Source: Pseudomonadota bacterium (lineage in GTDB: Bacteria; Myxococcota_A; UBA796; GCA-2862545). From it: a DNA stretch of 53,508 nucleotides. The stretch lies in assembly GCA_002862545.1 (NCBI GenBank), contig PKDJ01000295.1, positions 1 through 53,508 of the forward strand, given 5' to 3'. Shown piece by piece: positions 1-53,508 of this stretch. A program made the translations under genes and the position numbers. Numbering within the stretch: position 1 is the first letter of the stretch; each line of letters begins with the position of its first letter. The notes under the pieces are model-generated. The model was given only the letters and a program-made list of their open reading frames with translations. It ran no database searches and was not told the origin of the DNA.

Positions 1-242
1 TTCCCGTGGCTGGGCGTCGAGCTGACCTCTGACGTGTGTGGACCAGACGCGGCCGCTCGGTGCTGGAGCGGGGATCGGGGGACTTCCTCTTTGACGACGC
101 GGCTTCGGACTCCGGAGTCCGAGGCTCCAATCACGAACGAACTCTGTGCCCTCCGCCTCGGAGGGTGCGTTGCGGGGTCCGAAGTCCGCGTCGGTCCATC
201 TCAACCGCCTCCCTTCATGGTCGAGGCACCGAGGGGCATCGC
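1..242. other. Intergenic stretch, no supported gene
   Basis: I see no convincing coding region here: the short ORFs have no recognisable domain and no good ribosome binding site. It holds an 18-bp perfect palindrome at 105-122 (core CGGACTCCGGAGTCCG). It also holds a short hairpin at 149-165, a 7-bp stem CCCTCCG/CGGAGGG with a 3-nt loop. The hairpin lies downstream of the minus-strand esterase gene and could end its transcript, but no T-run follows it on either strand. Confidence 0.5.
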
Positions 243-1556
243 CTACCAGGACGGGCAGTCCGGGGCGCCAGGCTGCCGAGCGGCCTCGACCACGTCTCCC
301 TCCAGCCAGCCCGACAGCGCCAGCGCGTAGCTGACGATGCTGCGGCTCTCGGGTGTTCTTCGGAGGATGTTCCTGCCGAAGCGTCGACCGCCCTCACCGT
401 AGGAGAAGAGCGCCGTGTGCTTGCCACAGCGGGGCACGAACCACCCCGGCGGCGTGTCGGCCGGGTAGACGGGCGGCGCTTCACGTCCGGGCGCATCCTC
501 GGCGATGCTGGCGAGCGCCTCGACTTGTGCCCGGACTCCCTCGGAGCAGTCGTCCCGGCACACGACTGGATCCCATTGGTCCTGATGAATGAAGAAGGGG
601 GTGCGCACGTGATTCATCACGACGTGCTGTGCCTCGAGGCACACGTGGGGGTCGTCAGGATGGTGCGCGAGGCAGGCCTCGGGGGCCTGAGTGCCCCAGA
701 AGTCTGGTCCAGCCGAGCCCGTGGCGAAGTCGAGGATGAGGGCCTCTGCCTCTGCCGCGAACACACCCGAGTAGGCCGCGCCGCCGAGCACCTCTCCACC
801 CGGTGGGAAGAAGCTGTCGAAGACCGCTCGCACGTCGGCCTCGGGAGCTGCAAGGGCCACCCGATCCGCCACGCGATCGATCTGCAGCATCAAGCCGAGG
901 GCGCCCGCCGAGGTACCGCCGAGCAGCACGCGCTCGGCGTCCGCCAGCGCTGGGAGGCCCGCCTCGTCGAGGGCCGCACGCCCAACAGACAGCTCCTCCA
1001 CCACCGCGTCGAGGATGTCGGCCCCGTGAAAACCGATGCGGTAGCTGAGCCCGGGGTCGTCCGGGTCGGAGGCGACGATGTCCTGGCGGCCCGTCCAGAA
1101 GTCGGAGCTGCAGTAGGACACCACCACGTGGGTCCAGTCTCGGAACGGGTTGCTGGGGTGAGGAAACAGCGCGCCGAAGCCGGGCATCGTGTCAGGCTCG
1201 GCCGCGGAGCTCATCAGATCGCGATCGTAGACGCCGGTGCCGCACCACCGCGCGGCGCAGGTCGCGGCGTCGTAGCAGCCCTCTCCGCCCTCGAGCAGCA
1301 CCAGCCAGCGGTTGGCATCGATGCCACTTCCCGGGCGCACGAAGTAGGTGCCCGGCGTGCCGTCGTTGCACGTGGCCTCCGGCGCGAAGGGAGCTGACGG
1401 CTCTGCAGGATCGAGAGAGGTCCTGAGCATCACTCGCTCGAGTCGATTGCCGGGCCAGCCCGGTCGCTCGTCGGAGCCATCGACACAGTCTGGTCCAAAG
1501 TCCGCTTCGGCCAGGCCCGGCACCCCACCGAGTGCGACCGCCGCCCACAACCACAT
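243..1556 (-). CDS. Pectinacetylesterase-like secreted serine esterase
   Basis: 437 residues. The N-terminus (MWLWAAVALGGVPGLAEA) is a probable cleavable signal peptide, so the enzyme should be exported. Seen in the sequence: LLEGGEGCYD near residue 87, matching the family's GG-W/G-C strand, a Cys-rich stretch AARWCGTGVYD, and the nucleophile motif GGTSAGA with Ser216. The order and length fit the pectinacetylesterase/Notum esterase family, which removes acyl groups from polysaccharides or other exported substrates; the actual substrate is not visible. The ATG at 1556 was chosen over a further upstream ATG at 1979 because only it puts the signal peptide at the N-terminus and leaves room for the divergent tmcA gene. 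Divergent from tmcA, with about 57 bp between. Confidence 0.8.
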   Translation of the reverse strand: MWLWAAVALGGVPGLAEADFGPDCVDGSDERPGWPGNRLERVMLRTSLDPAEPSAPFAPEATCNDGTPGTYFVRPGSGIDANRWLVLLEGGEGCYDAATCAARWCGTGVYDRDLMSSAAEPDTMPGFGALFPHPSNPFRDWTHVVVSYCSSDFWTGRQDIVASDPDDPGLSYRIGFHGADILDAVVEELSVGRAALDEAGLPALADAERVLLGGTSAGALGLMLQIDRVADRVALAAPEADVRAVFDSFFPPGGEVLGGAAYSGVFAAEAEALILDFATGSAGPDFWGTQAPEACLAHHPDDPHVCLEAQHVVMNHVRTPFFIHQDQWDPVVCRDDCSEGVRAQVEALASIAEDAPGREAPPVYPADTPPGWFVPRCGKHTALFSYGEGGRRFGRNILRRTPESRSIVSYALALSGWLEGDVVEAARQPGAPDCPSW

Positions 1557-1613
1557 GGCGTCTCCCGCACTGCCAGAGTAGCCCGAGGCTGCGTCACCGT
1601 CTTTGGAGGTTCC

Positions 1614-3512
1614 ATCCCCGCACACCGTCAGCTCCAGATCGTCCGCGGCGACCGGCACGAGACCGCGAGTGCTGCTGCCGAGCGCGTTGCGGCCTGGGCA
1701 GCCGAGGCGGTGCTCCACGTGGGCGAGACAGAGGGCCCCTGGCAGTCGGTCTCCCTCGGTGGACTGACGCGCTGGCTCGGCGGTGCTGTCGATGCCGTGG
1801 TCCTCGACCTTCACGACGGTCTCGACCTCGACGCACTCGGTCGCGCCCACGGCCTGATCCGCGGAGGAGGCTCGCTGATCCTGCGCCTCCCCATCGAGAC
1901 CCCCCGACGGGATGCTCTCGCCCCCTGGCCCTTCACCGCCCGTGACGTGGGCACCGAGAGCTGGGAGCGCCTCGAGCATGCCCTCGAGCGCACCTGGCGC
2001 CCGGGCCGCAAGTCCACATCGGCCCAGGATGATGTCCAGGCGCTCTCCGCACTTCGGTCCTGGCTGGAGGGCCCCGCCGGCTCCATACGGGCCGTGCTCG
2101 GCAGACGGGGACGCGGCAAGTCCACCACTCTCGGTCGGGCGCTGTCAGGCGCGTCTGGGCTCGTGATCACCGGCCCCACGCCCGCCTCCGTAGCGCAGCT
2201 TCGCCGGACCCTGGGCGCCGATGCACCGCCCTGGACGCCCCCCGTGCTCGCGCTCCGTGCGCCCGGGTCCGTGCTCTGCGTCGATGAGGCCGCACAGCTG
2301 CCCGTGGCCCTACTCTCCGGCCTCGCCCGGGCCTGGGAGGGCCGCCATCGCCTCTTCGCGACCACGACGGACGGCTACGAAGGCACCGGCCAGGGCTTCC
2401 GCCTGCGCTTCCTCGACCGACACGATGCCGTGCGCCACACGCTCACCACGCCCCGACGCTGGGCTCCTGGCGACCCGCTCGAGGCCTTCGTCGACCACCT
2501 GCTCCTCACAGAGACCACGCCCGTCACGGCCTCGACGAGGGCTCTCCGCCACGCCGTGCTTCCACACGCACTCGGTCCCCGTGATCTCGCGGAGGTCGTC
2601 GGACTGCTGCGGCAGGCTCACTACCGAACCACGCCCGGCGACATCGAGCGCCTCCTCGACGCGCCGAACCTCACACTCCACGCCCTCCTCGCCGACACCG
2701 GCATCGTCGCAGTGAACCTGGTCGCCACCGAGGGAGACCTGCCCGCCCAGGTCATCGACGACCTGCAGCTCCGTGGGCGCATCCGTGGCCACGCGCTGCC
2801 CGACACCCTCGTGTGCCATGCCGGCGCCGCCGATGCGGGCAGCGTGCCCTGGATTCGCAGCGTGCGGATCGCCGTCCATCCAGATCTGCGACGGCGGGGA
2901 CTCGCGACCCGCCTCGCCACAGCCGTGCAGCGCTACCATGCGGGACGCACCTTCGGGACCGTGTTCTCTGCCGACGCTGGAGTGATCCGCTTCCGCCGCT
3001 CCCTCGGCTACCGGGTGGTGCGGCTGGGCGTGGCGGCCAGCGCACGCACGGGCGGTGTCTCGGTGGTGATGGCGCGCCCCTCTCCCTCGACGCTGCCCCT
3101 GATTGCCCGTCTGCGTGGTGATCTCGCTCGCGACCTTCCTTGCCTCGTGCGGCGCCTCGCTGCGGATCTGGGGCCCGGGCTCGACACCGCGGCGCTGGCC
3201 TGCATCGAGGAGGGACTGGGGCCCGCCGCCCCTCTCTCCGACACCGAGCGAGACGCCGCCGTCCGCGCCATCGCCACGGGGCCACGCCCAGCCGACACCG
3301 CGCCGACCGCACTCCGCGCCTGGCTCACGCTCCACGCCGACGACCTCGCCACCTGCCCCGAGGCCGACCAAGCCCTCCTCCGCGCGCGGCTACTGGACGA
3401 CCTCTCCTGGTCCGACACGGCCGAGGTCGCGGGGATGGACGCCCCCCACCATGCCCAGAAGGCTCTCAAGCGAGCTCTGCGAGCGCTGTACACCCGGGTG
3501 ATGTCTCCCTGA
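1614..3512 (+). CDS. tmcA: tRNA(Met) cytidine acetyltransferase TmcA, probable AUC start
   Basis: TmcA acetylates the wobble cytidine of elongator tRNA-Met using acetyl-CoA and ATP. From 1614 the product is about 632 residues, close to the E. coli enzyme (about 670). Visible: Walker A GRRGRGKST (about residues 163-171), Walker B-like VLCVDEAA (about 220-227), a GNAT domain with the acetyl-CoA-binding VHPDLRRRGLA (about 418-431), and a helical C-terminal tRNA-binding region. The first ATG, GTG or TTG in frame is GTG at 1710, which would cut off the first strand of the N-terminal domain. TmcA-like sequence (RQLQIVRGD) continues upstream to an ATC at 1614 preceded by GGAGG with 4-nt spacing, so I place the start there; GTG 1710 is the conservative alternative. 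Its stop lies 4 bp from the stop of the convergent next gene. Confidence 0.88.
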   Translation: MPAHRQLQIVRGDRHETASAAAERVAAWAAEAVLHVGETEGPWQSVSLGGLTRWLGGAVDAVVLDLHDGLDLDALGRAHGLIRGGGSLILRLPIETPRRDALAPWPFTARDVGTESWERLEHALERTWRPGRKSTSAQDDVQALSALRSWLEGPAGSIRAVLGRRGRGKSTTLGRALSGASGLVITGPTPASVAQLRRTLGADAPPWTPPVLALRAPGSVLCVDEAAQLPVALLSGLARAWEGRHRLFATTTDGYEGTGQGFRLRFLDRHDAVRHTLTTPRRWAPGDPLEAFVDHLLLTETTPVTASTRALRHAVLPHALGPRDLAEVVGLLRQAHYRTTPGDIERLLDAPNLTLHALLADTGIVAVNLVATEGDLPAQVIDDLQLRGRIRGHALPDTLVCHAGAADAGSVPWIRSVRIAVHPDLRRRGLATRLATAVQRYHAGRTFGTVFSADAGVIRFRRSLGYRVVRLGVAASARTGGVSVVMARPSPSTLPLIARLRGDLARDLPCLVRRLAADLGPGLDTAALACIEEGLGPAAPLSDTERDAAVRAIATGPRPADTAPTALRAWLTLHADDLATCPEADQALLRARLLDDLSWSDTAEVAGMDAPHHAQKALKRALRALYTRVMSP

Positions 3513-3515
3513 GGC

Positions 3516-4958
3516 TCAGTCGCCGAAGCGACGGACCGTGATGCCCTCGGCATCGCCGGCCGCCAGCCGTGCACCCGCCCCGCCTCGCAGCACGCTGTCG
3601 AGAAAATCGACCGTGTAGGCCGCCGCCGCCGCGTGACCGTCAGCCGCCGACCAGGCACCGGTGTCGAGGTCGACGTAGGGCGAGTCTGCGTGATGACCCA
3701 GATCCCACAGAGCACCGGGACCGGACTCGACCAGCTCCACACTCCACGAGCGGGTGAGGGTCTCGGTCAGCACCGTCTCCCGCAGGGGCTCATCGGCGAA
3801 GCGCGTGCCCGTGGACACCACGAGCAGCGCCTGCCCGGTCTTGCCCTCCACGACATCCGCCGAGGGGGTGCCATCGAGATCGACGCAGGCGAGCAGCCGG
3901 CTGTCCGCGCGGCAGGCATCGATGGCGGCCGTGCCGCCGAGGCCGACCCCGACGTGCACCACCCGGGACCGGTCGAGGAGCTCCTCGAAGCGCAGGTCGC
4001 TGCTGCTCCAGTCCGCGACGGTGTCGAGCAGCTGGCTCGCGTCCTCCACCCACACGTCGACGACATCGTCGAAGGTCACGTCCTCGACCTCCGGCACGGT
4101 GGCGTCCGTGCCGTCGGGCAGGATGCTGGGGATGCCACTGAATGGTGGATTGACGCCGACGACGACGTAGCCGTGACTCGCGAGCTCGGTCGCGAGAGCC
4201 CCGTGGGCTGCCACCGGGCCATCACCTGGCGTGAGGAGGATCACGGGCCAGGCATCCACGGGCCTCACCCACTGCACCGGCACACCGACGTGGGCGTGGC
4301 CCAGCACCCGGTCGAAGTGGTCCGGTGCGAGGCCGTACCAGCCGGCGGCGCTCTGGGCCTCGGCGAGGTTCAGGTAGGACGCCCCCGGCTGAGCTCCCGG
4401 GCCCACCTCGGTCGGGAACCACACCTGCACGGGGAGCACCCGCGGACGCCCGGTGGCCGTCAGAGGGTCGTCGCGGTCCCCTGGTGCCGAGGTGAGCAGC
4501 GTGCCGACTGGCCACGGCCCCGTCGGTCGAGGAAGCTCGGTGAGCAGCGCCGCCGCCGTGAAGCCGAGGTCCCAGCCCGTGGCAGAGCCGTTCCAGGCCT
4601 CCCCCTCGAGGACGACACGACCCGCCTCACCTCCGAGAAGAGCCTCCACGTCAGCGCTCGAGACCCGCCACACCGAGTCCGTCAGGCCGTCGCCGTCGAC
4701 ATCCTCGGGCGTGGGGTCGGCCAGCTCCACGGACGCCGACCGATCCCAGCTCCACAGCGCGACTTGCTCGAGTGCCAGGGGATCGACGGCCTCGTTGGCC
4801 AGGCCCGCCACGGCCACCTCGCCCGCGCCCTCGAGGACGTTGGGCCAGGCCCCCGGGAACAGATCCACGCGCAGGTCGAGGGAGGCCGTCGGCTCAGGCG
4901 ACACCACGATCGGCTCGGGCTCGGGCTCGGCACAGGCGAGGAGAAGCAGGCTGACCAT
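3516..4958 (-). CDS. Alpha/beta-hydrolase-like lipoprotein (PAF-acetylhydrolase type) lacking the nucleophile serine
   Basis: 480 residues. The N-terminus MVSLLLLAC is a short lipoprotein signal, followed by a Glu/Pro linker (AEPEPEPI). The C-terminal two thirds reads like a platelet-activating-factor acetylhydrolase/dienelactone-hydrolase fold: VILLTPGDGPVAAHGALA, HGYVVVGVNPP, then the expected elbow HVGVGLGGTAA. The usual G-x-S-x-G is G337-V-G339-L-G341, so the nucleophile is glycine. A late GHHADSPY could supply the histidine. An EDVDGDGLTD segment looks calcium-binding. I infer a catalytically altered or binding-only surface lipoprotein. It is convergent with tmcA, with 3 bp between stop codons. 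Confidence 0.7.
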   Translation of the reverse strand: MVSLLLLACAEPEPEPIVVSPEPTASLDLRVDLFPGAWPNVLEGAGEVAVAGLANEAVDPLALEQVALWSWDRSASVELADPTPEDVDGDGLTDSVWRVSSADVEALLGGEAGRVVLEGEAWNGSATGWDLGFTAAALLTELPRPTGPWPVGTLLTSAPGDRDDPLTATGRPRVLPVQVWFPTEVGPGAQPGASYLNLAEAQSAAGWYGLAPDHFDRVLGHAHVGVPVQWVRPVDAWPVILLTPGDGPVAAHGALATELASHGYVVVGVNPPFSGIPSILPDGTDATVPEVEDVTFDDVVDVWVEDASQLLDTVADWSSSDLRFEELLDRSRVVHVGVGLGGTAAIDACRADSRLLACVDLDGTPSADVVEGKTGQALLVVSTGTRFADEPLRETVLTETLTRSWSVELVESGPGALWDLGHHADSPYVDLDTGAWSAADGHAAAAAYTVDFLDSVLRGGAGARLAAGDAEGITVRRFGD

Positions 4959-5422
4959 GCTGCTTCTTGCCGCTCCGCATCTAGTCTGTCCAGCCTCCGT
5001 GATGGAAGTCTACAAGGCATCGGGTGGCAGCGCCCGGTGGACTCCGGGACACACCCTCCAGATGCCTACCCGCGCCGCGGGCACGGAGCCTCAGCCCGGA
5101 CACCCGAGTGAGCCTCCGCCGGACGAGCAGGACTCCTCGGGGTCGGGAACGCTCGGCACCGAGCCCTCGCGGTCGGCATCGAGATCCGGACAGAGCCAGA
5201 CGTGGACTGTGAACATGAGCGCCTCCTGCCCCGTAGCAAGCAAGACACGTGCCCACGGACGGGGTTCCCAAGACCCTCAACTTCCCCACTTCGTGACGTG
5301 CGAGCACGTGCACCGCGTGCCACTCGGGAGGCACCCGTCGCCGAAGGCACGCGGGGGCCACAGTCCCTCCGCACTCCCCAGCTGCCGTCGCGGGGGATAC
5401 GGCAGCCCCGTGGAGGTGCTCA
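4959..5422. other. Long non-coding gap before the lamin-tail lipoprotein gene
   Basis: This 464-bp gap holds no large gene I can support. The only candidate is a 41-codon minus-strand ORF at 5091-5216 with a good ribosome binding site, listed separately. The plus-strand ORFs lack ribosome binding sites and recognisable domains. The right end carries the GGAGG (5412-5416) that serves the next gene. Both flanking genes point away from the gap, so it should hold two divergent promoters; I could not pick convincing -35/-10 pairs. Confidence 0.5.
5091..5216 (-). CDS. Candidate 41-aa peptide with Ser/Gly/Cys-rich tail
   Basis: A 41-codon ORF begins with ATG at 5216, preceded on the minus strand by GGAGG with 5-nt spacing, matching the ribosome binding sites of real genes here. 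The peptide has a hydrophobic start (MFTVHVWLC), an acidic middle (DLDADREG, DPEE) and a tail ESCSSGGGSLGCPG. It lies alone in a 464-bp gap. I do not recognise it. The acidic-leader plus Ser/Cys-rich tail resembles some modified-peptide precursors, but no maturation enzyme is nearby. It may be chance. Confidence 0.22.
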   Translation of the reverse strand: MFTVHVWLCPDLDADREGSVPSVPDPEESCSSGGGSLGCPG

Positions 5423-6628
5423 CTGACACCCGGCTCCGCTTCGTCCCACCTGGGCCTGCTGGCCCTGCTCGCCATCACCGCCTGCGGCTCCTCGGCAGAG
5501 CTCGCTGCAGACACCGGCACGACGTCACCTGCTCCCGACACCGAGAGCTCGACGCCCACGGGCACGACGAGCACCGGCTCCACGCCCACCGGAGCCACCC
5601 CCGCGGGCACGACGAGCACCGGATCGAGCCCGACCACCGACACGGCTCCTCCCGTCGACACCGCGCCACCGCCGCCCGACTCACTGCAGCTGTGCATCAA
5701 CGAGCTTCAGCCCTCGAACCAGTCGACGCTCTGGCTCGACGGTGAGACGCCCGACTGGATCGAGCTCCACAACCCGACTGCAGCCGTGGTCGATCTCGAG
5801 GGGTGGTCACTGTCCGACGACCCCGACGACCCTACCCGCCACGTGATTCCGTCCTCTCTGCTCGTCGAGCCCGGCGGCTTCGTGCTGCTGTACGCTGACG
5901 GGTCACCCGAGCTCGGCCCCGCACACCTCGACTTCGGCCTCGACGCCGACGGCGAGGCGGTCGTCCTCCGTGACCCGTGGGCCAACACCAGCGTCGTCGC
6001 CTACGGCGAGGTGGGCGCCGACGTCGCCGTGGCGCGCGACACGGACTGCGGTGAGGCGTGGGTGTTCCCCTTCCGCGGCACCCCTGGCGCGAGCAACCTC
6101 TCCGAGCCGCTGCCGCCCGTCGAAGAGCTGGTGGTCCCCCGCAACAGCGACTGGGCATGGCGTGCGGCACTCGAGGCCCCCGAGGCGGACTGGGCGCTGC
6201 CGGAGTTCGATGACTCGAGCTGGGAGCGCGGCCCCGGCCCGCTCGGCTTCGGGGATGCCCACATCGTCACGGTCCTGCCCACAGACGAGGTGATCCCGAC
6301 CGCCTACTTCCGCGGCCGCTTCGAGGTCGACGACCCAGACCGAGTGGTCGGGCTGCTCGGATCCACGCTTCGCGACGACGGTGCCGTCGTGTGGCTCAAC
6401 GGAGTCGAGATCACGCGGCTCTCGATGCCCGACGGGCCGATCGAGCACGCGACGCCCGCAGCGGCGACCATCTCGGGTGCAGCCGAGCAGGCCTACGTGC
6501 CCTGGGCGGCCGGCCCCGAAGCCCTCGTCCCCGGCGAGAACCTCCTCGCCGTGGAAGTACACCAGTTCAGTCCCGAGAGCTCCGACATCGGCTTCGATCT
6601 GGAGCTCAGCCTGCTCGTGCGCCCCTGA
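5423..6628 (+). CDS. Lamin-tail-domain lipoprotein with C-terminal beta-sandwich, probable CUG start
   Basis: About 401 residues from 5423. The frame opens with a hydrophobic lipoprotein signal (LGLLALLAITAC), then a Ser/Thr/Gly-rich linker of about 60 residues. Next comes a lamin-tail (LTD) domain with hallmarks LCINELQPSN, DWIELHNP, VVDLEGWSLSDD and SLLVEPGGFVLLYADG. The last 160 residues form a beta-sandwich (YFRGRFEVDD, WLNGVEITR, NLLAVEVHQ) of the kind that accompanies LTD/CotH proteins. The first ATG, GTG or TTG in frame is GTG 5786, inside the LTD domain, which would delete the signal peptide. CTG at 5423 has GGAGG six bases upstream, so I infer a CUG start. Likely cell-surface. Convergent with the CotH-kinase gene, 6 bp apart. 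Confidence 0.75.
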   Translation: MTPGSASSHLGLLALLAITACGSSAELAADTGTTSPAPDTESSTPTGTTSTGSTPTGATPAGTTSTGSSPTTDTAPPVDTAPPPPDSLQLCINELQPSNQSTLWLDGETPDWIELHNPTAAVVDLEGWSLSDDPDDPTRHVIPSSLLVEPGGFVLLYADGSPELGPAHLDFGLDADGEAVVLRDPWANTSVVAYGEVGADVAVARDTDCGEAWVFPFRGTPGASNLSEPLPPVEELVVPRNSDWAWRAALEAPEADWALPEFDDSSWERGPGPLGFGDAHIVTVLPTDEVIPTAYFRGRFEVDDPDRVVGLLGSTLRDDGAVVWLNGVEITRLSMPDGPIEHATPAAATISGAAEQAYVPWAAGPEALVPGENLLAVEVHQFSPESSDIGFDLELSLLVRP

Positions 6629-6634
6629 CGCAGA

Positions 6635-8029
6635 CTAGAGGCCCCAGAAGTCCCCGAGGTCTGCCGAGCGCTCCGACACCAGCTCCGCGAGATCGCGGCG
6701 GGCGCGCCCCACATCGTCGTCGCCACACTCCTTCCGCGGATCGGCGAGGGCGGCCTCGAGGGTGAGGTCACCCCACTGCTCCATCCGCGCCTCGAGGTCC
6801 ATGGCATCGAGGGTGTCGAGGACCTCGGCGACGGCCTCGCGGTGGGCATCGGTGCAGACCGGATCGTCGTAGCAGGCCTCGGCGAGCTCGCCCGTGGGGC
6901 GCGACCAGTCGAAGAAGATGTCCCAGAAGGTCTCATCGAGCGCGAGGTCGAGGTCGAAGGGCAGCACCACAGCCCGGCCCTCGACAGAGGGGTCGAAGTA
7001 GACCCGGTAGTTGTTCTGGTTCAGCGCGTAGCCGTCCCAGTTGTCGACCCACTGCTCGACGGCCAGGAAGCGGTGGAGGCGCTCCATGTCCACGACCGCG
7101 CCCGTCTCGGCGTAGAAGTCCGGCGTGCGGCGAGAGGTCGCGATGACCTCGGACACTCGCGCCACGTCCTCGTTGCCCACGTCGACCCCTTCCTCCAGCT
7201 GGAAGAGCGGCCAGAGATCGGCCTCGAAGTCGAGGGTCACGGTATCGAAGCTGCCGTCATAGACGTACTTGCCATCGTAGAGGTTGCCTGAGGGGTCCTC
7301 GAAGTGATGCTCGAGGTAGCGATCGTCCTGCGTCTCGACGAGCTGATACAGCCCATAGGGCTCGCCGTTGAGCGTCACGGTCGCGAAGGTGATGCGCGAC
7401 GCAGGCACGCCGACCTCTCGAAAGGCCTCGTAGGCGACCTTCTCGATCAGGAAGCTGCAGTCCACGACGCTGTTGTTCAGCGTCAGCGTCTCGACGCCGA
7501 ACAGACGCTGGCCGCCAATGTACTGGTTGAAGTCGATCTTGAACTTGGGCTTCTCGTCCAGCTCACGGAACGAGCCGATCTTGCCGCGGAGCCGCACGCC
7601 CACGAGGTCGAGGTGCACGCCATCGACCGTCACGGAGCCGGGAACATAGGTGTAGCCGTCGTTCGTCAGCGCCACGACCGAGTCGTCGGGCAGCGTGATG
7701 GCCACCTCGTGGACGACGGTGTCGTCGAACAGGGCCTCGGACTCATCGCCCGGTGAGCCCGCGTCTTCCTCGTCGACCACGGGCTCGGTCGAGGTCGTAC
7801 CTCCTGTCGTCGGACCCGTCGTCGACGTGCCCGTGGTGGGCGTGTCCGTCGTCGATGTGCTCGTGGTGGAGGTGCCACTCGTGGACGACGTGGTGCCGGA
7901 CGAGGGGGTGTCCGTCGGCAGCGTCTCCGAGGAGGACGGCTCGGTGGTGGACGAGTTCGCGGGCTCGGAGCGCGAGCGGCCCGTCTCGTCGACGGTACAG
8001 GCTGCGAGCGTGAGGAGCAGTGTGAGCAT
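6635..8029 (-). CDS. CotH-kinase family lipoprotein
   Basis: 464 residues from ATG 8029. The N-terminus MLTLLLTLAAC is a lipoprotein signal, followed by a roughly 75-residue Ser/Thr/Gly linker. The rest is a CotH domain: VGVRLRGKIGSFRELDEKP, KFKIDFNQYIGG, ETLTLNNSVVDCSFLIEKVA, GEPYGLYQLVETQDD, DNWDGYALNQNNYRVYF and VVLPFDLDLAL follow in the family's usual order. CotH proteins are atypical protein kinases, first known from Bacillus spore coats, and exported forms are common in large-genome bacteria. The neighbouring lamin-tail protein carries the domain most often joined to CotH. The ATG at 8029 was preferred to an upstream ATG (8086) that would bury the signal peptide. Confidence 0.85.
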   Translation of the reverse strand: MLTLLLTLAACTVDETGRSRSEPANSSTTEPSSSETLPTDTPSSGTTSSTSGTSTTSTSTTDTPTTGTSTTGPTTGGTTSTEPVVDEEDAGSPGDESEALFDDTVVHEVAITLPDDSVVALTNDGYTYVPGSVTVDGVHLDLVGVRLRGKIGSFRELDEKPKFKIDFNQYIGGQRLFGVETLTLNNSVVDCSFLIEKVAYEAFREVGVPASRITFATVTLNGEPYGLYQLVETQDDRYLEHHFEDPSGNLYDGKYVYDGSFDTVTLDFEADLWPLFQLEEGVDVGNEDVARVSEVIATSRRTPDFYAETGAVVDMERLHRFLAVEQWVDNWDGYALNQNNYRVYFDPSVEGRAVVLPFDLDLALDETFWDIFFDWSRPTGELAEACYDDPVCTDAHREAVAEVLDTLDAMDLEARMEQWGDLTLEAALADPRKECGDDDVGRARRDLAELVSERSADLGDFWGL

Positions 8030-8173
8030 GCACACGCCATAGCCCACCGCAGGCGGGGCGTCGTCGTCGAGCGCGCGTGGCTGCACAGAATGAGGCCCTC
8101 GCCAGCCCAGTCCGGCCTCGTCGCCCGAGGTGGGGGGCTGCTCTTCAGCCCTTCCGCGATGGAGATGCCGGGC

Positions 8174-9853
8174 TCACGCCTCCGCCTCGAGGACGAACAG
8201 ATCGCCCGAGCGCGCCCCGACGGCCACCTGCCGTCCCGATGCGGCCAGGCACATCAGGGGCTGCCCGAGTCGAAGCTCCGCGGTGCAGCACCGCCGCGAG
8301 ACGGACCAGCGCCTCACCGTGCCGTCAAGTCCCGCCGTCACCAGTCCATCGCTGCCGACCGGCACCACGCCAACGGCGCCCTCCTCGTGGGCCTCGAGGG
8401 TCGCCAGGCGCGTCGAGGCGGGGTCCCACAGCGCCACCGTTCCGTCGAGCGACGCCGTCGCCCAGCCTCCATCTAGGGCGCACAGCCCAATCACCGGCCC
8501 GGGATGCGCCACCACGTGACCGAGTGCGCGGCCCTCTCTCGGCTCCCAGACCGCGAGCACGCCGTCGTAGCCCGCGCTACCGACGAGACCCGATGGGTGA
8601 CGAGCAAGGCAGCGGATGCGCTCGCTGTGGCCCTCCAGGGAGTGCATGCGCCGACCGGTCGCCCGGTCGTTCACGTGCACCCGACCATCGAGGCCCGCCG
8701 CGACCACGCACCCCTCGGACAAGCAGACGGCCGACAGCGACGCCGCGCTCACGCGTTTTGTCCAGATCGGACCGTCCATGGTCCAGAGACGGACCGTCCC
8801 GTCCGCCCCCGCAGTGGCGAGCTCTCCCAGCTGCACATCCACAGCCTCGACGCCGCCCTCATGCCCCGTGAATACTGCGACGCTCTTCCCCGAGCCTGGG
8901 TCCCACAGGCGCAGGTGACCGTCCCGTCCGACCGACGCGAGCACACCGGGCCCAAAGGCCACGCCTCGGACCGCCCCGTCGTGCCACAGGACCGCTCGCT
9001 CGGGAGACCAGGGCTCGTCCCAGGCGAGGACCTCACCCGACTCGGAGCCCGTCCACAGCCGCCCGCCCGCTGCCGTCAGTGCCGTCACCGGCGAGGGCCC
9101 GAGGTGCTGTCCCAGGGGCTCGAGGTCGGGCACGCGCCAGCTGGTGACCTGACGTCCGCTGGCTGCCCAGACCCGATCGCCGATCGCAGCCAGGGCCGTC
9201 ACAGGCCCGACCGCGCGCGTCGCCAGGCGGGCCTCACCGAGGAGCACGGTCAGCGTCCCGTCGGCCCGCGCGACGACGTGGTGCAGGCCCGCCCGCACCA
9301 GTCCAACGACCGGCGCGCCCGTCTCGACGACTCGTCCCTCTTCGCGCGTCCATGACCACAGCGTGCCCGCCGCATCACCAGACAGAGCGCCGTCACCCGC
9401 AGGCGCGATCGCGGTGATGGGAGCCGCGTGCCCCAGGCGACGAGCCTCCGCCTCCGCACGCGGATGCCACCACCGCACGGCACCGTCAGCCCCGCCGATC
9501 CAGACGCCATCGGGCCGAGCGGTCAGGCACGTCGCCTCTCTGCCCAGCTCCAGCGTCGCCCGCGGGCCGGCTGGACCCCAGAGCCTCACGCGACCATCCG
9601 CACCCGCCGTGACGATGCCCGCCTCCGTCGGCTGCACACCGACCACCCGACCTCTGTGGGCCGCGAGCCGAGAGACCTCTCGTCCATCGACCCCATGCAC
9701 CACGTCGCCACGCGCCGTTCCGACGAGCACGCCGGACTCCGCGGCAGCCACACACGACACGGCGCCCCGCAGCCGCTGCGACCACACTGGACGCGCATCC
9801 GAGGGCACGGCGTGACGCCGCTTCAGACCGCCACCGTCGTCCGAGTTCACCAT
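8174..9853 (-). CDS. Cytoplasmic WD40-repeat protein, two beta-propellers
   Basis: About 559 residues with no signal peptide, composed almost wholly of WD40 blades. Repeated ends include DGRVRLWGP, DGAVRWWHP, DGHLRLWDP, DGTVRLWTM, DGVLAVWEP, DGTVALWDP and DGTVRRWSV, with GH before several blades. I count about 13-14 blades, enough for two seven-bladed propellers. Such proteins are protein-interaction scaffolds in bacteria with eukaryote-like signalling; the partner is unknown. GTG 9862 is an alternative start three codons upstream; neither has a clear ribosome binding site. The gene stands alone on its strand, upstream of the CotH gene by about 145 bp. Confidence 0.85.
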   Translation of the reverse strand: MVNSDDGGGLKRRHAVPSDARPVWSQRLRGAVSCVAAAESGVLVGTARGDVVHGVDGREVSRLAAHRGRVVGVQPTEAGIVTAGADGRVRLWGPAGPRATLELGREATCLTARPDGVWIGGADGAVRWWHPRAEAEARRLGHAAPITAIAPAGDGALSGDAAGTLWSWTREEGRVVETGAPVVGLVRAGLHHVVARADGTLTVLLGEARLATRAVGPVTALAAIGDRVWAASGRQVTSWRVPDLEPLGQHLGPSPVTALTAAGGRLWTGSESGEVLAWDEPWSPERAVLWHDGAVRGVAFGPGVLASVGRDGHLRLWDPGSGKSVAVFTGHEGGVEAVDVQLGELATAGADGTVRLWTMDGPIWTKRVSAASLSAVCLSEGCVVAAGLDGRVHVNDRATGRRMHSLEGHSERIRCLARHPSGLVGSAGYDGVLAVWEPREGRALGHVVAHPGPVIGLCALDGGWATASLDGTVALWDPASTRLATLEAHEEGAVGVVPVGSDGLVTAGLDGTVRRWSVSRRCCTAELRLGQPLMCLAASGRQVAVGARSGDLFVLEAEA

Positions 9854-10011
9854 CGCGTCCACGTCAGCCGAGTGACGTGCAGCCTACACCGCCTCGCTAC
9901 TGGAGGTCATGCGCACTGCAGGCGGACGGCTGCTGGGCGCACGTTCTTGACGCTCAGCGCTCCCGACTGTCGACGCGGTTGGCTACAGTGCACCGCATGA
10001 TGGAGGCGTGA

Positions 10012-10479
10012 ATGAGTCGGTGGATGACAACCGCAGCCGTGGTGGCCCTCGTGGCCTGCGGCGGCAAGGACGACGACGACAGCGGCACGCTGATCACCGA
10101 CACTGCGATCGGCGGCACCATCCCGACCGACGCACCCGTGATTCGCAACTGCGACGCCGTGTGCCGACGTGTCGGCGACGTGGGCACGTCCTTCTTCCAG
10201 TGGCAGTTCTCCTGCATCTACGAAGACCCGCAGGGCAACGACACCGTCCAGGCCTTCGGCGACGTGCGCGTCGAACAGAACGGCGAGACGGTGACCAACC
10301 TCCGCGCCGTCTGCGGTCCGCGCGGTGACGGCACGCCCCTGTGCGACGGTGCCTGGGGTGCCGACGACATCTTCGTCTCGTGCCAGGTCGAGCCCGAGTC
10401 CTACACCTGGATCCTCACGGTGTTCGACATCGACGGCAACTCCGGCGAGGGCCAGGCCGTCGGCCGCGCCGAGGGGTAG
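10012..10479 (+). CDS. Small lipoprotein of unknown function
   Basis: 155 residues. Start ATG 10012 has GGAGG with 5-nt spacing. The lipoprotein signal ends in VALVAC and is followed at once by GGKDDDDSG, an acidic tether shared in style with other lipoproteins here. The mature part has six or more cysteines (NCDAVCRRV, FSCIY, RAVCGP, LCDGAW, VSCQVE), suggesting a disulfide-stabilised beta fold. No family recognised. The 158 bp upstream contain a TTGACG hexamer near 9951 but no matching -10 at normal spacing. Convergent with the next gene, 6 bp apart. Confidence 0.7.
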   Translation: MSRWMTTAAVVALVACGGKDDDDSGTLITDTAIGGTIPTDAPVIRNCDAVCRRVGDVGTSFFQWQFSCIYEDPQGNDTVQAFGDVRVEQNGETVTNLRAVCGPRGDGTPLCDGAWGADDIFVSCQVEPESYTWILTVFDIDGNSGEGQAVGRAEG

Positions 10480-10485
10480 GCGGCC

Positions 10486-12408
10486 CTACTCGGCGAGCCA
10501 GGCGTCGAGCAGCGCCCAGCCCTCAGCCTCGCGCCACAGGCAGTGGTGCGGGTCGTAGTCGGCGAGGGCGTTGCAGATCGACGTGGTGGCATCCGGGTGC
10601 GCACCCGCGAGCGCCTCAGCCGTGAAGTCGGGCGTCTGGTAGTCGCCGGGCGCGATGACCATGTGCGTGGGCACCGCCTCGTCGCGCACGACGCTCATCG
10701 GGTCGGACGGGTCCATCTGCCACTGGAACAGGAAGACCGCCGGGTGCAGGCGATCGACCTGGCCCCAGGCCTCCGCCGGTAGACCGAGGACGGCACCCAG
10801 CGTCGACGTGGGCGTGATGGTCTCCGGCGCGACAGCTCCGAACAGTCCGAAGAGGCCCGAGACCAGCTCGGGGTCGAAGCCGTCCAGCAGGCCCGTGTGC
10901 AGGGCGTAGAGCGTGAAGATGCCGCCTGTTCCCGACAGCAGGGCCGCCTCGTAGGCATCGGGGTCCATCGCCAGGCCGAGGTTCGACGTCACCGACCCGA
11001 GGCTGTGCCCCATCTTGCGGATGCGGGAGGTGTCGACGCTCCCCGCAGGAAGCTCTGCCGCCAGGCGGTCCTGAGCGAAGCGGAGCAGCACGTGACCGTC
11101 GATCACCGTCTGCCGCTGGTTGTCGCGGAACGCTGGGGCATTGACGATGTTGTAGAAGCCGAGGCTCGACCCGAAGCCCTCGTCGATCAGCGGGTACCGC
11201 TGGCCGTAGAGCGGCGCATCGCGAGACAGCGTGGCCCAGCCGTGGGCCGCGAAGCGCGTGGCCAGCTCGCGCCCCTGGTCGTCCGGGTGACGCCGCTGGA
11301 CGATGTTGTAGGCGTGCCCACCGGTGCCGTGGTCGTAGACCACCAGACCGTCTGCCGCTCCGGCCGCCCCATCGGCGCCTCGTGGGACCTGCAGCACGAT
11401 CCGCATCGACTCGGCCTCGGGCTCGTCGCCGTCGATCCACCCGGTCTGGAGGCCCATGTCGGTCACGTGCAGGAAGCCGGGGCTCATGTACGGACGCTCG
11501 GCCAGGCCCTGGTAGTTCCAGGTCTCGAGCTCGGCCTCGTAGACGGCCATCGGCCAGGTCTCGTCCAGCTCGACCGCGTGGTCGCGCTCACCCTCCATGG
11601 GACCGAGGTAGGTCACGCTGTCGGAGCCGTCGGCGTAGGTGACCGTCGCAGCGGTGGCCGCGTAGCCCGCCGGGGTCTCCGTCTGGCTGAAGGCGATGCG
11701 GACCACCTCACGCCAGGTCACGTCCCCCGGTCGAATCCGCAGGTCGGCGTCCGCAGCGAAGGCACGCAGATCGGCCGTGGCGTCGTGCAGGGTGAAGGTG
11801 GTCGCCACCGCGACCTCGCCGGTGATGCCCAGAGCGTCGAGCGCCCCGGTGACGGCCGCATCCGGCTCCCACCCCTCGGCGGGTCGCGCACCGGCCGAGG
11901 CCATGACGACCGCCGCATAGGTACCGCCCGAGCGCATCGGGTGACCGAGCGCCGGCGCGACAGCGAGCGTGTTGGGGGCGTAGAAGGGGTCTCCGGCGGG
12001 GTCTGCCACGAACCGGAGCTGAACGGGCAGCTGCTCGGACCCGTCGAGGGCCACCCACACCACGGGGTCGTCGGGCGCTCCCGCGAGCTCCGACGGCAGC
12101 TCGAGCGCCCCCTCGAAGCGGAACCACGCTGGCGTGTTGTTGCCGAAGCCGTCCGCCGAGGCCTCGATGCGGTCGACCCAGGAGGCGATCAGATCACCCG
12201 CTGGGTCGGCCTCGACGACCGGGAAGCCCGTCAGGTCGGGCCCGTCGTCCGTGAGCCATGCATCGGACGGAAACGGCGCATCGAAGAAGTGCTCCGGACG
12301 GCTCGGATCGACGATGGCGCGAACCCCGGAGGCGTCCGCCGCGGTGTCACCGGACTTGTCTCCTCCCCCACAGGCGGCGAGGAAGCACAGGGCAGCGAGG
12401 CGCGACAT
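10486..12408 (-). CDS. Large alpha/beta-hydrolase lipoprotein (lipase-like)
   Basis: 640 residues. MSRLAALCFLAAC is a lipoprotein signal, followed by GGGDKSGDT. Start ATG 12408 has GGAG with 6-nt spacing. The first 330 residues form an Ig-like/beta region (DPSRPEHFFDAPFPSDAW) typical of bacterial virulence-factor-lipase N-terminal domains. The second half is an alpha/beta hydrolase: LVVYDHGTGG (oxyanion region), WATLSRDAPLYGQRY, then the elbow KMGHSLGS with Ser469. A late DPHHCLW may supply the histidine and APGDYQTPD an acidic residue. It is probably a surface esterase or lipase; substrate unknown. Confidence 0.75.
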   Translation of the reverse strand: MSRLAALCFLAACGGGDKSGDTAADASGVRAIVDPSRPEHFFDAPFPSDAWLTDDGPDLTGFPVVEADPAGDLIASWVDRIEASADGFGNNTPAWFRFEGALELPSELAGAPDDPVVWVALDGSEQLPVQLRFVADPAGDPFYAPNTLAVAPALGHPMRSGGTYAAVVMASAGARPAEGWEPDAAVTGALDALGITGEVAVATTFTLHDATADLRAFAADADLRIRPGDVTWREVVRIAFSQTETPAGYAATAATVTYADGSDSVTYLGPMEGERDHAVELDETWPMAVYEAELETWNYQGLAERPYMSPGFLHVTDMGLQTGWIDGDEPEAESMRIVLQVPRGADGAAGAADGLVVYDHGTGGHAYNIVQRRHPDDQGRELATRFAAHGWATLSRDAPLYGQRYPLIDEGFGSSLGFYNIVNAPAFRDNQRQTVIDGHVLLRFAQDRLAAELPAGSVDTSRIRKMGHSLGSVTSNLGLAMDPDAYEAALLSGTGGIFTLYALHTGLLDGFDPELVSGLFGLFGAVAPETITPTSTLGAVLGLPAEAWGQVDRLHPAVFLFQWQMDPSDPMSVVRDEAVPTHMVIAPGDYQTPDFTAEALAGAHPDATTSICNALADYDPHHCLWREAEGWALLDAWLAE

Positions 12409-12491
12409 GAGGAGCTCCAGCTAGCGGACGTGCGTCTTGACCGACCGCTCCACCCACGTCCACCACAGCCACCTGACGCGGGCGCAGAGGC

Positions 12492-13781
12492 TCAGCCGCG
12501 CTGCAGCGGCATCGTCATGCAGCGCGCACCGCCCCGGGCTCGGGACAGCTCGCTGCCCGTGAAGGTGTAGACGACCCGCGCGTGCTCTCGCGCCAGCACC
12601 AGGCGTGCTCGGCGAACCTCCGGATCGAGGGACGCCGAGAGCGCCACCTCTGCGAACCCGTGCTCATCGCGCAGAGAGGCGATGGTGTGCGCATTCCGGG
12701 CGTAGAGCACGATTCGACCTGGCCCCAGGCACACGGCGTTGGCGCCGTCCGTCCACTGCTCCCGCTGTTGGTGCACCGGGTCCATGCCGCCGCAGGGGAC
12801 GATCCGCAGCCCTGCACCCAGCTCCTCGCGCAGCACGTCCGCCACCGTCGCGCCCTCGAGCAGCTCGGCCGGCGCTCCACGGGCCAGCCGCACGACCGAC
12901 AGCCCCTCGCCGCGCTGGATCATCGGTGCATGCGCGAGAAAAAGGTCGCGGTCGATCTGGGTCAGGATGGTGTCGAGGTGCATCACGGACCGCTCGGCGG
13001 GCATGAGCACCGCGTAGACCCGCTGCAGCTCGGGGAACGTCGAGAACAGCACGTCTCGGGCCAGGCGCTCGACCGTGCCCGCTGTGGTCCGCTCCGAGCA
13101 GCCGATCAGCAGGAAGCGACGGTCCACGACGAGCACATCGCCCCCCTCCAGCCGCGCCCGGCGCGGGTGGTGCTCGCCATCCGGCTCGAACAGGAACCGC
13201 ACCGGCTCGTCGAGGCCGTGCGCCAGCGCGAACCGCACCACCAGCGGCTCACGACGGCGCGCCTGAGTCGCCATCCGGCTGACCACCACCCGATCGAAGA
13301 CCGAGATGCAGGGATCGCGCGTGAACATCAGGTTGGGGAGCGGGGCGAGCGGCCGGTCGGTCGGGTCGTCCCGGTGCTGGAGCCGCGAGGCCGTCATCGG
13401 TGCGTCGGGCAGCTCCGACCAGCGCAGCCCCTCGATCAGAGACGCTGCCAGACGCTCGTCGTCGAGCGCGGACAGCGCCGCGGCGAGCTCGGGCCGGCCC
13501 TCCCCGAGAGCGACCGCCGCGACCAGCTCTCGCCGCGCCTCGACCGGCGATCGCCTGACGGCCTCGGCCAGCAGCTCCCCGAGCTCGATGACCTCGGCCC
13601 CCTCGGACGCCAGGATCTCGCGGAGCAGGTCATGCTCGGTGCCCGCGAGCTCCGGGGCGAGGATGTCGTCGAAGAGGAGCTTGTGCAGCTCGTCCTGCGT
13701 CATCCGGGCCACCTCTCCCCCGGGGCGGTGCACCAGCACCCGACGCAACGAAGACACCTCGTCGTTCACCCGAACTGCCAC
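12492..13781 (-). CDS. arcA: Arginine deiminase
   Basis: 429 residues. Arginine deiminase hydrolyses arginine to citrulline and ammonia, the first step of the ADI pathway. All family signatures are present: PNLMFTRDPC, RARLEGGDVL, SVMHLDTILTQID, QWTDGANAVCLGPG and the C-terminal SRARGGARCM with nucleophile Cys421. Length fits the family (about 410). Start is GTG 13781 with GGAGG four bases upstream. No ornithine carbamoyltransferase (arcB) or carbamate kinase (arcC) is beside it, so here it acts alone or its partners lie elsewhere. Confidence 0.93.
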   Translation of the reverse strand: MAVRVNDEVSSLRRVLVHRPGGEVARMTQDELHKLLFDDILAPELAGTEHDLLREILASEGAEVIELGELLAEAVRRSPVEARRELVAAVALGEGRPELAAALSALDDERLAASLIEGLRWSELPDAPMTASRLQHRDDPTDRPLAPLPNLMFTRDPCISVFDRVVVSRMATQARRREPLVVRFALAHGLDEPVRFLFEPDGEHHPRRARLEGGDVLVVDRRFLLIGCSERTTAGTVERLARDVLFSTFPELQRVYAVLMPAERSVMHLDTILTQIDRDLFLAHAPMIQRGEGLSVVRLARGAPAELLEGATVADVLREELGAGLRIVPCGGMDPVHQQREQWTDGANAVCLGPGRIVLYARNAHTIASLRDEHGFAEVALSASLDPEVRRARLVLAREHARVVYTFTGSELSRARGGARCMTMPLQRG

Positions 13782-14106
13782 GCATCCTCCCTGCTGGCGA
13801 CCACCATACAGCCTCGCCCTGGCCCGAGGTGCTGCTCACAGGGCCCCACGCAGCACGAACCCGTCATCCTTCGTCTCAGCGCGCAATGCCGCGGCGCCCC
13901 TCGGCGTCTCGATGGTGGATCCCCGGACGTTCGAAGACACCTGACGACAGAGCCAGGTCAGCGATTCGCGAAATCCGGATCTACCTTGAGGGTGGGACCC
14001 GCTCCCGCCGACCACCTCTCCTCCGCTCATTGCACCACTCACGCCACTCTCGAGCCCCCTCCGGGCCTCGGACGTGTCGTGCATGCAACACCACAGAGGA
14101 GAGACC
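13782..14106. other. Divergent intergenic region arcA / prkA
   Basis: This 325-bp region separates two divergent genes and should contain promoters for both. I see no gene. An 8-bp palindrome TTCGCGAA lies near 13965. The ribosome binding site of prkA (AGGAGA) is at its right end. No -35/-10 or sigma-54 pair stood out. Confidence 0.5.
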
Positions 14107-16134
14107 ATGGCCGCAAGTGACCTTCTCGGACTGATCGCCGCCCGCCAGGATGTCCAGCGGTACCGCGACCTGCTGTGGGAGGGCAGCTTCGCCGAGTACC
14201 TCGACATGGTCCTCGCGGAGCCCGACATCGCGCGGAACAGCTACCAGAGGCTGTACGACCTGGTCGAGTCCTACGGATTCGACGACTTCACCGAGTACAA
14301 GAAGGCCATTCGGCGCTACCGGTTCTTCGACGACCCGTTCGGCGAGGGCGCGGACGCGGTCTTCGGAATCGACATCCAGCTCATGAAGCTGGTGAGGGTG
14401 CTGCGGGCGGCCGCTCTGAGCTACGGCCCCGAGAAGCGCGTGCTCCTCCTGCACGGACCCGTCGGCTCCGCCAAGTCGACCATCGCGCGCCTGCTGAAGA
14501 AGGGGCTGGAGCACTACAGCCGCACCGATGCTGGCCGCATGTACACCTACTCTTGGGTGATCGACGGGGAGGAGATTCCCTCCCCGATGAACGAGGACCC
14601 GATCAAGCTCCTGCCCGCGAGCGCGCAGGAGGCCATCCTTGGGAAGATCAACGAGAACGCCCGTTACCGGGTACGCATCGACAGCGACCTCAACCCGGTC
14701 TGCCGCTACCACTACCGGATGCTCCTCAAGCGCTACGACGGCGACTTCCTCAAGGTGCAGGAGCACATCAAGGTGCGGCGCTTCGTGCTCTCCGAGAAGG
14801 ACCGCCTCGGCATCGGGACCTTCCAGCCGAAGGACGAGAAGAACCAGGACAGCACGGAGCTGACCGGCGACATCAACTACCGCTTGATCGCCGAGTACGG
14901 CTCGGACAGCGACCCGCGGGCCTTCAACTTCGACGGCGAGTTCTGTGTCGCCAACCGCGGGCTCATCGAGTTCGTCGAGATGCTCAAGCTCGACGTCGCC
15001 TTCCTGTACGACCTCCTCGGTGCGAGCCAGGAGCATCGGATCAAGCCGAAGAAGTTTGCTCAGACGGCGATCGACGAGGTGATCATCGGGCACACAAACG
15101 AGCCCGAGTACCGGCGCCTTCAGAACAACGAGTACATGGAGGCCCTGCGGGATCGGACCATCAAGATCGACGTCCCGTACATCACCAAGCCCACCCAAGA
15201 AGCCCGGATCTACAAGAAGGACTTCAACGCACGGCGGGTGAGTGCGCACATCGCGCCACACACGCTGGAGATGGCCGCGCTGTGGGCCGTCCTCACCCGC
15301 CTCGAGGAGCCCAAGAACCACAAGCTCACCCTGCTCCAGAAGTCGCGCCTCTACGACGGCAAGTCCGTGCGCGGCTTCACCGAGGACCACGTCAAGGAGC
15401 TCCGCAAGACCACCCAGCGCGAGGGCCTGCGAGGCATCAGTCCACGCTACGTCCAGGACAAGATCAGCAACGCTCTCGTGCGCGACCCGGACCTGCGCTG
15501 CCTGAACCCCTTCATGGTGCTCAACGAGCTCGAGTCCGGCCTGAACCAGCACTCGCTCCTCACCGACGAGGAGGAGCGCGAGCGCTACCGCGAGCTGCTC
15601 AACGTCGTGAAGGAGGAGTACACCGACATCGTGAAGAACGAGGTCCAGAAGGCCATCGCCGCCGATGAGGGTGCCCTGGCCCGGATGTGCGGCAACTACA
15701 TCGACAACCTGCGCGCCTACGTGCTCAAGGAGAAGGTGAAGAACAGCTTCACCGGCGCCTACGAGGAGCCGAACGAGCGCTTGATGCGCTCTATCGAAGA
15801 GAAGATCGACATCGCCGAGCCGCGCAAGGACGACTTCCGCCGCGAGCTGATGAACTACATCGCCGCCCTCGCCCTCGACGGAAAGACCTTCGACTACACG
15901 ATGAACGAGCGCCTGCACCGCGCCCTGGAGCTGAAGCTGTTCGAGGACAGCAAGGACAGCATCAAGCTCTCGGCCCTGGTCAGTCAGACCGTCGACCCCG
16001 ACACCCAGGCGAAGATCGACGTCGTGAAGCAGCGCCTGATCGACAACTACGGCTACGACGAGATCTCGGCGAACGACGTGCTGCAGTACGTCGCGAGCAT
16101 CTTCGCTCGGGGCGACGCCTCCAAGAGCGGCTGA
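14107..16134 (+). CDS. prkA: PrkA-family serine protein kinase
   Basis: 675 residues, against about 640 in E. coli YeaG and 631 in B. subtilis PrkA. It has an AAA-like N-terminal domain with Walker [52 protein letters not shown] and a C-terminal kinase-like region. In other bacteria PrkA/YeaG works with YeaH and SpoVR in stress, nitrogen-starvation or sporulation responses. Start ATG 14107 is preceded by AGGAGA at good spacing; an upstream start at 14074 is less likely. It is first of a four-gene operon, 9 bp ahead of yeaH. Confidence 0.95.
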
Positions 16135-16143
16135 GGAGGGGCG

Positions 16144-17223
16144 ATGCTGAACATCGATCGCGACCTCGGCCGCTTCCGCGACATCATCAAGGGCCGCGTG
16201 CGGCGAGACCTCCGCAAGTACATGTCCTCGGGTGAGCTGGTCGGTAAGCAGGGCAACAAGACCGTCTCCATCCCGCTCCCACAGATCGGCATCCCTCGTC
16301 TTCGCTACGGCAAGAACCAGGGGGGCGTCGGCCAAGGTGAGGGGCAGGGTCAGGGCCCGGGCGAGGGTCAACAGGCGGGCGATGCACCCGGCGAGCACGT
16401 GCTCGAGGTCGAGCTGACCGTCGAGGAGCTCGCCGAGATCCTCGGCGAAGAGCTGGAGCTGCCGCGCATCGAGCCGAAGGGCACGGCAACCACCTCCACC
16501 AAGCGCTTCAAGTACACGGGCATCCGCCGCGTCGGTCCCGAATCACTCCGCCACATGAAGCGCACCTACAAGCAGGCGCTGCGGCGCAGCATCGCCGGCG
16601 GCACCTTCGATCCGCGCAAGCCCGTCGTCGTCCCCATCAAGGACGACAAGCGGTACCGCGCCTACAACGTCGAGACCGAGCCGCGATCCGCCGCAGTCAT
16701 CGTGTACATGATGGACGTCTCGGGCTCCATGGGAAAGACGCAGAAGGAGATCGTCCGCTCGGAGGCCTTCTGGATCGACGCCTGGTTGAAGCACAACTAC
16801 GACGAGATCGAGACGCGCTTCATCATCCACGATGCCTCGGCGCGCGAGGTCGACCGCGACACGTTCTTCCGAACCCGCGAGTCCGGCGGCACCCTGATCA
16901 GCAGCGCCTACAAGCTCTGCCTGGAGATTCTACAGAAGGACTACCCACCTTCGGACTGGAACATCTACCCCTTCCACTTCAGCGACGGCGACAACTGGTC
17001 TCAGTCGGACACCCGCACCTGCATGACGCTGCTCCGGGAGCAGCTCGTCCCGATGAGCAACCAGTTCAGCTACGCCCAGGTCGACAGTCAGTACGGCTCT
17101 GGGCAGTTCATCAAGGATCTGACCGAGCACTTCGGAGCTGAGGACCGCGTCGTCCTCTCCCGCGTCGCCGACCGCGACGCCATCATGGAGTCGATCCGCG
17201 AGCTCCTCGGCAAGGGGAACTGA
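16144..17223 (+). CDS. yeaH: YeaH/YhbH family protein (DUF444, vWA domain)
   Basis: 359 residues. The N-terminus ([20 protein letters not shown]) matches DUF444, then a Gly/Gln linker ([12 protein letters not shown]) and a von Willebrand A-type fold with a complete MIDAS motif, MMDVSGSMG near residue 195. The usual C-terminal SYAQV and DREAI-type ending is present as FSYAQVDSQ and VADRDAIM. It is the constant partner of PrkA and SpoVR; biochemical role not settled. A GAGGAGG ribosome binding site overlaps the end of prkA. One base separates its stop from the spoVR start. Confidence 0.94.
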
Positions 17224-17224
17224 C

Positions 17225-18754
17225 ATGGGACGCATGACCACCCGGTTCCTCCGAGAGGGGCGCGCGCTGCCCGCCGAGCTCGAGCAAGCTCGCCTCGAGA
17301 TCGAGGCTCTCGCACGCAGCTACGGCCTGGACTTCTTCGACACCATCTTCGAGATGTGCACGTACGAGGAGATCAACATGATCGCCGCGTATGGGGGCTT
17401 TCCCACCCGGTATCCGCACTGGCGGTTCGGGATGGAGTACCTGCAGATGCAGAAGTCCTACGAGTACGGGCTCTCCAAGATCTACGAGATGGTGATCAAC
17501 ACCGATCCGTCGTACGCCTACCTGATGGACTGCAACCTGGTCGTCGACCAGAAGCTGGTGATGGCCCACGTCTTCGGGCACGTCGACTTCTTCAAGAACA
17601 ACCTCTGGTTCAAGGGCACGGACCGACGGATGCTCGACACGATGGCGAACCACGCCACGCGCATCCGAGACCTGATCGAGCGGCATGGCGCGAGCGAGGT
17701 GGAGCGCTTCATCGATCAGGTCCTGTCGATCGACAACCTGATCGACCCCTACGCGATGCACATCACGCGAACGCGCACGGTCACCGAGGCCGATGTCGAG
17801 CGGGCCGAGGCCGATGGCTCCGTCGCTCGGATGCCGGCCAAGGACTACATGGACTCCTACATCAACCCCCCGGAGTTTCTCGAGGCCCAGCGCCTCAAGA
17901 AGGAGGAGGAGCTGCAGCGGATGCGCTCCTTCCCCGAGTCTCCGGTGCGCGACGTGCTCGGCTTCCTCCTCGACCACGCCCGCTTGCCGCGCTGGAAGCA
18001 GGAGATCCTTCGCATCATCCGCGCGGAGGCGCTGTACTTCGCCCCGCAGGGCCAGACGAAGATCATGAACGAGGGGTGGGCGACCTACTGGCACACCAAG
18101 CTGATGACCCAGCACATCCTCTCGGACAGCGAGGTGATCGACTACGCCGACGCCAACGCCGGCACGCTCGCAATGCGTCCGGGACAGCTCAACCCGTACA
18201 AGCTCGGCGTCGAGCTCTGGCGCCACATCGAGCGGCGCTGGAACAAGGGCCGGTTCGGAAAGGACTGGCTCGACTGCGACGACCCGCGAGAGCGTGCTGC
18301 CTGGGACACGGGCGCCGGCGAGGGCCGCGACAAGATCTTCCAGGTGCGCCAGACCCACAACGACATCACCTTCCTCGAGACCTTCCTCACGGCCGACTTC
18401 TGCCGCGAGATGGGCTTCTTCACCACGAAGTTCGACAAGCGCTCTGGGGAGTGGGTGCTCGACAGCCGAGAGTTCGCCGACGTGAAGCAGCAGCTGCTGC
18501 AGATGCTGGCGTCGCGCGGAACGCCGCGGGTCTACATCGTCGACGCCAACCACGGCAACCGCAGCGAGCTTCGGCTGTGGCATGAGCACGAGGGGCTCGA
18601 CATCCAGCTCGACTGGGCGACCGTCACCCTCGAGAACCTGGTCGCCATCTGGGGACGGCCGGTGCACCTCGACACCCAGCTCGAGGGCAAGCCGATGCGC
18701 CTGTCGCACGACGGCTCGGCCGCGCGCCGCGCTCCGATCAAGGCAGCGTCATGA
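17225..18754 (+). CDS. spoVR: SpoVR family protein
   Basis: 509 residues, a normal length. Family landmarks: YGLDFFDTIFEMCTYEEINM, AAYGGFPTRYPHWRFGMEY, GLSKIYEMVINTDPSYAYL, MAHVFGHVDFFKNN, ILRIIRAEALYFAPQGQTK and MNEGWATYWH. The several His/Glu clusters (HVFGHVDFF, NEGWATYWH) are conserved in the family and look metal-binding, although no reaction is established. SpoVR is needed for cortex formation in Bacillus and for the PrkA stress module elsewhere. Translation is coupled on both sides: 1 nt after yeaH, and the next gene's ATG overlaps its stop (ATGA). Confidence 0.95.
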   Translation: MGRMTTRFLREGRALPAELEQARLEIEALARSYGLDFFDTIFEMCTYEEINMIAAYGGFPTRYPHWRFGMEYLQMQKSYEYGLSKIYEMVINTDPSYAYLMDCNLVVDQKLVMAHVFGHVDFFKNNLWFKGTDRRMLDTMANHATRIRDLIERHGASEVERFIDQVLSIDNLIDPYAMHITRTRTVTEADVERAEADGSVARMPAKDYMDSYINPPEFLEAQRLKKEEELQRMRSFPESPVRDVLGFLLDHARLPRWKQEILRIIRAEALYFAPQGQTKIMNEGWATYWHTKLMTQHILSDSEVIDYADANAGTLAMRPGQLNPYKLGVELWRHIERRWNKGRFGKDWLDCDDPRERAAWDTGAGEGRDKIFQVRQTHNDITFLETFLTADFCREMGFFTTKFDKRSGEWVLDSREFADVKQQLLQMLASRGTPRVYIVDANHGNRSELRLWHEHEGLDIQLDWATVTLENLVAIWGRPVHLDTQLEGKPMRLSHDGSAARRAPIKAAS

Positions 18755-19182
18755 GGGCGTCGGAGGCTCTGGAGGCCGCACTCGACGGCGCAAGCGGCTC
18801 AGGACGCATTCGCGCCACGGGCGACGACGGCACGGCCGAGATCGATGCCGTCGCCATCGGCCCGATCGGCGTGCGCGTCCGAGAGGTGACCGTCGGTCGC
18901 GATGCAGACATCGACATCAGCGAGGAGGCCGAGGCCCTGCCGGATCGCCTCCGCTCCCTGCCGCATCGGGTCGTTCCGATCGAGGTCGACCCCGACCTCG
19001 GAGGCGCCATTCTCCGCAGTCGCCCACAAGACATGCGGGACGGTGAGTTCTGGGAGGTCGATGTGCGCCGGCGACGCACCACGGTCCGAAAGCAGCGGGT
19101 CCGCGAGGACGGACACCGGGAGCCTGCCGAGTTCGCGCTCACCCGGGAGCAGCTCCAGAGACTGATCGACGAGGCGCGCTGA
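18751..19182 (+). CDS. Unknown fourth gene of the prkA-yeaH-spoVR operon
   Basis: 143 residues; I do not recognise a family. Its ATG overlaps the spoVR stop in an ATGA, so translation should be coupled. The sequence is soluble and charged: a small beta-rich first half (RIRATGDDGTAEIDAVAIGP, VRVREVTVGRDADIDI), a middle RVVPIEVDPDLGGAILRS, and a basic tail with VDVRRRRTTVRKQRV. The tight linkage implies a job with SpoVR or PrkA. The operon appears to end here, followed by a hairpin at 19187-19218. Confidence 0.8.
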   Translation: MRASEALEAALDGASGSGRIRATGDDGTAEIDAVAIGPIGVRVREVTVGRDADIDISEEAEALPDRLRSLPHRVVPIEVDPDLGGAILRSRPQDMRDGEFWEVDVRRRRTTVRKQRVREDGHREPAEFALTREQLQRLIDEAR

Positions 19183-19186
19183 CGCT

Positions 19187-19218
19187 CTCCGTGCTGTAGG
19201 ATCCGCCTCTGCACGGAG
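19187..19218 (+). promoter_or_regulatory. Hairpin after the prkA operon that pairs with the next gene's Shine-Dalgarno
   Basis: An 8-bp inverted repeat, CTCCGTGC (19187-19194) and GCACGGAG (19211-19218), has a 16-nt loop. The right arm covers four of the five bases of the GGAGG (19215-19219) serving the GTG at 19225. It could end the prkA operon transcript, mask translation of the next gene in read-through mRNA, or both. No T-run follows. Confidence 0.4.
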
Positions 19219-19224
19219 GACACT

Positions 19225-20247
19225 GTGCTCGTCGCGCTCGCACTCGCTCCGCTCGCCGGAGCCCAGACCCTGACCCTGACGGGCTCCTGCCCCGGTCTGT
19301 TCGATCTCGAGGTCTCCGGCGTCACCGCTGGTGGCTCGGTCGCGATCCTCTACACGTCCCGAGGAGAGGGCGAGGGTCTGCTGCCTGGAGGCCCGTGTCG
19401 AGACACGGCCGTCGACATCCTCGAGCCCCGCTTCGCCGCCTCCGTCCGGGATACCGATCTGGACGGCATCGTGCGACTGCGACCTGCCTTCCGTCCCGAG
19501 ACCTGCGGAGCCATCGTTCAGGCCGTCGACCTCGAGACCTGCACCACCACCAACCTCGACACCGTCAGCAGGATTCCGCCCTTCGACGGCCTGCTGCTGT
19601 CCGAGTGGTCGGTGCCCACCGTGCACCACTACGACCTGGAGAGCGGCGCACTGAGTGTGTTCCACACTGCGACCCTCAACGACGTCGACTGCAACGTCGC
19701 CGAGGGAAGCCCCCTCGCGTGGTTCGTCGAGCACGGGAGCGACGACATCGGGAGCTTTGTGCCGGGCAGCGGAGACGGCGTCGACGTGCGCCTCGAAGAC
19801 ACCGACTACCACTACCCGAAGCACATCGCGCTCCATGACCGCCAGATCGTCGTGATGGATCGCAACAACTGCACGCTCGAGCGCTACGACCTCGCCATGC
19901 GGTCTCTCGGCAATGTCCCGCTCGGCTGCACCTCCGGTCAGGGCGTGGCAACCGACGGAGAGCATCTGTTCGTCAGCACCTGGAGCCCGCCCGAGGTGAT
20001 CGAGCTCGATGCCTCCTTCGTCGAGGTCGCGCGGCACCCCTTCCCGAGCGGTATGAGTGGCGACAACCTCGTGGACTTCGCCTACCACCCCCGCTCGGAG
20101 ACCTGGTGGGGCATGGATGCCTCCGGCGAGTCCGGCACGGGCACCTACACCTCCACCCTGGTCGAGTTCACCATGGGGGGTGAGGTCCTCTCGAGCATCG
20201 AGCTGGGCATCAACGTCGACGGGCTCGGAGCCAAGGCCTGCCGCTGA
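19225..20247 (+). CDS. Secreted beta-propeller-like protein, unknown function
   Basis: 340 residues. Start GTG 19225 has GGAGG with 5-nt spacing. The N-terminus LVALALAPLAGAQ is a short signal peptide. Residues 15-120 contain four cysteines and a small beta domain; residues 125-340 read as irregular beta-propeller repeats (HIALHDRQIVVMDRNNC, GQGVATDGEHLFVSTW, LVDFAYHPRSETWWGMD). No catalytic motif seen. A 6-bp hairpin CTGAGG/CCTCAG overlaps its stop at 20244-20259 and may terminate it against the convergent hydrolase gene. Confidence 0.7.
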   Translation: MLVALALAPLAGAQTLTLTGSCPGLFDLEVSGVTAGGSVAILYTSRGEGEGLLPGGPCRDTAVDILEPRFAASVRDTDLDGIVRLRPAFRPETCGAIVQAVDLETCTTTNLDTVSRIPPFDGLLLSEWSVPTVHHYDLESGALSVFHTATLNDVDCNVAEGSPLAWFVEHGSDDIGSFVPGSGDGVDVRLEDTDYHYPKHIALHDRQIVVMDRNNCTLERYDLAMRSLGNVPLGCTSGQGVATDGEHLFVSTWSPPEVIELDASFVEVARHPFPSGMSGDNLVDFAYHPRSETWWGMDASGESGTGTYTSTLVEFTMGGEVLSSIELGINVDGLGAKACR

Positions 20248-20262
20248 GGCGGTCCTCAGGCC

Positions 20263-20976
20263 TCAGTCGGCCCGAGGAGCGACCACCCGAGAGACGATGT
20301 TCCACACGTCGGGGTCGAGGCAGAGACCGGCGTGGGAGGCCGTCACCTCGTGATGAACAGCGTTCGGGCTGACCCGATCGATGCTGGCCGGCCAGGAGAC
20401 CACCCGGTCCCTGCGCGAGAAGATGATGTCCACGCGAGTCCGGATGGGGTGAGCACGGTCCCGAGCCGCGATGCGCTCCGCGATGCCGGTGCAGGCAGCA
20501 GGTCCGTAGCTAGCTGCCGCGATGGTGTGCCCCGGTCCCGTGACCGGCGTGCCGAACGTGACGACACTGCGCACCTTGTCCGGGAACTCCCGCGCCACCT
20601 CACGCGCGACGACGCCCCCCAGACTCCAGCCGACCAGAGTCACAGGCTCGGAGAGGGAGGCGGCGACGACGCGAGCATCCTCCTCGACCCGCCCGCGGTT
20701 GGTCCCTCGACCCCAGTGTCGGGCATCGTGACCGAGCCACCGCAAGTACTGTCGCATCAGCTCGAGGCTCTCCTCCGGGCAGCGCCAGCCCGGGATGAGC
20801 ACGGCCCGCCCCCGCCGCGGCGCGTGGTCGCAGAGCAGCCGGGGCCCCGCCGCTGCGAGTCGCGCCCAGTGCACCGGGAGGCGTCGCCACTCGGAGAGCA
20901 TCGCCCGTGCACGAGTCGGCACCCGTGGCGCAGGCGCAGGCGCAGGCGGTGGCTGGGAGTGCGTGTGCAGGGCCAT
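20263..20976 (-). CDS. Alpha/beta-fold hydrolase
   Basis: 237 residues with no signal peptide. A Pro/Ala-rich start is followed by RGRAVLIPGW (oxyanion loop), VTLVGWSLGG with nucleophile Ser118, VVTFGTPVTGPG, FSRRDRVV (acid residue) and VTASHAGL (catalytic histidine). The triad is complete. It resembles small lipases/acyl hydrolases of the GTP-type (FGTPVTG) group. Substrate unknown. A Met at residue 26 is an alternative start, but neither has a clear ribosome binding site. Confidence 0.8.
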   Translation of the reverse strand: MALHTHSQPPPAPAPAPRVPTRARAMLSEWRRLPVHWARLAAAGPRLLCDHAPRRGRAVLIPGWRCPEESLELMRQYLRWLGHDARHWGRGTNRGRVEEDARVVAASLSEPVTLVGWSLGGVVAREVAREFPDKVRSVVTFGTPVTGPGHTIAAASYGPAACTGIAERIAARDRAHPIRTRVDIIFSRRDRVVSWPASIDRVSPNAVHHEVTASHAGLCLDPDVWNIVSRVVAPRAD

Positions 20977-21117
20977 GACTCGCTCTAGCGCAGCGGAAGA
21001 GCCGAGAGGACAATCCGCGGCGCAGAAGGAAGCTCGGAGGCTTTCCTGCCTCGGCAGTCGACGCCTGAGCTTCCTCCCTACAGCGCACTCAAGCTAGACT
21101 GCGTGCCTGGAGGTCTC

Positions 21118-22131
21118 GTGCGCATTGCCTTGTTCCTGCTCGCCGCGTGCAGCGCATCGCCGAATCCCGCCTCGCTCGGCGAGGCGCGCCCAGACCTCGG
21201 CGACACGGAGATGCTGCCACCGCCCTCCTACGTGAGCCTCTCCGGACCTGAGTTTGCCGCCGTAGGGTCGCGCTACGACCTCGTCATCGCCGATGCACTG
21301 GAGGGTGAGCGCGCCTTCCTCGTCGTCGGCTCGGAGCCGGGTGAGGGCCCCTGTGCGCGCCGGATCGGCGGCTACTGCCTCGACCTCGCTGCGCCCGTCG
21401 CGCGGTACGCGGAGGCCGAGGTCGCTGCAGGTGGGCGGGCTGTCTTCGAGCTGATCGCCCCGCCCTGGGCCGATACCCAGTACTGCTTCCAGGCCGTCGT
21501 TCCACGCGGACCGACCGGCATCGCCACCGCCCTGTCCGACGTGGTCTGCGTCGACTTCTGCGCCGCGGACGACGAGGACGGCGACGGCGTCTGCGATGCC
21601 TACGATGCCTGCCCAGGTGGCGATGATCGCCGTGACATCGACGAAGACGGCATCTGTGACCTCCTCGACCTGTGCCCACGCGACCCGGGCGAGCCCGACG
21701 AAGACGGCGACGGGATCTGCGACCCCGACGATGTCTGTCCAGGCGGCGTCGACGCCGACACCGACGGCGACGGAATCCTAGACGGCTGCGACTATGCGCC
21801 GATGGCCAACGAGGTCGCCTGGGGTGACCACGTCTACGCCGCGATCGACGACACGCCCGTGGACGCTGGCTACGGCGAGTTCGGCAGCTGCCAGACCGAC
21901 CCGATGCCCATCCCCGAGGGCTGGGAGCTCGCACCAGATGTGGCCGGGATGGAGGAGTTCATCTACGACCACGGCTGGTCCACCCACTGCATGATCCTGG
22001 CTGACGGCTGCTCCTATGGCACCTTCAACTACGGTCGAGGGGGCTGCAGCTGCGGCGTGCTCGGCAGCGACGGCCTGAACTACTGGGCCAACAGCTGCTC
22101 GCGGCGCGTGCTCATCCGACGCCCCGGCTGA
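21118..22131 (+). CDS. Lipoprotein with thrombospondin type-3 calcium-binding repeats
   Basis: 337 residues from GTG 21118, chosen because GGAGG lies four bases upstream; GTG 21103 would add five residues. The signal RIALFLLAAC is a lipoprotein signal. A beta-rich domain is followed by three to four thrombospondin-3 type repeats (DEDGDGVCDAYDACPGG, DIDEDGICDLLDLCP, DEDGDGICDPDDVCP, DTDGDGILDGCD), which bind calcium. A Cys/Gly-rich C-terminal domain (GGCSCGVLGSDGLNYW) ends the protein. Likely a surface structural protein. Convergent with the next gene, 6 bp apart. Confidence 0.75.
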   Translation: MRIALFLLAACSASPNPASLGEARPDLGDTEMLPPPSYVSLSGPEFAAVGSRYDLVIADALEGERAFLVVGSEPGEGPCARRIGGYCLDLAAPVARYAEAEVAAGGRAVFELIAPPWADTQYCFQAVVPRGPTGIATALSDVVCVDFCAADDEDGDGVCDAYDACPGGDDRRDIDEDGICDLLDLCPRDPGEPDEDGDGICDPDDVCPGGVDADTDGDGILDGCDYAPMANEVAWGDHVYAAIDDTPVDAGYGEFGSCQTDPMPIPEGWELAPDVAGMEEFIYDHGWSTHCMILADGCSYGTFNYGRGGCSCGVLGSDGLNYWANSCSRRVLIRRPG

Positions 22132-22137
22132 CCGCAG

Positions 22138-22884
22138 CTACTCGCCCGCGATCCAGTCGAGGTGCCAGGTCGCCCAGTCTGTCGGCAGCTTGTGCCCCCC
22201 CTCGTAGAAGCAGAGGGTGAGGTCACAGCCGGTCCACGCGGTGCACGCGAGCCCCTCGGAGTCCGCAGGTGCCGCCTCGGCCGAGCAGCCCCAGGCCTCC
22301 CGAAGCACGTCGATGGACGGCTCTGGCCCCACCTGGTGGGTCCAGCCGATCGGACGTCCCTCGAGCGGCCAGATGCCGTCGTCGTCGCCGTGAAGGTGCC
22401 GCACCGGACGAGGAGGCCCCGTGCAGTCCGAGGGACGGGGCTCCCAGAAGCCTCCGGCGATGGGCAAGTAGCCGTCGTAGGCTCCCGCGCCGAAGCAGGC
22501 CTGATCGTAGACCATGGACGCCCCGTTGCTGTGACCAGAGAGCCACACCCCGGTCAGCTCGAAGCGTTCCCGGAGGTCTGCGGCGACCGCGTCCAGGAAG
22601 GCGCGGTCATCCCGCTCGATGGCATCCACGTGCAGACCGATCTTCCAGTCGTTGGACTCGCCAGCCGGAAAGGCCACGATCGACGGACCCGCTCGGAAGT
22701 CACGCAGCAAGGATCCGTTCTTCAGGTACTTCTCGGGCTCGCCGTTGTGCCCGTGCAGGTGAACGACTGCGGGCAGCGGCTCAGAGGGCAGCTCGTCGGG
22801 CACGATCAGCAGGTAGTAGCCCTCGTCGAGGTCGATCCGCTCCGGAACGTCACTCGTGCATGCGAGCAAGCCGACAAGCCACAT
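22138..22884 (-). CDS. Polyhydroxybutyrate-depolymerase-like esterase lipoprotein
   Basis: 248 residues. MWLVGLLAC is a compact lipoprotein signal; GGAG lies five bases before ATG 22884. The mature part matches the exported PHB depolymerase/feruloyl-esterase (LpqC-like) group: AVVHLHGHNGEP, VWLSGHSNGASM with Ser119, HLHGDDDGIWP and a late EGGHKLP for the histidine. Four cysteines in the last third suggest disulfides. It probably cleaves short esters outside the inner membrane; the polymer or substrate cannot be told from sequence. Confidence 0.75.
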   Translation of the reverse strand: MWLVGLLACTSDVPERIDLDEGYYLLIVPDELPSEPLPAVVHLHGHNGEPEKYLKNGSLLRDFRAGPSIVAFPAGESNDWKIGLHVDAIERDDRAFLDAVAADLRERFELTGVWLSGHSNGASMVYDQACFGAGAYDGYLPIAGGFWEPRPSDCTGPPRPVRHLHGDDDGIWPLEGRPIGWTHQVGPEPSIDVLREAWGCSAEAAPADSEGLACTAWTGCDLTLCFYEGGHKLPTDWATWHLDWIAGE

Positions 22885-23002
22885 GCCTTCTCCGTGAGCA
22901 CCCGGGCGTCATGGCCGCGCCGCTCGAGCCAACGGTAACCCCCGACCGGCCGCGCTCACCCGCGCCGTCGTCATGAGGTCAGCCGACGCTCGTGAGGGTC
23001 CG

Positions 23003-23422
23003 CTACCGCTCGGCGAGCGGGTCACGACCCTCGCCCACGAGGAGCACCTCGAGGAGTCCCTCCGGAGACGAGACGGTCCTCGCCAGCAGTGAGCCTCGAT
23101 GCAGCGATCGCGTGGGCATGAACAGAACGTCCACCGACCAGCTGGCGTCCGGCTCGAGTCGCAGCGGCCTCGGCGGCTCTCGCAAGAGCTGAAAGGACGA
23201 TCCGCCGAGCCAGAGGTCGAGCGCAACCGGCTCGGTGCCGGCGTTGACCAGCTCGACCGACAGCGCAGTCGTCGTGCCCAGATCTCGCCGGCCGAAGTCG
23301 ACCACCTCGGGTGTGGACCTCAGGACCTCCATGCCCGTGTCGACGCCATCGAGCGACGGCCCACACGCCATCAACGCCAGCAGACTCAGCCGCAGCTCAA
23401 CCCCCCATGGACGAATGCCCAC
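23003..23422 (-). CDS. Small lipoprotein with an ASPM-SPD-2-Hydin-like beta domain
   Basis: 139 residues from GTG 23422. The signal RLSLLALMAC is a lipoprotein signal. The mature part is one Ig-like domain of the ASH / choice-of-anchor-D type: TPEVVDFGRRDLGTT, SVELVNAGTEPVALDL, FQLLREPPRPLRLEP, WSVDVLFMPTRS. Usually such domains come in arrays in surface proteins; here one stands alone. The start codon lies inside a hairpin (23401-23430), and no Shine-Dalgarno is evident, so expression may be controlled at translation. Confidence 0.7.
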   Translation of the reverse strand: MGIRPWGVELRLSLLALMACGPSLDGVDTGMEVLRSTPEVVDFGRRDLGTTTALSVELVNAGTEPVALDLWLGGSSFQLLREPPRPLRLEPDASWSVDVLFMPTRSLHRGSLLARTVSSPEGLLEVLLVGEGRDPLAER

Positions 23423-23430
23423 ATGGGGGG
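23401..23430 (-). promoter_or_regulatory. Hairpin enclosing the start codon of the ASH-domain lipoprotein
   Basis: A perfect 9-bp inverted repeat, CCCCCCATG (23401-23409) and CATGGGGGG (23422-23430), flanks a 12-nt loop. On the minus strand it follows the PH-domain gene (stop at 23438) by 7 bp, and the GTG start (23420-23422) lies in the loop and stem edge. It may act as a terminator for the upstream gene, a translational lock, or both. Confidence 0.4.
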
Positions 23431-23437
23431 GCGAGCG

Positions 23438-23938
23438 TCACAGGTGTCGGCGGACAGCCGTGGCAAAGGCCTGGGCGTCACTCGGGCTGACGAGCAGGTG
23501 CTTGCGCCCCTCGCACTCGACGAGGACCAGGTCGGACCGGCGACTCACGTACATCTCCAGCGTTCCGATTGACGTGACGAGCCACCCGAAGCTGCCAAAC
23601 AAGCCGCCCGCTCCGACCCGCATGCCCCAGCCGACCTCGCGAGTGAAGGCATCGCCAGCGAAGGTGCGAGCAGCACGCACGGCCGTCCACGGCACGGTGC
23701 GACGCCACACGGGAAACACCATCGTGATGCCGTCCTCACCCACGTCGTAGCGGGCCGGACGCGCGACCAGCCAGATCGCCACGAAGAGGACCATCAGCAG
23801 GCCTGCCGTGGAGCCCATGGACACGGCGAGCGGACTGGCCTGTGCGAGGCCAAGCAAGATGACCGGCATCGCCAGCAGCCCTGCAGTGAGGGCAGTCATC
23901 GGACGAGTCATGGGAGCGAGCGGAAAAGACTGTGACAT
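23438..23938 (-). CDS. Membrane protein with bacterial PH-like domain
   Basis: 166 residues from ATG 23938, which has GGAGG six bases upstream. Two closely spaced hydrophobic helices (MTALTAGLLAMPVILLGLA, STAGLLMVLFVAIWLVA) are followed by a beta-rich domain: YDVGEDGITMVFPVWRRT, VPWTAVRAARTF, LEMYVSRRSDLVLVECEG, HLLVSPSDAQAFATAVR. This layout matches small bacterial PH-domain membrane proteins of the YcxB/bPH kind. Role unknown. It sits 15 bp upstream of the ASH-domain lipoprotein, probably in one transcript. Confidence 0.7.
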   Translation of the reverse strand: MSQSFPLAPMTRPMTALTAGLLAMPVILLGLAQASPLAVSMGSTAGLLMVLFVAIWLVARPARYDVGEDGITMVFPVWRRTVPWTAVRAARTFAGDAFTREVGWGMRVGAGGLFGSFGWLVTSIGTLEMYVSRRSDLVLVECEGRKHLLVSPSDAQAFATAVRRHL

Positions 23939-24039
23939 CGACAACCTCCGTCCCCCACTACGGGTACGCCCGCACGGCATTCCCAAGAAAGTGATGCAGA
24001 GCGCTCAGCCACTCTGTCCAAGTGCTCGAGGGCCCCCCT

Positions 24040-24225
24040 TCAACCCCAGCCATCACCGCCCTCGCGCGGAACGTCCACACGCACGATGCCGCACTTCGGG
24101 CAGCGGAAGAAGCGCACGTAGATCGGTCCAGCGAGGTTGGGCTGTCCGGTCCACTCCATCCAGGAGCCGCAGGTCGGACACTTTCGGGCGGTCGGGCCCT
24201 GCCGGCGGGGAGCATTCACAGACAT
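24040..24225 (-). CDS. Small zinc-ribbon protein
   Basis: 61 residues with two Cys pairs, RKCPTCGSWMEW and FRCPKCGIVRVD, spaced about 20 residues apart, a classic zinc ribbon. The rest is basic at the N-terminus (APRRQGPTARK). Such proteins bind nucleic acid or stabilise a partner; nothing here decides which. ATG 24225 is chosen; a GTG one codon upstream is possible. Confidence 0.65.
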   Translation of the reverse strand: MSVNAPRRQGPTARKCPTCGSWMEWTGQPNLAGPIYVRFFRCPKCGIVRVDVPREGGDGWG

Positions 24226-24409
24226 CACGTAACGACCGCTCCGCGCCTCTCGACCCCACCCGCCGCCCGCGGACTCGATGGCCCATCGTCCTGCCCGCTG
24301 ACGCTATGGGATGCCGGATGCCGGCCCCGTCCGACGGGCAGATGTTCCGCCGACGCCAGGAGCAGCCTCGCTCGATGGCTCGACGGCTACGGGGCCATCG
24401 GAGGTGTCC

Positions 24410-24952
24410 GTGCTGCTCGCTCTCGCTCTCGCCTGCGCCGTCGACGCTGTCGAGCCCCCGACAGCCGCCGCGGTCACTCCGACTGACGACGGCAAGTGTG
24501 CCGTGGACCTCACCCGCAGCTGTCTCGGACAGCCGCCCCTCGACGCCCTGCCCGAGGCACGCCCCGAGGACGCGATCAACGTCCTCGGTGAGCCTCTCGC
24601 CACCTGCGGCCTCGAGCCTCGGACGGGGTGGCATCGAGACGGCACCTGCCGCTCCGCCACCAGCGACGGAGGCGCGCATGTCGTGTGTGCGGAGGTGACC
24701 AGCACCTTCCTCGAGGCCACACGGGCGCGCGGAAACGACCTCTCGCGCCCGTCGCCCGCGCACGGCTTCCCCGGCCTCGTCCCTGGTGATCGCTGGTGCT
24801 TGTGCGCCTCACGCTGGGCCGAGGCCGAGGCCGCGGGCGTTGCCCCGCCCGTGATCCTCGAGGCGACCCAAGCCTCGGCGCTGGCGACCATTCCCTTCGC
24901 CAAGCTCTCCGACCACGCGGCAGGCTCGGGCGGCCCGACTCCGGGCCACTGA
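24410..24952 (+). CDS. Exported DUF2237-family protein (probable lipoprotein)
   Basis: 180 residues from GTG 24410, which has GGAGG (24400-24404) with 5-nt spacing. The N-terminus LLALALAC fits a short lipoprotein signal, then a roughly 45-residue spacer. The DUF2237 core follows in order: DAINVLGEPLATCG, TGWHRDGTC, HVVCAEVTSTFLEATRARGNDL, FPGLVPGDRWCLCA, GVAPPVILEATQ. DUF2237 proteins are normally about 120-residue cytoplasmic proteins of unknown function, so an export signal is unusual. The gene lies 108 bp ahead of the Ser/Thr kinase gene on the same strand. Confidence 0.75.
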   Translation: MLLALALACAVDAVEPPTAAAVTPTDDGKCAVDLTRSCLGQPPLDALPEARPEDAINVLGEPLATCGLEPRTGWHRDGTCRSATSDGGAHVVCAEVTSTFLEATRARGNDLSRPSPAHGFPGLVPGDRWCLCASRWAEAEAAGVAPPVILEATQASALATIPFAKLSDHAAGSGGPTPGH

Positions 24953-25060
24953 CCGGGCGGGGCTCGACGCCCTGTGCACGCTGACTCGGTGGCCGCCTCC
25001 AGAGGCGCTCCCCTACCGACAGGGCCACGGCTGTGGCACCATGGACACCTGGAGTCCTGG

Positions 25061-26212
25061 GTGTCTACCTCGTTTCAGGTCGGCCCCCTCCTCGGGGTCG
25101 GCTCCTTCGGTTCGGTCTACCAGGCCACCCTCTGCCGACCGCATGGGCTGCGTCAGGCGGTGGCCCTCAAGGTGCTGCGACCCGACCTGCCCTCCCCGAT
25201 CATTCGGCGCTTTCGCGATGAGGCACGCCTCCTCGCGCTTCTCCAGCATGCCTCGATCGTGCGCGTCTTCGAGCTGGGCTCCCTGCCGGATGGTTGCTGG
25301 TTCGTGGCCATGGAGCACATCGAGGGGGTCGATCTCCAGTGGGCGAGCGAGCAGCTCGGACCCCTGCCACCAGCACTGGTCTGGCACCTGGGAGTGCGCG
25401 TCGCCTGCGCCCTCGACTACGCGTGGACCCACCGCCCGGCTGACGGAGAGCCTCTCCGAATCGAGCACCGCGACATCAAGCCCCCGAACATCCTCATCAC
25501 CCCGCGGGGTGATGTCCGCGTGCTCGACTTTGGACTCGCACGGGCTCGGTTTCCAGCTCGGGAGGCACGCACCGAGGTGGGCGGAGCCTTCGGGACGCTC
25601 CCCTACATGTCACCCGACCGCTGGACGGGCCTCGACGACCCTTCGAACGACATCTTCGCGCTGGGCACCACGCTGGCGGAGCTCTTGTCAGGGTTCCACG
25701 CCACGGGAGACCCCTCGTTCGCGAAGCAGCAGGTCTGGCGGGACCGCTGCCTCGACGAGGCCGAGCGCCTGGTCGGACCGGATGCAGCGGGCCTGCTCCG
25801 CGAGATGTGCTCCCCCAAGATCAAGCTCCGGCCCCCAGCCGCAGAGGTACGCGAGCGCCTCCGGGCGCTGCGCGGACCGCCCGAGGCCATCCTTCCTTGG
25901 CTGCAGAGCGCAATCCCCCTGCTCGTGAGCGCTCGAACCCTGAAGCAAGGCCCTCTGTCCAACCGTCGCATTCGCCCCGACAGCCCTCGCGTGACTCAAC
26001 CCACTGCGGAGCCGGAGACGCCACCCGCAGCCCCGCCCGAGCTGACGCCGCCCGCCCCGTCCTCTGAGCGCGATGAGCCCCTCACACCGACGCACACGGG
26101 CCCGGCCCGCCGCCTGGCCACGCCGCTGGCGGCCACCCTCGGACTGCTCGCCGCGAGCCTGGTCGTGAACGTCGCACTGGTGATGCTGGTGGCGTTCCTC
26201 GCGCTGTGGTGA
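25061..26212 (+). CDS. Hanks-type Ser/Thr protein kinase with C-terminal membrane anchor
   Basis: 383 residues from GTG 25061 (GGAG with 6-nt spacing). All catalytic motifs are present: glycine loop GVGSFGSVY (12-20), ALKVL with Lys37, HRDIKPPN with Asp138, and DFGLA (156-160). The activation segment ends in PYMSPDRW in place of the usual APE. After residue 290 comes a Pro-rich cytoplasmic linker, then a single C-terminal transmembrane helix (LGLLAASLVVNVALVMLV) with no periplasmic sensor. This is the usual myxobacterial-style kinase. Substrates unknown. Confidence 0.9.
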   Translation: MSTSFQVGPLLGVGSFGSVYQATLCRPHGLRQAVALKVLRPDLPSPIIRRFRDEARLLALLQHASIVRVFELGSLPDGCWFVAMEHIEGVDLQWASEQLGPLPPALVWHLGVRVACALDYAWTHRPADGEPLRIEHRDIKPPNILITPRGDVRVLDFGLARARFPAREARTEVGGAFGTLPYMSPDRWTGLDDPSNDIFALGTTLAELLSGFHATGDPSFAKQQVWRDRCLDEAERLVGPDAAGLLREMCSPKIKLRPPAAEVRERLRALRGPPEAILPWLQSAIPLLVSARTLKQGPLSNRRIRPDSPRVTQPTAEPETPPAAPPELTPPAPSSERDEPLTPTHTGPARRLATPLAATLGLLAASLVVNVALVMLVAFLALW

Positions 26213-26292
26213 GCCCCGTCCGTCAGTGTCGACTCTAGCCCTGGAGACCCGATGGGCGATAGACTCCCGCGTCGCGTGTCCCGGAGCCCCTC

Positions 26293-27177
26293 ATGCCCTT
26301 CAGAGTGACCGGTCAGGTATCCGTGGTCGAGACCGGCATTCCCATCCCGTCTCTGCGGGTTCGAATCTGGGACCGAGACCTCGTGTTCGACGACGACTTG
26401 GGCGAGGTGATCACCCAGCCAGACGGTTGCTTCGAGCACACCTTCGAGCGCAAAGACTTCGACGACTTCGGGTTCGAGCCCTTTCCCGACCTGTACCTGA
26501 TCGTGACCACGTCGGAGGGACGCCTGCTGCTCGATACCAGTGACGAGACCCGCTACAACGCCTCGGAGAACGAGCACTTCGAGCTGAAGCTGCCGGCCGC
26601 ATCGATCGTCGAAGACGACGGAGCGCTCTTCTGGGGCATCCGCCCTCGCGTGACAGGCACCCTCTCGGTGATGGACGGCAAGACGGAGATACCGGCCTAC
26701 ATCGACAACGTCGCCGACGCCATCGATGAGCTGCTGATCGAGCTGTGGGATCCGGTGCGAGAGCAGTGCCTCGCTGTCGACGAGCCCACCAATCTCACCT
26801 TCATGCTCTGGTACTTCCTCGGCTCTCACGTCGAGGTCACCGAGCTCGAGCTGCGGGTGAAGCGCAGTGCCGACGGCACCGAGCTCTACAAGAGCGGACG
26901 GTTCCCCGTCTCCCTCGACACGCGGGTGATCGACATTCCGCTACAGCGGAGTGCCCTGCTGCAGCACGAAGACCCCGAGCCGCTGTCCTTCTCCCACACG
27001 CACGTGCCCGCGAACCTTCGGAATGACCGAGTGCCCCTGACCGTGATCACGGTCGAGCCAGCTCCACCTCGCGACATCGCGCCGAGCGGCCCCGTGTCGT
27101 CATCGCGCTCGCGGCCCGCCACTCCCGCACCAGCGGCGACGAGCCCCGAGGGTGGAGATCCGTCCGACTCCGCGTAG
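26293..27177 (+). CDS. Transthyretin-like beta-domain protein, unknown function
   Basis: 294 residues, ATG 26293 with GGAG six bases upstream; no signal peptide. Residues 1-105 form a transthyretin/carboxypeptidase-regulatory-like beta-sandwich: FRVTGQVSVVETGIPIPSLR, VRIWDRDLVFDDDLGEV, TQPDGCFEHTFERKDF and PDLYLIVTTSEG. Residues 110-240 form a second beta-rich region, followed by a Pro/Ser/Ala tail. I do not know the function. It lies 80 bp after the kinase gene and could be co-transcribed with it. Confidence 0.65.
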   Translation: MPFRVTGQVSVVETGIPIPSLRVRIWDRDLVFDDDLGEVITQPDGCFEHTFERKDFDDFGFEPFPDLYLIVTTSEGRLLLDTSDETRYNASENEHFELKLPAASIVEDDGALFWGIRPRVTGTLSVMDGKTEIPAYIDNVADAIDELLIELWDPVREQCLAVDEPTNLTFMLWYFLGSHVEVTELELRVKRSADGTELYKSGRFPVSLDTRVIDIPLQRSALLQHEDPEPLSFSHTHVPANLRNDRVPLTVITVEPAPPRDIAPSGPVSSSRSRPATPAPAATSPEGGDPSDSA

Positions 27178-27190
27178 CGGGCCCGTCCGC

Positions 27191-29020
27191 TCAGATGGAG
27201 CCACGGTCGAACGCATCCTTGATCGCACGCGCCACCCCGAGGCCAACCCCCGGAACAGCCGCGATGGTCTCGACATCGGCCAGCGCCACGGCCTCGACGG
27301 AGCCGAGCTCCCGCAGCAGCGCCTTCCGTCGCTTTGGGCCGACCCCTGGAATGCCCTCCAGCGCACTGGCGAGGTTGGACGCACTGCGCACCTTGCGGTG
27401 GTAGCGCACCGCCGCCCGGTGGGTCTCGTCGCGCAGGTGCTGAAGAATGCGCAGTCCAGGATGAGAGGCCGGAAGCTTTAGGGGGTCTTTCCGATGCGGC
27501 AGAACCACCTTGTCCGTCGCGGATCGCTCCCCCCGGCGATGCTCGGTTCGGGGCTTGACGATCCCACAGACCGGCAGTGTGTGCAGCCCTAGATCCTCCA
27601 GCACCGCTGACGCGATGCCTAGCTGGCCCTTGCCACCATCGACCACCAGCAGGTCCGGCAGGAGGCCCTCGTCCAGTCCTCGACGCAGGCGCCGCTCGAG
27701 CACCTCACGCATGGACGCGTAGTCATCACTACCGACCACCGTCTTGATGCGGTAGCGGCGATACTCGGCACGTGCCGGACGCCCGTCGATGAACACCGCC
27801 ATGGCAGCCACTGGAGAGGTCCCCTGCAGGTTGGAGTTGTCGAAGCACTCCATCCGCCTCGGCGGCTCCGGCAGCTCCAGTGCCTCGGCCAGCTCCCCCA
27901 TCGCCCGCGCATGACGCTGAGCCTCGTCGGTCTCGGCGAGGTAGCGGACCCGCGCGTTCTCGGTGGCCAGATCCACGAGGCGCACCTTGGGACCACGCTG
28001 GGGCACCCGCAGGAACACGCGCTTCCCCCGACGCTCGGACAGCACCTCGGCCAGGGCAGCCGTGTCCGTGGGCAGCACTGGCAGGAGCACCTCGTCGGGA
28101 ATCGGAACCCCCGGCGCATACCAGGCGTTGATCAGCGAGGACAGGATCTCGGCATCCTCACCCACGAGAGCCGGCAGCATCCGAGCCAGAGGCTGTCCCA
28201 TCAGCCCTTCGCGTACCGGCAGCACCGCGATCGCCCCTTGCCTTCCCTCGCGGTACAGCCCCCACACGTCGCGCTCGCCGAGCCGGGTGTCGACGACCGA
28301 CTGTCTCTCCAGAGTCGCCTCGATGCTCACGATCAGGTCACGGACGCGCGCAGCCTTCTCGAACTCGAGTCGCTCCGCGTGATCGTGCATGCGCTCCCGG
28401 AGATGGGTGATGGCCTCCCGCTGCCGACCGCCGAGCATGAGCGTCGACTGCCTGGCGATCTCGGCGTAGTCCTCCGGAGCCACCGCCCCGACGCAGGGGG
28501 CGACACAGCGGCCCATCTGTGCGAGCAGGCACGGCCGTGAGCGGCTGCGCAGCACTTGATCCGTGCACGTACGCAGCGGGTAGGCCCGACTGACGAAGGC
28601 CAGCGTCTGCCGTGCCTTGGAGGCCGAGTGGTACGGGCCGAAGTAGCGGGCACGATCGGCCCGGACGCTTCGTGTGAGTGTGTAGCGCGGCCACTCCTGC
28701 GACAGGTCGATGCGCAGGTGGAGGAAGTTGCTGTCGTCCCTGAGCTTCACGTTGTACTTTGGACGATGCTTCTTGATGAGATGATTCTCGAGGAGAAGGG
28801 CCTCCTTCTCCGTCTCGGTCACCACGACGTCCACATCCTTGGCCCGTGAGACAAGAAATGGGACCATCGTGCGCTCGTCCGCTCCGCTGAGGTATTGCCT
28901 GACGCGCGCTCTCAGGTTGACCGCCTTGCCGACGTAGAGGACCTTTCCACGGGCATTCTTGAAGAGATAGACCCCTGACGAGGTCGGCAGATCGGCAGCG
29001 CGTTCTCGGAGCGAAGGCAT
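27191..29020 (-). CDS. uvrC: UvrABC excinuclease subunit C
   Basis: 609 residues, normal for UvrC, which makes both incisions around bulky DNA lesions after UvrB loading. GIY-YIG domain at the N-terminus (GVYLFKNARGKVLYVGKA, VTETEKEALLLENHLIK); UvrB-interacting helices (LEFEKAARVRDLI); RNase-H-like catalytic domain (RMECFDNSNLQGT, PDLLVVDGGKGQL); and two C-terminal helix-hairpin-helices (LEGIPGVGPKRRKALL, IAAVPGVGLGVARAI). A four-Cys cluster (RTCTDQVLRSRSRPCL, GRCVAPC) matches the iron-sulfur ligands described for UvrC. ATG 29020 fits better than an upstream GTG. Confidence 0.97.
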   Translation of the reverse strand: MPSLRERAADLPTSSGVYLFKNARGKVLYVGKAVNLRARVRQYLSGADERTMVPFLVSRAKDVDVVVTETEKEALLLENHLIKKHRPKYNVKLRDDSNFLHLRIDLSQEWPRYTLTRSVRADRARYFGPYHSASKARQTLAFVSRAYPLRTCTDQVLRSRSRPCLLAQMGRCVAPCVGAVAPEDYAEIARQSTLMLGGRQREAITHLRERMHDHAERLEFEKAARVRDLIVSIEATLERQSVVDTRLGERDVWGLYREGRQGAIAVLPVREGLMGQPLARMLPALVGEDAEILSSLINAWYAPGVPIPDEVLLPVLPTDTAALAEVLSERRGKRVFLRVPQRGPKVRLVDLATENARVRYLAETDEAQRHARAMGELAEALELPEPPRRMECFDNSNLQGTSPVAAMAVFIDGRPARAEYRRYRIKTVVGSDDYASMREVLERRLRRGLDEGLLPDLLVVDGGKGQLGIASAVLEDLGLHTLPVCGIVKPRTEHRRGERSATDKVVLPHRKDPLKLPASHPGLRILQHLRDETHRAAVRYHRKVRSASNLASALEGIPGVGPKRRKALLRELGSVEAVALADVETIAAVPGVGLGVARAIKDAFDRGSI

Positions 29021-29213
29021 GCCGAGGTGTACCGCGCGCAGCGTCACCTGACCGCAGCGTCGGCGTCATCCAGCGCAAGTCCCCTTGAACCCGCTGCGCA
29101 CGGTGGTTAAGCACGCGCCCGTTTCCCTTGAGGAGGCGGCGATGTCTGCGCAGTGAGTGCACACATCGGTTTGGACGCGGCCAAGCGCGGCGCTAGAGCG
29201 CGGTGGAGTTCGG

Positions 29214-32192
29214 ATGAGTCGGGTGGACAAGGCGATGGCCGGCGGGCGCTTGGGCGTCGCGCTGGGGGCAGCGATCCTCCGAGATGCCGAGGTCATGCGG
29301 CAGCTCTCGCAGCGGTCTTCGCTGCAGCCGATGGCTCTCAGCGGTCCGGCAGTGGCACCTCTCGGGCCTGTCAACGACAAGCGGCTGCTGCGCGCGATCG
29401 CCCAGCAGAACGGCGTGGTTTGCCTGGTCGAGCCCCAGCTGGAAGACGTTCCCGGGCTCTCCAAGCTCGGCAAGATCTGCAGCCGCTCGAAGCACAAGCC
29501 GACCGTGCTCGTCATCGCTCGCAGCTACAACCCGTTTACCTTCGGTAGCGCGCTGCAGGGGCTCCGCGTGGAGCACGTGAAGGCTCGCGGACGCGACTGG
29601 GTGAAGTCGCTTCCGATGCCTCCCGAGGCCGAGTCCCTGCCCGCCCTCGAGGTACCTGCCACTCAGAAGCGCGCCAAGGGCGGCGGCATCCCCGCGCCGC
29701 GCCTCGAGTTCGTCGGCCGTGAAGACGAGATGGCCGCGCTCGGCGAGCACCTGGCCGGCCCGGGTCCGATCGTGGTCTCCGGCCCGAGCGGTGTCGGCAA
29801 GACCTGGCTGGTCGAGCATGCCCTCGCGGCCTCCGAGCTCGAGCGCCTGCCCGACCTCCGGCTGAGCTGGTCCAGCGGTGCCGACACTCTCCTCGCCCGC
29901 CTCGCGACCCTGCTGTCCGACGCCGGCGTCGACACCCTCACCGAGAAGCTGAAGGCGCCACACACCTTCCTCGAGCTCATCCCAGCGATGATCGAGGCGC
30001 TCCAGAGCGCCGAGGGCACCGCCAACAAGGTGATGGTGATTCACGGCCTCGAGTTCGGTCTGGGCCGCGACCACGACTTCTTCCGGCGCAGCCGCCTGGA
30101 GCTCTTGCTCTTCGCCTTGCTCACCTCGACCTTCCCGCTGCGCCTGCTGTTCGTCAGCTCGCGCCAGCCCAGCTTCGATCGCGAGGGCCTGGGCGGTGAG
30201 CTGAGGCGCCTGGAGGTCGGCGGCGTCAAGGGTCGCTTCTTCTACGACATCTTCCAGTCCTACAAGGTCGGGGAGTTCCCGCGCGACAAGATGGGGCCGA
30301 TCTCCGATCGGGTCCATGGGCACCCGATGGCCGCACGCACCTACGCCATCGAGGTTCGCGAGCGGCAAGACGGCGAGGCTCTCCTCGACGACGCCAAGTT
30401 CCTCAAGATGGAGGCCATCGGCGACATCGAGCCCATCCGCAAGCGCCAGCAGAAGCGAGTCGAGAAGCTGGACAAGTCGGCTCGGGGTGCCCTGGCCTTC
30501 CTCGCCCACCTCGAGTACCCGGTCGACGGCACCGTGCTCGCCGATCTCGGCATCAAGCGCAACACGCGCCTCACGCTGCTCTCGCTCGGCCTGCTCGACA
30601 TGGTCGGCACGGAGGAGGCCAAGCGCTACCGCGTGCATCCACAGATCCGCGGCTTGCTCTCCCGTCGCGAGATCTCCGACTTCGACAGCTACGCGAACCT
30701 CGGCGATCTGTACCGTCGGCTCTACGAGCGTGCATCTGGCCCCGTCGAGCAGCTGGCCTGCAAGCAGGAGGCGAACCGGCTGTACGTCTCCGGTCGACGC
30801 CCTCGCAACCGAGGCCAGATGGAGCTGCCTGACCAAGACGCGTGGCTCGACAGCACCGTGGGCATGCTCCGCAGCCGCACGCCGCGGCTCGAGGCCGCCG
30901 ATCAGCGGGCCCGCGAGGCGACCAACAAGGACGCGTCGAACAGCGATGCCTGGTTGATGCGCCTCGAGGCGATGCAGAAGCTCAACGCCAAGTTCGAGGA
31001 CTACGAGAAGGTCGCCCAAGAGGCCCTCGAGAAGGCCGCGGTCCCTGAGCTGTGCCAGCAGGTGGCCACCTTCTGGCTCCAGCGCCGCCAGCGCGTCCGG
31101 GCGATCGCCTACCTCGAGGCCGGTATCGCCCTGATGCCTGACCAGAGCCGCCTCAAGACGCGCCTGGCCTCCCTGCTCTTCCGGCAGGGTCGACGCCCCG
31201 AGGCCATTCAGCTCCTCGAGGAGGCGATGGCTGCCGACCCCATGCTGCCCGATGCCTACGGGTTGCTGGGCCAGGCACGGCGTGAGGAGGGCCTGCCCGC
31301 CATGGCTGATGCAGAGCAGCTGCTCCGCGAGGCTGTCCGGCTTGCACCCGAGGACATCACCCAGGTGGCGCGCCTGACCGACTACATGATGAGCCGCGCG
31401 CGGGTCGATCTCGACAACCAGGAGGCACTGCGGGAGGAGGCCCGTGAGATGCTCACCGAGAGCCTCAAGGCCACCCGGCGCCCGGTTCCCGAGAGCCAGC
31501 TCCAGCTGGCTACGCTGCTGCGTGAGAGCGGCGGCGACCTCGAGCGTGCGCGCTGGCTGCTCGGCAAGGCCCGCAAGTCGACCGATCGGCAGCATGGGCG
31601 CACCCTCCGCATCCGCGTCGAGCAGGCCCTCGTGTCCCTCGCCGCTGGAGACATCGACACGGCCGAGAAGCAGCTGCGCGAGATCATCCAGCGTGATCCC
31701 ACGAACGCGGCCGCCTTCGCCGGCCTCGGCCACGTGCTCGAGGCCCGGGAGATGTACATCCCTGCGCACGCCGAGTACCAGCGTGCAAAGGAGCGCTCCG
31801 CTCAGAACAGCCTCGAGTGCCTGTTCTACGACCAGAACTTGGTGCGCATGCAGGCGGTCATCGAAGCCCAGGCCGCCGGACTCCTCGATCAGCCCGTGGC
31901 TGCTAGCGACTCCGACGACAGCATTGCACCTCCGGCTCCGTTCGAGCCCAAGGTGAAGCGACGGTCCGACCGCGAGATGCAGGCTGCCCGGACCGAGCCC
32001 ACCGCGACCGAGGCCGCAGACGAGGCCACCGACGCACCGGAAGAGGCCCCTGAGGCCACCGATGCCCAGGAAGAGGCCTCTGAGGCTGTTGAGGCCCCCG
32101 AGGAGACCGCCGACGCCTCGGAAGAGAGCCCCGTGGCTACCGACGACGCCTCTCCCGCAGAGGCCGGAGCCGAGCAGGCCGCCGAGGAGTGA
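29214..32192 (+). CDS. STAND-type ATPase with winged-helix and TPR-like repeats
   Basis: 992 residues from ATG 29214 (GGAG with 5-nt spacing). An unrecognised N-terminal domain of about 150 residues is followed by FVGREDEMAAL and a P-loop SGPSGVGKTW (190-197 for the core), a sensor-like LLFVSSRQPSF, and a winged-helix region (GVKGRFFYDIFQ through YRVHPQIRGLLSRR). Residues about 555-890 are helical TPR-like repeats (QGRRPEAIQLLEEAMAADP, GDIDTAEKQLREIIQRDP). The tail is an acidic Glu/Ala/Pro/Thr repeat. The expected Walker B reads VMVIHGLEF, without the usual aspartate. STAND proteins are regulatory switches in signalling or defence; the neighbours do not indicate which. Convergent with the CarH-type gene. 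Confidence 0.75.
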   Translation: MSRVDKAMAGGRLGVALGAAILRDAEVMRQLSQRSSLQPMALSGPAVAPLGPVNDKRLLRAIAQQNGVVCLVEPQLEDVPGLSKLGKICSRSKHKPTVLVIARSYNPFTFGSALQGLRVEHVKARGRDWVKSLPMPPEAESLPALEVPATQKRAKGGGIPAPRLEFVGREDEMAALGEHLAGPGPIVVSGPSGVGKTWLVEHALAASELERLPDLRLSWSSGADTLLARLATLLSDAGVDTLTEKLKAPHTFLELIPAMIEALQSAEGTANKVMVIHGLEFGLGRDHDFFRRSRLELLLFALLTSTFPLRLLFVSSRQPSFDREGLGGELRRLEVGGVKGRFFYDIFQSYKVGEFPRDKMGPISDRVHGHPMAARTYAIEVRERQDGEALLDDAKFLKMEAIGDIEPIRKRQQKRVEKLDKSARGALAFLAHLEYPVDGTVLADLGIKRNTRLTLLSLGLLDMVGTEEAKRYRVHPQIRGLLSRREISDFDSYANLGDLYRRLYERASGPVEQLACKQEANRLYVSGRRPRNRGQMELPDQDAWLDSTVGMLRSRTPRLEAADQRAREATNKDASNSDAWLMRLEAMQKLNAKFEDYEKVAQEALEKAAVPELCQQVATFWLQRRQRVRAIAYLEAGIALMPDQSRLKTRLASLLFRQGRRPEAIQLLEEAMAADPMLPDAYGLLGQARREEGLPAMADAEQLLREAVRLAPEDITQVARLTDYMMSRARVDLDNQEALREEAREMLTESLKATRRPVPESQLQLATLLRESGGDLERARWLLGKARKSTDRQHGRTLRIRVEQALVSLAAGDIDTAEKQLREIIQRDPTNAAAFAGLGHVLEAREMYIPAHAEYQRAKERSAQNSLECLFYDQNLVRMQAVIEAQAAGLLDQPVAASDSDDSIAPPAPFEPKVKRRSDREMQAARTEPTATEAADEATDAPEEAPEATDAQEEASEAVEAPEETADASEESPVATDDASPAEAGAEQAAEE

Positions 32193-32224
32193 GCGCGCCG
32201 GGCGTCCTCCGACGAGGAGGGCGC

Positions 32225-32255
32225 CGTGTCGCCGCGCCCGCCATCGAGCGACACG
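32225..32255. terminator. Candidate bidirectional terminator hairpin
   Basis: Inverted repeat CGTGTCGC (32225-32232) and GCGACACG (32248-32255), an 8-bp perfect stem with a 15-nt loop, lies between the convergent STAND ATPase and CarH-like genes. There is no T-run, as for the other hairpins in this GC-rich window. Confidence 0.4.
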
Positions 32256-32261
32256 CGCTGC

Positions 32262-33173
32262 CTACATCGGCAGCGTGTCCGCCCAGCTTGCGAGGTGACT
32301 CAGCGTGTCGAGCCGCTCGACATCGGGGGCGTCCGCGGGTGCGCCGCCCCCGCCCACGGCCAGTCGCACGTGGTCGGGCAGGCGCGCGCGGAGTGTCAGC
32401 AGGTTGGCACGCGCCTCGTTGGGAACCGAGAAGGGCGAGATGCTGAGCACGACAGCCACGGATTCGCTCACGTCGACACACCGCTCGATGTCTGCCACAG
32501 GGTTGTTTGCCCCTAGGAACACCACTCGGCGTGCACGAGTGGACAGGACGGTGGCCGCGAGATGGAGCCCGAGGTCGTGCTGCTCACCCGGCAGCGTGGC
32601 GCACACGATGGGTGCGCCCGCAGCCCGGTCGGTCATCTGGCACCACAACGCGGAAAGGAACGCCCGGAGCCTCTCCGTCGCGAAGTGTTCGTGGAACACG
32701 TCGAGCTCTTGGGCCTTCCACGCTCGCCCGATCCCGTTGAGGTAGGGCACTACCCGCTCTTCCAAGAACCGCATCGCGCCAAGACGGGCGTACTCGGTCC
32801 GGAACCCGCGCTCGAGGGCAACCCCGTCGAGCCGAGCAGAGGCATCGATCCAGTCTTGAAGCTGCCAGTCCGAGCCGGTGTCGAGGGTCGGCGCCCGAGG
32901 TCGAACGAGCTGCTTCAGCTCGGACAGCTGCAGTCCCATGACCTGCTTTGGCCGGTGACCGCGCGAGAGGGCGTGGCTGATGAGGATCAGGTGCGGGACG
33001 AGCCCTGCATCGTACAGGCGCTGGTTGTTCGCAGACCGCAGCGGGGCGGGAAATCCATACCGCCGCTCCCAGGTGCGGAGCGTGTTGGCGGGGATATTCG
33101 TGGCTCGACTGATGGCGCCGATCGTCATCACGCCCGCTGCTGCCGGAAGGTCGGCCTCGCGGTTGTTCCCCAT
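32262..33173 (-). CDS. CarH/LitR-type MerR-family B12-dependent light-responsive regulator
   Basis: 303 residues. A MerR winged-helix DNA-binding domain (MTIGAISRATNIPANTLR, TWERRYGFPAP) is followed by a four-helix cobalamin-cap region with the W-x9-EH signature (Trp152, Glu162, His163) and a Rossmann B12-binding domain with E-x-H-x-x-G (Glu197, His199, Gly202). That combination defines the adenosylcobalamin photoreceptors of the CarH/LitR family, which repress in the dark and release DNA in light. The residue after Trp152 is Lys153, where Thermus CarH has the His that ligates cobalt after photolysis. Four TGAACA-type hexamers lie in the upstream region shared with an aldehyde dehydrogenase gene. 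Confidence 0.88.
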   Translation of the reverse strand: MGNNREADLPAAAGVMTIGAISRATNIPANTLRTWERRYGFPAPLRSANNQRLYDAGLVPHLILISHALSRGHRPKQVMGLQLSELKQLVRPRAPTLDTGSDWQLQDWIDASARLDGVALERGFRTEYARLGAMRFLEERVVPYLNGIGRAWKAQELDVFHEHFATERLRAFLSALWCQMTDRAAGAPIVCATLPGEQHDLGLHLAATVLSTRARRVVFLGANNPVADIERCVDVSESVAVVLSISPFSVPNEARANLLTLRARLPDHVRLAVGGGGAPADAPDVERLDTLSHLASWADTLPM

Positions 33174-33193
33174 GCGGTCACCAGGGTCGAGGG

Positions 33194-33447
33194 TTGAACA
33201 TCAATTGAGTGGCCCAGTCAGTCGTCGCGCGGACTTTGACCAGAAACACTCGCCCATACTTGTTCACGACTAGCACAAGCTGAGCAGCCGCGCCTGCCTG
33301 CGGGCGTCGGCGGGACAGAACTCAGCACCCAAGGACCATTACGCCGGCCCCCACCAACCTCCATCCCAAGCGGGTTCCGCCCATCCTCCCTAGAGTATAG
33401 ACCCTGCGACGGAAGGTGCGCAATTAATGAACAAATCCTCTTGAACA
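33194..33447. promoter_or_regulatory. Candidate operator region with four TGAACA/TGTTCA hexamers
   Basis: The 359-bp gap between the divergent regulator and aldehyde dehydrogenase genes is locally AT-rich. It contains TTGAACA at 33194-33200, TGTTCA at 33261-33266, TGAACA at 33428-33433 and TTGAACA at 33441-33447; the last two are direct repeats 14 bp apart. A TCAATTGA palindrome lies near 33202. TATAGA near 33395 could be a -10 for the dehydrogenase, but without a good -35. MerR/CarH operators are built from short repeats resembling TGTACA, so these are reasonable candidate sites. I see no gene in the gap. Confidence 0.4.
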
Positions 33448-33532
33448 GCTGAGCCCAGGACCGCCGCCAGCGAGCACTCTCCGGCATGCACCGTTCTCGA
33501 GCCGGAGGGTATTGGCCCCTGGGAGGTGAGTG

Positions 33533-34885
33533 ATGAGGTCCATCGATCCGTGGTGCCGAGAGATCCTCAGGCACTGGACGCCGCACGCTCCGGCCGAGGT
33601 CGAGGCCCTGGTCGCCTCGGCGGTCGACGCCCAGGTCTCGTGGCGTCGGCTCTCCTTCGACGCGCGCGCGGTACCTCTCCGCCGCATCGCCGCGCTCCTG
33701 CGCGAGCGCGAAGAGCGCTACGGTCGCCTGATGACCCGCGAGATGGGCAAGCCCATCGAGCAAGCGCGCGCAGAGATCCGCAAGTGCGCGGTCGTCTGCG
33801 ATCACTACGCCGAGCACGCAGCGGCACTGCTCGCTCACGAGCCTGTAGACGTAGGAGACGAGGGCGCAATGCTCCGCTTCGACCCGCTCGGAGTGGTCCT
33901 GTCCATCATGCCGTGGAACTTCCCGTGGTGGCAGGTGCTGCGCTTCGCGGCGCCCGCCCTGATGGCCGGAAATGCCGTCCTGGTGAAGCACGCCGAGAAC
34001 ACCCTCGGCTGTGGCGAGGCCATCGCACAGCTGGTCCTGGAGGCGGGACTCCCCGAGGGACTCCTGCAGCACGTCATCGTCGAGGTCGATCGGATCCCCC
34101 CCCTGATCGCGGACCCCCGCATCGCCGCAGTCACACTGACCGGCAGCGATCGTGCGGGCCGGGCCGTGGCCTCCGCAGCTGGCTCGAGCCTCAAGCGCAC
34201 AGTCCTCGAGCTTGGCGGCTCGGACCCCTTCATCGTCCTCGAGGATGCCGATCTCGACATGGCAGTCCGCGGCGCGATTGCTGGGCGGACGCAGAACTCG
34301 GGGCAGAGCTGTGTGGCCGCCAAGCGCTTCGTCGTTCTTCGCGATGTCGCCGAGCCCTTCATCGAGCGCTTCGCTGCAGCGCTCGCTGACCTTCGGGTCG
34401 GCGATCCCAGACGTGACGACACGGACATCGGCCCCTTGGCCCGGCCCGATCTGCTGGCCACCCTCGCAGACCAGGTCGACGCTTCTGTGGCAGCGGGGGC
34501 GCGCGTGATGGTCGGGGGAGCACCCGACGGCCCCTGCTACCCACCGACACTGCTGGTCGACGTTCCGACTCACTCTCCTGCGGCAAGGGAGGAGCTCTTC
34601 GGCCCCGTAGCCGCCGTCTTCGTGGTGGATGACGAAGAGAGTGCTGTCGCGCTTGCAAATGACACCCGCTTCGGGCTGGCAGCCTCGATCTGGACCCGAG
34701 ACCTCCCGCGCGCGCAGCGCATTGCAGCGCGGCTCGAGACCGGAGGGGTCTTCGTCAACCGCATCCCCATCTCCGATCCACGACACCCCTTCGGCGGAAT
34801 CCGAGACTCCGGCTACGGCCGTGAGCTCGGACGTGAGGGCATCCGCGAGTTCGTCAACGTCAAGACGGTTCGCTGGGTCCGCTGA
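33533..34885 (+). CDS. NAD(P)-dependent aldehyde dehydrogenase (succinate-semialdehyde dehydrogenase-like)
   Basis: 450 residues from ATG 33533 (GGAGG with 6-nt spacing). It oxidises an aldehyde to an acid with NAD(P)+. Seen: SIMPWNFPWWQVLRFAAPAL (cofactor/substrate channel), VTLTGSDRAGR, VLELGGSDPFIV (general-base Glu226), NSGQSCVAAKR (nucleophile Cys260) and EELFGPVAAVF. The PWNFPWWQVLR pattern and compact length match the SSADH-type subgroup (GabD/YneI-like). Substrate not certain. It is divergent from the CarH-type regulator, so light control through cobalamin is possible. Confidence 0.9.
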   Translation: MRSIDPWCREILRHWTPHAPAEVEALVASAVDAQVSWRRLSFDARAVPLRRIAALLREREERYGRLMTREMGKPIEQARAEIRKCAVVCDHYAEHAAALLAHEPVDVGDEGAMLRFDPLGVVLSIMPWNFPWWQVLRFAAPALMAGNAVLVKHAENTLGCGEAIAQLVLEAGLPEGLLQHVIVEVDRIPPLIADPRIAAVTLTGSDRAGRAVASAAGSSLKRTVLELGGSDPFIVLEDADLDMAVRGAIAGRTQNSGQSCVAAKRFVVLRDVAEPFIERFAAALADLRVGDPRRDDTDIGPLARPDLLATLADQVDASVAAGARVMVGGAPDGPCYPPTLLVDVPTHSPAAREELFGPVAAVFVVDDEESAVALANDTRFGLAASIWTRDLPRAQRIAARLETGGVFVNRIPISDPRHPFGGIRDSGYGRELGREGIREFVNVKTVRWVR

Positions 34886-34906
34886 CCCACTCTGATGCTC
34901 TGCCGC

Positions 34907-35425
34907 TCAGCGCGCCGCGAGCGGAGCGACTCTAGCATCCAGGTCGCAGAGATCTCGGAGCTTGCTGCGCACCGCCTCCAGCGTCGTCGGAAGACCCAGG
35001 AATGCCGAGCCGGGAAGCAGGCGGCGCGACCGGGCTCGATCTTGCTCGTACGGGGACAGCAGCACCGTCGAGGCACGAGAGCGCCTGACCAGGCGACGCA
35101 CGAGCGGATCGGCGAGAGCGACGTGGCGCCGCCCAAAGAGCGCGACGCGGGGAACCTCTCCGTGAAGGGCTCGGAGCCGGGTTGGAACCACCGTGACGCG
35201 CCAGTGGCGATGACTCGCACGGAGCCCCTCGAGCAGCCCTGACTCATCGAGGTGAGGATCTCCCTCGAACCACCACAGGTCCTGCCTCGGAAGCGCCCGT
35301 CGGGGCTCAGCGCCCGTCGGCGTCGCGACGAACATCTGACCGCAGTGAGGGCAAGGCACCAGGGCGCCCAGGTCGATTTGGGAAACCTGGGCTTCCCTGG
35401 TGCAATGCCAGCAAGTAAGGAGCAT
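34907..35425 (-). CDS. Zinc-ribbon protein of unknown function
   Basis: 172 residues from ATG 35425. The first 30 residues hold a zinc ribbon (LTCWHCTREA, VPCPHCGQMF). The rest is a soluble, Arg-rich alpha/beta region with VTVVPTRLRAL, RVALFGRRHVALADPL and STVLLSPYEQDRARSRRLLP; I do not recognise it. It is divergent from the fibrinogen-like lipoprotein gene (111 bp between starts) and convergent with the aldehyde dehydrogenase gene. Confidence 0.6.
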   Translation of the reverse strand: MLLTCWHCTREAQVSQIDLGALVPCPHCGQMFVATPTGAEPRRALPRQDLWWFEGDPHLDESGLLEGLRASHRHWRVTVVPTRLRALHGEVPRVALFGRRHVALADPLVRRLVRRSRASTVLLSPYEQDRARSRRLLPGSAFLGLPTTLEAVRSKLRDLCDLDARVAPLAAR

Positions 35426-35536
35426 GGGCTCCTGGGGGGGTGTGCCTTCATGGTACCGCCACGAGTCCGGAACAGACTGTGCCCACCCTTTCAGCCGCCG
35501 GACGATGTACGCTCCCGGCGCTGCGAAGGTCGCTGG

Positions 35537-38008
35537 ATGCGGTGGACCATGGTGCTGCTGCTCGGAGGGTGTGCGCGCGAGATTGGCATCACCTCGGAGA
35601 CTCGAGCGCCCCAAGCGAAGATCGTCGCCCCCATCGCAGGCAGCACGGTACCCGAGGCACTGCCGCTCTCGCTCCGGGGCACCGTCTCAGACCCCGACAC
35701 CCGGCCCGCAGACCTCGTCACGCGATGGCTTCTGCGCGGAGAGGTGGCCTGCGCAAGCGTCACTCCCGACGACGAGGGCGTGACCACGTGCCAGGTGCTC
35801 TCCCTCACGCCAGGGTCCGCCGACATCACCCTGGAGGTGGAGGATCCAGAGGGCGAGAGCGCGCGGGCGGAGTCCACAGTGACGATCCTCCCGTCCTCGG
35901 CGCCGACGGCAGACCTCGATCCCCCAGGCACCTGGGTCGAGTCCGAGGCCACCCTGAGCGGAAGATTCTCGGACGCCGACGACTCCCTCGAGGCGCTGAT
36001 GGTCTGGTTCGAGTCCAGCCTCGACGGCCGCCTCACCACGCCCGTCCCTCCGCGCGCCGACGGCACGATCAGCGCACAGGTCACCCTGAGTCCTGGTCCA
36101 CAGAACATCGTGCTGTGGGTCGAGGACCCCCTCGGTCTGGTCGGCAATGACTCGGCCAGCACCACGGTCGTCGCAGTCGACGCGGGCCCCACCGTGTCGT
36201 TCGAGGCTCCACGAGACGGCAGCCGCCACATCCTGGGTCAGCCCGTGGCCCTCGAGGCGCAGGTCACCGACCCCGACGATCCCTTCGACGTCATCTCGGC
36301 GGTGTGGAGCTCGGACATCGACGGCGAGCTCGCTCGCGGGGGTGTGGACGCCTCCTGGCGGGCCTCCCTGAGAGTCGACGATCTGAGCCTCGGCGATCAC
36401 GAGGTGACCATCGAGGTGAGCGACCCCGCGGGACGCAGCGCCCAGGCCGCCATCGAGCTGACGATCGACGGGGCTCCCAGCGCACCCGAGATCCGAATCA
36501 CCCCTGCCGACCCCCTCACCGACGACACGCTCCGCGTCCTTGTCGACACCGACTCCGTCGACCCGAACGGAGATCCTGTGTCGTACATCTTCGCCTGGAC
36601 CCAGGCGAGCGAGCCGGATGTCGTGAGTGTAGGCGAGCTCCTGTCCCCCTCCGACACCCAGCGCGGCGAGCTCTGGACAGCGACGGTCACGCCCTGGGAT
36701 GGCCTGCAGGAGGGCGAGCCCGCGACCGCCGACGTGCTGATCGGCAACTCTCCCCCCTCGGCCACGGTGGAGCTGTCGCCCGAGGAGCCGGACACGACCA
36801 CCGACCTCATCGCGGTGTGGGAGCTGTCAGATCCCGACGAGGCCGACCTGCTGACTGCGAGCTTGAGCTGGACCATCGACGGCGAGCCCGCGGGTGACGG
36901 GGAGCTGCTTCCGGCGGGATCCTTCGTGCGAGGTGACCGCGTCGAGGTGACCGTGACCCCCTCGGACGGAGAGCTCGCCGGCACGCCGGCCCTGACCGAA
37001 GTCGTGATCGGAAACGCACGCCCAACCGCTCCTCTCGTCGCGATCGTCCCACGAGAGCCATTGGTCGACGACGATCTTCAGTGTCTCGTGATCGCGGAGT
37101 CCAGCGATCCTGACGGAGACGAGATCCTCTACACCTTCGACTGGGAGCGCGACGGAGAGGTCTTCGGAGCAGCCGTCACCACCGACTGGCCACAGGACAC
37201 GGTGCCCTATGAGCACACAGGGCCCGACCAGACCTGGACCTGCACGGTCGTGCCCGTCGACGACAGCTTCACCACGGGGCCGTCAGGCTGGGACGAGATC
37301 ACGGTCCCCTGTGTGACAGGGCAAGACGTCGCCTGTCCCGCAGCATCGTGCCTCGCGATTCTCGAGGATGGCCTCGGGGACGGCGACGGCACCTACTGGA
37401 TTCAGCCTGGCTCGACGCCACTCCAAGCCACCTGCGATCTGACGACTGACGGGGGCGGCTGGACGCTCGTGGGCCGGGTCCACCGAGCCGAGATCGACGG
37501 CGTCTTGGAGCCGGTCGGCTGGTTCGGAGCAGGCAACAACCCGGGCCCGCTCGTGAACGACCGCGAGCTGCTCAACGAGGCACCCTCGGCACACGGCTCC
37601 GCACGCTTCATCGACTACTTCGAGACCCACCCCGAGCCGGTCGCGCGCTTCCGACTGATCGGCAGCGAGAGCGGACGGATCGAACAGACCTGGTTCAAGG
37701 GCGCCCCGCTGGCTGCCTACTCACGCTGGTTCGCCGACGACGACACCCCGACGCCGGTGTGCGCCGACGAGGCGCTGAGCGTCGACTGCATCGACGGCAC
37801 GATCACCAGTCGCAGTGGCACTGGACGGGCCGACGGAGCCACGACGCTCGCAGGATTCGACATCGCACCCGACTGTCCCCTGCACATGCGACTCGACGAC
37901 GATCTCGGTGCACTACGCTCAGCAGTCTCTGCGTGTGACGAGGGGCTTGTCGTGCCCTCACGCTACGCCGACGAGTGGGGTCATGGCATGGAGATCTGGC
38001 TGCGGTGA
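35537..38008 (+). CDS. Surface lipoprotein: tandem Ig/PKD-like domains plus fibrinogen-like C-terminal domain
   Basis: 823 residues from ATG 35537 (GAAGG seven bases upstream). MVLLLGGC is a lipoprotein signal. About six Ig/PKD-like beta-domains follow, each starting with a phrase such as PQAKIVAPIAGSTVPE, GPTVSFEAPRDGS, APEIRITPADPLTDD or PTAPLVAIVPREPLVDDD, and each carrying SxDPDGDxxxY-type calcium-like loops. From about residue 590 there is a fibrinogen-related domain: GDGTYWIQPG, ATCDLTTDGGGWTLVGRV. Such domains bind sugars or acetyl groups in animals. Likely an adhesin or carbohydrate-binding surface protein. Confidence 0.8.
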   Translation: MRWTMVLLLGGCAREIGITSETRAPQAKIVAPIAGSTVPEALPLSLRGTVSDPDTRPADLVTRWLLRGEVACASVTPDDEGVTTCQVLSLTPGSADITLEVEDPEGESARAESTVTILPSSAPTADLDPPGTWVESEATLSGRFSDADDSLEALMVWFESSLDGRLTTPVPPRADGTISAQVTLSPGPQNIVLWVEDPLGLVGNDSASTTVVAVDAGPTVSFEAPRDGSRHILGQPVALEAQVTDPDDPFDVISAVWSSDIDGELARGGVDASWRASLRVDDLSLGDHEVTIEVSDPAGRSAQAAIELTIDGAPSAPEIRITPADPLTDDTLRVLVDTDSVDPNGDPVSYIFAWTQASEPDVVSVGELLSPSDTQRGELWTATVTPWDGLQEGEPATADVLIGNSPPSATVELSPEEPDTTTDLIAVWELSDPDEADLLTASLSWTIDGEPAGDGELLPAGSFVRGDRVEVTVTPSDGELAGTPALTEVVIGNARPTAPLVAIVPREPLVDDDLQCLVIAESSDPDGDEILYTFDWERDGEVFGAAVTTDWPQDTVPYEHTGPDQTWTCTVVPVDDSFTTGPSGWDEITVPCVTGQDVACPAASCLAILEDGLGDGDGTYWIQPGSTPLQATCDLTTDGGGWTLVGRVHRAEIDGVLEPVGWFGAGNNPGPLVNDRELLNEAPSAHGSARFIDYFETHPEPVARFRLIGSESGRIEQTWFKGAPLAAYSRWFADDDTPTPVCADEALSVDCIDGTITSRSGTGRADGATTLAGFDIAPDCPLHMRLDDDLGALRSAVSACDEGLVVPSRYADEWGHGMEIWLR

Positions 38009-38053
38009 GCTGCCTGCGCTGCCACCGCTGCTACGATCCGGGTGGAGGCGTCG

Positions 38054-38323
38054 ATGTGGTCGAGGTTCGTCAACTGGCTGCGAGGACTGCTTGGGCCACC
38101 GCAAGAGCAAGGTCCGAGCGCTCTCGAGCTGATGCAGGAGCTTCGGGAGTCTCGCGCAACGCGAGAGCGCCCTCGAGGCGCTGCAGCGCGCCGTCTACCG
38201 AGGCCGGCGCCTGACGCTGACACCCCGACGCGGGGCGAGGTGCCCTGGTACGAGCGCCAGCGACGCCAGGCGGCAGCCCGAGACGGCCTGCGTGACGACT
38301 ACGACGAGTTCCGCTCCCCCTAG
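38054..38323 (+). CDS. Small basic protein of unknown function
   Basis: 89 residues. ATG 38054 has GGAGG with 5-nt spacing, which makes translation credible. An amphipathic N-terminus (MWSRFVNWLRGLLG) is followed by a charged helix (LELMQELRESRATRERP), a Pro/Arg region and VPWYERQRRQAAARDGLRDD. It may associate with the membrane surface through its N-terminus. No family recognised. Its stop (TAG, 38321-38323) shares a CTAG with the stop of the convergent next gene. Confidence 0.6.
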   Translation: MWSRFVNWLRGLLGPPQEQGPSALELMQELRESRATRERPRGAAARRLPRPAPDADTPTRGEVPWYERQRRQAAARDGLRDDYDEFRSP

Positions 38324-39246
38324 CCGACGACCTGCTCGATCTTGGCGATCGCCTTGGCGTGTAGGCCGGGACGCTCCTCGGGATCATCGAGCACCGTCAC
38401 GAGGTGAACGAGATCGACGATGGCGGCGGTGCGGCGCCAGTCGAGCGGCAGGGGGGCGCCATACCCCTCCTCCACGCCCGTCACGAACGCTGGAAGATCA
38501 TCTGCACAGCGCATGAGCCGCCCGAGATCGAACAGCGGAGGTCCGACCCAGGCCAGCTCCCAGCTCGGCAGCGACAGCACCTCACCGGCCGCTCCGGTCC
38601 AGACTGCAGCCGGCTCCAGAAAGCCATGACAGAGGCGATGATCACCCAGGTCGTCGAGTCGCCCACCTTCTCGCTCGACCAGCCTCCAGAGGCCAGCGAC
38701 TCGGCGCACACCGAGCCTACGCCCCGCGTGTCCCTCGAAGATCGCCCTGGCGAGGGCAGCCTGCCAGGCATCCCGCAGCGACTCCACAGCGTGTTCGAGG
38801 CCGAGGTGCTGACCGAGCAGGCCAGGCTGCGGGTAGCGCATCGCATGAACGCGCGTGAGGACCTCTCCGAGCCGCCGTCCAGCTCGAGCTGCATCGCCGG
38901 TCCGCAGCACGTCGAGCAGGGACTGTCCCGCCACCAGTCGACAGAGGGTCCACGCACCGAGCGGATCGCGATCGACCACCGGCAGCGCTGGCACGAGTGG
39001 TCCCATCAACCCGCGGATCGCCCCCTCCAGGGCAGCCGATGCCAGATCACCCGACCAGGTGAGAACGTGAGGTCCGTCGTCGAGCTCCACGCGCACACAC
39101 CGTGGCACCCCGGGCCACGGCGTGATCGACCGCACGCTCCGTGGTGCCAGCCAGGCGCGGAGTAGGTCGACATCGGCGCTGTCGTCACGAAGACGTGCCT
39201 CTCGTGCCCAGATGCTCACCCGAGTCCCCTCCACCTTCCGCGCCAT
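38320..39246 (-). CDS. APH-fold pseudokinase-like protein
   Basis: 308 residues from ATG 39246. The overall pattern is aminoglycoside-phosphotransferase/choline-kinase fold: TLCRLVAGQSLLDVLRTG, RRLGEVLTRVHAMRYPQPG, HRLCHGFLEPAAVW, WELAWVGPPLFDLGRLMR. The catalytic loop that should read HGD-x5-N is HGF (Phe209) with Ala in place of Asn, and the metal-binding aspartate before WE is Ser (LPSWELA). All three key residues are missing, so phosphotransfer is unlikely. It may be a binding or regulatory relative. Neighbours give no hint of a substrate. Confidence 0.7.
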   Translation of the reverse strand: MARKVEGTRVSIWAREARLRDDSADVDLLRAWLAPRSVRSITPWPGVPRCVRVELDDGPHVLTWSGDLASAALEGAIRGLMGPLVPALPVVDRDPLGAWTLCRLVAGQSLLDVLRTGDAARAGRRLGEVLTRVHAMRYPQPGLLGQHLGLEHAVESLRDAWQAALARAIFEGHAGRRLGVRRVAGLWRLVEREGGRLDDLGDHRLCHGFLEPAAVWTGAAGEVLSLPSWELAWVGPPLFDLGRLMRCADDLPAFVTGVEEGYGAPLPLDWRRTAAIVDLVHLVTVLDDPEERPGLHAKAIAKIEQVVG

Positions 39247-39327
39247 ACCCTCACGCAGAAATCTCAGCGAAGACCGAATAGGGCGGTATCCTCGCGCGTC
39301 GTCCCCGGGTCCTGGATGGAGGTCTCG

Positions 39328-40116
39328 TTGCTCTGCCTGCTCGTCGCGCTCGCCGGTCCCGCTCACGCCCTGGAGACCGAGGTGGTGGCAGGCCCCCCTG
39401 TACCCACCACCCTGCAGAGACGAGCATCGAGCAGCGGCGGAAAGCGCGGAAAGGGCGGAAAGGGCGGAAAGGGCGGAAAGGGCGGAAGGGGCGGAAAGGG
39501 CGGAAAGCAGCCCGAACAGTGGGACGCCTCGTGGTGGGTGAAGCCACAGGCAGGCGTCGACATCGTCGGCACTGGAGCCAACACCGGCACTGTCGTCGGC
39601 ATGGGAGCCACGGCCGGAGTGAGCGCTCTGTACAACAACGGCCAGTGGCCTCGCTGGGGGGGCACCAGCCGGGTGTCGGGCATGTACTCGGTGGGCTCCA
39701 ACTCCACGACGGGGCTCGATGCTCGGCTCGGGGCCTTTGTCGGCCCCCACTGGAAGTCGCTCGAGCTCGAGGCTGGACCCGACCTGTTCTGGAATCGACT
39801 GACCACTCCCGGCTTTGTCTTGGACCCGACGTTCGGAGTCGACGTTCCGGTGACCGCTCGGGCCTACCATGGTGCCTTCTCAGCCTACGCCGGCGTCGCG
39901 CCGACATGGCTCTCCAATCCGGACCGACGCGTGGACTGGTCGGAGGTGACCACACCGGGACTTGGGCACGAGTTCAGCTACTTCGGCGGGATCGGTCTGG
40001 TGGCAGACGGAGTTGCCCTAAGCGTGGGCTACACCCACCGAACGACGGTTGCCGGGGCTCAGCAGGGCTTCAACATCTCGGCCGACATCGGCTCGATCTT
40101 TAGAGGCGGGACCTGA
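39328..40116 (+). CDS. Outer-membrane beta-barrel-like protein with cationic KGG repeat
   Basis: About 262 residues from TTG 39328, chosen because GGAGG (39318-39322) lies five bases upstream; ATG 39316 would overlap that site and adds MEVS. The signal peptide ends at GPAHALE. Next is a Lys-Gly-Gly repeat (GKGGKGGKGGKGGRGG) encoded by 9-bp tandem DNA repeats. The remaining 195 residues alternate short amphipathic beta-strands with Gly/Ser turns (AGVDIVGTGANTGTVVG, GLDARLGAFVGPHWKSLELE, GGIGLVADGVALSVGYTHR), as in 8-10-stranded barrels. No exact family recognised. Confidence 0.65.
   Translation: MLCLLVALAGPAHALETEVVAGPPVPTTLQRRASSSGGKRGKGGKGGKGGKGGRGGKGGKQPEQWDASWWVKPQAGVDIVGTGANTGTVVGMGATAGVSALYNNGQWPRWGGTSRVSGMYSVGSNSTTGLDARLGAFVGPHWKSLELEAGPDLFWNRLTTPGFVLDPTFGVDVPVTARAYHGAFSAYAGVAPTWLSNPDRRVDWSEVTTPGLGHEFSYFGGIGLVADGVALSVGYTHRTTVAGAQQGFNISADIGSIFRGGT
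39434..39507 (+). repeat. 9-bp tandem repeat (GGCGGAAAG) inside a coding region
   Basis: About eight imperfect copies of GGCGGAAAG encode Gly-Lys-Gly units in the barrel-like protein. Copy number probably varies by slippage, changing the repeat length by three residues per copy without shifting frame. Confidence 0.85.
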
Positions 40117-40118
40117 GC

Positions 40119-40700
40119 TCACTCCGGCGGCAGCAGCGCCTCCGACCCGACCAAGACCTGCCGGCCAAAGCCGGTGGCGTCCGCCAATGCCGTCAGACCA
40201 TCCGAGCCGAGCAGTGCGATCAGCTCCGCATTGGCGTCGCCCTGGAGGCCCTTGAGCTCCCTCCGCAGGCCACCTGAATCCAGCGTGCGCTCCCCGTCGA
40301 GGACCTCGTCAATCAGCAGCCCAACGGCGTCGTAGAGGTCGTGCGCGATGGCCTGTACCTGCTCGGCTCGCGCGGGGTCGCCTCCCTCGGCCCAGCTCGG
40401 ATAGGCCTCGTCGAACTGCGCTGCTGCCTCATCGACGGCGCGATGAGCGCGCGCAGGATCGAGCCGCAGGCCCTCCACCGGCGGCGGGCTCGGCTGTGGG
40501 GCGGGCACCCCAAGCGGCACCTCGGGCCGAGGTCGAGGGCGGTCTGCCACCCGTGATCGGTCTGGCGTCTCTGCCCTCACAGACTCAGCCGACTGCACGG
40601 GCGCCGACTCGGACGCTGCGGGTGAACCAGGGACCACCGACGTCCAGACGACCACCAGCCCCACCAACAGAAACCCACTTGCGACGACTCGGCGCTCCAC
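40119..40700 (-). CDS. Membrane-anchored or secreted protein of unknown function
   Basis: 193 residues from GTG 40700 (GGAGG with 6-nt spacing). The N-terminus ERRVVASGFLLVGLVVVW is a signal anchor or uncleaved signal peptide. A Pro/Arg-rich linker (RSRVADRPRPRPEVPLG) is followed by a helical C-terminal half (HRAVDEAAAQFDEAYPSW, AIAHDLYDAVGLLIDEVL). I do not recognise it. The 37-residue membrane protein at 40749-40862 lies 48 bp upstream on the same strand, probably in one operon. Confidence 0.6.
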   Translation of the reverse strand: MERRVVASGFLLVGLVVVWTSVVPGSPAASESAPVQSAESVRAETPDRSRVADRPRPRPEVPLGVPAPQPSPPPVEGLRLDPARAHRAVDEAAAQFDEAYPSWAEGGDPARAEQVQAIAHDLYDAVGLLIDEVLDGERTLDSGGLRRELKGLQGDANAELIALLGSDGLTALADATGFGRQVLVGSEALLPPE

Positions 40701-40748
40701 CCGCAGCCTCCCGCTCCTCCTTCACCCACACGGACCGGCCAAGCCAGC

Positions 40749-40862
40749 TCAGGTGAACAGGAGCACTCCCAGGCCCGCGAGCATCGTGCCTCCGGCAAGC
40801 ATCACCAGCAGGAGATCATCGACCGTCACTCCCACATCTGCACCCTGCTCTCGCGGATCCAT
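40749..40862 (-). CDS. 37-aa single-span membrane protein
   Basis: ATG 40862 has GGAGG with 4-nt spacing. The peptide starts MDPREQGADVGVTVDD and ends in one hydrophobic helix (LLLVMLAGGTMLAGLGVLLF). Acidic N-terminus outside or inside cannot be decided. It is upstream of, and likely co-transcribed with, the gene at 40119-40700. Small membrane proteins of this form often tune a partner membrane protein. Confidence 0.5.
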   Translation of the reverse strand: MDPREQGADVGVTVDDLLLVMLAGGTMLAGLGVLLFT

Positions 40863-41006
40863 CCTGCCTCCTGCGTGCCCCTCATCCGGTATGGACACCC
40901 GTGAGACGCAAAAGCGACAGCATCCTGCGTCCATTCCTGTCACGACGCATGGTTTGCGCACAGAGCGAGTCACCGATTACCTCCGCCGGCCACCCCCAGG
41001 GGGAGC

Positions 41007-41591
41007 ATGTCCAACGTCACGTACGACGAGGTCCTGAAGGGCCTTCGCCAGCTGCCACCCATCGAGCGCAAGCGCGCCTTCGCCACCATCAAGCGCGAGC
41101 GCGAGGCCAAGCTCAGCGACCTCAAGGAGAAGGGTGCCGAGCTCCCGAACAGTCACTGGAGCAAGAAGGCCCTGCTTCAGCGCATCCCGAACCCTGGTGC
41201 TTCTGCGTACGAGCAGAAGATCCTGATCCCGGAGTTCACGTTCCTCGGTGTCGCCAACCAGCCTGACTTCGGCGAGATGCTGATCACCTTCTACCCGAAG
41301 GACTGGACCATCGAGCTGAAGTCGCTCAAGGTCTACAAGGATGCCTTCCGGGACTCGATCGTCAGCTACGAGCGCCTCTGCAACGTCGTCTATGACGACC
41401 TGATCGGTGCCTACGAGCCCATCCGACTGCGCCTGATGATGCGGTTGCGTCCTCGCGGTGGCATCAGCTCCTGTCTGACCATCGACTCCGACTGGTCCAT
41501 CCGTGGGGGCCGCGAGGAGTTTAACGACTGGACCAACAACACCGACCGCTTCGGCTTCGACATCAGCGGCGGGATGGCCTCCATCCTCTGA
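41007..41591 (+). CDS. QueF-like tunnelling-fold protein without the catalytic cysteine
   Basis: 194 residues. After a basic N-terminal helix (IERKRAFATIKREREAK) the sequence aligns with QueF, which reduces preQ0 nitrile to preQ1 in queuosine synthesis: IPEFTFLGVANQPDFG, ITFYPKDWTIELKSLKVY, RPRGGISS. In true QueF the first block is EFTSLCPKTGQPDF, with a Cys forming the thioimide. Here that site is Gly/Val and one residue shorter. The catalytic His before Glu is Tyr (SYERL), while the Asp of QPDF and the Glu of the ELKSLK substrate loop remain. The fold and a deazapurine-like pocket may be kept, but reductase chemistry should be lost. Confidence 0.75.
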   Translation: MSNVTYDEVLKGLRQLPPIERKRAFATIKREREAKLSDLKEKGAELPNSHWSKKALLQRIPNPGASAYEQKILIPEFTFLGVANQPDFGEMLITFYPKDWTIELKSLKVYKDAFRDSIVSYERLCNVVYDDLIGAYEPIRLRLMMRLRPRGGISSCLTIDSDWSIRGGREEFNDWTNNTDRFGFDISGGMASIL

Positions 41592-41679
41592 CGCACCTTT
41601 CAGACCTCTTACGCAGGCCTACGCACTGTCGGCCTTCGTCTGTCCAGAAAGTCACCATCACAGACCATCCGGCCCCTGA

Positions 41680-41698
41680 GGGGGAAGGTGATTCCCCC
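41680..41698. terminator. GC-rich hairpin downstream of the QueF-like gene
   Basis: GGGGGAA (41680-41686) and TTCCCCC (41692-41698) form a 7-bp stem with a 5-nt loop, about 90 bp after the QueF-like stop and about 100 bp before the next gene. It is a candidate terminator, or part of the leader of the downstream secreted-protein gene. Confidence 0.35.
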
Positions 41699-41801
41699 CC
41701 GCGCGTTCCAGGTGCGGTCGCATCGGCGATAAATCCGCTCGCCAAGCCTCGAGCACCAAGCTAAACCAGCGGCCGCTCTAGTTGAAATTGGAGATGCAAC
41801 G

Positions 41802-42413
41802 ATGAAGCTCACGACTCTTATGTTCGCCCTGGTCTCCGGACTGGCCTTCTCCGCCCCCGCCTACGCGGCCTGTGACGGCCTCGAGGGCAAGGAGCTCAAG
41901 AAGTGCGAGAAGGAAGAGAAGAAGAAGGCCAAGGAGTCCAAGCAGGACGACCGGTCCACGCCTCTCCTTCCCTCCCAGATCGACGCAAAGTTCGCGTCTC
42001 TCGACGCCGACAACCCCTTCGCGACCGACGAGTACCGCGTCCGCGTCGGTGAGACCGGCTTCGAGAAGGTCGACGCCTTCCTCATGTCTGCCGCTGTCCT
42101 CAAGGGCAAGGTCGTCATGGCTCGCTACATGATCGACAGCTTCGACGCCATGGACCCGGCGCAGGCCAAGGAGTCCGGTGAGGCCCTCGTGGCGCTGCTC
42201 GGCTCCGTCGCTGACGACGCCAAGAAGGTCGCCGACGACGGCAAGGGTCTCGCCGACCCCGAGACGCTGAAGTCCCTCGCGGCCAACCCCATGGAGATCC
42301 CGAAGCTTCTCAAGCTTCCTGCCTCCATCATGGATGCCGTCGACAACGCTGTCTCCGCCGGTGGCGAGTCGGTCGAGGTCCTCGGCGCGCTCAAGGCCAA
42401 GCTCGGCGGCTGA
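41802..42413 (+). CDS. Secreted protein of unknown function, likely abundant
   Basis: 203 residues. A classic Sec signal peptide (MKLTTLMFALVSGLAFSAPAYA) cleaves before ACDGLEG. A Lys/Glu-rich segment (ELKKCEKEEKKKAKESK) is followed by an all-helical domain with DAFLMSAAVLKGKVVMARY and LLGSVADDAKKVADDGKG. No family recognised. The strongly biased codons (mostly AAG, CTC, GAC, ATC), a good ribosome binding site and a 16-bp terminator right after the gene suggest high expression. Periplasmic or secreted. Confidence 0.75.
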   Translation: MKLTTLMFALVSGLAFSAPAYAACDGLEGKELKKCEKEEKKKAKESKQDDRSTPLLPSQIDAKFASLDADNPFATDEYRVRVGETGFEKVDAFLMSAAVLKGKVVMARYMIDSFDAMDPAQAKESGEALVALLGSVADDAKKVADDGKGLADPETLKSLAANPMEIPKLLKLPASIMDAVDNAVSAGGESVEVLGALKAKLGG

Positions 42414-42448
42414 TGCGGCCGGCCCTCGCCTCGCGGGGGCCTCTTCTC

Positions 42449-42483
42449 CAGACGCCGTCGAGGCCATGCCTCGACGGCGTCTG
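42449..42483 (+). terminator. Strong 16-bp hairpin terminator
   Basis: A perfect inverted repeat of 16 bp with a 3-nt loop (CAT): left arm 42449-42464 (CAGACGCCGTCGAGGC), right arm 42468-42483. It begins 36 bp after the stop of the secreted-protein gene. No T-run follows, but this is the most stable stem in the window and almost certainly ends or protects that transcript. Confidence 0.85.
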
Positions 42484-42524
42484 ACGTCTGGGGTAGGCTC
42501 GCCGGCCGCTCTGGAGGTCCTCGG

Positions 42525-43199
42525 GTGTGGAGTGCTCTGCTGGTGACTGTCGCTCTGGCCGGCCTGCCGGGCCCGCATGACGACGACCCTGTGGACCGCA
42601 CGCAGCTGCGCCTACGGACTGCCTCGGCCCCGCGCTGCAAGGCTCCTCTGACGCACCCGGTTCAAGTGCGTGACACCCCACACCTCCACCGCGCCAACCC
42701 CGGTCGTAGCTGGGGCACTCCCTGGCTCGTCGAGCTGATCGAAGCCGCGGCTCGCCAGGTACGGTACCGCCACCCCGACGCAGATCCGCTCTTCGTCGGC
42801 GACCTGTCCCACAAGTGGGGCGGACCCATGTACGGTCACCGCCAGCACCGCGATGGGCGTGATGCCGACATCGGGCTGTACAGCGCCGATCGCCGGCAAC
42901 CCGAGCATGGGTTCGAACGGGTCTGGCCCTCACAGCTCGATGAGGAGACCACCTGGGCCCTGCTCGACGCACTGCTCTCGAGCGGTCGCATAAAGGCAAT
43001 CCTGCTCGATCAAGGCCTGATCAACCGGCTCGTCACGTGGCTTCGCGAGACCGAGACCCTCTCGGAGGCGGAGATCGCCGAGATCTTCCCGCGCCCGGGT
43101 GCACCGCGCCTGTGGGAGCGGAGCGGCATCGTGCGCGGGGCTCGGAATCACGCCGACCACCTGCACGTTCAGGTCACCTGCACACAGCCCGAGAGCTGA
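42525..43199 (+). CDS. MepA-type murein endopeptidase (LAS metallopeptidase)
   Basis: 224 residues from GTG 42525 (GGAGG with 7-nt spacing). A signal peptide (LLVTVALAGLPGPH) sends it to the periplasm. MepA cleaves D-Ala-mDAP crosslinks in peptidoglycan. Seen: LFVGDLSHKWGGPMYGHRQH and RDGRDADIGL, giving the zinc ligands His and Asp in the H-x2-H-x6-D arrangement, and RNHADHLHVQV, giving H-x2-H-x-H. All MepA catalytic residues are therefore present. Six cysteines in the E. coli enzyme are reduced to two here. Likely used in wall remodelling. Confidence 0.88.
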   Translation: MWSALLVTVALAGLPGPHDDDPVDRTQLRLRTASAPRCKAPLTHPVQVRDTPHLHRANPGRSWGTPWLVELIEAAARQVRYRHPDADPLFVGDLSHKWGGPMYGHRQHRDGRDADIGLYSADRRQPEHGFERVWPSQLDEETTWALLDALLSSGRIKAILLDQGLINRLVTWLRETETLSEAEIAEIFPRPGAPRLWERSGIVRGARNHADHLHVQVTCTQPES

Positions 43200-43205
43200 C
43201 CGCCC

Positions 43206-43766
43206 TCAGGGACGCACTCGAAGCGTCCGGCCGAGCGCCTCGTTGAGGAGCGCATCGACGCTGCCTGGCTCCTTCAGCAGGAGCCCGTCCACCGCGTAGA
43301 TCACCGTGTAGCGGTCCTTCGCCGCGACACAGAGCGTACCGGTCGGGGGCCCGGCGTTCCGCTTGTTCACCAAGTAGCAGAGGTTGACCTCGCCCCACGT
43401 GAGCGGCGACGGCTCCAGCGGCACCCGGACCCAGTCGAGACTCCGCGAGAAGACGCGAACCCCAAGCTCGAGGTCTTCGACCTGATGCGGCTTGCTTGGG
43501 CGGTGGTAGCCGACCATCACGTTGTGGTGCAGGTAGTCCACCTGGCCCTTGGAGTCCTCGGGCGCGTAGGTGTAGTGGATGTCGATGGTTCCGTCCGCCA
43601 GGCGTGCGACCTCGACCTTCTCGGCGGTGCGGTCCCAGGCGAGGCCCTCCAGCCGACTCGAGAGCTCTGGAAGTCCAACCAACAGACCCCGGTGCTCGGA
43701 GGTCACCTCGAGAGGCTCGGAGGGTGGGGCCTCGGCTAGCGCTGCGCCCAGCAAGAACCAGAGCAT
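43206..43766 (-). CDS. Secreted protein of unknown function
   Basis: 186 residues. MLWFLLGAALAEAPP is a short signal peptide. The mature protein is beta-rich: EKVEVARLADGTIDIHYTY, GQVDYLHHNVMVGYHR, VRVFSRSLDWVRVPL, LCYLVNKRNAG and GTLCVAAKDRYTVIYAVDG. Two cysteines may form a disulfide. No family recognised. It starts 3 bp after the stop of the lipoprotein gene at 43770-44384, so the two form an operon. Confidence 0.65.
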   Translation of the reverse strand: MLWFLLGAALAEAPPSEPLEVTSEHRGLLVGLPELSSRLEGLAWDRTAEKVEVARLADGTIDIHYTYAPEDSKGQVDYLHHNVMVGYHRPSKPHQVEDLELGVRVFSRSLDWVRVPLEPSPLTWGEVNLCYLVNKRNAGPPTGTLCVAAKDRYTVIYAVDGLLLKEPGSVDALLNEALGRTLRVRP

Positions 43767-43769
43767 GGG

Positions 43770-44384
43770 TCAGTCCATGAGGATGGTGAGCATGCGGAAG
43801 CGGCCATCCTCGACCGGGATGCCCGAGCCACCCGCGCTGTACAGCGTGCAGGAGAAGGTCCCCTCGGTGATCCCCCAGATGCGCAAGCCGTCTTGGGTCG
43901 CTCCCCCCTCGTAGAGGTCGTGACGCGAGACGTTGAAGGTGGCCCCAGACTCATCGCCCCGACTGACGCTGCACCACCAGTCGATCTGGTTCACGTCCCA
44001 GAAGATGATGTTGATGCCCGGCAGCTCGACATCATCGTCATCCGCATTGCGCGTCATGGTGCCGTAGTCGTTCAGGCCCTTCTTGTAGACCTGGAACGAC
44101 TCGGTCTGATCGGGCGGGCCGTCGAAGAGTCCAACGGCCTCGATCCGCATCCGGTCGCGTACTTCGCCGAAGGTCGTCGACTGTGCATGCACGTTCTGAT
44201 CGGACCAGGCACTGTCGTAGGCCTCGAGCCGCATGCCCTCGAGACCCGAGGTCGAGGCGACCTCGAAGGGCTTCCCGTCAATCGTCGCTTGGATGAAGAA
44301 GTCAGGCAGGGGTGCCGCCGTGTCGGCACCATCCTTGCCGCCGCACGCGCCCAGTGCGAGGGTGACCACCAGCAGCCTGCGCAT
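43770..44384 (-). CDS. Lipoprotein of unknown function
   Basis: 204 residues. MRRLLVVTLALGAC is a lipoprotein signal with the acidic tether GGKDGADTAAP. GGAGG lies six bases before ATG 44384. The mature domain begins FFIQATIDGKPFEVAST, a phrase typical of small calycin-like/DUF6252-type lipoprotein domains, and continues with several beta-strands (GTFSCTLYSAGG, GRFRMLTILMD). Role unknown. Upstream partner of the gene at 43206-43766. Confidence 0.7.
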   Translation of the reverse strand: MRRLLVVTLALGACGGKDGADTAAPLPDFFIQATIDGKPFEVASTSGLEGMRLEAYDSAWSDQNVHAQSTTFGEVRDRMRIEAVGLFDGPPDQTESFQVYKKGLNDYGTMTRNADDDDVELPGINIIFWDVNQIDWWCSVSRGDESGATFNVSRHDLYEGGATQDGLRIWGITEGTFSCTLYSAGGSGIPVEDGRFRMLTILMD

Positions 44385-44466
44385 TCATTTCCTCCGTACA
44401 CGTTGGATGCTACTCCAACAATGCCCGGCCGACCGGTCTGGACGGTCAAGCCTTCGTGGAGGTCGC

Positions 44467-45252
44467 TTGCGCTGTGCACTGCTCCTGCTCGTCCTGACTG
44501 CCTGTGGCAGTGACTCGAGTACCCAGGCTTCCGAGGCAACGACTCCGCCTCTCGAGCCTCCCTCCGAGACCGTCCCCAGCTGCACGGGCGACGTGCGGGA
44601 GGTGAGCTTCAGCACTGCGGACGGTGAGACCCTCGCCGCTGATCATCACGTCGCTGCCGAGCCGGGCCGCGGGGCGATCGTGCTCTTCCACATGATCCCA
44701 CCCGGCAATGATCGCACGGGCTACCCCAAGCGCGTGCGTGAGGTGCTCTCCGACCTCGGCGTGACAGTCCTGAACGTCGACCGCCGCGGCGCCGGTGCCT
44801 CGTCCGGGGATCCGGAGTCGGCCTACACCGGAGCAGGTGCCCGTCTCGACATGGAGGCGGCCGTTCGCTACCTCCTCGACGAAGACGCAGGCTGCACCGT
44901 CTCTCCAGACAAGCTGCTCCTGGTGGGTGCCAGCAACGGCACCACATCCGTACACGACTACACGGCCGAGCACGACACGGCGCTACCCGATCCCGCGGCC
45001 GTCGTGTGGATGTCCCCCGGGACCTACACCGAGACGCAGGTCCCCGTGACAGGTAGCGAAACGGAGGCCACACCTGTGCTGTGGCTCTACCCGACGAACG
45101 AGGCCTACAGTGGCGACTTCATCGGGGGCTCCTCGAGCTGGGAGTTCGTCGAGCGGGGCAGTGTGCACGGCACGCAGATGTTCGACGGAGGACAGCTCGA
45201 AGCCGACACCGTGGCCGACCTTGTGTCGTGGGTCGAGCGCTGGATCCTCTGA
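44467..45252 (+). CDS. Alpha/beta-hydrolase lipoprotein (dienelactone-hydrolase-like)
   Basis: 261 residues from TTG 44467, chosen because GGAGG lies four bases upstream and it gives the lipoprotein signal LRCALLLLVLTAC. The hydrolase core: GAIVLFHMIPPGNDRTGYP (oxyanion region), VTVLNVDRRGAGASSGDP, KLLLVGASNGTTSV with Ser156, and SVHGTQMFDGG with the probable catalytic His. Lid regions are small. It probably cleaves esters at the cell surface or in the periplasm. A strong bidirectional terminator follows. Confidence 0.75.
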   Translation: MRCALLLLVLTACGSDSSTQASEATTPPLEPPSETVPSCTGDVREVSFSTADGETLAADHHVAAEPGRGAIVLFHMIPPGNDRTGYPKRVREVLSDLGVTVLNVDRRGAGASSGDPESAYTGAGARLDMEAAVRYLLDEDAGCTVSPDKLLLVGASNGTTSVHDYTAEHDTALPDPAAVVWMSPGTYTETQVPVTGSETEATPVLWLYPTNEAYSGDFIGGSSSWEFVERGSVHGTQMFDGGQLEADTVADLVSWVERWIL

Positions 45253-45265
45253 CCAAGACGAGCAA

Positions 45266-45291
45266 CGCCCGGTCGGCGTACCGACCGGGCG
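45266..45291. terminator. Bidirectional terminator hairpin
   Basis: An 11-bp perfect stem (CGCCCGGTCGG with CCGACCGGGCG) with the 4-nt loop CGTA sits in the 58 bp between convergent genes, 14 bp after the hydrolase stop and 20 bp before the RRM gene's stop. It can serve both. Confidence 0.8.
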
Positions 45292-45310
45292 CTGCCGTGT
45301 CTGTGAGCGA

Positions 45311-45724
45311 CTACCAGCGATCGCCGCCGCCGCCGCCGCCGCCGCCGTAGCCGCCGCCGCCGCGTCCACCGCCGCCGCCGCCGTAGCCACCACGGCCACC
45401 GCCGCCGCCGCCGTAGCCGCCGCGACCGCCGCCACCGAAGCCGCCGCGACCGCCGCCGCCACGACCACCGCCACCGCGACGGTCCTGGGCCTCATTCACC
45501 CGGATGGTGCGACCGTGCAGGTCGGCTCCAGCCATCTCCTGCATGGCGCGATCGGCGTCTTCGTCGTTCTCGAAGGTCACGAACCCGAACCCGCGGGACC
45601 GACCGGTCTCACGATCCGTGATCACCTTGGCCTCAAGCACCTCGCCGAACTCGGCGAAGGCCTCGTGGAGACCAGCATCATCCGTGGCCCATGCAAGGCC
45701 GCCCACAAACAGCTTCTTCGACAT
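45311..45724 (-). CDS. RRM RNA-binding protein with Gly/Arg/Tyr-rich tail
   Basis: 137 residues from ATG 45724. One RNA-recognition motif with intact RNP2 (LFVGGL, 5-10) and RNP1 (RGFGFVTF, 44-51), followed by a tail of GGGGRGG and GGYGGGG repeats ending DRW. This is the layout of cyanobacterial and myxobacterial Rbp proteins, which resemble eukaryotic glycine-rich cold-induced RNA-binding proteins. The tail is RGG-like and could drive phase separation or RNA contacts. Its DNA is a run of GCC/CCG triplets prone to slippage. A UUCG-capped hairpin sits just before its ribosome binding site. Confidence 0.93.
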   Translation of the reverse strand: MSKKLFVGGLAWATDDAGLHEAFAEFGEVLEAKVITDRETGRSRGFGFVTFENDEDADRAMQEMAGADLHGRTIRVNEAQDRRGGGGRGGGGRGGFGGGGRGGYGGGGGGRGGYGGGGGGRGGGGYGGGGGGGGDRW

Positions 45725-45738
45725 TCTCGATTCCTTCT

Positions 45739-45763
45739 GGATGTCCACCCGAAGGTGGCATCC
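45739..45763 (-). promoter_or_regulatory. UUCG-tetraloop hairpin in the RRM gene leader
   Basis: On the minus strand the leader reads GGATG-CCACC-UUCG-GGUGG-A-CAUCC: a 10-bp stem with one bulged A, capped by a C(UUCG)G tetraloop, the most stable RNA tetraloop class. It ends about 14 nt before the ATG, right beside the AAGGA ribosome binding site. It may bind the RRM protein itself or adjust translation with temperature. Confidence 0.5.
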
Positions 45764-45949
45764 CCTCTGCGACGGGTTTCCGGGTCCCGCGCCCTCCAGC
45801 CGGTTGTCCGGCCGACCTGTATGGCGCCTTCACGCCGCCAGGGCATCTCTGCTCCCAACCACGCAATCAACGCCTACGCGCAGCACCTAATCGGAGATCG
45901 CTGTGACCGCCCGTCGCACTCGACAGAAAGGGACTTCCTGCAGCCCTGG

Positions 45950-48900
45950 TCAGTCGATCTCGCGTGAGCGACCCCTGAGCTTGACTCCGACCATCACCCG
46001 AAGTGGCGCCGTCGGTCGAGCCCCGAGGGGACGCCAAGATACGACCGCTGCCGTGTTCAGCACGTTGCTCGCGGTGGTGTACAGCTCGACGCGCTCGCCG
46101 GGACGGATCGCTGCGGATGCATCGAGCAGGACGAGGGCCGGCACATCCTCCGTCGTGAGCGGCCCCTGGCTCGCCGAGTCGCGCATTCCCGAGCGGGCTG
46201 TCGCTGCGAGCGCTGCACTCCACCTCCGATGCTCCGCAGCCAGCTGCGCCGCACCCTGGTGAACCGGAACATAGGGGAGCCAGTCCCCCTTCTCCACATC
46301 ACCGAACTGGTCGAAGTTGGACGAGAACGAGCTCTGGAAGGCCGAGACCGTCAGCGTGTGTGTCGCGGAGACATCCAGGGCGACGCCCGCTGGCAAGAGG
46401 AACGACTTCCCGAGGAGGCTCTCAGTGCCCACCATCTCGACCTCGCCGCCATCGTACTGGGTGTCGATGGCCTCATCGAGGCAGCCACTGGCGAACGTGC
46501 AGGCACTGGTCAGGTTCGCATAGGCATTCGAGAACCCGACCAACTCCGCCCGAAAATCGATCGTCGACGCGCGAAGTCCGACCTCGGTGTTCCAGCTCTG
46601 CTCTGGCAAGACACCGGGATCGGAGCCCGGCGCGACCGGGCTGAAGCCCCGATGGATGCCCGTGAAGGCATCGAGCCATGGCGTGAGCGACACAAGGGCC
46701 CCCACTCCGGGAAGCAGTGCGGTAGTGGTCTGCCAGTCTTCGGGGCGCTCGTCGGCACCCTCGAAGCGTGTCCGGACATGCTCTACGCGGGCGCCCCCCT
46801 GGAGCGAGAGCGGACCCACATCGAAGGTCTCGTGGAGGTGCCCGGCGAGCGCACGCGCCCGGGTGAGGGCATCGAGGTTGACGACCCGCCCTCCGGCGCG
46901 CCGGAGCACACCACTCCGCATGTGATGCGGAACCTCGTACTGCAGACGCAGCACGTCGTCAGCATGGACGCGAAGGCCTCCCTCGAGCCGGCTGGAGATC
47001 ACGTCTCCTCGAGCACTCCAGCGGGCACGGCTCTGCACACCATAGGCATGAAATCGGCGATCGTTGGTCCCAATGAGCAGCCGCTCCGCCTCGGTCGAGT
47101 CCTCCTCTCCCCTCAGCACGGCGAGCAGGACCCCTGCCCGCCCTTCACCTGTGCCCTGCATCAGCGCGTGCATGTCGACGGAGGGGTCTTCGAAGCGGTT
47201 GAACTTCGTCCAGCTTCGATCGAGGAAGTGGTGGTAGGCGACGGTGCGGGCATCGAACACCTCACCGATGCGCACGGGCCACGAAGCCTCGACCTGCGTG
47301 CGGTGCCACTCCATCAGTCCGAGCTGGGTCGCGGCGTAGCGACGCCACGGCTGGGCCTCGAAGTCGTCAGGCGTCAGCCCCAAGTAGGTCTCGTGCGAGC
47401 GCTCGCGGCTGTAGCCGAGCTTGAGCTCCAGCGCGTGCACACTCTCGGCGTCCGGGTCCGAGCCGAGCCGCCCCTTGAACATCACCTCTGTGCGGTCGAA
47501 TCCGGTAGGACCACCGCCATCGAGTGTCTTGAACCCCGTCGAGCCCACCTCCACGGCCTCGAGGAGGACACCCGAGCGGCCATCTCCGGTGCCGGTCCAC
47601 GCATGAACCTTGCCGGTAGGCCAGTAGCCAGCGGCTACATCGATGGCTCCGTCTGGCGCATCCGGCACCCCACGCGTCACCAGGTTGACGGTGCCACCCA
47701 CGGTGTTCGGCCCATACTGAACCGCCGAGGCTCCCTTGAAGACCTCGACCGACGTCATCCGGGTGGTCATCGGGAAGTAGTACGCCGCAGGAGCGGCATA
47801 CGGCGCGGGCGCGAGGAGGACCCCGTCCTCCATGAGCGTGATCTTGGCGCTGCGGTTGGAGTTGGCGCCCCGGATGCCGATGTTCGGCCGAAGTCCGAAG
47901 CCATCCTCCTCACGCACGGTCACGCCTGGAACCGTCGCCAAGACCTTGTGGATGTCGTCGTGCTCGAAGCGCTCCAGCTGCTCTTCGGTCACCTCATGGG
48001 CCGAGCCCGCGACCTCTGGCAGTCCCTCGTCGCCGACGACGAGGATCTCGTAGTCGAGATCGTCACTGGGCACCTCGTCGTCCGCCTGCGCCAGTGCCGA
48101 GAGGAAGGCAGCCCCCAGCGGCGCGAGCGGTGCCCAGGAGCGTCCGATCTCGACGAGAGGCCCCAGCCACGCAGAGGCGAGGTCATCCCCATGGTTTCGC
48201 GAAGCGACTCCAAACCTCTCGGGAGGCCGCTCGGCGAGCAGGAGGGTCCCACCGAGACGGTCCCAGATGGCGAGCCAGGTGCCGAAGTTGGTGCGCTCGG
48301 TCTCGGGTGCGTGGTGCAGCTGATGCTGGGCTGGGCTGATCAGCCACGCCTCGAGACGTCCCCAGGACCACCACACGTGGCTGTGACGAAGGTTCCCGCT
48401 GATCAGATTCAAGGTCCAGCCGATCCCGTGCACGCCGAGGACCGTCCAGCCCAGGCTCCCCCCTCGAAAGAGCCAGTAGAAGCCGCCGGCAACCAGGCCT
48501 GTGACGACGACACCGCGCAGCTCGTACAGGAACGACTCGAGCGGGTGGATGCGGTGGAAGGTGAGCGGAGTGAGGGTCTCCGCACTGTGATGAACCTGGT
48601 GCAGCGACCACAGCGCAGGCACTGCGTGCATCAGGCGGTGCAGGACATACCGACTCGCATCCCACGCGACGAACAGCGTGACCGCATAGAGCGCCGGCAG
48701 GGCCCACTCGGGCACCCCGTCGAGCTCCGGTCGACCCACGTAGCGGTCGAGCCGCCGAACCAGGTGCGTCGCGAGCCACCAGGCTGTGAACAGAGCGGGC
48801 CAAGCCCCCAGTGCTCGCAAGGCCTGACGACCGAGCAAGAGCTGCATGTCCAGCGCACTGGACCGAGACAGCCACGCGGACCGCTCCGAGCGGCCGGTCC

Positions 48901-49000
48901 ACACCTGCACCAGCCAGCCGATTGCCGCTGCCGCTAGGAGTGCAACCCACCATGTCCGCGAGGCGGGGTCGAGGAATGGTGCGAGGAGGTCACTCATCAC
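45950..49000 (-). CDS. Fusion of fatty-acid hydroxylase/sterol desaturase and TonB-dependent receptor
   Basis: 1016 residues in one uninterrupted frame. Residues 1-270 are an integral-membrane fatty-acid hydroxylase with about four membrane spans and di-iron histidine boxes HRLMH (121-125), HQVHH (134-138) and HQLHH (226-230). Residues 287-306 (GRSWAPLAPLGAAFLSALAQ) look like a signal peptide with a cleavage site near AQA-DDE. A TonB-box-like YEILVVG (318-323) follows, then a plug domain (IHKVLATVPGV, IGIRGANSNRSAKITLMEDG, VQYGPNTVGGTVNLVTR, through 443) of the FecA-like kind and a full-length barrel. There is no in-frame start at the junction. The parts belong in different membranes, so I infer cleavage after export. 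Last gene of an operon, 3 bp after the imelysin gene. Confidence 0.85.
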   Translation of the reverse strand: MMSDLLAPFLDPASRTWWVALLAAAAIGWLVQVWTGRSERSAWLSRSSALDMQLLLGRQALRALGAWPALFTAWWLATHLVRRLDRYVGRPELDGVPEWALPALYAVTLFVAWDASRYVLHRLMHAVPALWSLHQVHHSAETLTPLTFHRIHPLESFLYELRGVVVTGLVAGGFYWLFRGGSLGWTVLGVHGIGWTLNLISGNLRHSHVWWSWGRLEAWLISPAQHQLHHAPETERTNFGTWLAIWDRLGGTLLLAERPPERFGVASRNHGDDLASAWLGPLVEIGRSWAPLAPLGAAFLSALAQADDEVPSDDLDYEILVVGDEGLPEVAGSAHEVTEEQLERFEHDDIHKVLATVPGVTVREEDGFGLRPNIGIRGANSNRSAKITLMEDGVLLAPAPYAAPAAYYFPMTTRMTSVEVFKGASAVQYGPNTVGGTVNLVTRGVPDAPDGAIDVAAGYWPTGKVHAWTGTGDGRSGVLLEAVEVGSTGFKTLDGGGPTGFDRTEVMFKGRLGSDPDAESVHALELKLGYSRERSHETYLGLTPDDFEAQPWRRYAATQLGLMEWHRTQVEASWPVRIGEVFDARTVAYHHFLDRSWTKFNRFEDPSVDMHALMQGTGEGRAGVLLAVLRGEEDSTEAERLLIGTNDRRFHAYGVQSRARWSARGDVISSRLEGGLRVHADDVLRLQYEVPHHMRSGVLRRAGGRVVNLDALTRARALAGHLHETFDVGPLSLQGGARVEHVRTRFEGADERPEDWQTTTALLPGVGALVSLTPWLDAFTGIHRGFSPVAPGSDPGVLPEQSWNTEVGLRASTIDFRAELVGFSNAYANLTSACTFASGCLDEAIDTQYDGGEVEMVGTESLLGKSFLLPAGVALDVSATHTLTVSAFQSSFSSNFDQFGDVEKGDWLPYVPVHQGAAQLAAEHRRWSAALAATARSGMRDSASQGPLTTEDVPALVLLDASAAIRPGERVELYTTASNVLNTAAVVSWRPLGARPTAPLRVMVGVKLRGRSREID

Positions 49001-49003
49001 GAT

Positions 49004-50158
49004 TCAGTCGTTGTCTCCTGCAGCCTCGGCAGGAATCTCGAGTGACAGCACCGTGGTGAGGTCATTCTTGAGCAGGTCTGTCACGCCACCGACCGCGGAG
49101 TGCAGCGCCTCCAAGTCGTCGAGGTCAGAAGACAGGGCCTCGTCGATGGGCAAGTCGACAGCCGGCAGAGCGGCTTCGACTCCGTCCGTTGCCTGCAGGA
49201 TGGCCTCGGTGAGATCGCCATGACCCAGCTCGATCAGCAGATCGTCCATGCCAGCCCCCTCGCCACCCGTGAACAGGCTTCGGAAGCCCACCATGTTCGC
49301 CTCCAGCGCTCGGATAGACAGGCCGGAAGGCAGGTGCTCGACGCTCTCCGGACACTGCTCCTGACCGCAGTCTCGCAGCCCGAGTGGAGCGGCGAGCTTG
49401 CGATCCTTCACGCCCGTCTCGACGTAGAACAGACCGTGGAAAATGGCCGTCAGCGCCTCGTCCGACGTGGCGTATGGCGACGATGCGGTGCCAGGGCCCG
49501 CCAGGGCATCACCAAATCCAGCCCACTCTTGCTGGAGAGACGCGCTCGTCGACAACAGATCATCGGCGAGAGCCCGCGCATGGTTCGCACGTGCCGAGCG
49601 GACACCTGAGTCCCCAAGCGCGCTCCACGTCCCGTCGCTGTTGATGGAGACCTGGCTCGGACACCCATTTCCCGTGCCTTCGACGAAGAGCAGGTGCTCC
49701 AGAGCATCTAGGCCCCGGACGTTGACCAGCGCCGTGTCGAAGTAGGCCCCCACCCAGTCACCCGCCACCGTCTCCTGGTCGACACGGCAGGGGTTCACGG
49801 TGGGCCAGGAGTAGACCGTGTCGCGAAGGTCCTTGCCGCCTGGCGCCACCAGCGCCGATGCGGTCGGACCGATCTGGTGCACCTCACACTCCTGCCAGGC
49901 TAGCATCGCTACCTGCCAAGCTTCCTGGACGGACGCGCGGTCTTCGCCGCCATCCCAATCCTCGACCGCATCGCGAAGCTGAATGACAGCCTCGGCAAAC
50001 CGGTCGATCGCAGGGATGACCACCTGCGGCGCTGCCGCCGAGAGCACATCTGCGACCTCGGTCGGCACCTGCTCCTCGCCTGCGCCGCCCCGTTCGAACG
50101 AGCCACCGCAAGCGCCCAGGAGTGCAACAAGCCAGAACTTACCAGCCGTTCTCACCAT
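49004..50158 (-). CDS. Imelysin-family periplasmic lipoprotein
   Basis: 384 residues from ATG 50158 (ATG codons at 50161 and 50164 are equivalent alternatives). TAGKFWLVALLGAC is a lipoprotein signal. The mature protein is the helical imelysin fold: AWQVAMLAWQECEVHQIGP, SWPTVNPCRVDQETV, VNVRGLDALEHLLFVEG, TAIFHGLFYVETGVKDRKLAAPLG. The metal motif G-x-H-x-x-E of classic imelysins reads GLDALE, as in the COG3489 subgroup where the His is replaced. Imelysins are iron-regulated and linked to iron uptake. It overlaps the DUF4856 gene by 20 bp and lies 3 bp before the receptor fusion gene, so all three are co-translated. Confidence 0.88.
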   Translation of the reverse strand: MVRTAGKFWLVALLGACGGSFERGGAGEEQVPTEVADVLSAAAPQVVIPAIDRFAEAVIQLRDAVEDWDGGEDRASVQEAWQVAMLAWQECEVHQIGPTASALVAPGGKDLRDTVYSWPTVNPCRVDQETVAGDWVGAYFDTALVNVRGLDALEHLLFVEGTGNGCPSQVSINSDGTWSALGDSGVRSARANHARALADDLLSTSASLQQEWAGFGDALAGPGTASSPYATSDEALTAIFHGLFYVETGVKDRKLAAPLGLRDCGQEQCPESVEHLPSGLSIRALEANMVGFRSLFTGGEGAGMDDLLIELGHGDLTEAILQATDGVEAALPAVDLPIDEALSSDLDDLEALHSAVGGVTDLLKNDLTTVLSLEIPAEAAGDND

Positions 50159-51662
50159 CATCATCACCCAGGTTGGCCTCATCGAAGCCATAGGCTGTGC
50201 CGAGCAGCGCACGCGCCGTGCGCAGATCGTCGGCGTAGTCGTCGTCGAGTCCGGCCACGACCGGAGCAGTCCCCACGAGGCCATGGAAGACCTCGAAGTC
50301 GCCGTCGGACATCGGCGAGCGCGGGTTGAACTGCATCACGAGAGCGAAGCCCTTCAGCTCGCCCCAGTGCTTGGCGTGGTCGTTGAAGCTGTAGTCCGGC
50401 GTGCCGTAGTCACCCATGTCCTGCAGGGTGTCATTGATGTAGTGCACGACGGTGGATGCAATCGCGTTCTCCCAGGCAGCGACCGCCTGGTCGCGGTGCC
50501 CCTGAAGCTCGGCGAACTGATCGTCGGAGAGACCACCGTAGTTCTCGGCGATGAGCATGCGGCCCTGCGCGAAGGCCTCCCAGGCCTGCTTCGTGAAGTC
50601 CGTTCCCACGACCGCGCCCCGGTCGCGCTTCGCGGCGTTGACAGAGTGCCCCCAGCAGACCTCGTACTTGAGATCGATGAGGCCATCGCCGTCGTAGTCG
50701 CTCGTACCGATGTCCGCGATCTGGTCGTCGGAGAGGTCGTAGTAGTCACGCGTCGCGCCGAAGTAGCCGAAGCCCTCGTCCCACTGGTGCTCGAGCGGCG
50801 TGTAGTTCTTGCCGTCGTCGTTGGCCGTGTGGTCGGAGAGCAGACCCTTACCCGGCTCGTCGTCGTCCAAGTAGTCATCGGTGCCCTGGCTGAAGGCGAC
50901 CGCTCCACGGGTGAACTTCTCGAGGAGCTGCTTGAGGTCGTGTCCCTCGGCCGTCACGTAGACCGCACCGACCGGCTCGCCGTCCGGGCCGGTGGGAATG
51001 TCACCGTTGGACCAGTTCACAGCGGCGTCGTCGAGCATGGCAACCCAGGCTCGCACCAGGCTCTCTGGCGTCGTCACACCCGGCGCCGGCCAGCCGACGA
51101 AGTCGACGGACCAGTCCTTGTGCTGACCGACCTCGTCGTTGCCCGCCATCTTGCCGAACAGATCCTTGTCGGAGGACACATCGTCGTAGGTGGTCTGCAG
51201 GATGGGCAGGTCAGCCGTGAAGCTGTGGTCGATGGAGCCGCCTACGGTGCTGTCGAACTCCAGGTAGAACATCATGTCCTCAGTCACCTCACCGGGGACC
51301 GGGAACCATCCTGCGTTGAGGCGATCCGTCATGCCGCTGACGTACGCCGTCATGTCTTCGATGAGCAGCTGGCGGAAGGTCTGGCCGCTGTAGGAGACCG
51401 AGCTCGCTCCGGACTCACCGCTGGCAAACTCGTAGTAGGTGGGAACCCCTGCGCCGTCCGTTGGCGTCGTCACAGTGTCGCCGGTGCCGCCCGTGGCCGT
51501 GCCGCCCGTGGCCGTGCCGCCCGTGGCCGTGCCGCCCGTGGCCGTGCCGCCCGTGGCCGTGCCGCCCGTGGCCGTGCCGCCCGTGTCTCCAGAGTCACCC
51601 TTGTCACCACCGCAGGCAGTCAGGACGCAGGCGAGAAGAACAGAAGCGCATCGTGTGCCCAT
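50139..51662 (-). CDS. DUF4856 lipoprotein
   Basis: 507 residues. CASVLLACVLTAC is a lipoprotein signal, followed by GGDKGDSGDTGG and a GGTAT repeat linker of about 35 residues. The rest matches DUF4856: YYEFASGESGASSVSYSGQ, GWPAPGVTTPESLVRAW, LEHQWDEGFGYFGATRDY, GRMLIAENYGG, LKGFALVMQFNP. DUF4856 proteins occur beside imelysins and TonB receptors, mainly in Bacteroidota, and probably bind iron or an iron complex outside the cell. First gene of the operon; a Fur-box-like site lies 22 bp upstream of the start. Confidence 0.88.
   Translation of the reverse strand: MGTRCASVLLACVLTACGGDKGDSGDTGGTATGGTATGGTATGGTATGGTATGGTATGGTGDTVTTPTDGAGVPTYYEFASGESGASSVSYSGQTFRQLLIEDMTAYVSGMTDRLNAGWFPVPGEVTEDMMFYLEFDSTVGGSIDHSFTADLPILQTTYDDVSSDKDLFGKMAGNDEVGQHKDWSVDFVGWPAPGVTTPESLVRAWVAMLDDAAVNWSNGDIPTGPDGEPVGAVYVTAEGHDLKQLLEKFTRGAVAFSQGTDDYLDDDEPGKGLLSDHTANDDGKNYTPLEHQWDEGFGYFGATRDYYDLSDDQIADIGTSDYDGDGLIDLKYEVCWGHSVNAAKRDRGAVVGTDFTKQAWEAFAQGRMLIAENYGGLSDDQFAELQGHRDQAVAAWENAIASTVVHYINDTLQDMGDYGTPDYSFNDHAKHWGELKGFALVMQFNPRSPMSDGDFEVFHGLVGTAPVVAGLDDDYADDLRTARALLGTAYGFDEANLGDDDGENGW
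51481..51585 (-). repeat. 15-bp tandem repeat, seven copies, in the DUF4856 gene
   Basis: Seven back-to-back copies of GCCGTGCCGCCCGTG (the first a variant) encode Gly-Gly-Thr-Ala-Thr linker units between the lipid anchor and the folded domain. The near-perfect identity at DNA level indicates recent slippage expansion. Frame is preserved because the unit is 15 bp. Confidence 0.92.
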
Positions 51663-51683
51663 CAGGGGCCTCCCAGTTGGAAT

Positions 51684-51698
51684 TGATAACTATTTTCA
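51684..51698 (-). promoter_or_regulatory. Fur-box-like site upstream of the DUF4856-imelysin-receptor operon
   Basis: TGATAACTATTTTCA matches the 7-1-7 Fur consensus (TGATAAT-N-ATTATCA) at 12 of 14 positions. It lies in a distinctly AT-rich island (51675-51760) in otherwise GC-rich DNA, 22 bp before the DUF4856 start and 125 bp before the divergent DUF2141 gene. A TTGACT -35 candidate on the minus strand is at 51736-51741 with a weak TAGACG 16 bp later, which would put the box just downstream of the start site. Confidence 0.6.
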
Positions 51699-51822
51699 GC
51701 TCGAAGCACCACCCGTCTATGAAGATGAAATTCAAAGTCAACTCAATGAGCACGAAGAGCGGCCGGCATGTCGTCTTGGGCATCCATGGCGCCCTGAATT
51801 ACATTTAGCGCCAGGAGACAAG

Positions 51823-52227
51823 ATGTCGCTCGCAGTCCTCATCGCAGCGCACGCCTCAGCCAGCGACGTGTTCGCGCTCGAGGTGTCGCTCTTGGATCTT
51901 CGGAACGATGAAGGACTGATCCGTGTCGCGGTCCACGCACCCGGATCCACCTTTCCGAGCGCGACTCCAGTGACAGCAGCCTCCGTCAGGCCCATCGAGG
52001 GCGAGGCGACCATCCAGTTCGAGCTGCCGCCTGGCCGCTACGCCGTGAGCGTGCTCCACGACGAAGACAGCGACGGCGAGCTCGACACGGGCTTGTTCGG
52101 AATTCCCAAGGAGGGCTTCGGAGCCTCGACACGCGTACGGCGGCTGGGGCCTCCCCGGTGGGAGGACTGTGCCTTCGAACTCACCGAGGACGCGACGCTC
52201 CCCATTCGGATGACTTACCTGCTCTGA
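51823..52227 (+). CDS. DUF2141-family exported protein
   Basis: 134 residues from ATG 51823 (AGGAG with 5-nt spacing). A short signal peptide (SLAVLIAAHASASDVFA) precedes a transthyretin-like DUF2141 domain: LRNDEGLIRVAVHAPGSTF, FELPPGRYAVSVLHDEDSDG, LDTGLFGIPKEGFGAS. The HDEDSDGELD and GIPKEGFG signatures are diagnostic. Function unknown; the family is periplasmic. It is divergent from the iron-type operon across the Fur-like site and so may share its control. The MFS gene follows on the same strand after 16 bp. Confidence 0.88.
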   Translation: MSLAVLIAAHASASDVFALEVSLLDLRNDEGLIRVAVHAPGSTFPSATPVTAASVRPIEGEATIQFELPPGRYAVSVLHDEDSDGELDTGLFGIPKEGFGASTRVRRLGPPRWEDCAFELTEDATLPIRMTYLL

Positions 52228-52243
52228 CCTCCCCGAGGTCAGT

Positions 52244-53344
52244 CTGCGAAGTCGTCTGGCGATCTGGTACCTCCTCTCGGTCGGTGCGATGGGCGGATTC
52301 CCGCTCCTCGCCCCCTCACTGGCTGCAGCCGGGCTCTCGGAGAGCGCGATCGCCGCCGTGTTCATGCTGTTCCCCCTGGGCAAGCTGGTCACGGGCCCCG
52401 CCTTCGCCTGGTGGGTCGACCGCTCCCAGCGCACCGTGCGCCCACTCGTGACCGCCATGGCCCTCGCGGCGTCGGGAGCGGTCGTCCTCGCTGCCGCTGA
52501 CTCTCCGCTGTGGCTCGTCGTCGGAATGGGTGTGCTCGCCCTGGCCCTGGGACCCGTCTTTCCGATCGCCGACGCCCTGACCGTGTCTCTACTTGGCGAA
52601 GACCGACGGAACTACGGTCGCATTCGCGCGGCTGGATCGGTGTCCTTCATCGGCGTGGTGGTGTCGACCAGCGCCCTGTCGGACTCGTGGGAAGCAGCTC
52701 CTCGCACCGCCATCGCGGTCCTCCTGGCCGCCTCAGTCCTCGCGACGGCTACTCTCCCGGACGCCCGACCCGCGAGCCGACCACCGACCCTGGTGCAGCT
52801 GTGGCACACGGCCCGCTCGCTGGGCCTGGTCCCCCTCCTCGTCGTCGCGACTCTGCACGGAGCCACGCTGAGTCTCTACGATCGACTGTTCGCGCTCCAC
52901 ACCACGAACATGGGGATCTCGGAGGGCTTGACGGGACTCGCCATCGGCGCCGCCGTGGTGGTCGAGGTGGGCATCCTCTGGCAAGGTCGTGCCCTCCTGG
53001 AGTGGCTGCAGCCACGCCGAGCCATGACCCTCGCCGTGGGCTCGACCGCCCTCAGGTGGGCGATCACCGCGCTGGCGCCCGCGCCAGTCGTGCTTACCGC
53101 CCAGCTCTTGCATGGGCTCACCTACGCGCTCTTCTGGGTGGCCGGCGTCGCGCTGTTCGCGGAGCGGGCTCCGCGAGAGCTCACCGCGTCCGTCCAGACC
53201 CTCCTCGTCATGAGCATGTTCGGCCTCGGACCCTTCCTGGCCATGGCTCTTGCTGCGGCACTCCTCCCGTCCATCGGCACCGTCGGTCTGTTCCTCGGGG
53301 CCACCGTGGTGTCCATCGTCGCCGCTGCGATCTCCGCGCGCTGA
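52244..53344 (+). CDS. MFS transporter (nucleoside/phenylpropionate-permease-like), probable CUG start
   Basis: 366 residues from 52244. About 11-12 membrane spans, with the MFS motif-A-like AFAWWVDRSQRTVRP after the second and ALTVSLLGEDRRNYGRIRAAGS after the fourth. That R-x-x-Y-G-x-I-R-x-x-G-S pattern is typical of the PPP/nucleoside:H+ symporter group (HcaT-like). The first ATG, GTG or TTG in frame (ATG 52289) falls inside the first helix. CTG 52244, with GAGG five bases upstream, gives the normal MFS start MRSRLAIWYLLSVGA. Substrate unknown. It lies 16 bp after the DUF2141 gene and ends at a 12-bp hairpin. Confidence 0.82.
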   Translation: MRSRLAIWYLLSVGAMGGFPLLAPSLAAAGLSESAIAAVFMLFPLGKLVTGPAFAWWVDRSQRTVRPLVTAMALAASGAVVLAAADSPLWLVVGMGVLALALGPVFPIADALTVSLLGEDRRNYGRIRAAGSVSFIGVVVSTSALSDSWEAAPRTAIAVLLAASVLATATLPDARPASRPPTLVQLWHTARSLGLVPLLVVATLHGATLSLYDRLFALHTTNMGISEGLTGLAIGAAVVVEVGILWQGRALLEWLQPRRAMTLAVGSTALRWAITALAPAPVVLTAQLLHGLTYALFWVAGVALFAERAPRELTASVQTLLVMSMFGLGPFLAMALAAALLPSIGTVGLFLGATVVSIVAAAISAR

Positions 53345-53375
53345 CCGGCTGGTCCGGCGCCGCTTGGTACGCCAG

Positions 53376-53404
53376 ACTGGCAAGGCAGAACCTGCCATGT
53401 CAGT
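53376..53404 (+). terminator. Hairpin terminator after the MFS gene
   Basis: Two stacked arms, ACTGGCA/TGTCAGT (7 bp with one G-T wobble) and GGCAG/CTGCC (5 bp), are separated by one A-A mismatch and capped by a 3-nt loop. It begins 31 bp after the MFS stop and ends 21 bp before the next gene. Confidence 0.6.
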
Positions 53405-53425
53405 AGGCCAGCTGAAGGAGAAGAC

Positions 53426-53508
53426 ATGCGGACGAACTGGATCCAGGCTGTGGTGTGCATCAGCCTTCTGGCATGCGGCGGTGACAAGGGCGGCGACTCT
53501 GCGGACAC
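53426..53508 (+). CDS. Lipoprotein, 5' part only (runs off the window)
   Basis: Only the first 27 codons are in the window. AAGGAG with 5-nt spacing precedes ATG 53426. RTNWIQAVVCISLLAC is a lipoprotein signal and GGDKGGDSAD follows the lipid-anchored cysteine, the same tether pattern as the DUF4856 protein. The rest of the gene, and so its function, is beyond the edge. Confidence 0.7.
   Translation, partial: MRTNWIQAVVCISLLACGGDKGGDSAD

What the first reader, a model, noticed from the sequence alone, without database searches (positions are those of the whole stretch)
45950..49000. One ORF joins an inner-membrane fatty-acid hydroxylase to an outer-membrane TonB receptor
Residues 1-270 hold three di-iron histidine boxes (HRLMH, HQVHH, HQLHH) and membrane spans; residues 340-1016 are a complete plug-and-barrel receptor. 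Between them lies a signal-peptide-like segment ending AQA-DDE, with no in-frame start and no stop. The two domains normally reside in different membranes, so one chain must be cut after export, or the receptor must remain tethered. I know of no described protein with this architecture. A lipid or sterol-modifying step coupled to iron-complex uptake is an attractive inference.
Basis: partly seen in the sequence, partly recalled or inferred. Interest (0 to 1): 0.85.

Follow-up and report, generated by a model that had tools for sequence, protein, structure and literature searches.

The report
Membrane hydroxylase fused to iron-uptake proteins
One bacterial reading frame encodes a predicted inner-membrane fatty-acid-hydroxylase-like domain and then a TonB-type outer-membrane receptor, joined by what is likely an internal signal peptide that would be cut, and in other bacteria the same enzyme domain is joined to two further kinds of exported protein linked to iron, so the fusion likely ties a membrane enzyme to iron uptake.

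Summary
ORF 45950-49000 (-) encodes an FA_hydroxylase (FAH) domain and a complete plug-and-barrel receptor in one frame. It is not an artefact: all 120 listed hits (of 328; one is the window) pair FAH with a plug domain. The junction looks like a signal peptide: positive n-region, hydrophobic core, AxA, then Q/E/D. Where the genes are separate, the receptor has its own signal peptide and FAH ends before that segment. The same FAH family is fused to imelysin (56 listed; lipobox Cys at the junction) and to Fe3+-type solute-binding proteins (34 listed; mostly AxA). The junction thus keeps the cargo's own export signal, which favours a polyprotein cut after export over a tether. The operon is DUF4856-imelysin-[FAH:receptor], mostly preceded by a Fur-like box (33 of 38 loci); elsewhere a vitamin-K-carboxylase-like HTTM protein replaces FAH, never with it (0 of 54 loci). 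An operon of that HTTM kind is iron-responsive and listed as putatively Fur-regulated in Riemerella. Cleavage and the FAH substrate are untested. I found no description of the fusion in my paper searches.

The parts
45953..48997 (-). FAH::TBDT fusion gene, 1015 aa from ATG (1016 from GTG at 49000)
   Evidence: same pairing in all 120 listed hits (one is the window itself)
48143..48997 (-). FAH domain, residues 1-285; His boxes at 48626-48640, 48587-48601, 48311-48325
   Evidence: PF04116 80.4 bits; 11 His invariant in 65 of 65 aligned fusions; AF2 pLDDT 93.0
48083..48148 (-). Internal signal-peptide-like segment IGRSWAPLAPLGAAFLSALAQA, residues 284-305; likely SPase I cut after A305 (AQA|DDE) or after ALA|Q
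48017..48082 (-). Acidic linker with TonB-box-like EILVV (48035-48049), residues 306-327
   Evidence: pLDDT under 50 at 297-315; sequence
47690..48016 (-). TonB plug domain, residues 328-436
   Evidence: PF07715 57.9 bits; nearest solved plug FecA, E 1.6e-19
45953..47680 (-). Beta-barrel, residues 440-1015
   Evidence: PF00593 64.8 bits; 22 long strands counted in the model
49004..50284 (-). Imelysin (Peptidase_M75) gene; a lipobox LLGAC follows a later ATG near 50158, the likelier start; the only M75 match found in this genome (88% complete)
   Evidence: PF09375 97.1 bits; N-terminus printed
50139..51662 (-). DUF4856 protein, N-terminus with lipobox-like LTAC; first gene of the operon
   Evidence: PF16148 50 bits
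51679..51697 (-). Fur-box-like 19-mer GAAAATAGTTATCAATTCC, 16 nt before the DUF4856 ATG
   Evidence: 15 of 19 to the 19-mer of locus L055, 12 of 19 to the canonical box (25 of 500 resamples as good); set-level test

Best explanation
A single reading frame encodes an FAH-family domain, predicted to sit in the inner membrane, followed without a stop codon or an internal start by a TonB-dependent receptor, and the segment between them likely works as an internal Sec signal peptide that signal peptidase I would cut, releasing the receptor to the outer membrane and leaving the enzyme behind in equal number. Shown by sequence: the one frame, its wide conservation, the signal-peptide character of the junction, its match to the cargo's own export class in three kinds of fusion, and the operon with imelysin and DUF4856. 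Inferred: membrane topology (FAH carboxyl end in the cytoplasm), cleavage, one-to-one supply, and iron-responsive control. Inferred more weakly: the FAH module is an oxygen- and iron-dependent hydroxylase serving iron acquisition, acting on a membrane lipid, quinone or incoming chelate not yet known; a vitamin-K-carboxylase-like HTTM protein takes its place in other operons.
For: FAH with plug in 120 of 120 listed hits. Junction: of 118 fusions scored (120 given) AxA in 108, net positive n-region in 111, Q/E/D after the cut in 89; signal peptides of 27 unfused orthologous receptors (30 given) scored alike (p 0.09), other FAH hydrophobic stretches did not (p 2e-29). Cargo-matched class: small residue + Cys after the core in 54 of 56 FAH::imelysin (the other two, P0242 and P0267, read CGSC and CGGC and were missed by the pattern), 3 of 140 receptor and 1 of 34 solute-binding (SBP) fusions. 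Natural fission: in L067 FAH stops in a GTGA overlap and the receptor frame goes on with a signal peptide; in G019 FAH ends without the segment and the receptor elsewhere has one; 117 of 118 fusions but 10 of 38 unfused FAHs have a hydrophobic 11-mer there, two of the ten convincing by eye. FAH fused also to imelysin (56) and SBP (34) in the 120 listed of 181 hits; the SBP half of P0333 is FutA/FbpA-type and 32 others are 67-78% identical to it. HTTM, whose lumenal domain is C-terminal, shares no frame with the receptor in 16 loci, as the topology predicts. Fur-like boxes in 33 of 38 loci at p<=0.05 and 27 at p<=0.01, scrambled control 5 and 3; an operon with the same genes but HTTM is iron-responsive in Riemerella (PMC5609570, section read).
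Against: No cleavage, expression or enzyme data. AxA is common by chance in these Ala-rich chains (74 of 118 control stretches; also 37 of 56 imelysin junctions), and my junction score was set after I had seen junctions. Internal starts are possible elsewhere: 17 of 24 fused loci have some ATG/GTG/TTG within 25 codons before the core, 4 with an SD-like 4-mer; an in-frame Met in the stretch examined before the core was counted in 17 of 120 and 11 of 21 receptor, 25 of 56 imelysin and 32 of 34 SBP fusions (a longer stretch gave 40 of 118 receptor fusions). One relative (P0342) joins FAH to a luciferase-like protein with no evident signal peptide, and L011/L012 join it to a creatininase-type domain (Pfam run on L011). 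The window's own Fur-like site is weak against the canonical box and gamma loci show little (1 of 6). In Riemerella the iron response persists without fur (2.7-3.1 fold).
Confidence: 0.75

Rival explanations
1. The chain is not cut: the internal segment stays as a transmembrane anchor and the receptor spans the periplasm tethered to the inner-membrane FAH.
For: The AF2 model shows one long helix 273-298 continuing from the FAH domain, and the acidic linker varies in length among relatives.
Against: The window linker between AQA and the plug is about 22 residues, in my judgement too short to cross the periplasm (inference). Imelysin fusions keep a lipobox Cys, the mark of cutting by LspA. Unfused orthologues carry the same kind of segment as an ordinary N-terminal signal peptide.
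Confidence: 0.08
2. Two proteins are made: translation restarts at an internal codon before the signal peptide, so the open frame is only a run-on of two coupled genes.
For: 32 of 34 SBP fusions carry an in-frame Met before the core; 4 of 24 receptor loci have a start with an SD-like 4-mer; the unfused pair in L067 overlaps by GTGA.
Against: The window and 6 more of the 24 loci have no ATG/GTG/TTG in the 25 codons before the core; 17 of 24 have no ATG.
Confidence: 0.09
3. The fusion is real and cut, but has no meaning for iron: FAH is a general lipid hydroxylase that happens to sit upstream of exported genes.
For: FAH is also fused to a creatininase-type domain (L011, L012) and a luciferase-like protein (P0342); fused and unfused states alternate on the tree (at least 13 changes for receptor fusion, 5 forced by starred branches).
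Against: Of the 112 listed hits that carry a second domain, 111 join FAH to imelysin, an SBP (33 of 34 of the FutA/FbpA-like kind by similarity to P0333) or a receptor; of 54 receptor+imelysin loci 36 have FAH and 15 HTTM; Fur-like boxes precede the operon.
Confidence: 0.2
4. Assembly or sequencing error merged two genes.
For: Two fetched loci (L068, L074) do show frame breaks, so errors may occur in such assemblies.
Against: The same in-frame junction in other assemblies at 48-78% identity over residues 1-310 and in 22 other loci.
Confidence: 0.01

Closest known systems
Riemerella anatipestifer cluster RAYM_09779-09794 (PMC5609570, passages and section 17 read)
   Same: Consecutively numbered receptor, membrane enzyme, imelysin lipoprotein and a hypothetical protein, 2.1-3.1 fold up without iron in wild type; listed there as putatively Fur-regulated (Table 4)
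   Different: The membrane enzyme is a vitamin-K-dependent gamma-carboxylase homologue, listed as a separate gene; no FAH, no fusion; I did not check whether the hypothetical protein is DUF4856
FecA, ferric dicitrate receptor (1kmo, 1pnz)
   Same: Nearest solved plug; several source names say Fe(3+) dicitrate transport protein
   Different: 74.8 bits against a 1100-bit cut-off; no N-terminal signalling domain reported by Pfam; fused behind FAH
Scs7p fatty-acid 2-hydroxylase (4zr0, 4zr1) and OlsE ornithine-lipid hydroxylase
   Different: No PDB sequence match at E<=1, no Foldseek match at E<=0.001, far below the OlsE cut-off
Bradyrhizobium FbcH, cytochrome b/c1 precursor (recalled; searches did not find a paper)
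   Same: Works like it: a membrane protein run into the signal peptide of an exported protein and cut there
   Different: Different proteins, no outer-membrane cargo, no iron uptake
Imelysin / EfeO-type systems (PMC3143127, passages read)
   Same: Imelysin-like protein in an operon linked to iron
   Different: Those are said to go almost always with an EfeB-like peroxidase in the genome; here the operon partner is FAH or HTTM

Membership tests
FA_hydroxylase superfamily (PF04116) | Profile match above the curated cut-off | tested here: met
   80.4 bits, cut-off 31
FA_hydroxylase superfamily (PF04116) | Conserved histidine boxes of a di-metal site | tested here: met
   11 His invariant in 65 of 65 fusions
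FA_hydroxylase superfamily (PF04116) | Fold of a solved member (Scs7p) | tested here: inconclusive
FA_hydroxylase superfamily (PF04116) | Hydroxylase activity | not testable with these tools
   needs an assay
OlsE ornithine-lipid hydroxylase (NF052566) | Equivalog cut-off 475 bits | tested here: not met
   29.2 bits whole chain, 32.8 FAH part
TonB-dependent receptors | Plug and barrel above cut-offs | tested here: met
   57.9 and 64.8 bits
TonB-dependent receptors | 22-stranded barrel | tested here: met
   22 strands of 8 or more residues counted in the AF2 model; prediction only
FecA (NF041676) | Equivalog cut-off 1100 bits | tested here: not met
   74.8 bits
Signal-peptidase-processed bacterial polyprotein | Internal Sec signal peptide of the cargo's class | tested here: met
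   sequence features only
Signal-peptidase-processed bacterial polyprotein | No separate start for the cargo | tested here: met
   met in the window and 6 other loci of 24; the other 17 have a possible start codon
Signal-peptidase-processed bacterial polyprotein | Cleavage observed | not testable with these tools
   needs protein work
Fur-regulated DUF4856-imelysin-X-receptor operon | Gene content and order | tested here: met
   window; relatives
Fur-regulated DUF4856-imelysin-X-receptor operon | Fur box upstream | tested here: inconclusive
   set-level 33 of 38; window site alone weak

The most novel reading that the evidence does not exclude
A roaming inner-membrane di-iron oxygenase is the hidden arm of bacterial iron capture: bacteria repeatedly weld it, through the cargo's own signal peptide, in front of whichever iron protein they use - outer-membrane receptor, imelysin lipoprotein or periplasmic Fe3+-binding protein - making self-splitting polyproteins whose halves end in different compartments, and exchange it for a vitamin-K-carboxylase-like enzyme with the same job.
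Probability: 0.5. Interest if true: 0.88.

Novelty: new variant of a known kind. Interest (0 to 1): 0.78.

Why it matters
It would be a conserved class of bacterial polyproteins whose two halves are delivered to different compartments, with three cargoes and two signal-peptidase classes as natural replicates. It would also move a set of proteins now named 'sterol desaturase' or 'fatty acid hydroxylase' to iron acquisition, and make a question testable: why does iron uptake go with an oxygen-using membrane enzyme (FAH, or the gamma-carboxylase homologue in its slot)?

Tried and rejected
Rejected: HTTM::receptor fusions. Several receptor frames in HTTM loci were over 1200 codons long, but the HTTM protein lies in another frame, and most receptors read there show their own Met and signal peptide (L083 shows no Met). 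Rejected: reading the window junction as two genes (no in-frame start). Frame breaks in L068 (junction) and L074 (plug) were not counted as split genes.

Led nowhere: Foldseek against the PDB for FAH; PDB sequence search for FAH; tblastn of a FAH::SBP protein against plasmids, whose listed rows matched only the SBP half, and one plasmid neighbourhood without an annotated FAH; Fur-box search in gamma loci; a paper for the FbcH precedent. Papers seen only as listings or abstract starts: those, apart from five whose passages I read: PMC3143127, PMC7567364, PMC5609570 (and its section 17), PMC5561996, PMC9478572. Searches listed no paper.

Limits of counts: admits only proteins of fusion-like length and lists 120 of 328, one search lists 120 of 181, so neither gives the fraction fused. 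One search scored two candidates per genome and did not list all matches. One search examined 24 of 27 fused loci given (3 lacked the anchor), and in at least one (L059) the window chosen as core looks misplaced. One search dropped 3 of 30 unfused receptors (no Met found) and 2 of 120 fusions. The tree is a quick one on 110 chosen rows. The Fur p-values are per locus, from 200 first-order resamples.
Full report
What is there. The minus-strand ORF 45950-49000 encodes 1015 residues from ATG 48997. Pfam gives FA_hydroxylase 106-251, Plug 328-436 and TonB barrel 582-979, all above cut-off. Upstream on the same strand lie an imelysin gene and a DUF4856 gene, both with lipobox-like N-terminal segments. 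Downstream is an RRM protein that I take to be unrelated. In the genome (88% complete) this is the only imelysin match; there are seven FA_hydroxylase matches.

The fusion is a family. A search with residues 1-310 that admits only proteins of 0.55-1.75 times the whole length found 328 proteins at E<=1e-3. All 120 listed (one is the window) carry FA_hydroxylase and Plug, 115 also the barrel; the others are 48-78% identical over that region. Among loci fetched, 22 besides the window hold both halves complete in one frame, 4 more (L045, L047, L052, L098) hold both in a frame cut by a contig end, and 2 (L068, L074) have a broken frame. A survey of 377 genomes of the phylum found a match at E<=1e-40 in 135; many of the listed matches cover the receptor half only.

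The junction passes the signal-peptide tests I made. After the last histidine box comes a conserved RNHGDD-like stretch, then Arg/Lys, a hydrophobic core, AxA, and an acidic linker leading to a TonB-box-like IIV. Scored on one scale, 118 fused junctions (AxA 108, net positive n-region 111) match 27 N-terminal signal peptides of unfused orthologous receptors (AxA 21, positive 26; p 0.09) and differ from the other hydrophobic stretches of the same FAH domains (AxA 74 of 118, positive 48; p 2e-29). The scale includes features I had already seen, so the p-values are descriptive.

Unfused relatives show whose segment it is. In L067 the FAH frame ends in a GTGA overlap and the receptor frame goes on with a signal peptide; in G019 FAH stops without the segment and the receptor, beside imelysin on another contig, has its own. 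Of 38 unfused FAHs on contigs over 10 kb, 28 have no hydrophobic 11-mer in the tail, and of the other 10 I find only P0226 and P0238 convincing; 117 of 118 fusions have one. In six gammaproteobacterial loci the order is DUF4856-imelysin-receptor-FAH with separate genes.

The same enzyme is welded to other iron-linked proteins. FAH::imelysin was seen in L096 and L097. A search from it found 181 proteins and listed 120: 56 FAH::imelysin, 34 FAH::solute-binding protein, 21 FAH::receptor, 1 FAH::luciferase-like and 8 FAH alone. The solute-binding half of P0333 matches FutA/FbpA-type Fe3+-binding proteins (2pt1 E 8e-87, 1q35 E 3e-83); 32 of the other 33 are 67-78% identical to it (P0344 over a short stretch), P0316 is 33%. 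Junction class follows the cargo: small residue + Cys after a hydrophobic core in 54 of 56 imelysin fusions, 1 of 120 and 2 of 20 receptor fusions, 1 of 34 solute-binding fusions. Strict AxA is found in 110 of 120, 14 of 21 and 29 of 34 of the last three sets, but also in 37 of 56 imelysin junctions, so the Cys, not AxA, is the telling mark. This is what internal, cleavable signals predict and a bare tether does not. On a 110-row FAH tree the receptor-fused state needs at least 13 changes (5 forced by starred branches), imelysin and solute-binding fusion 3 each (2 forced), so fusion and fission recur.

Starts. In the window no ATG/GTG/TTG lies within 25 codons before the hydrophobic core; that holds for 7 of 24 loci, and 17 of 24 lack ATG. 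By protein, a Met in the stretch before the core was counted in 17 of 120 and 11 of 21 receptor, 25 of 56 imelysin and 32 of 34 solute-binding fusions; with a longer stretch 40 of 118 receptor fusions have one. Separate translation therefore stays open above all for the solute-binding branch.

The slot and the operon. Between imelysin and receptor, other members of the phylum carry an HTTM protein with a vitamin-K-carboxylase lumenal domain (289.9 and 131.3 bits for L083). Of 54 loci with receptor and imelysin, 36 have FAH, 15 HTTM, none both, 3 neither (the choice of loci was not random, two are duplicates). HTTM and receptor never share a frame in 16 loci; its lumenal domain is C-terminal, so its end would lie on the wrong side to run into a signal peptide, whereas FAH's is expected in the cytoplasm (inference from the family). 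Upstream of DUF4856 the canonical Fur box is matched better than in resamples at p<=0.05 in 33 of 38 loci and at 0.01 in 27 (scrambled control 5 and 3); gamma loci 1 of 6. In Riemerella anatipestifer the consecutively numbered genes for receptor, gamma-carboxylase homologue, imelysin lipoprotein and a hypothetical protein rise 2.1-3.1 fold without iron and are tabled as putatively Fur-regulated, though the iron response persists in the fur mutant (PMC5609570, section 17).

Mechanism. I commit to a polyprotein: FAH is inserted in the inner membrane, the next hydrophobic segment starts export, signal peptidase I cuts near A305, and the receptor goes to the outer membrane. What FAH oxidises is unknown. 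Its recurrent association with iron-linked proteins, its exchange with another putative oxygen-using membrane enzyme (recalled chemistry of vitamin K carboxylase) and the Fur-like boxes suggest a step of iron acquisition rather than general lipid metabolism.

Novelty. Searches of the open-access library for imelysin + TonB-dependent receptor + sterol desaturase, for DUF4856, for TonB-dependent receptor + fatty acid hydroxylase + fusion, and for a wider mix gave no title or abstract start that describes it; most subscription papers are not covered. The parts are known kinds; the architecture and its three cargoes are, as far as I could see, undescribed.

Noticed in passing
L096:4914-7166 (-), L097:5895-8117 (+): FAH fused to imelysin in one frame with a lipobox at the junction; 56 such proteins listed.
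   Followed up: yes
P0333 and 33 other proteins: FAH fused to a solute-binding protein, 33 of 34 of the FutA/FbpA-like kind; the few source names are alphaproteobacterial (Rhodospirillales, Terasakiella); genomic neighbours unseen.
   Followed up: partly
L011:5974-7770, L012:5064-6869: FAH-family domain, one more hydrophobic segment and a creatininase-type domain in one frame in Methylococcaceae (Pfam run on L011 only), another FAH::X architecture.
   Followed up: partly
P0342: FAH joined to a luciferase-like monooxygenase with no evident signal peptide, nested in the solute-binding clade of the tree.
   Followed up: partly
P0261: FAH::receptor with a TonB C-terminal domain (PF03544) between the junction and the plug.
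   Followed up: no
L083:4572-5900 and 15 other loci: HTTM/vitamin-K-carboxylase-like gene occupies the FAH slot of the same operon; not seen together with FAH in one locus.
   Followed up: yes
51500-51660 (-): DUF4856 protein begins with a short Gly/Thr-rich repeat right after its lipobox.
   Followed up: no
45311-45748 (-): Glycine-rich RRM RNA-binding protein downstream of the fusion.
   Followed up: no
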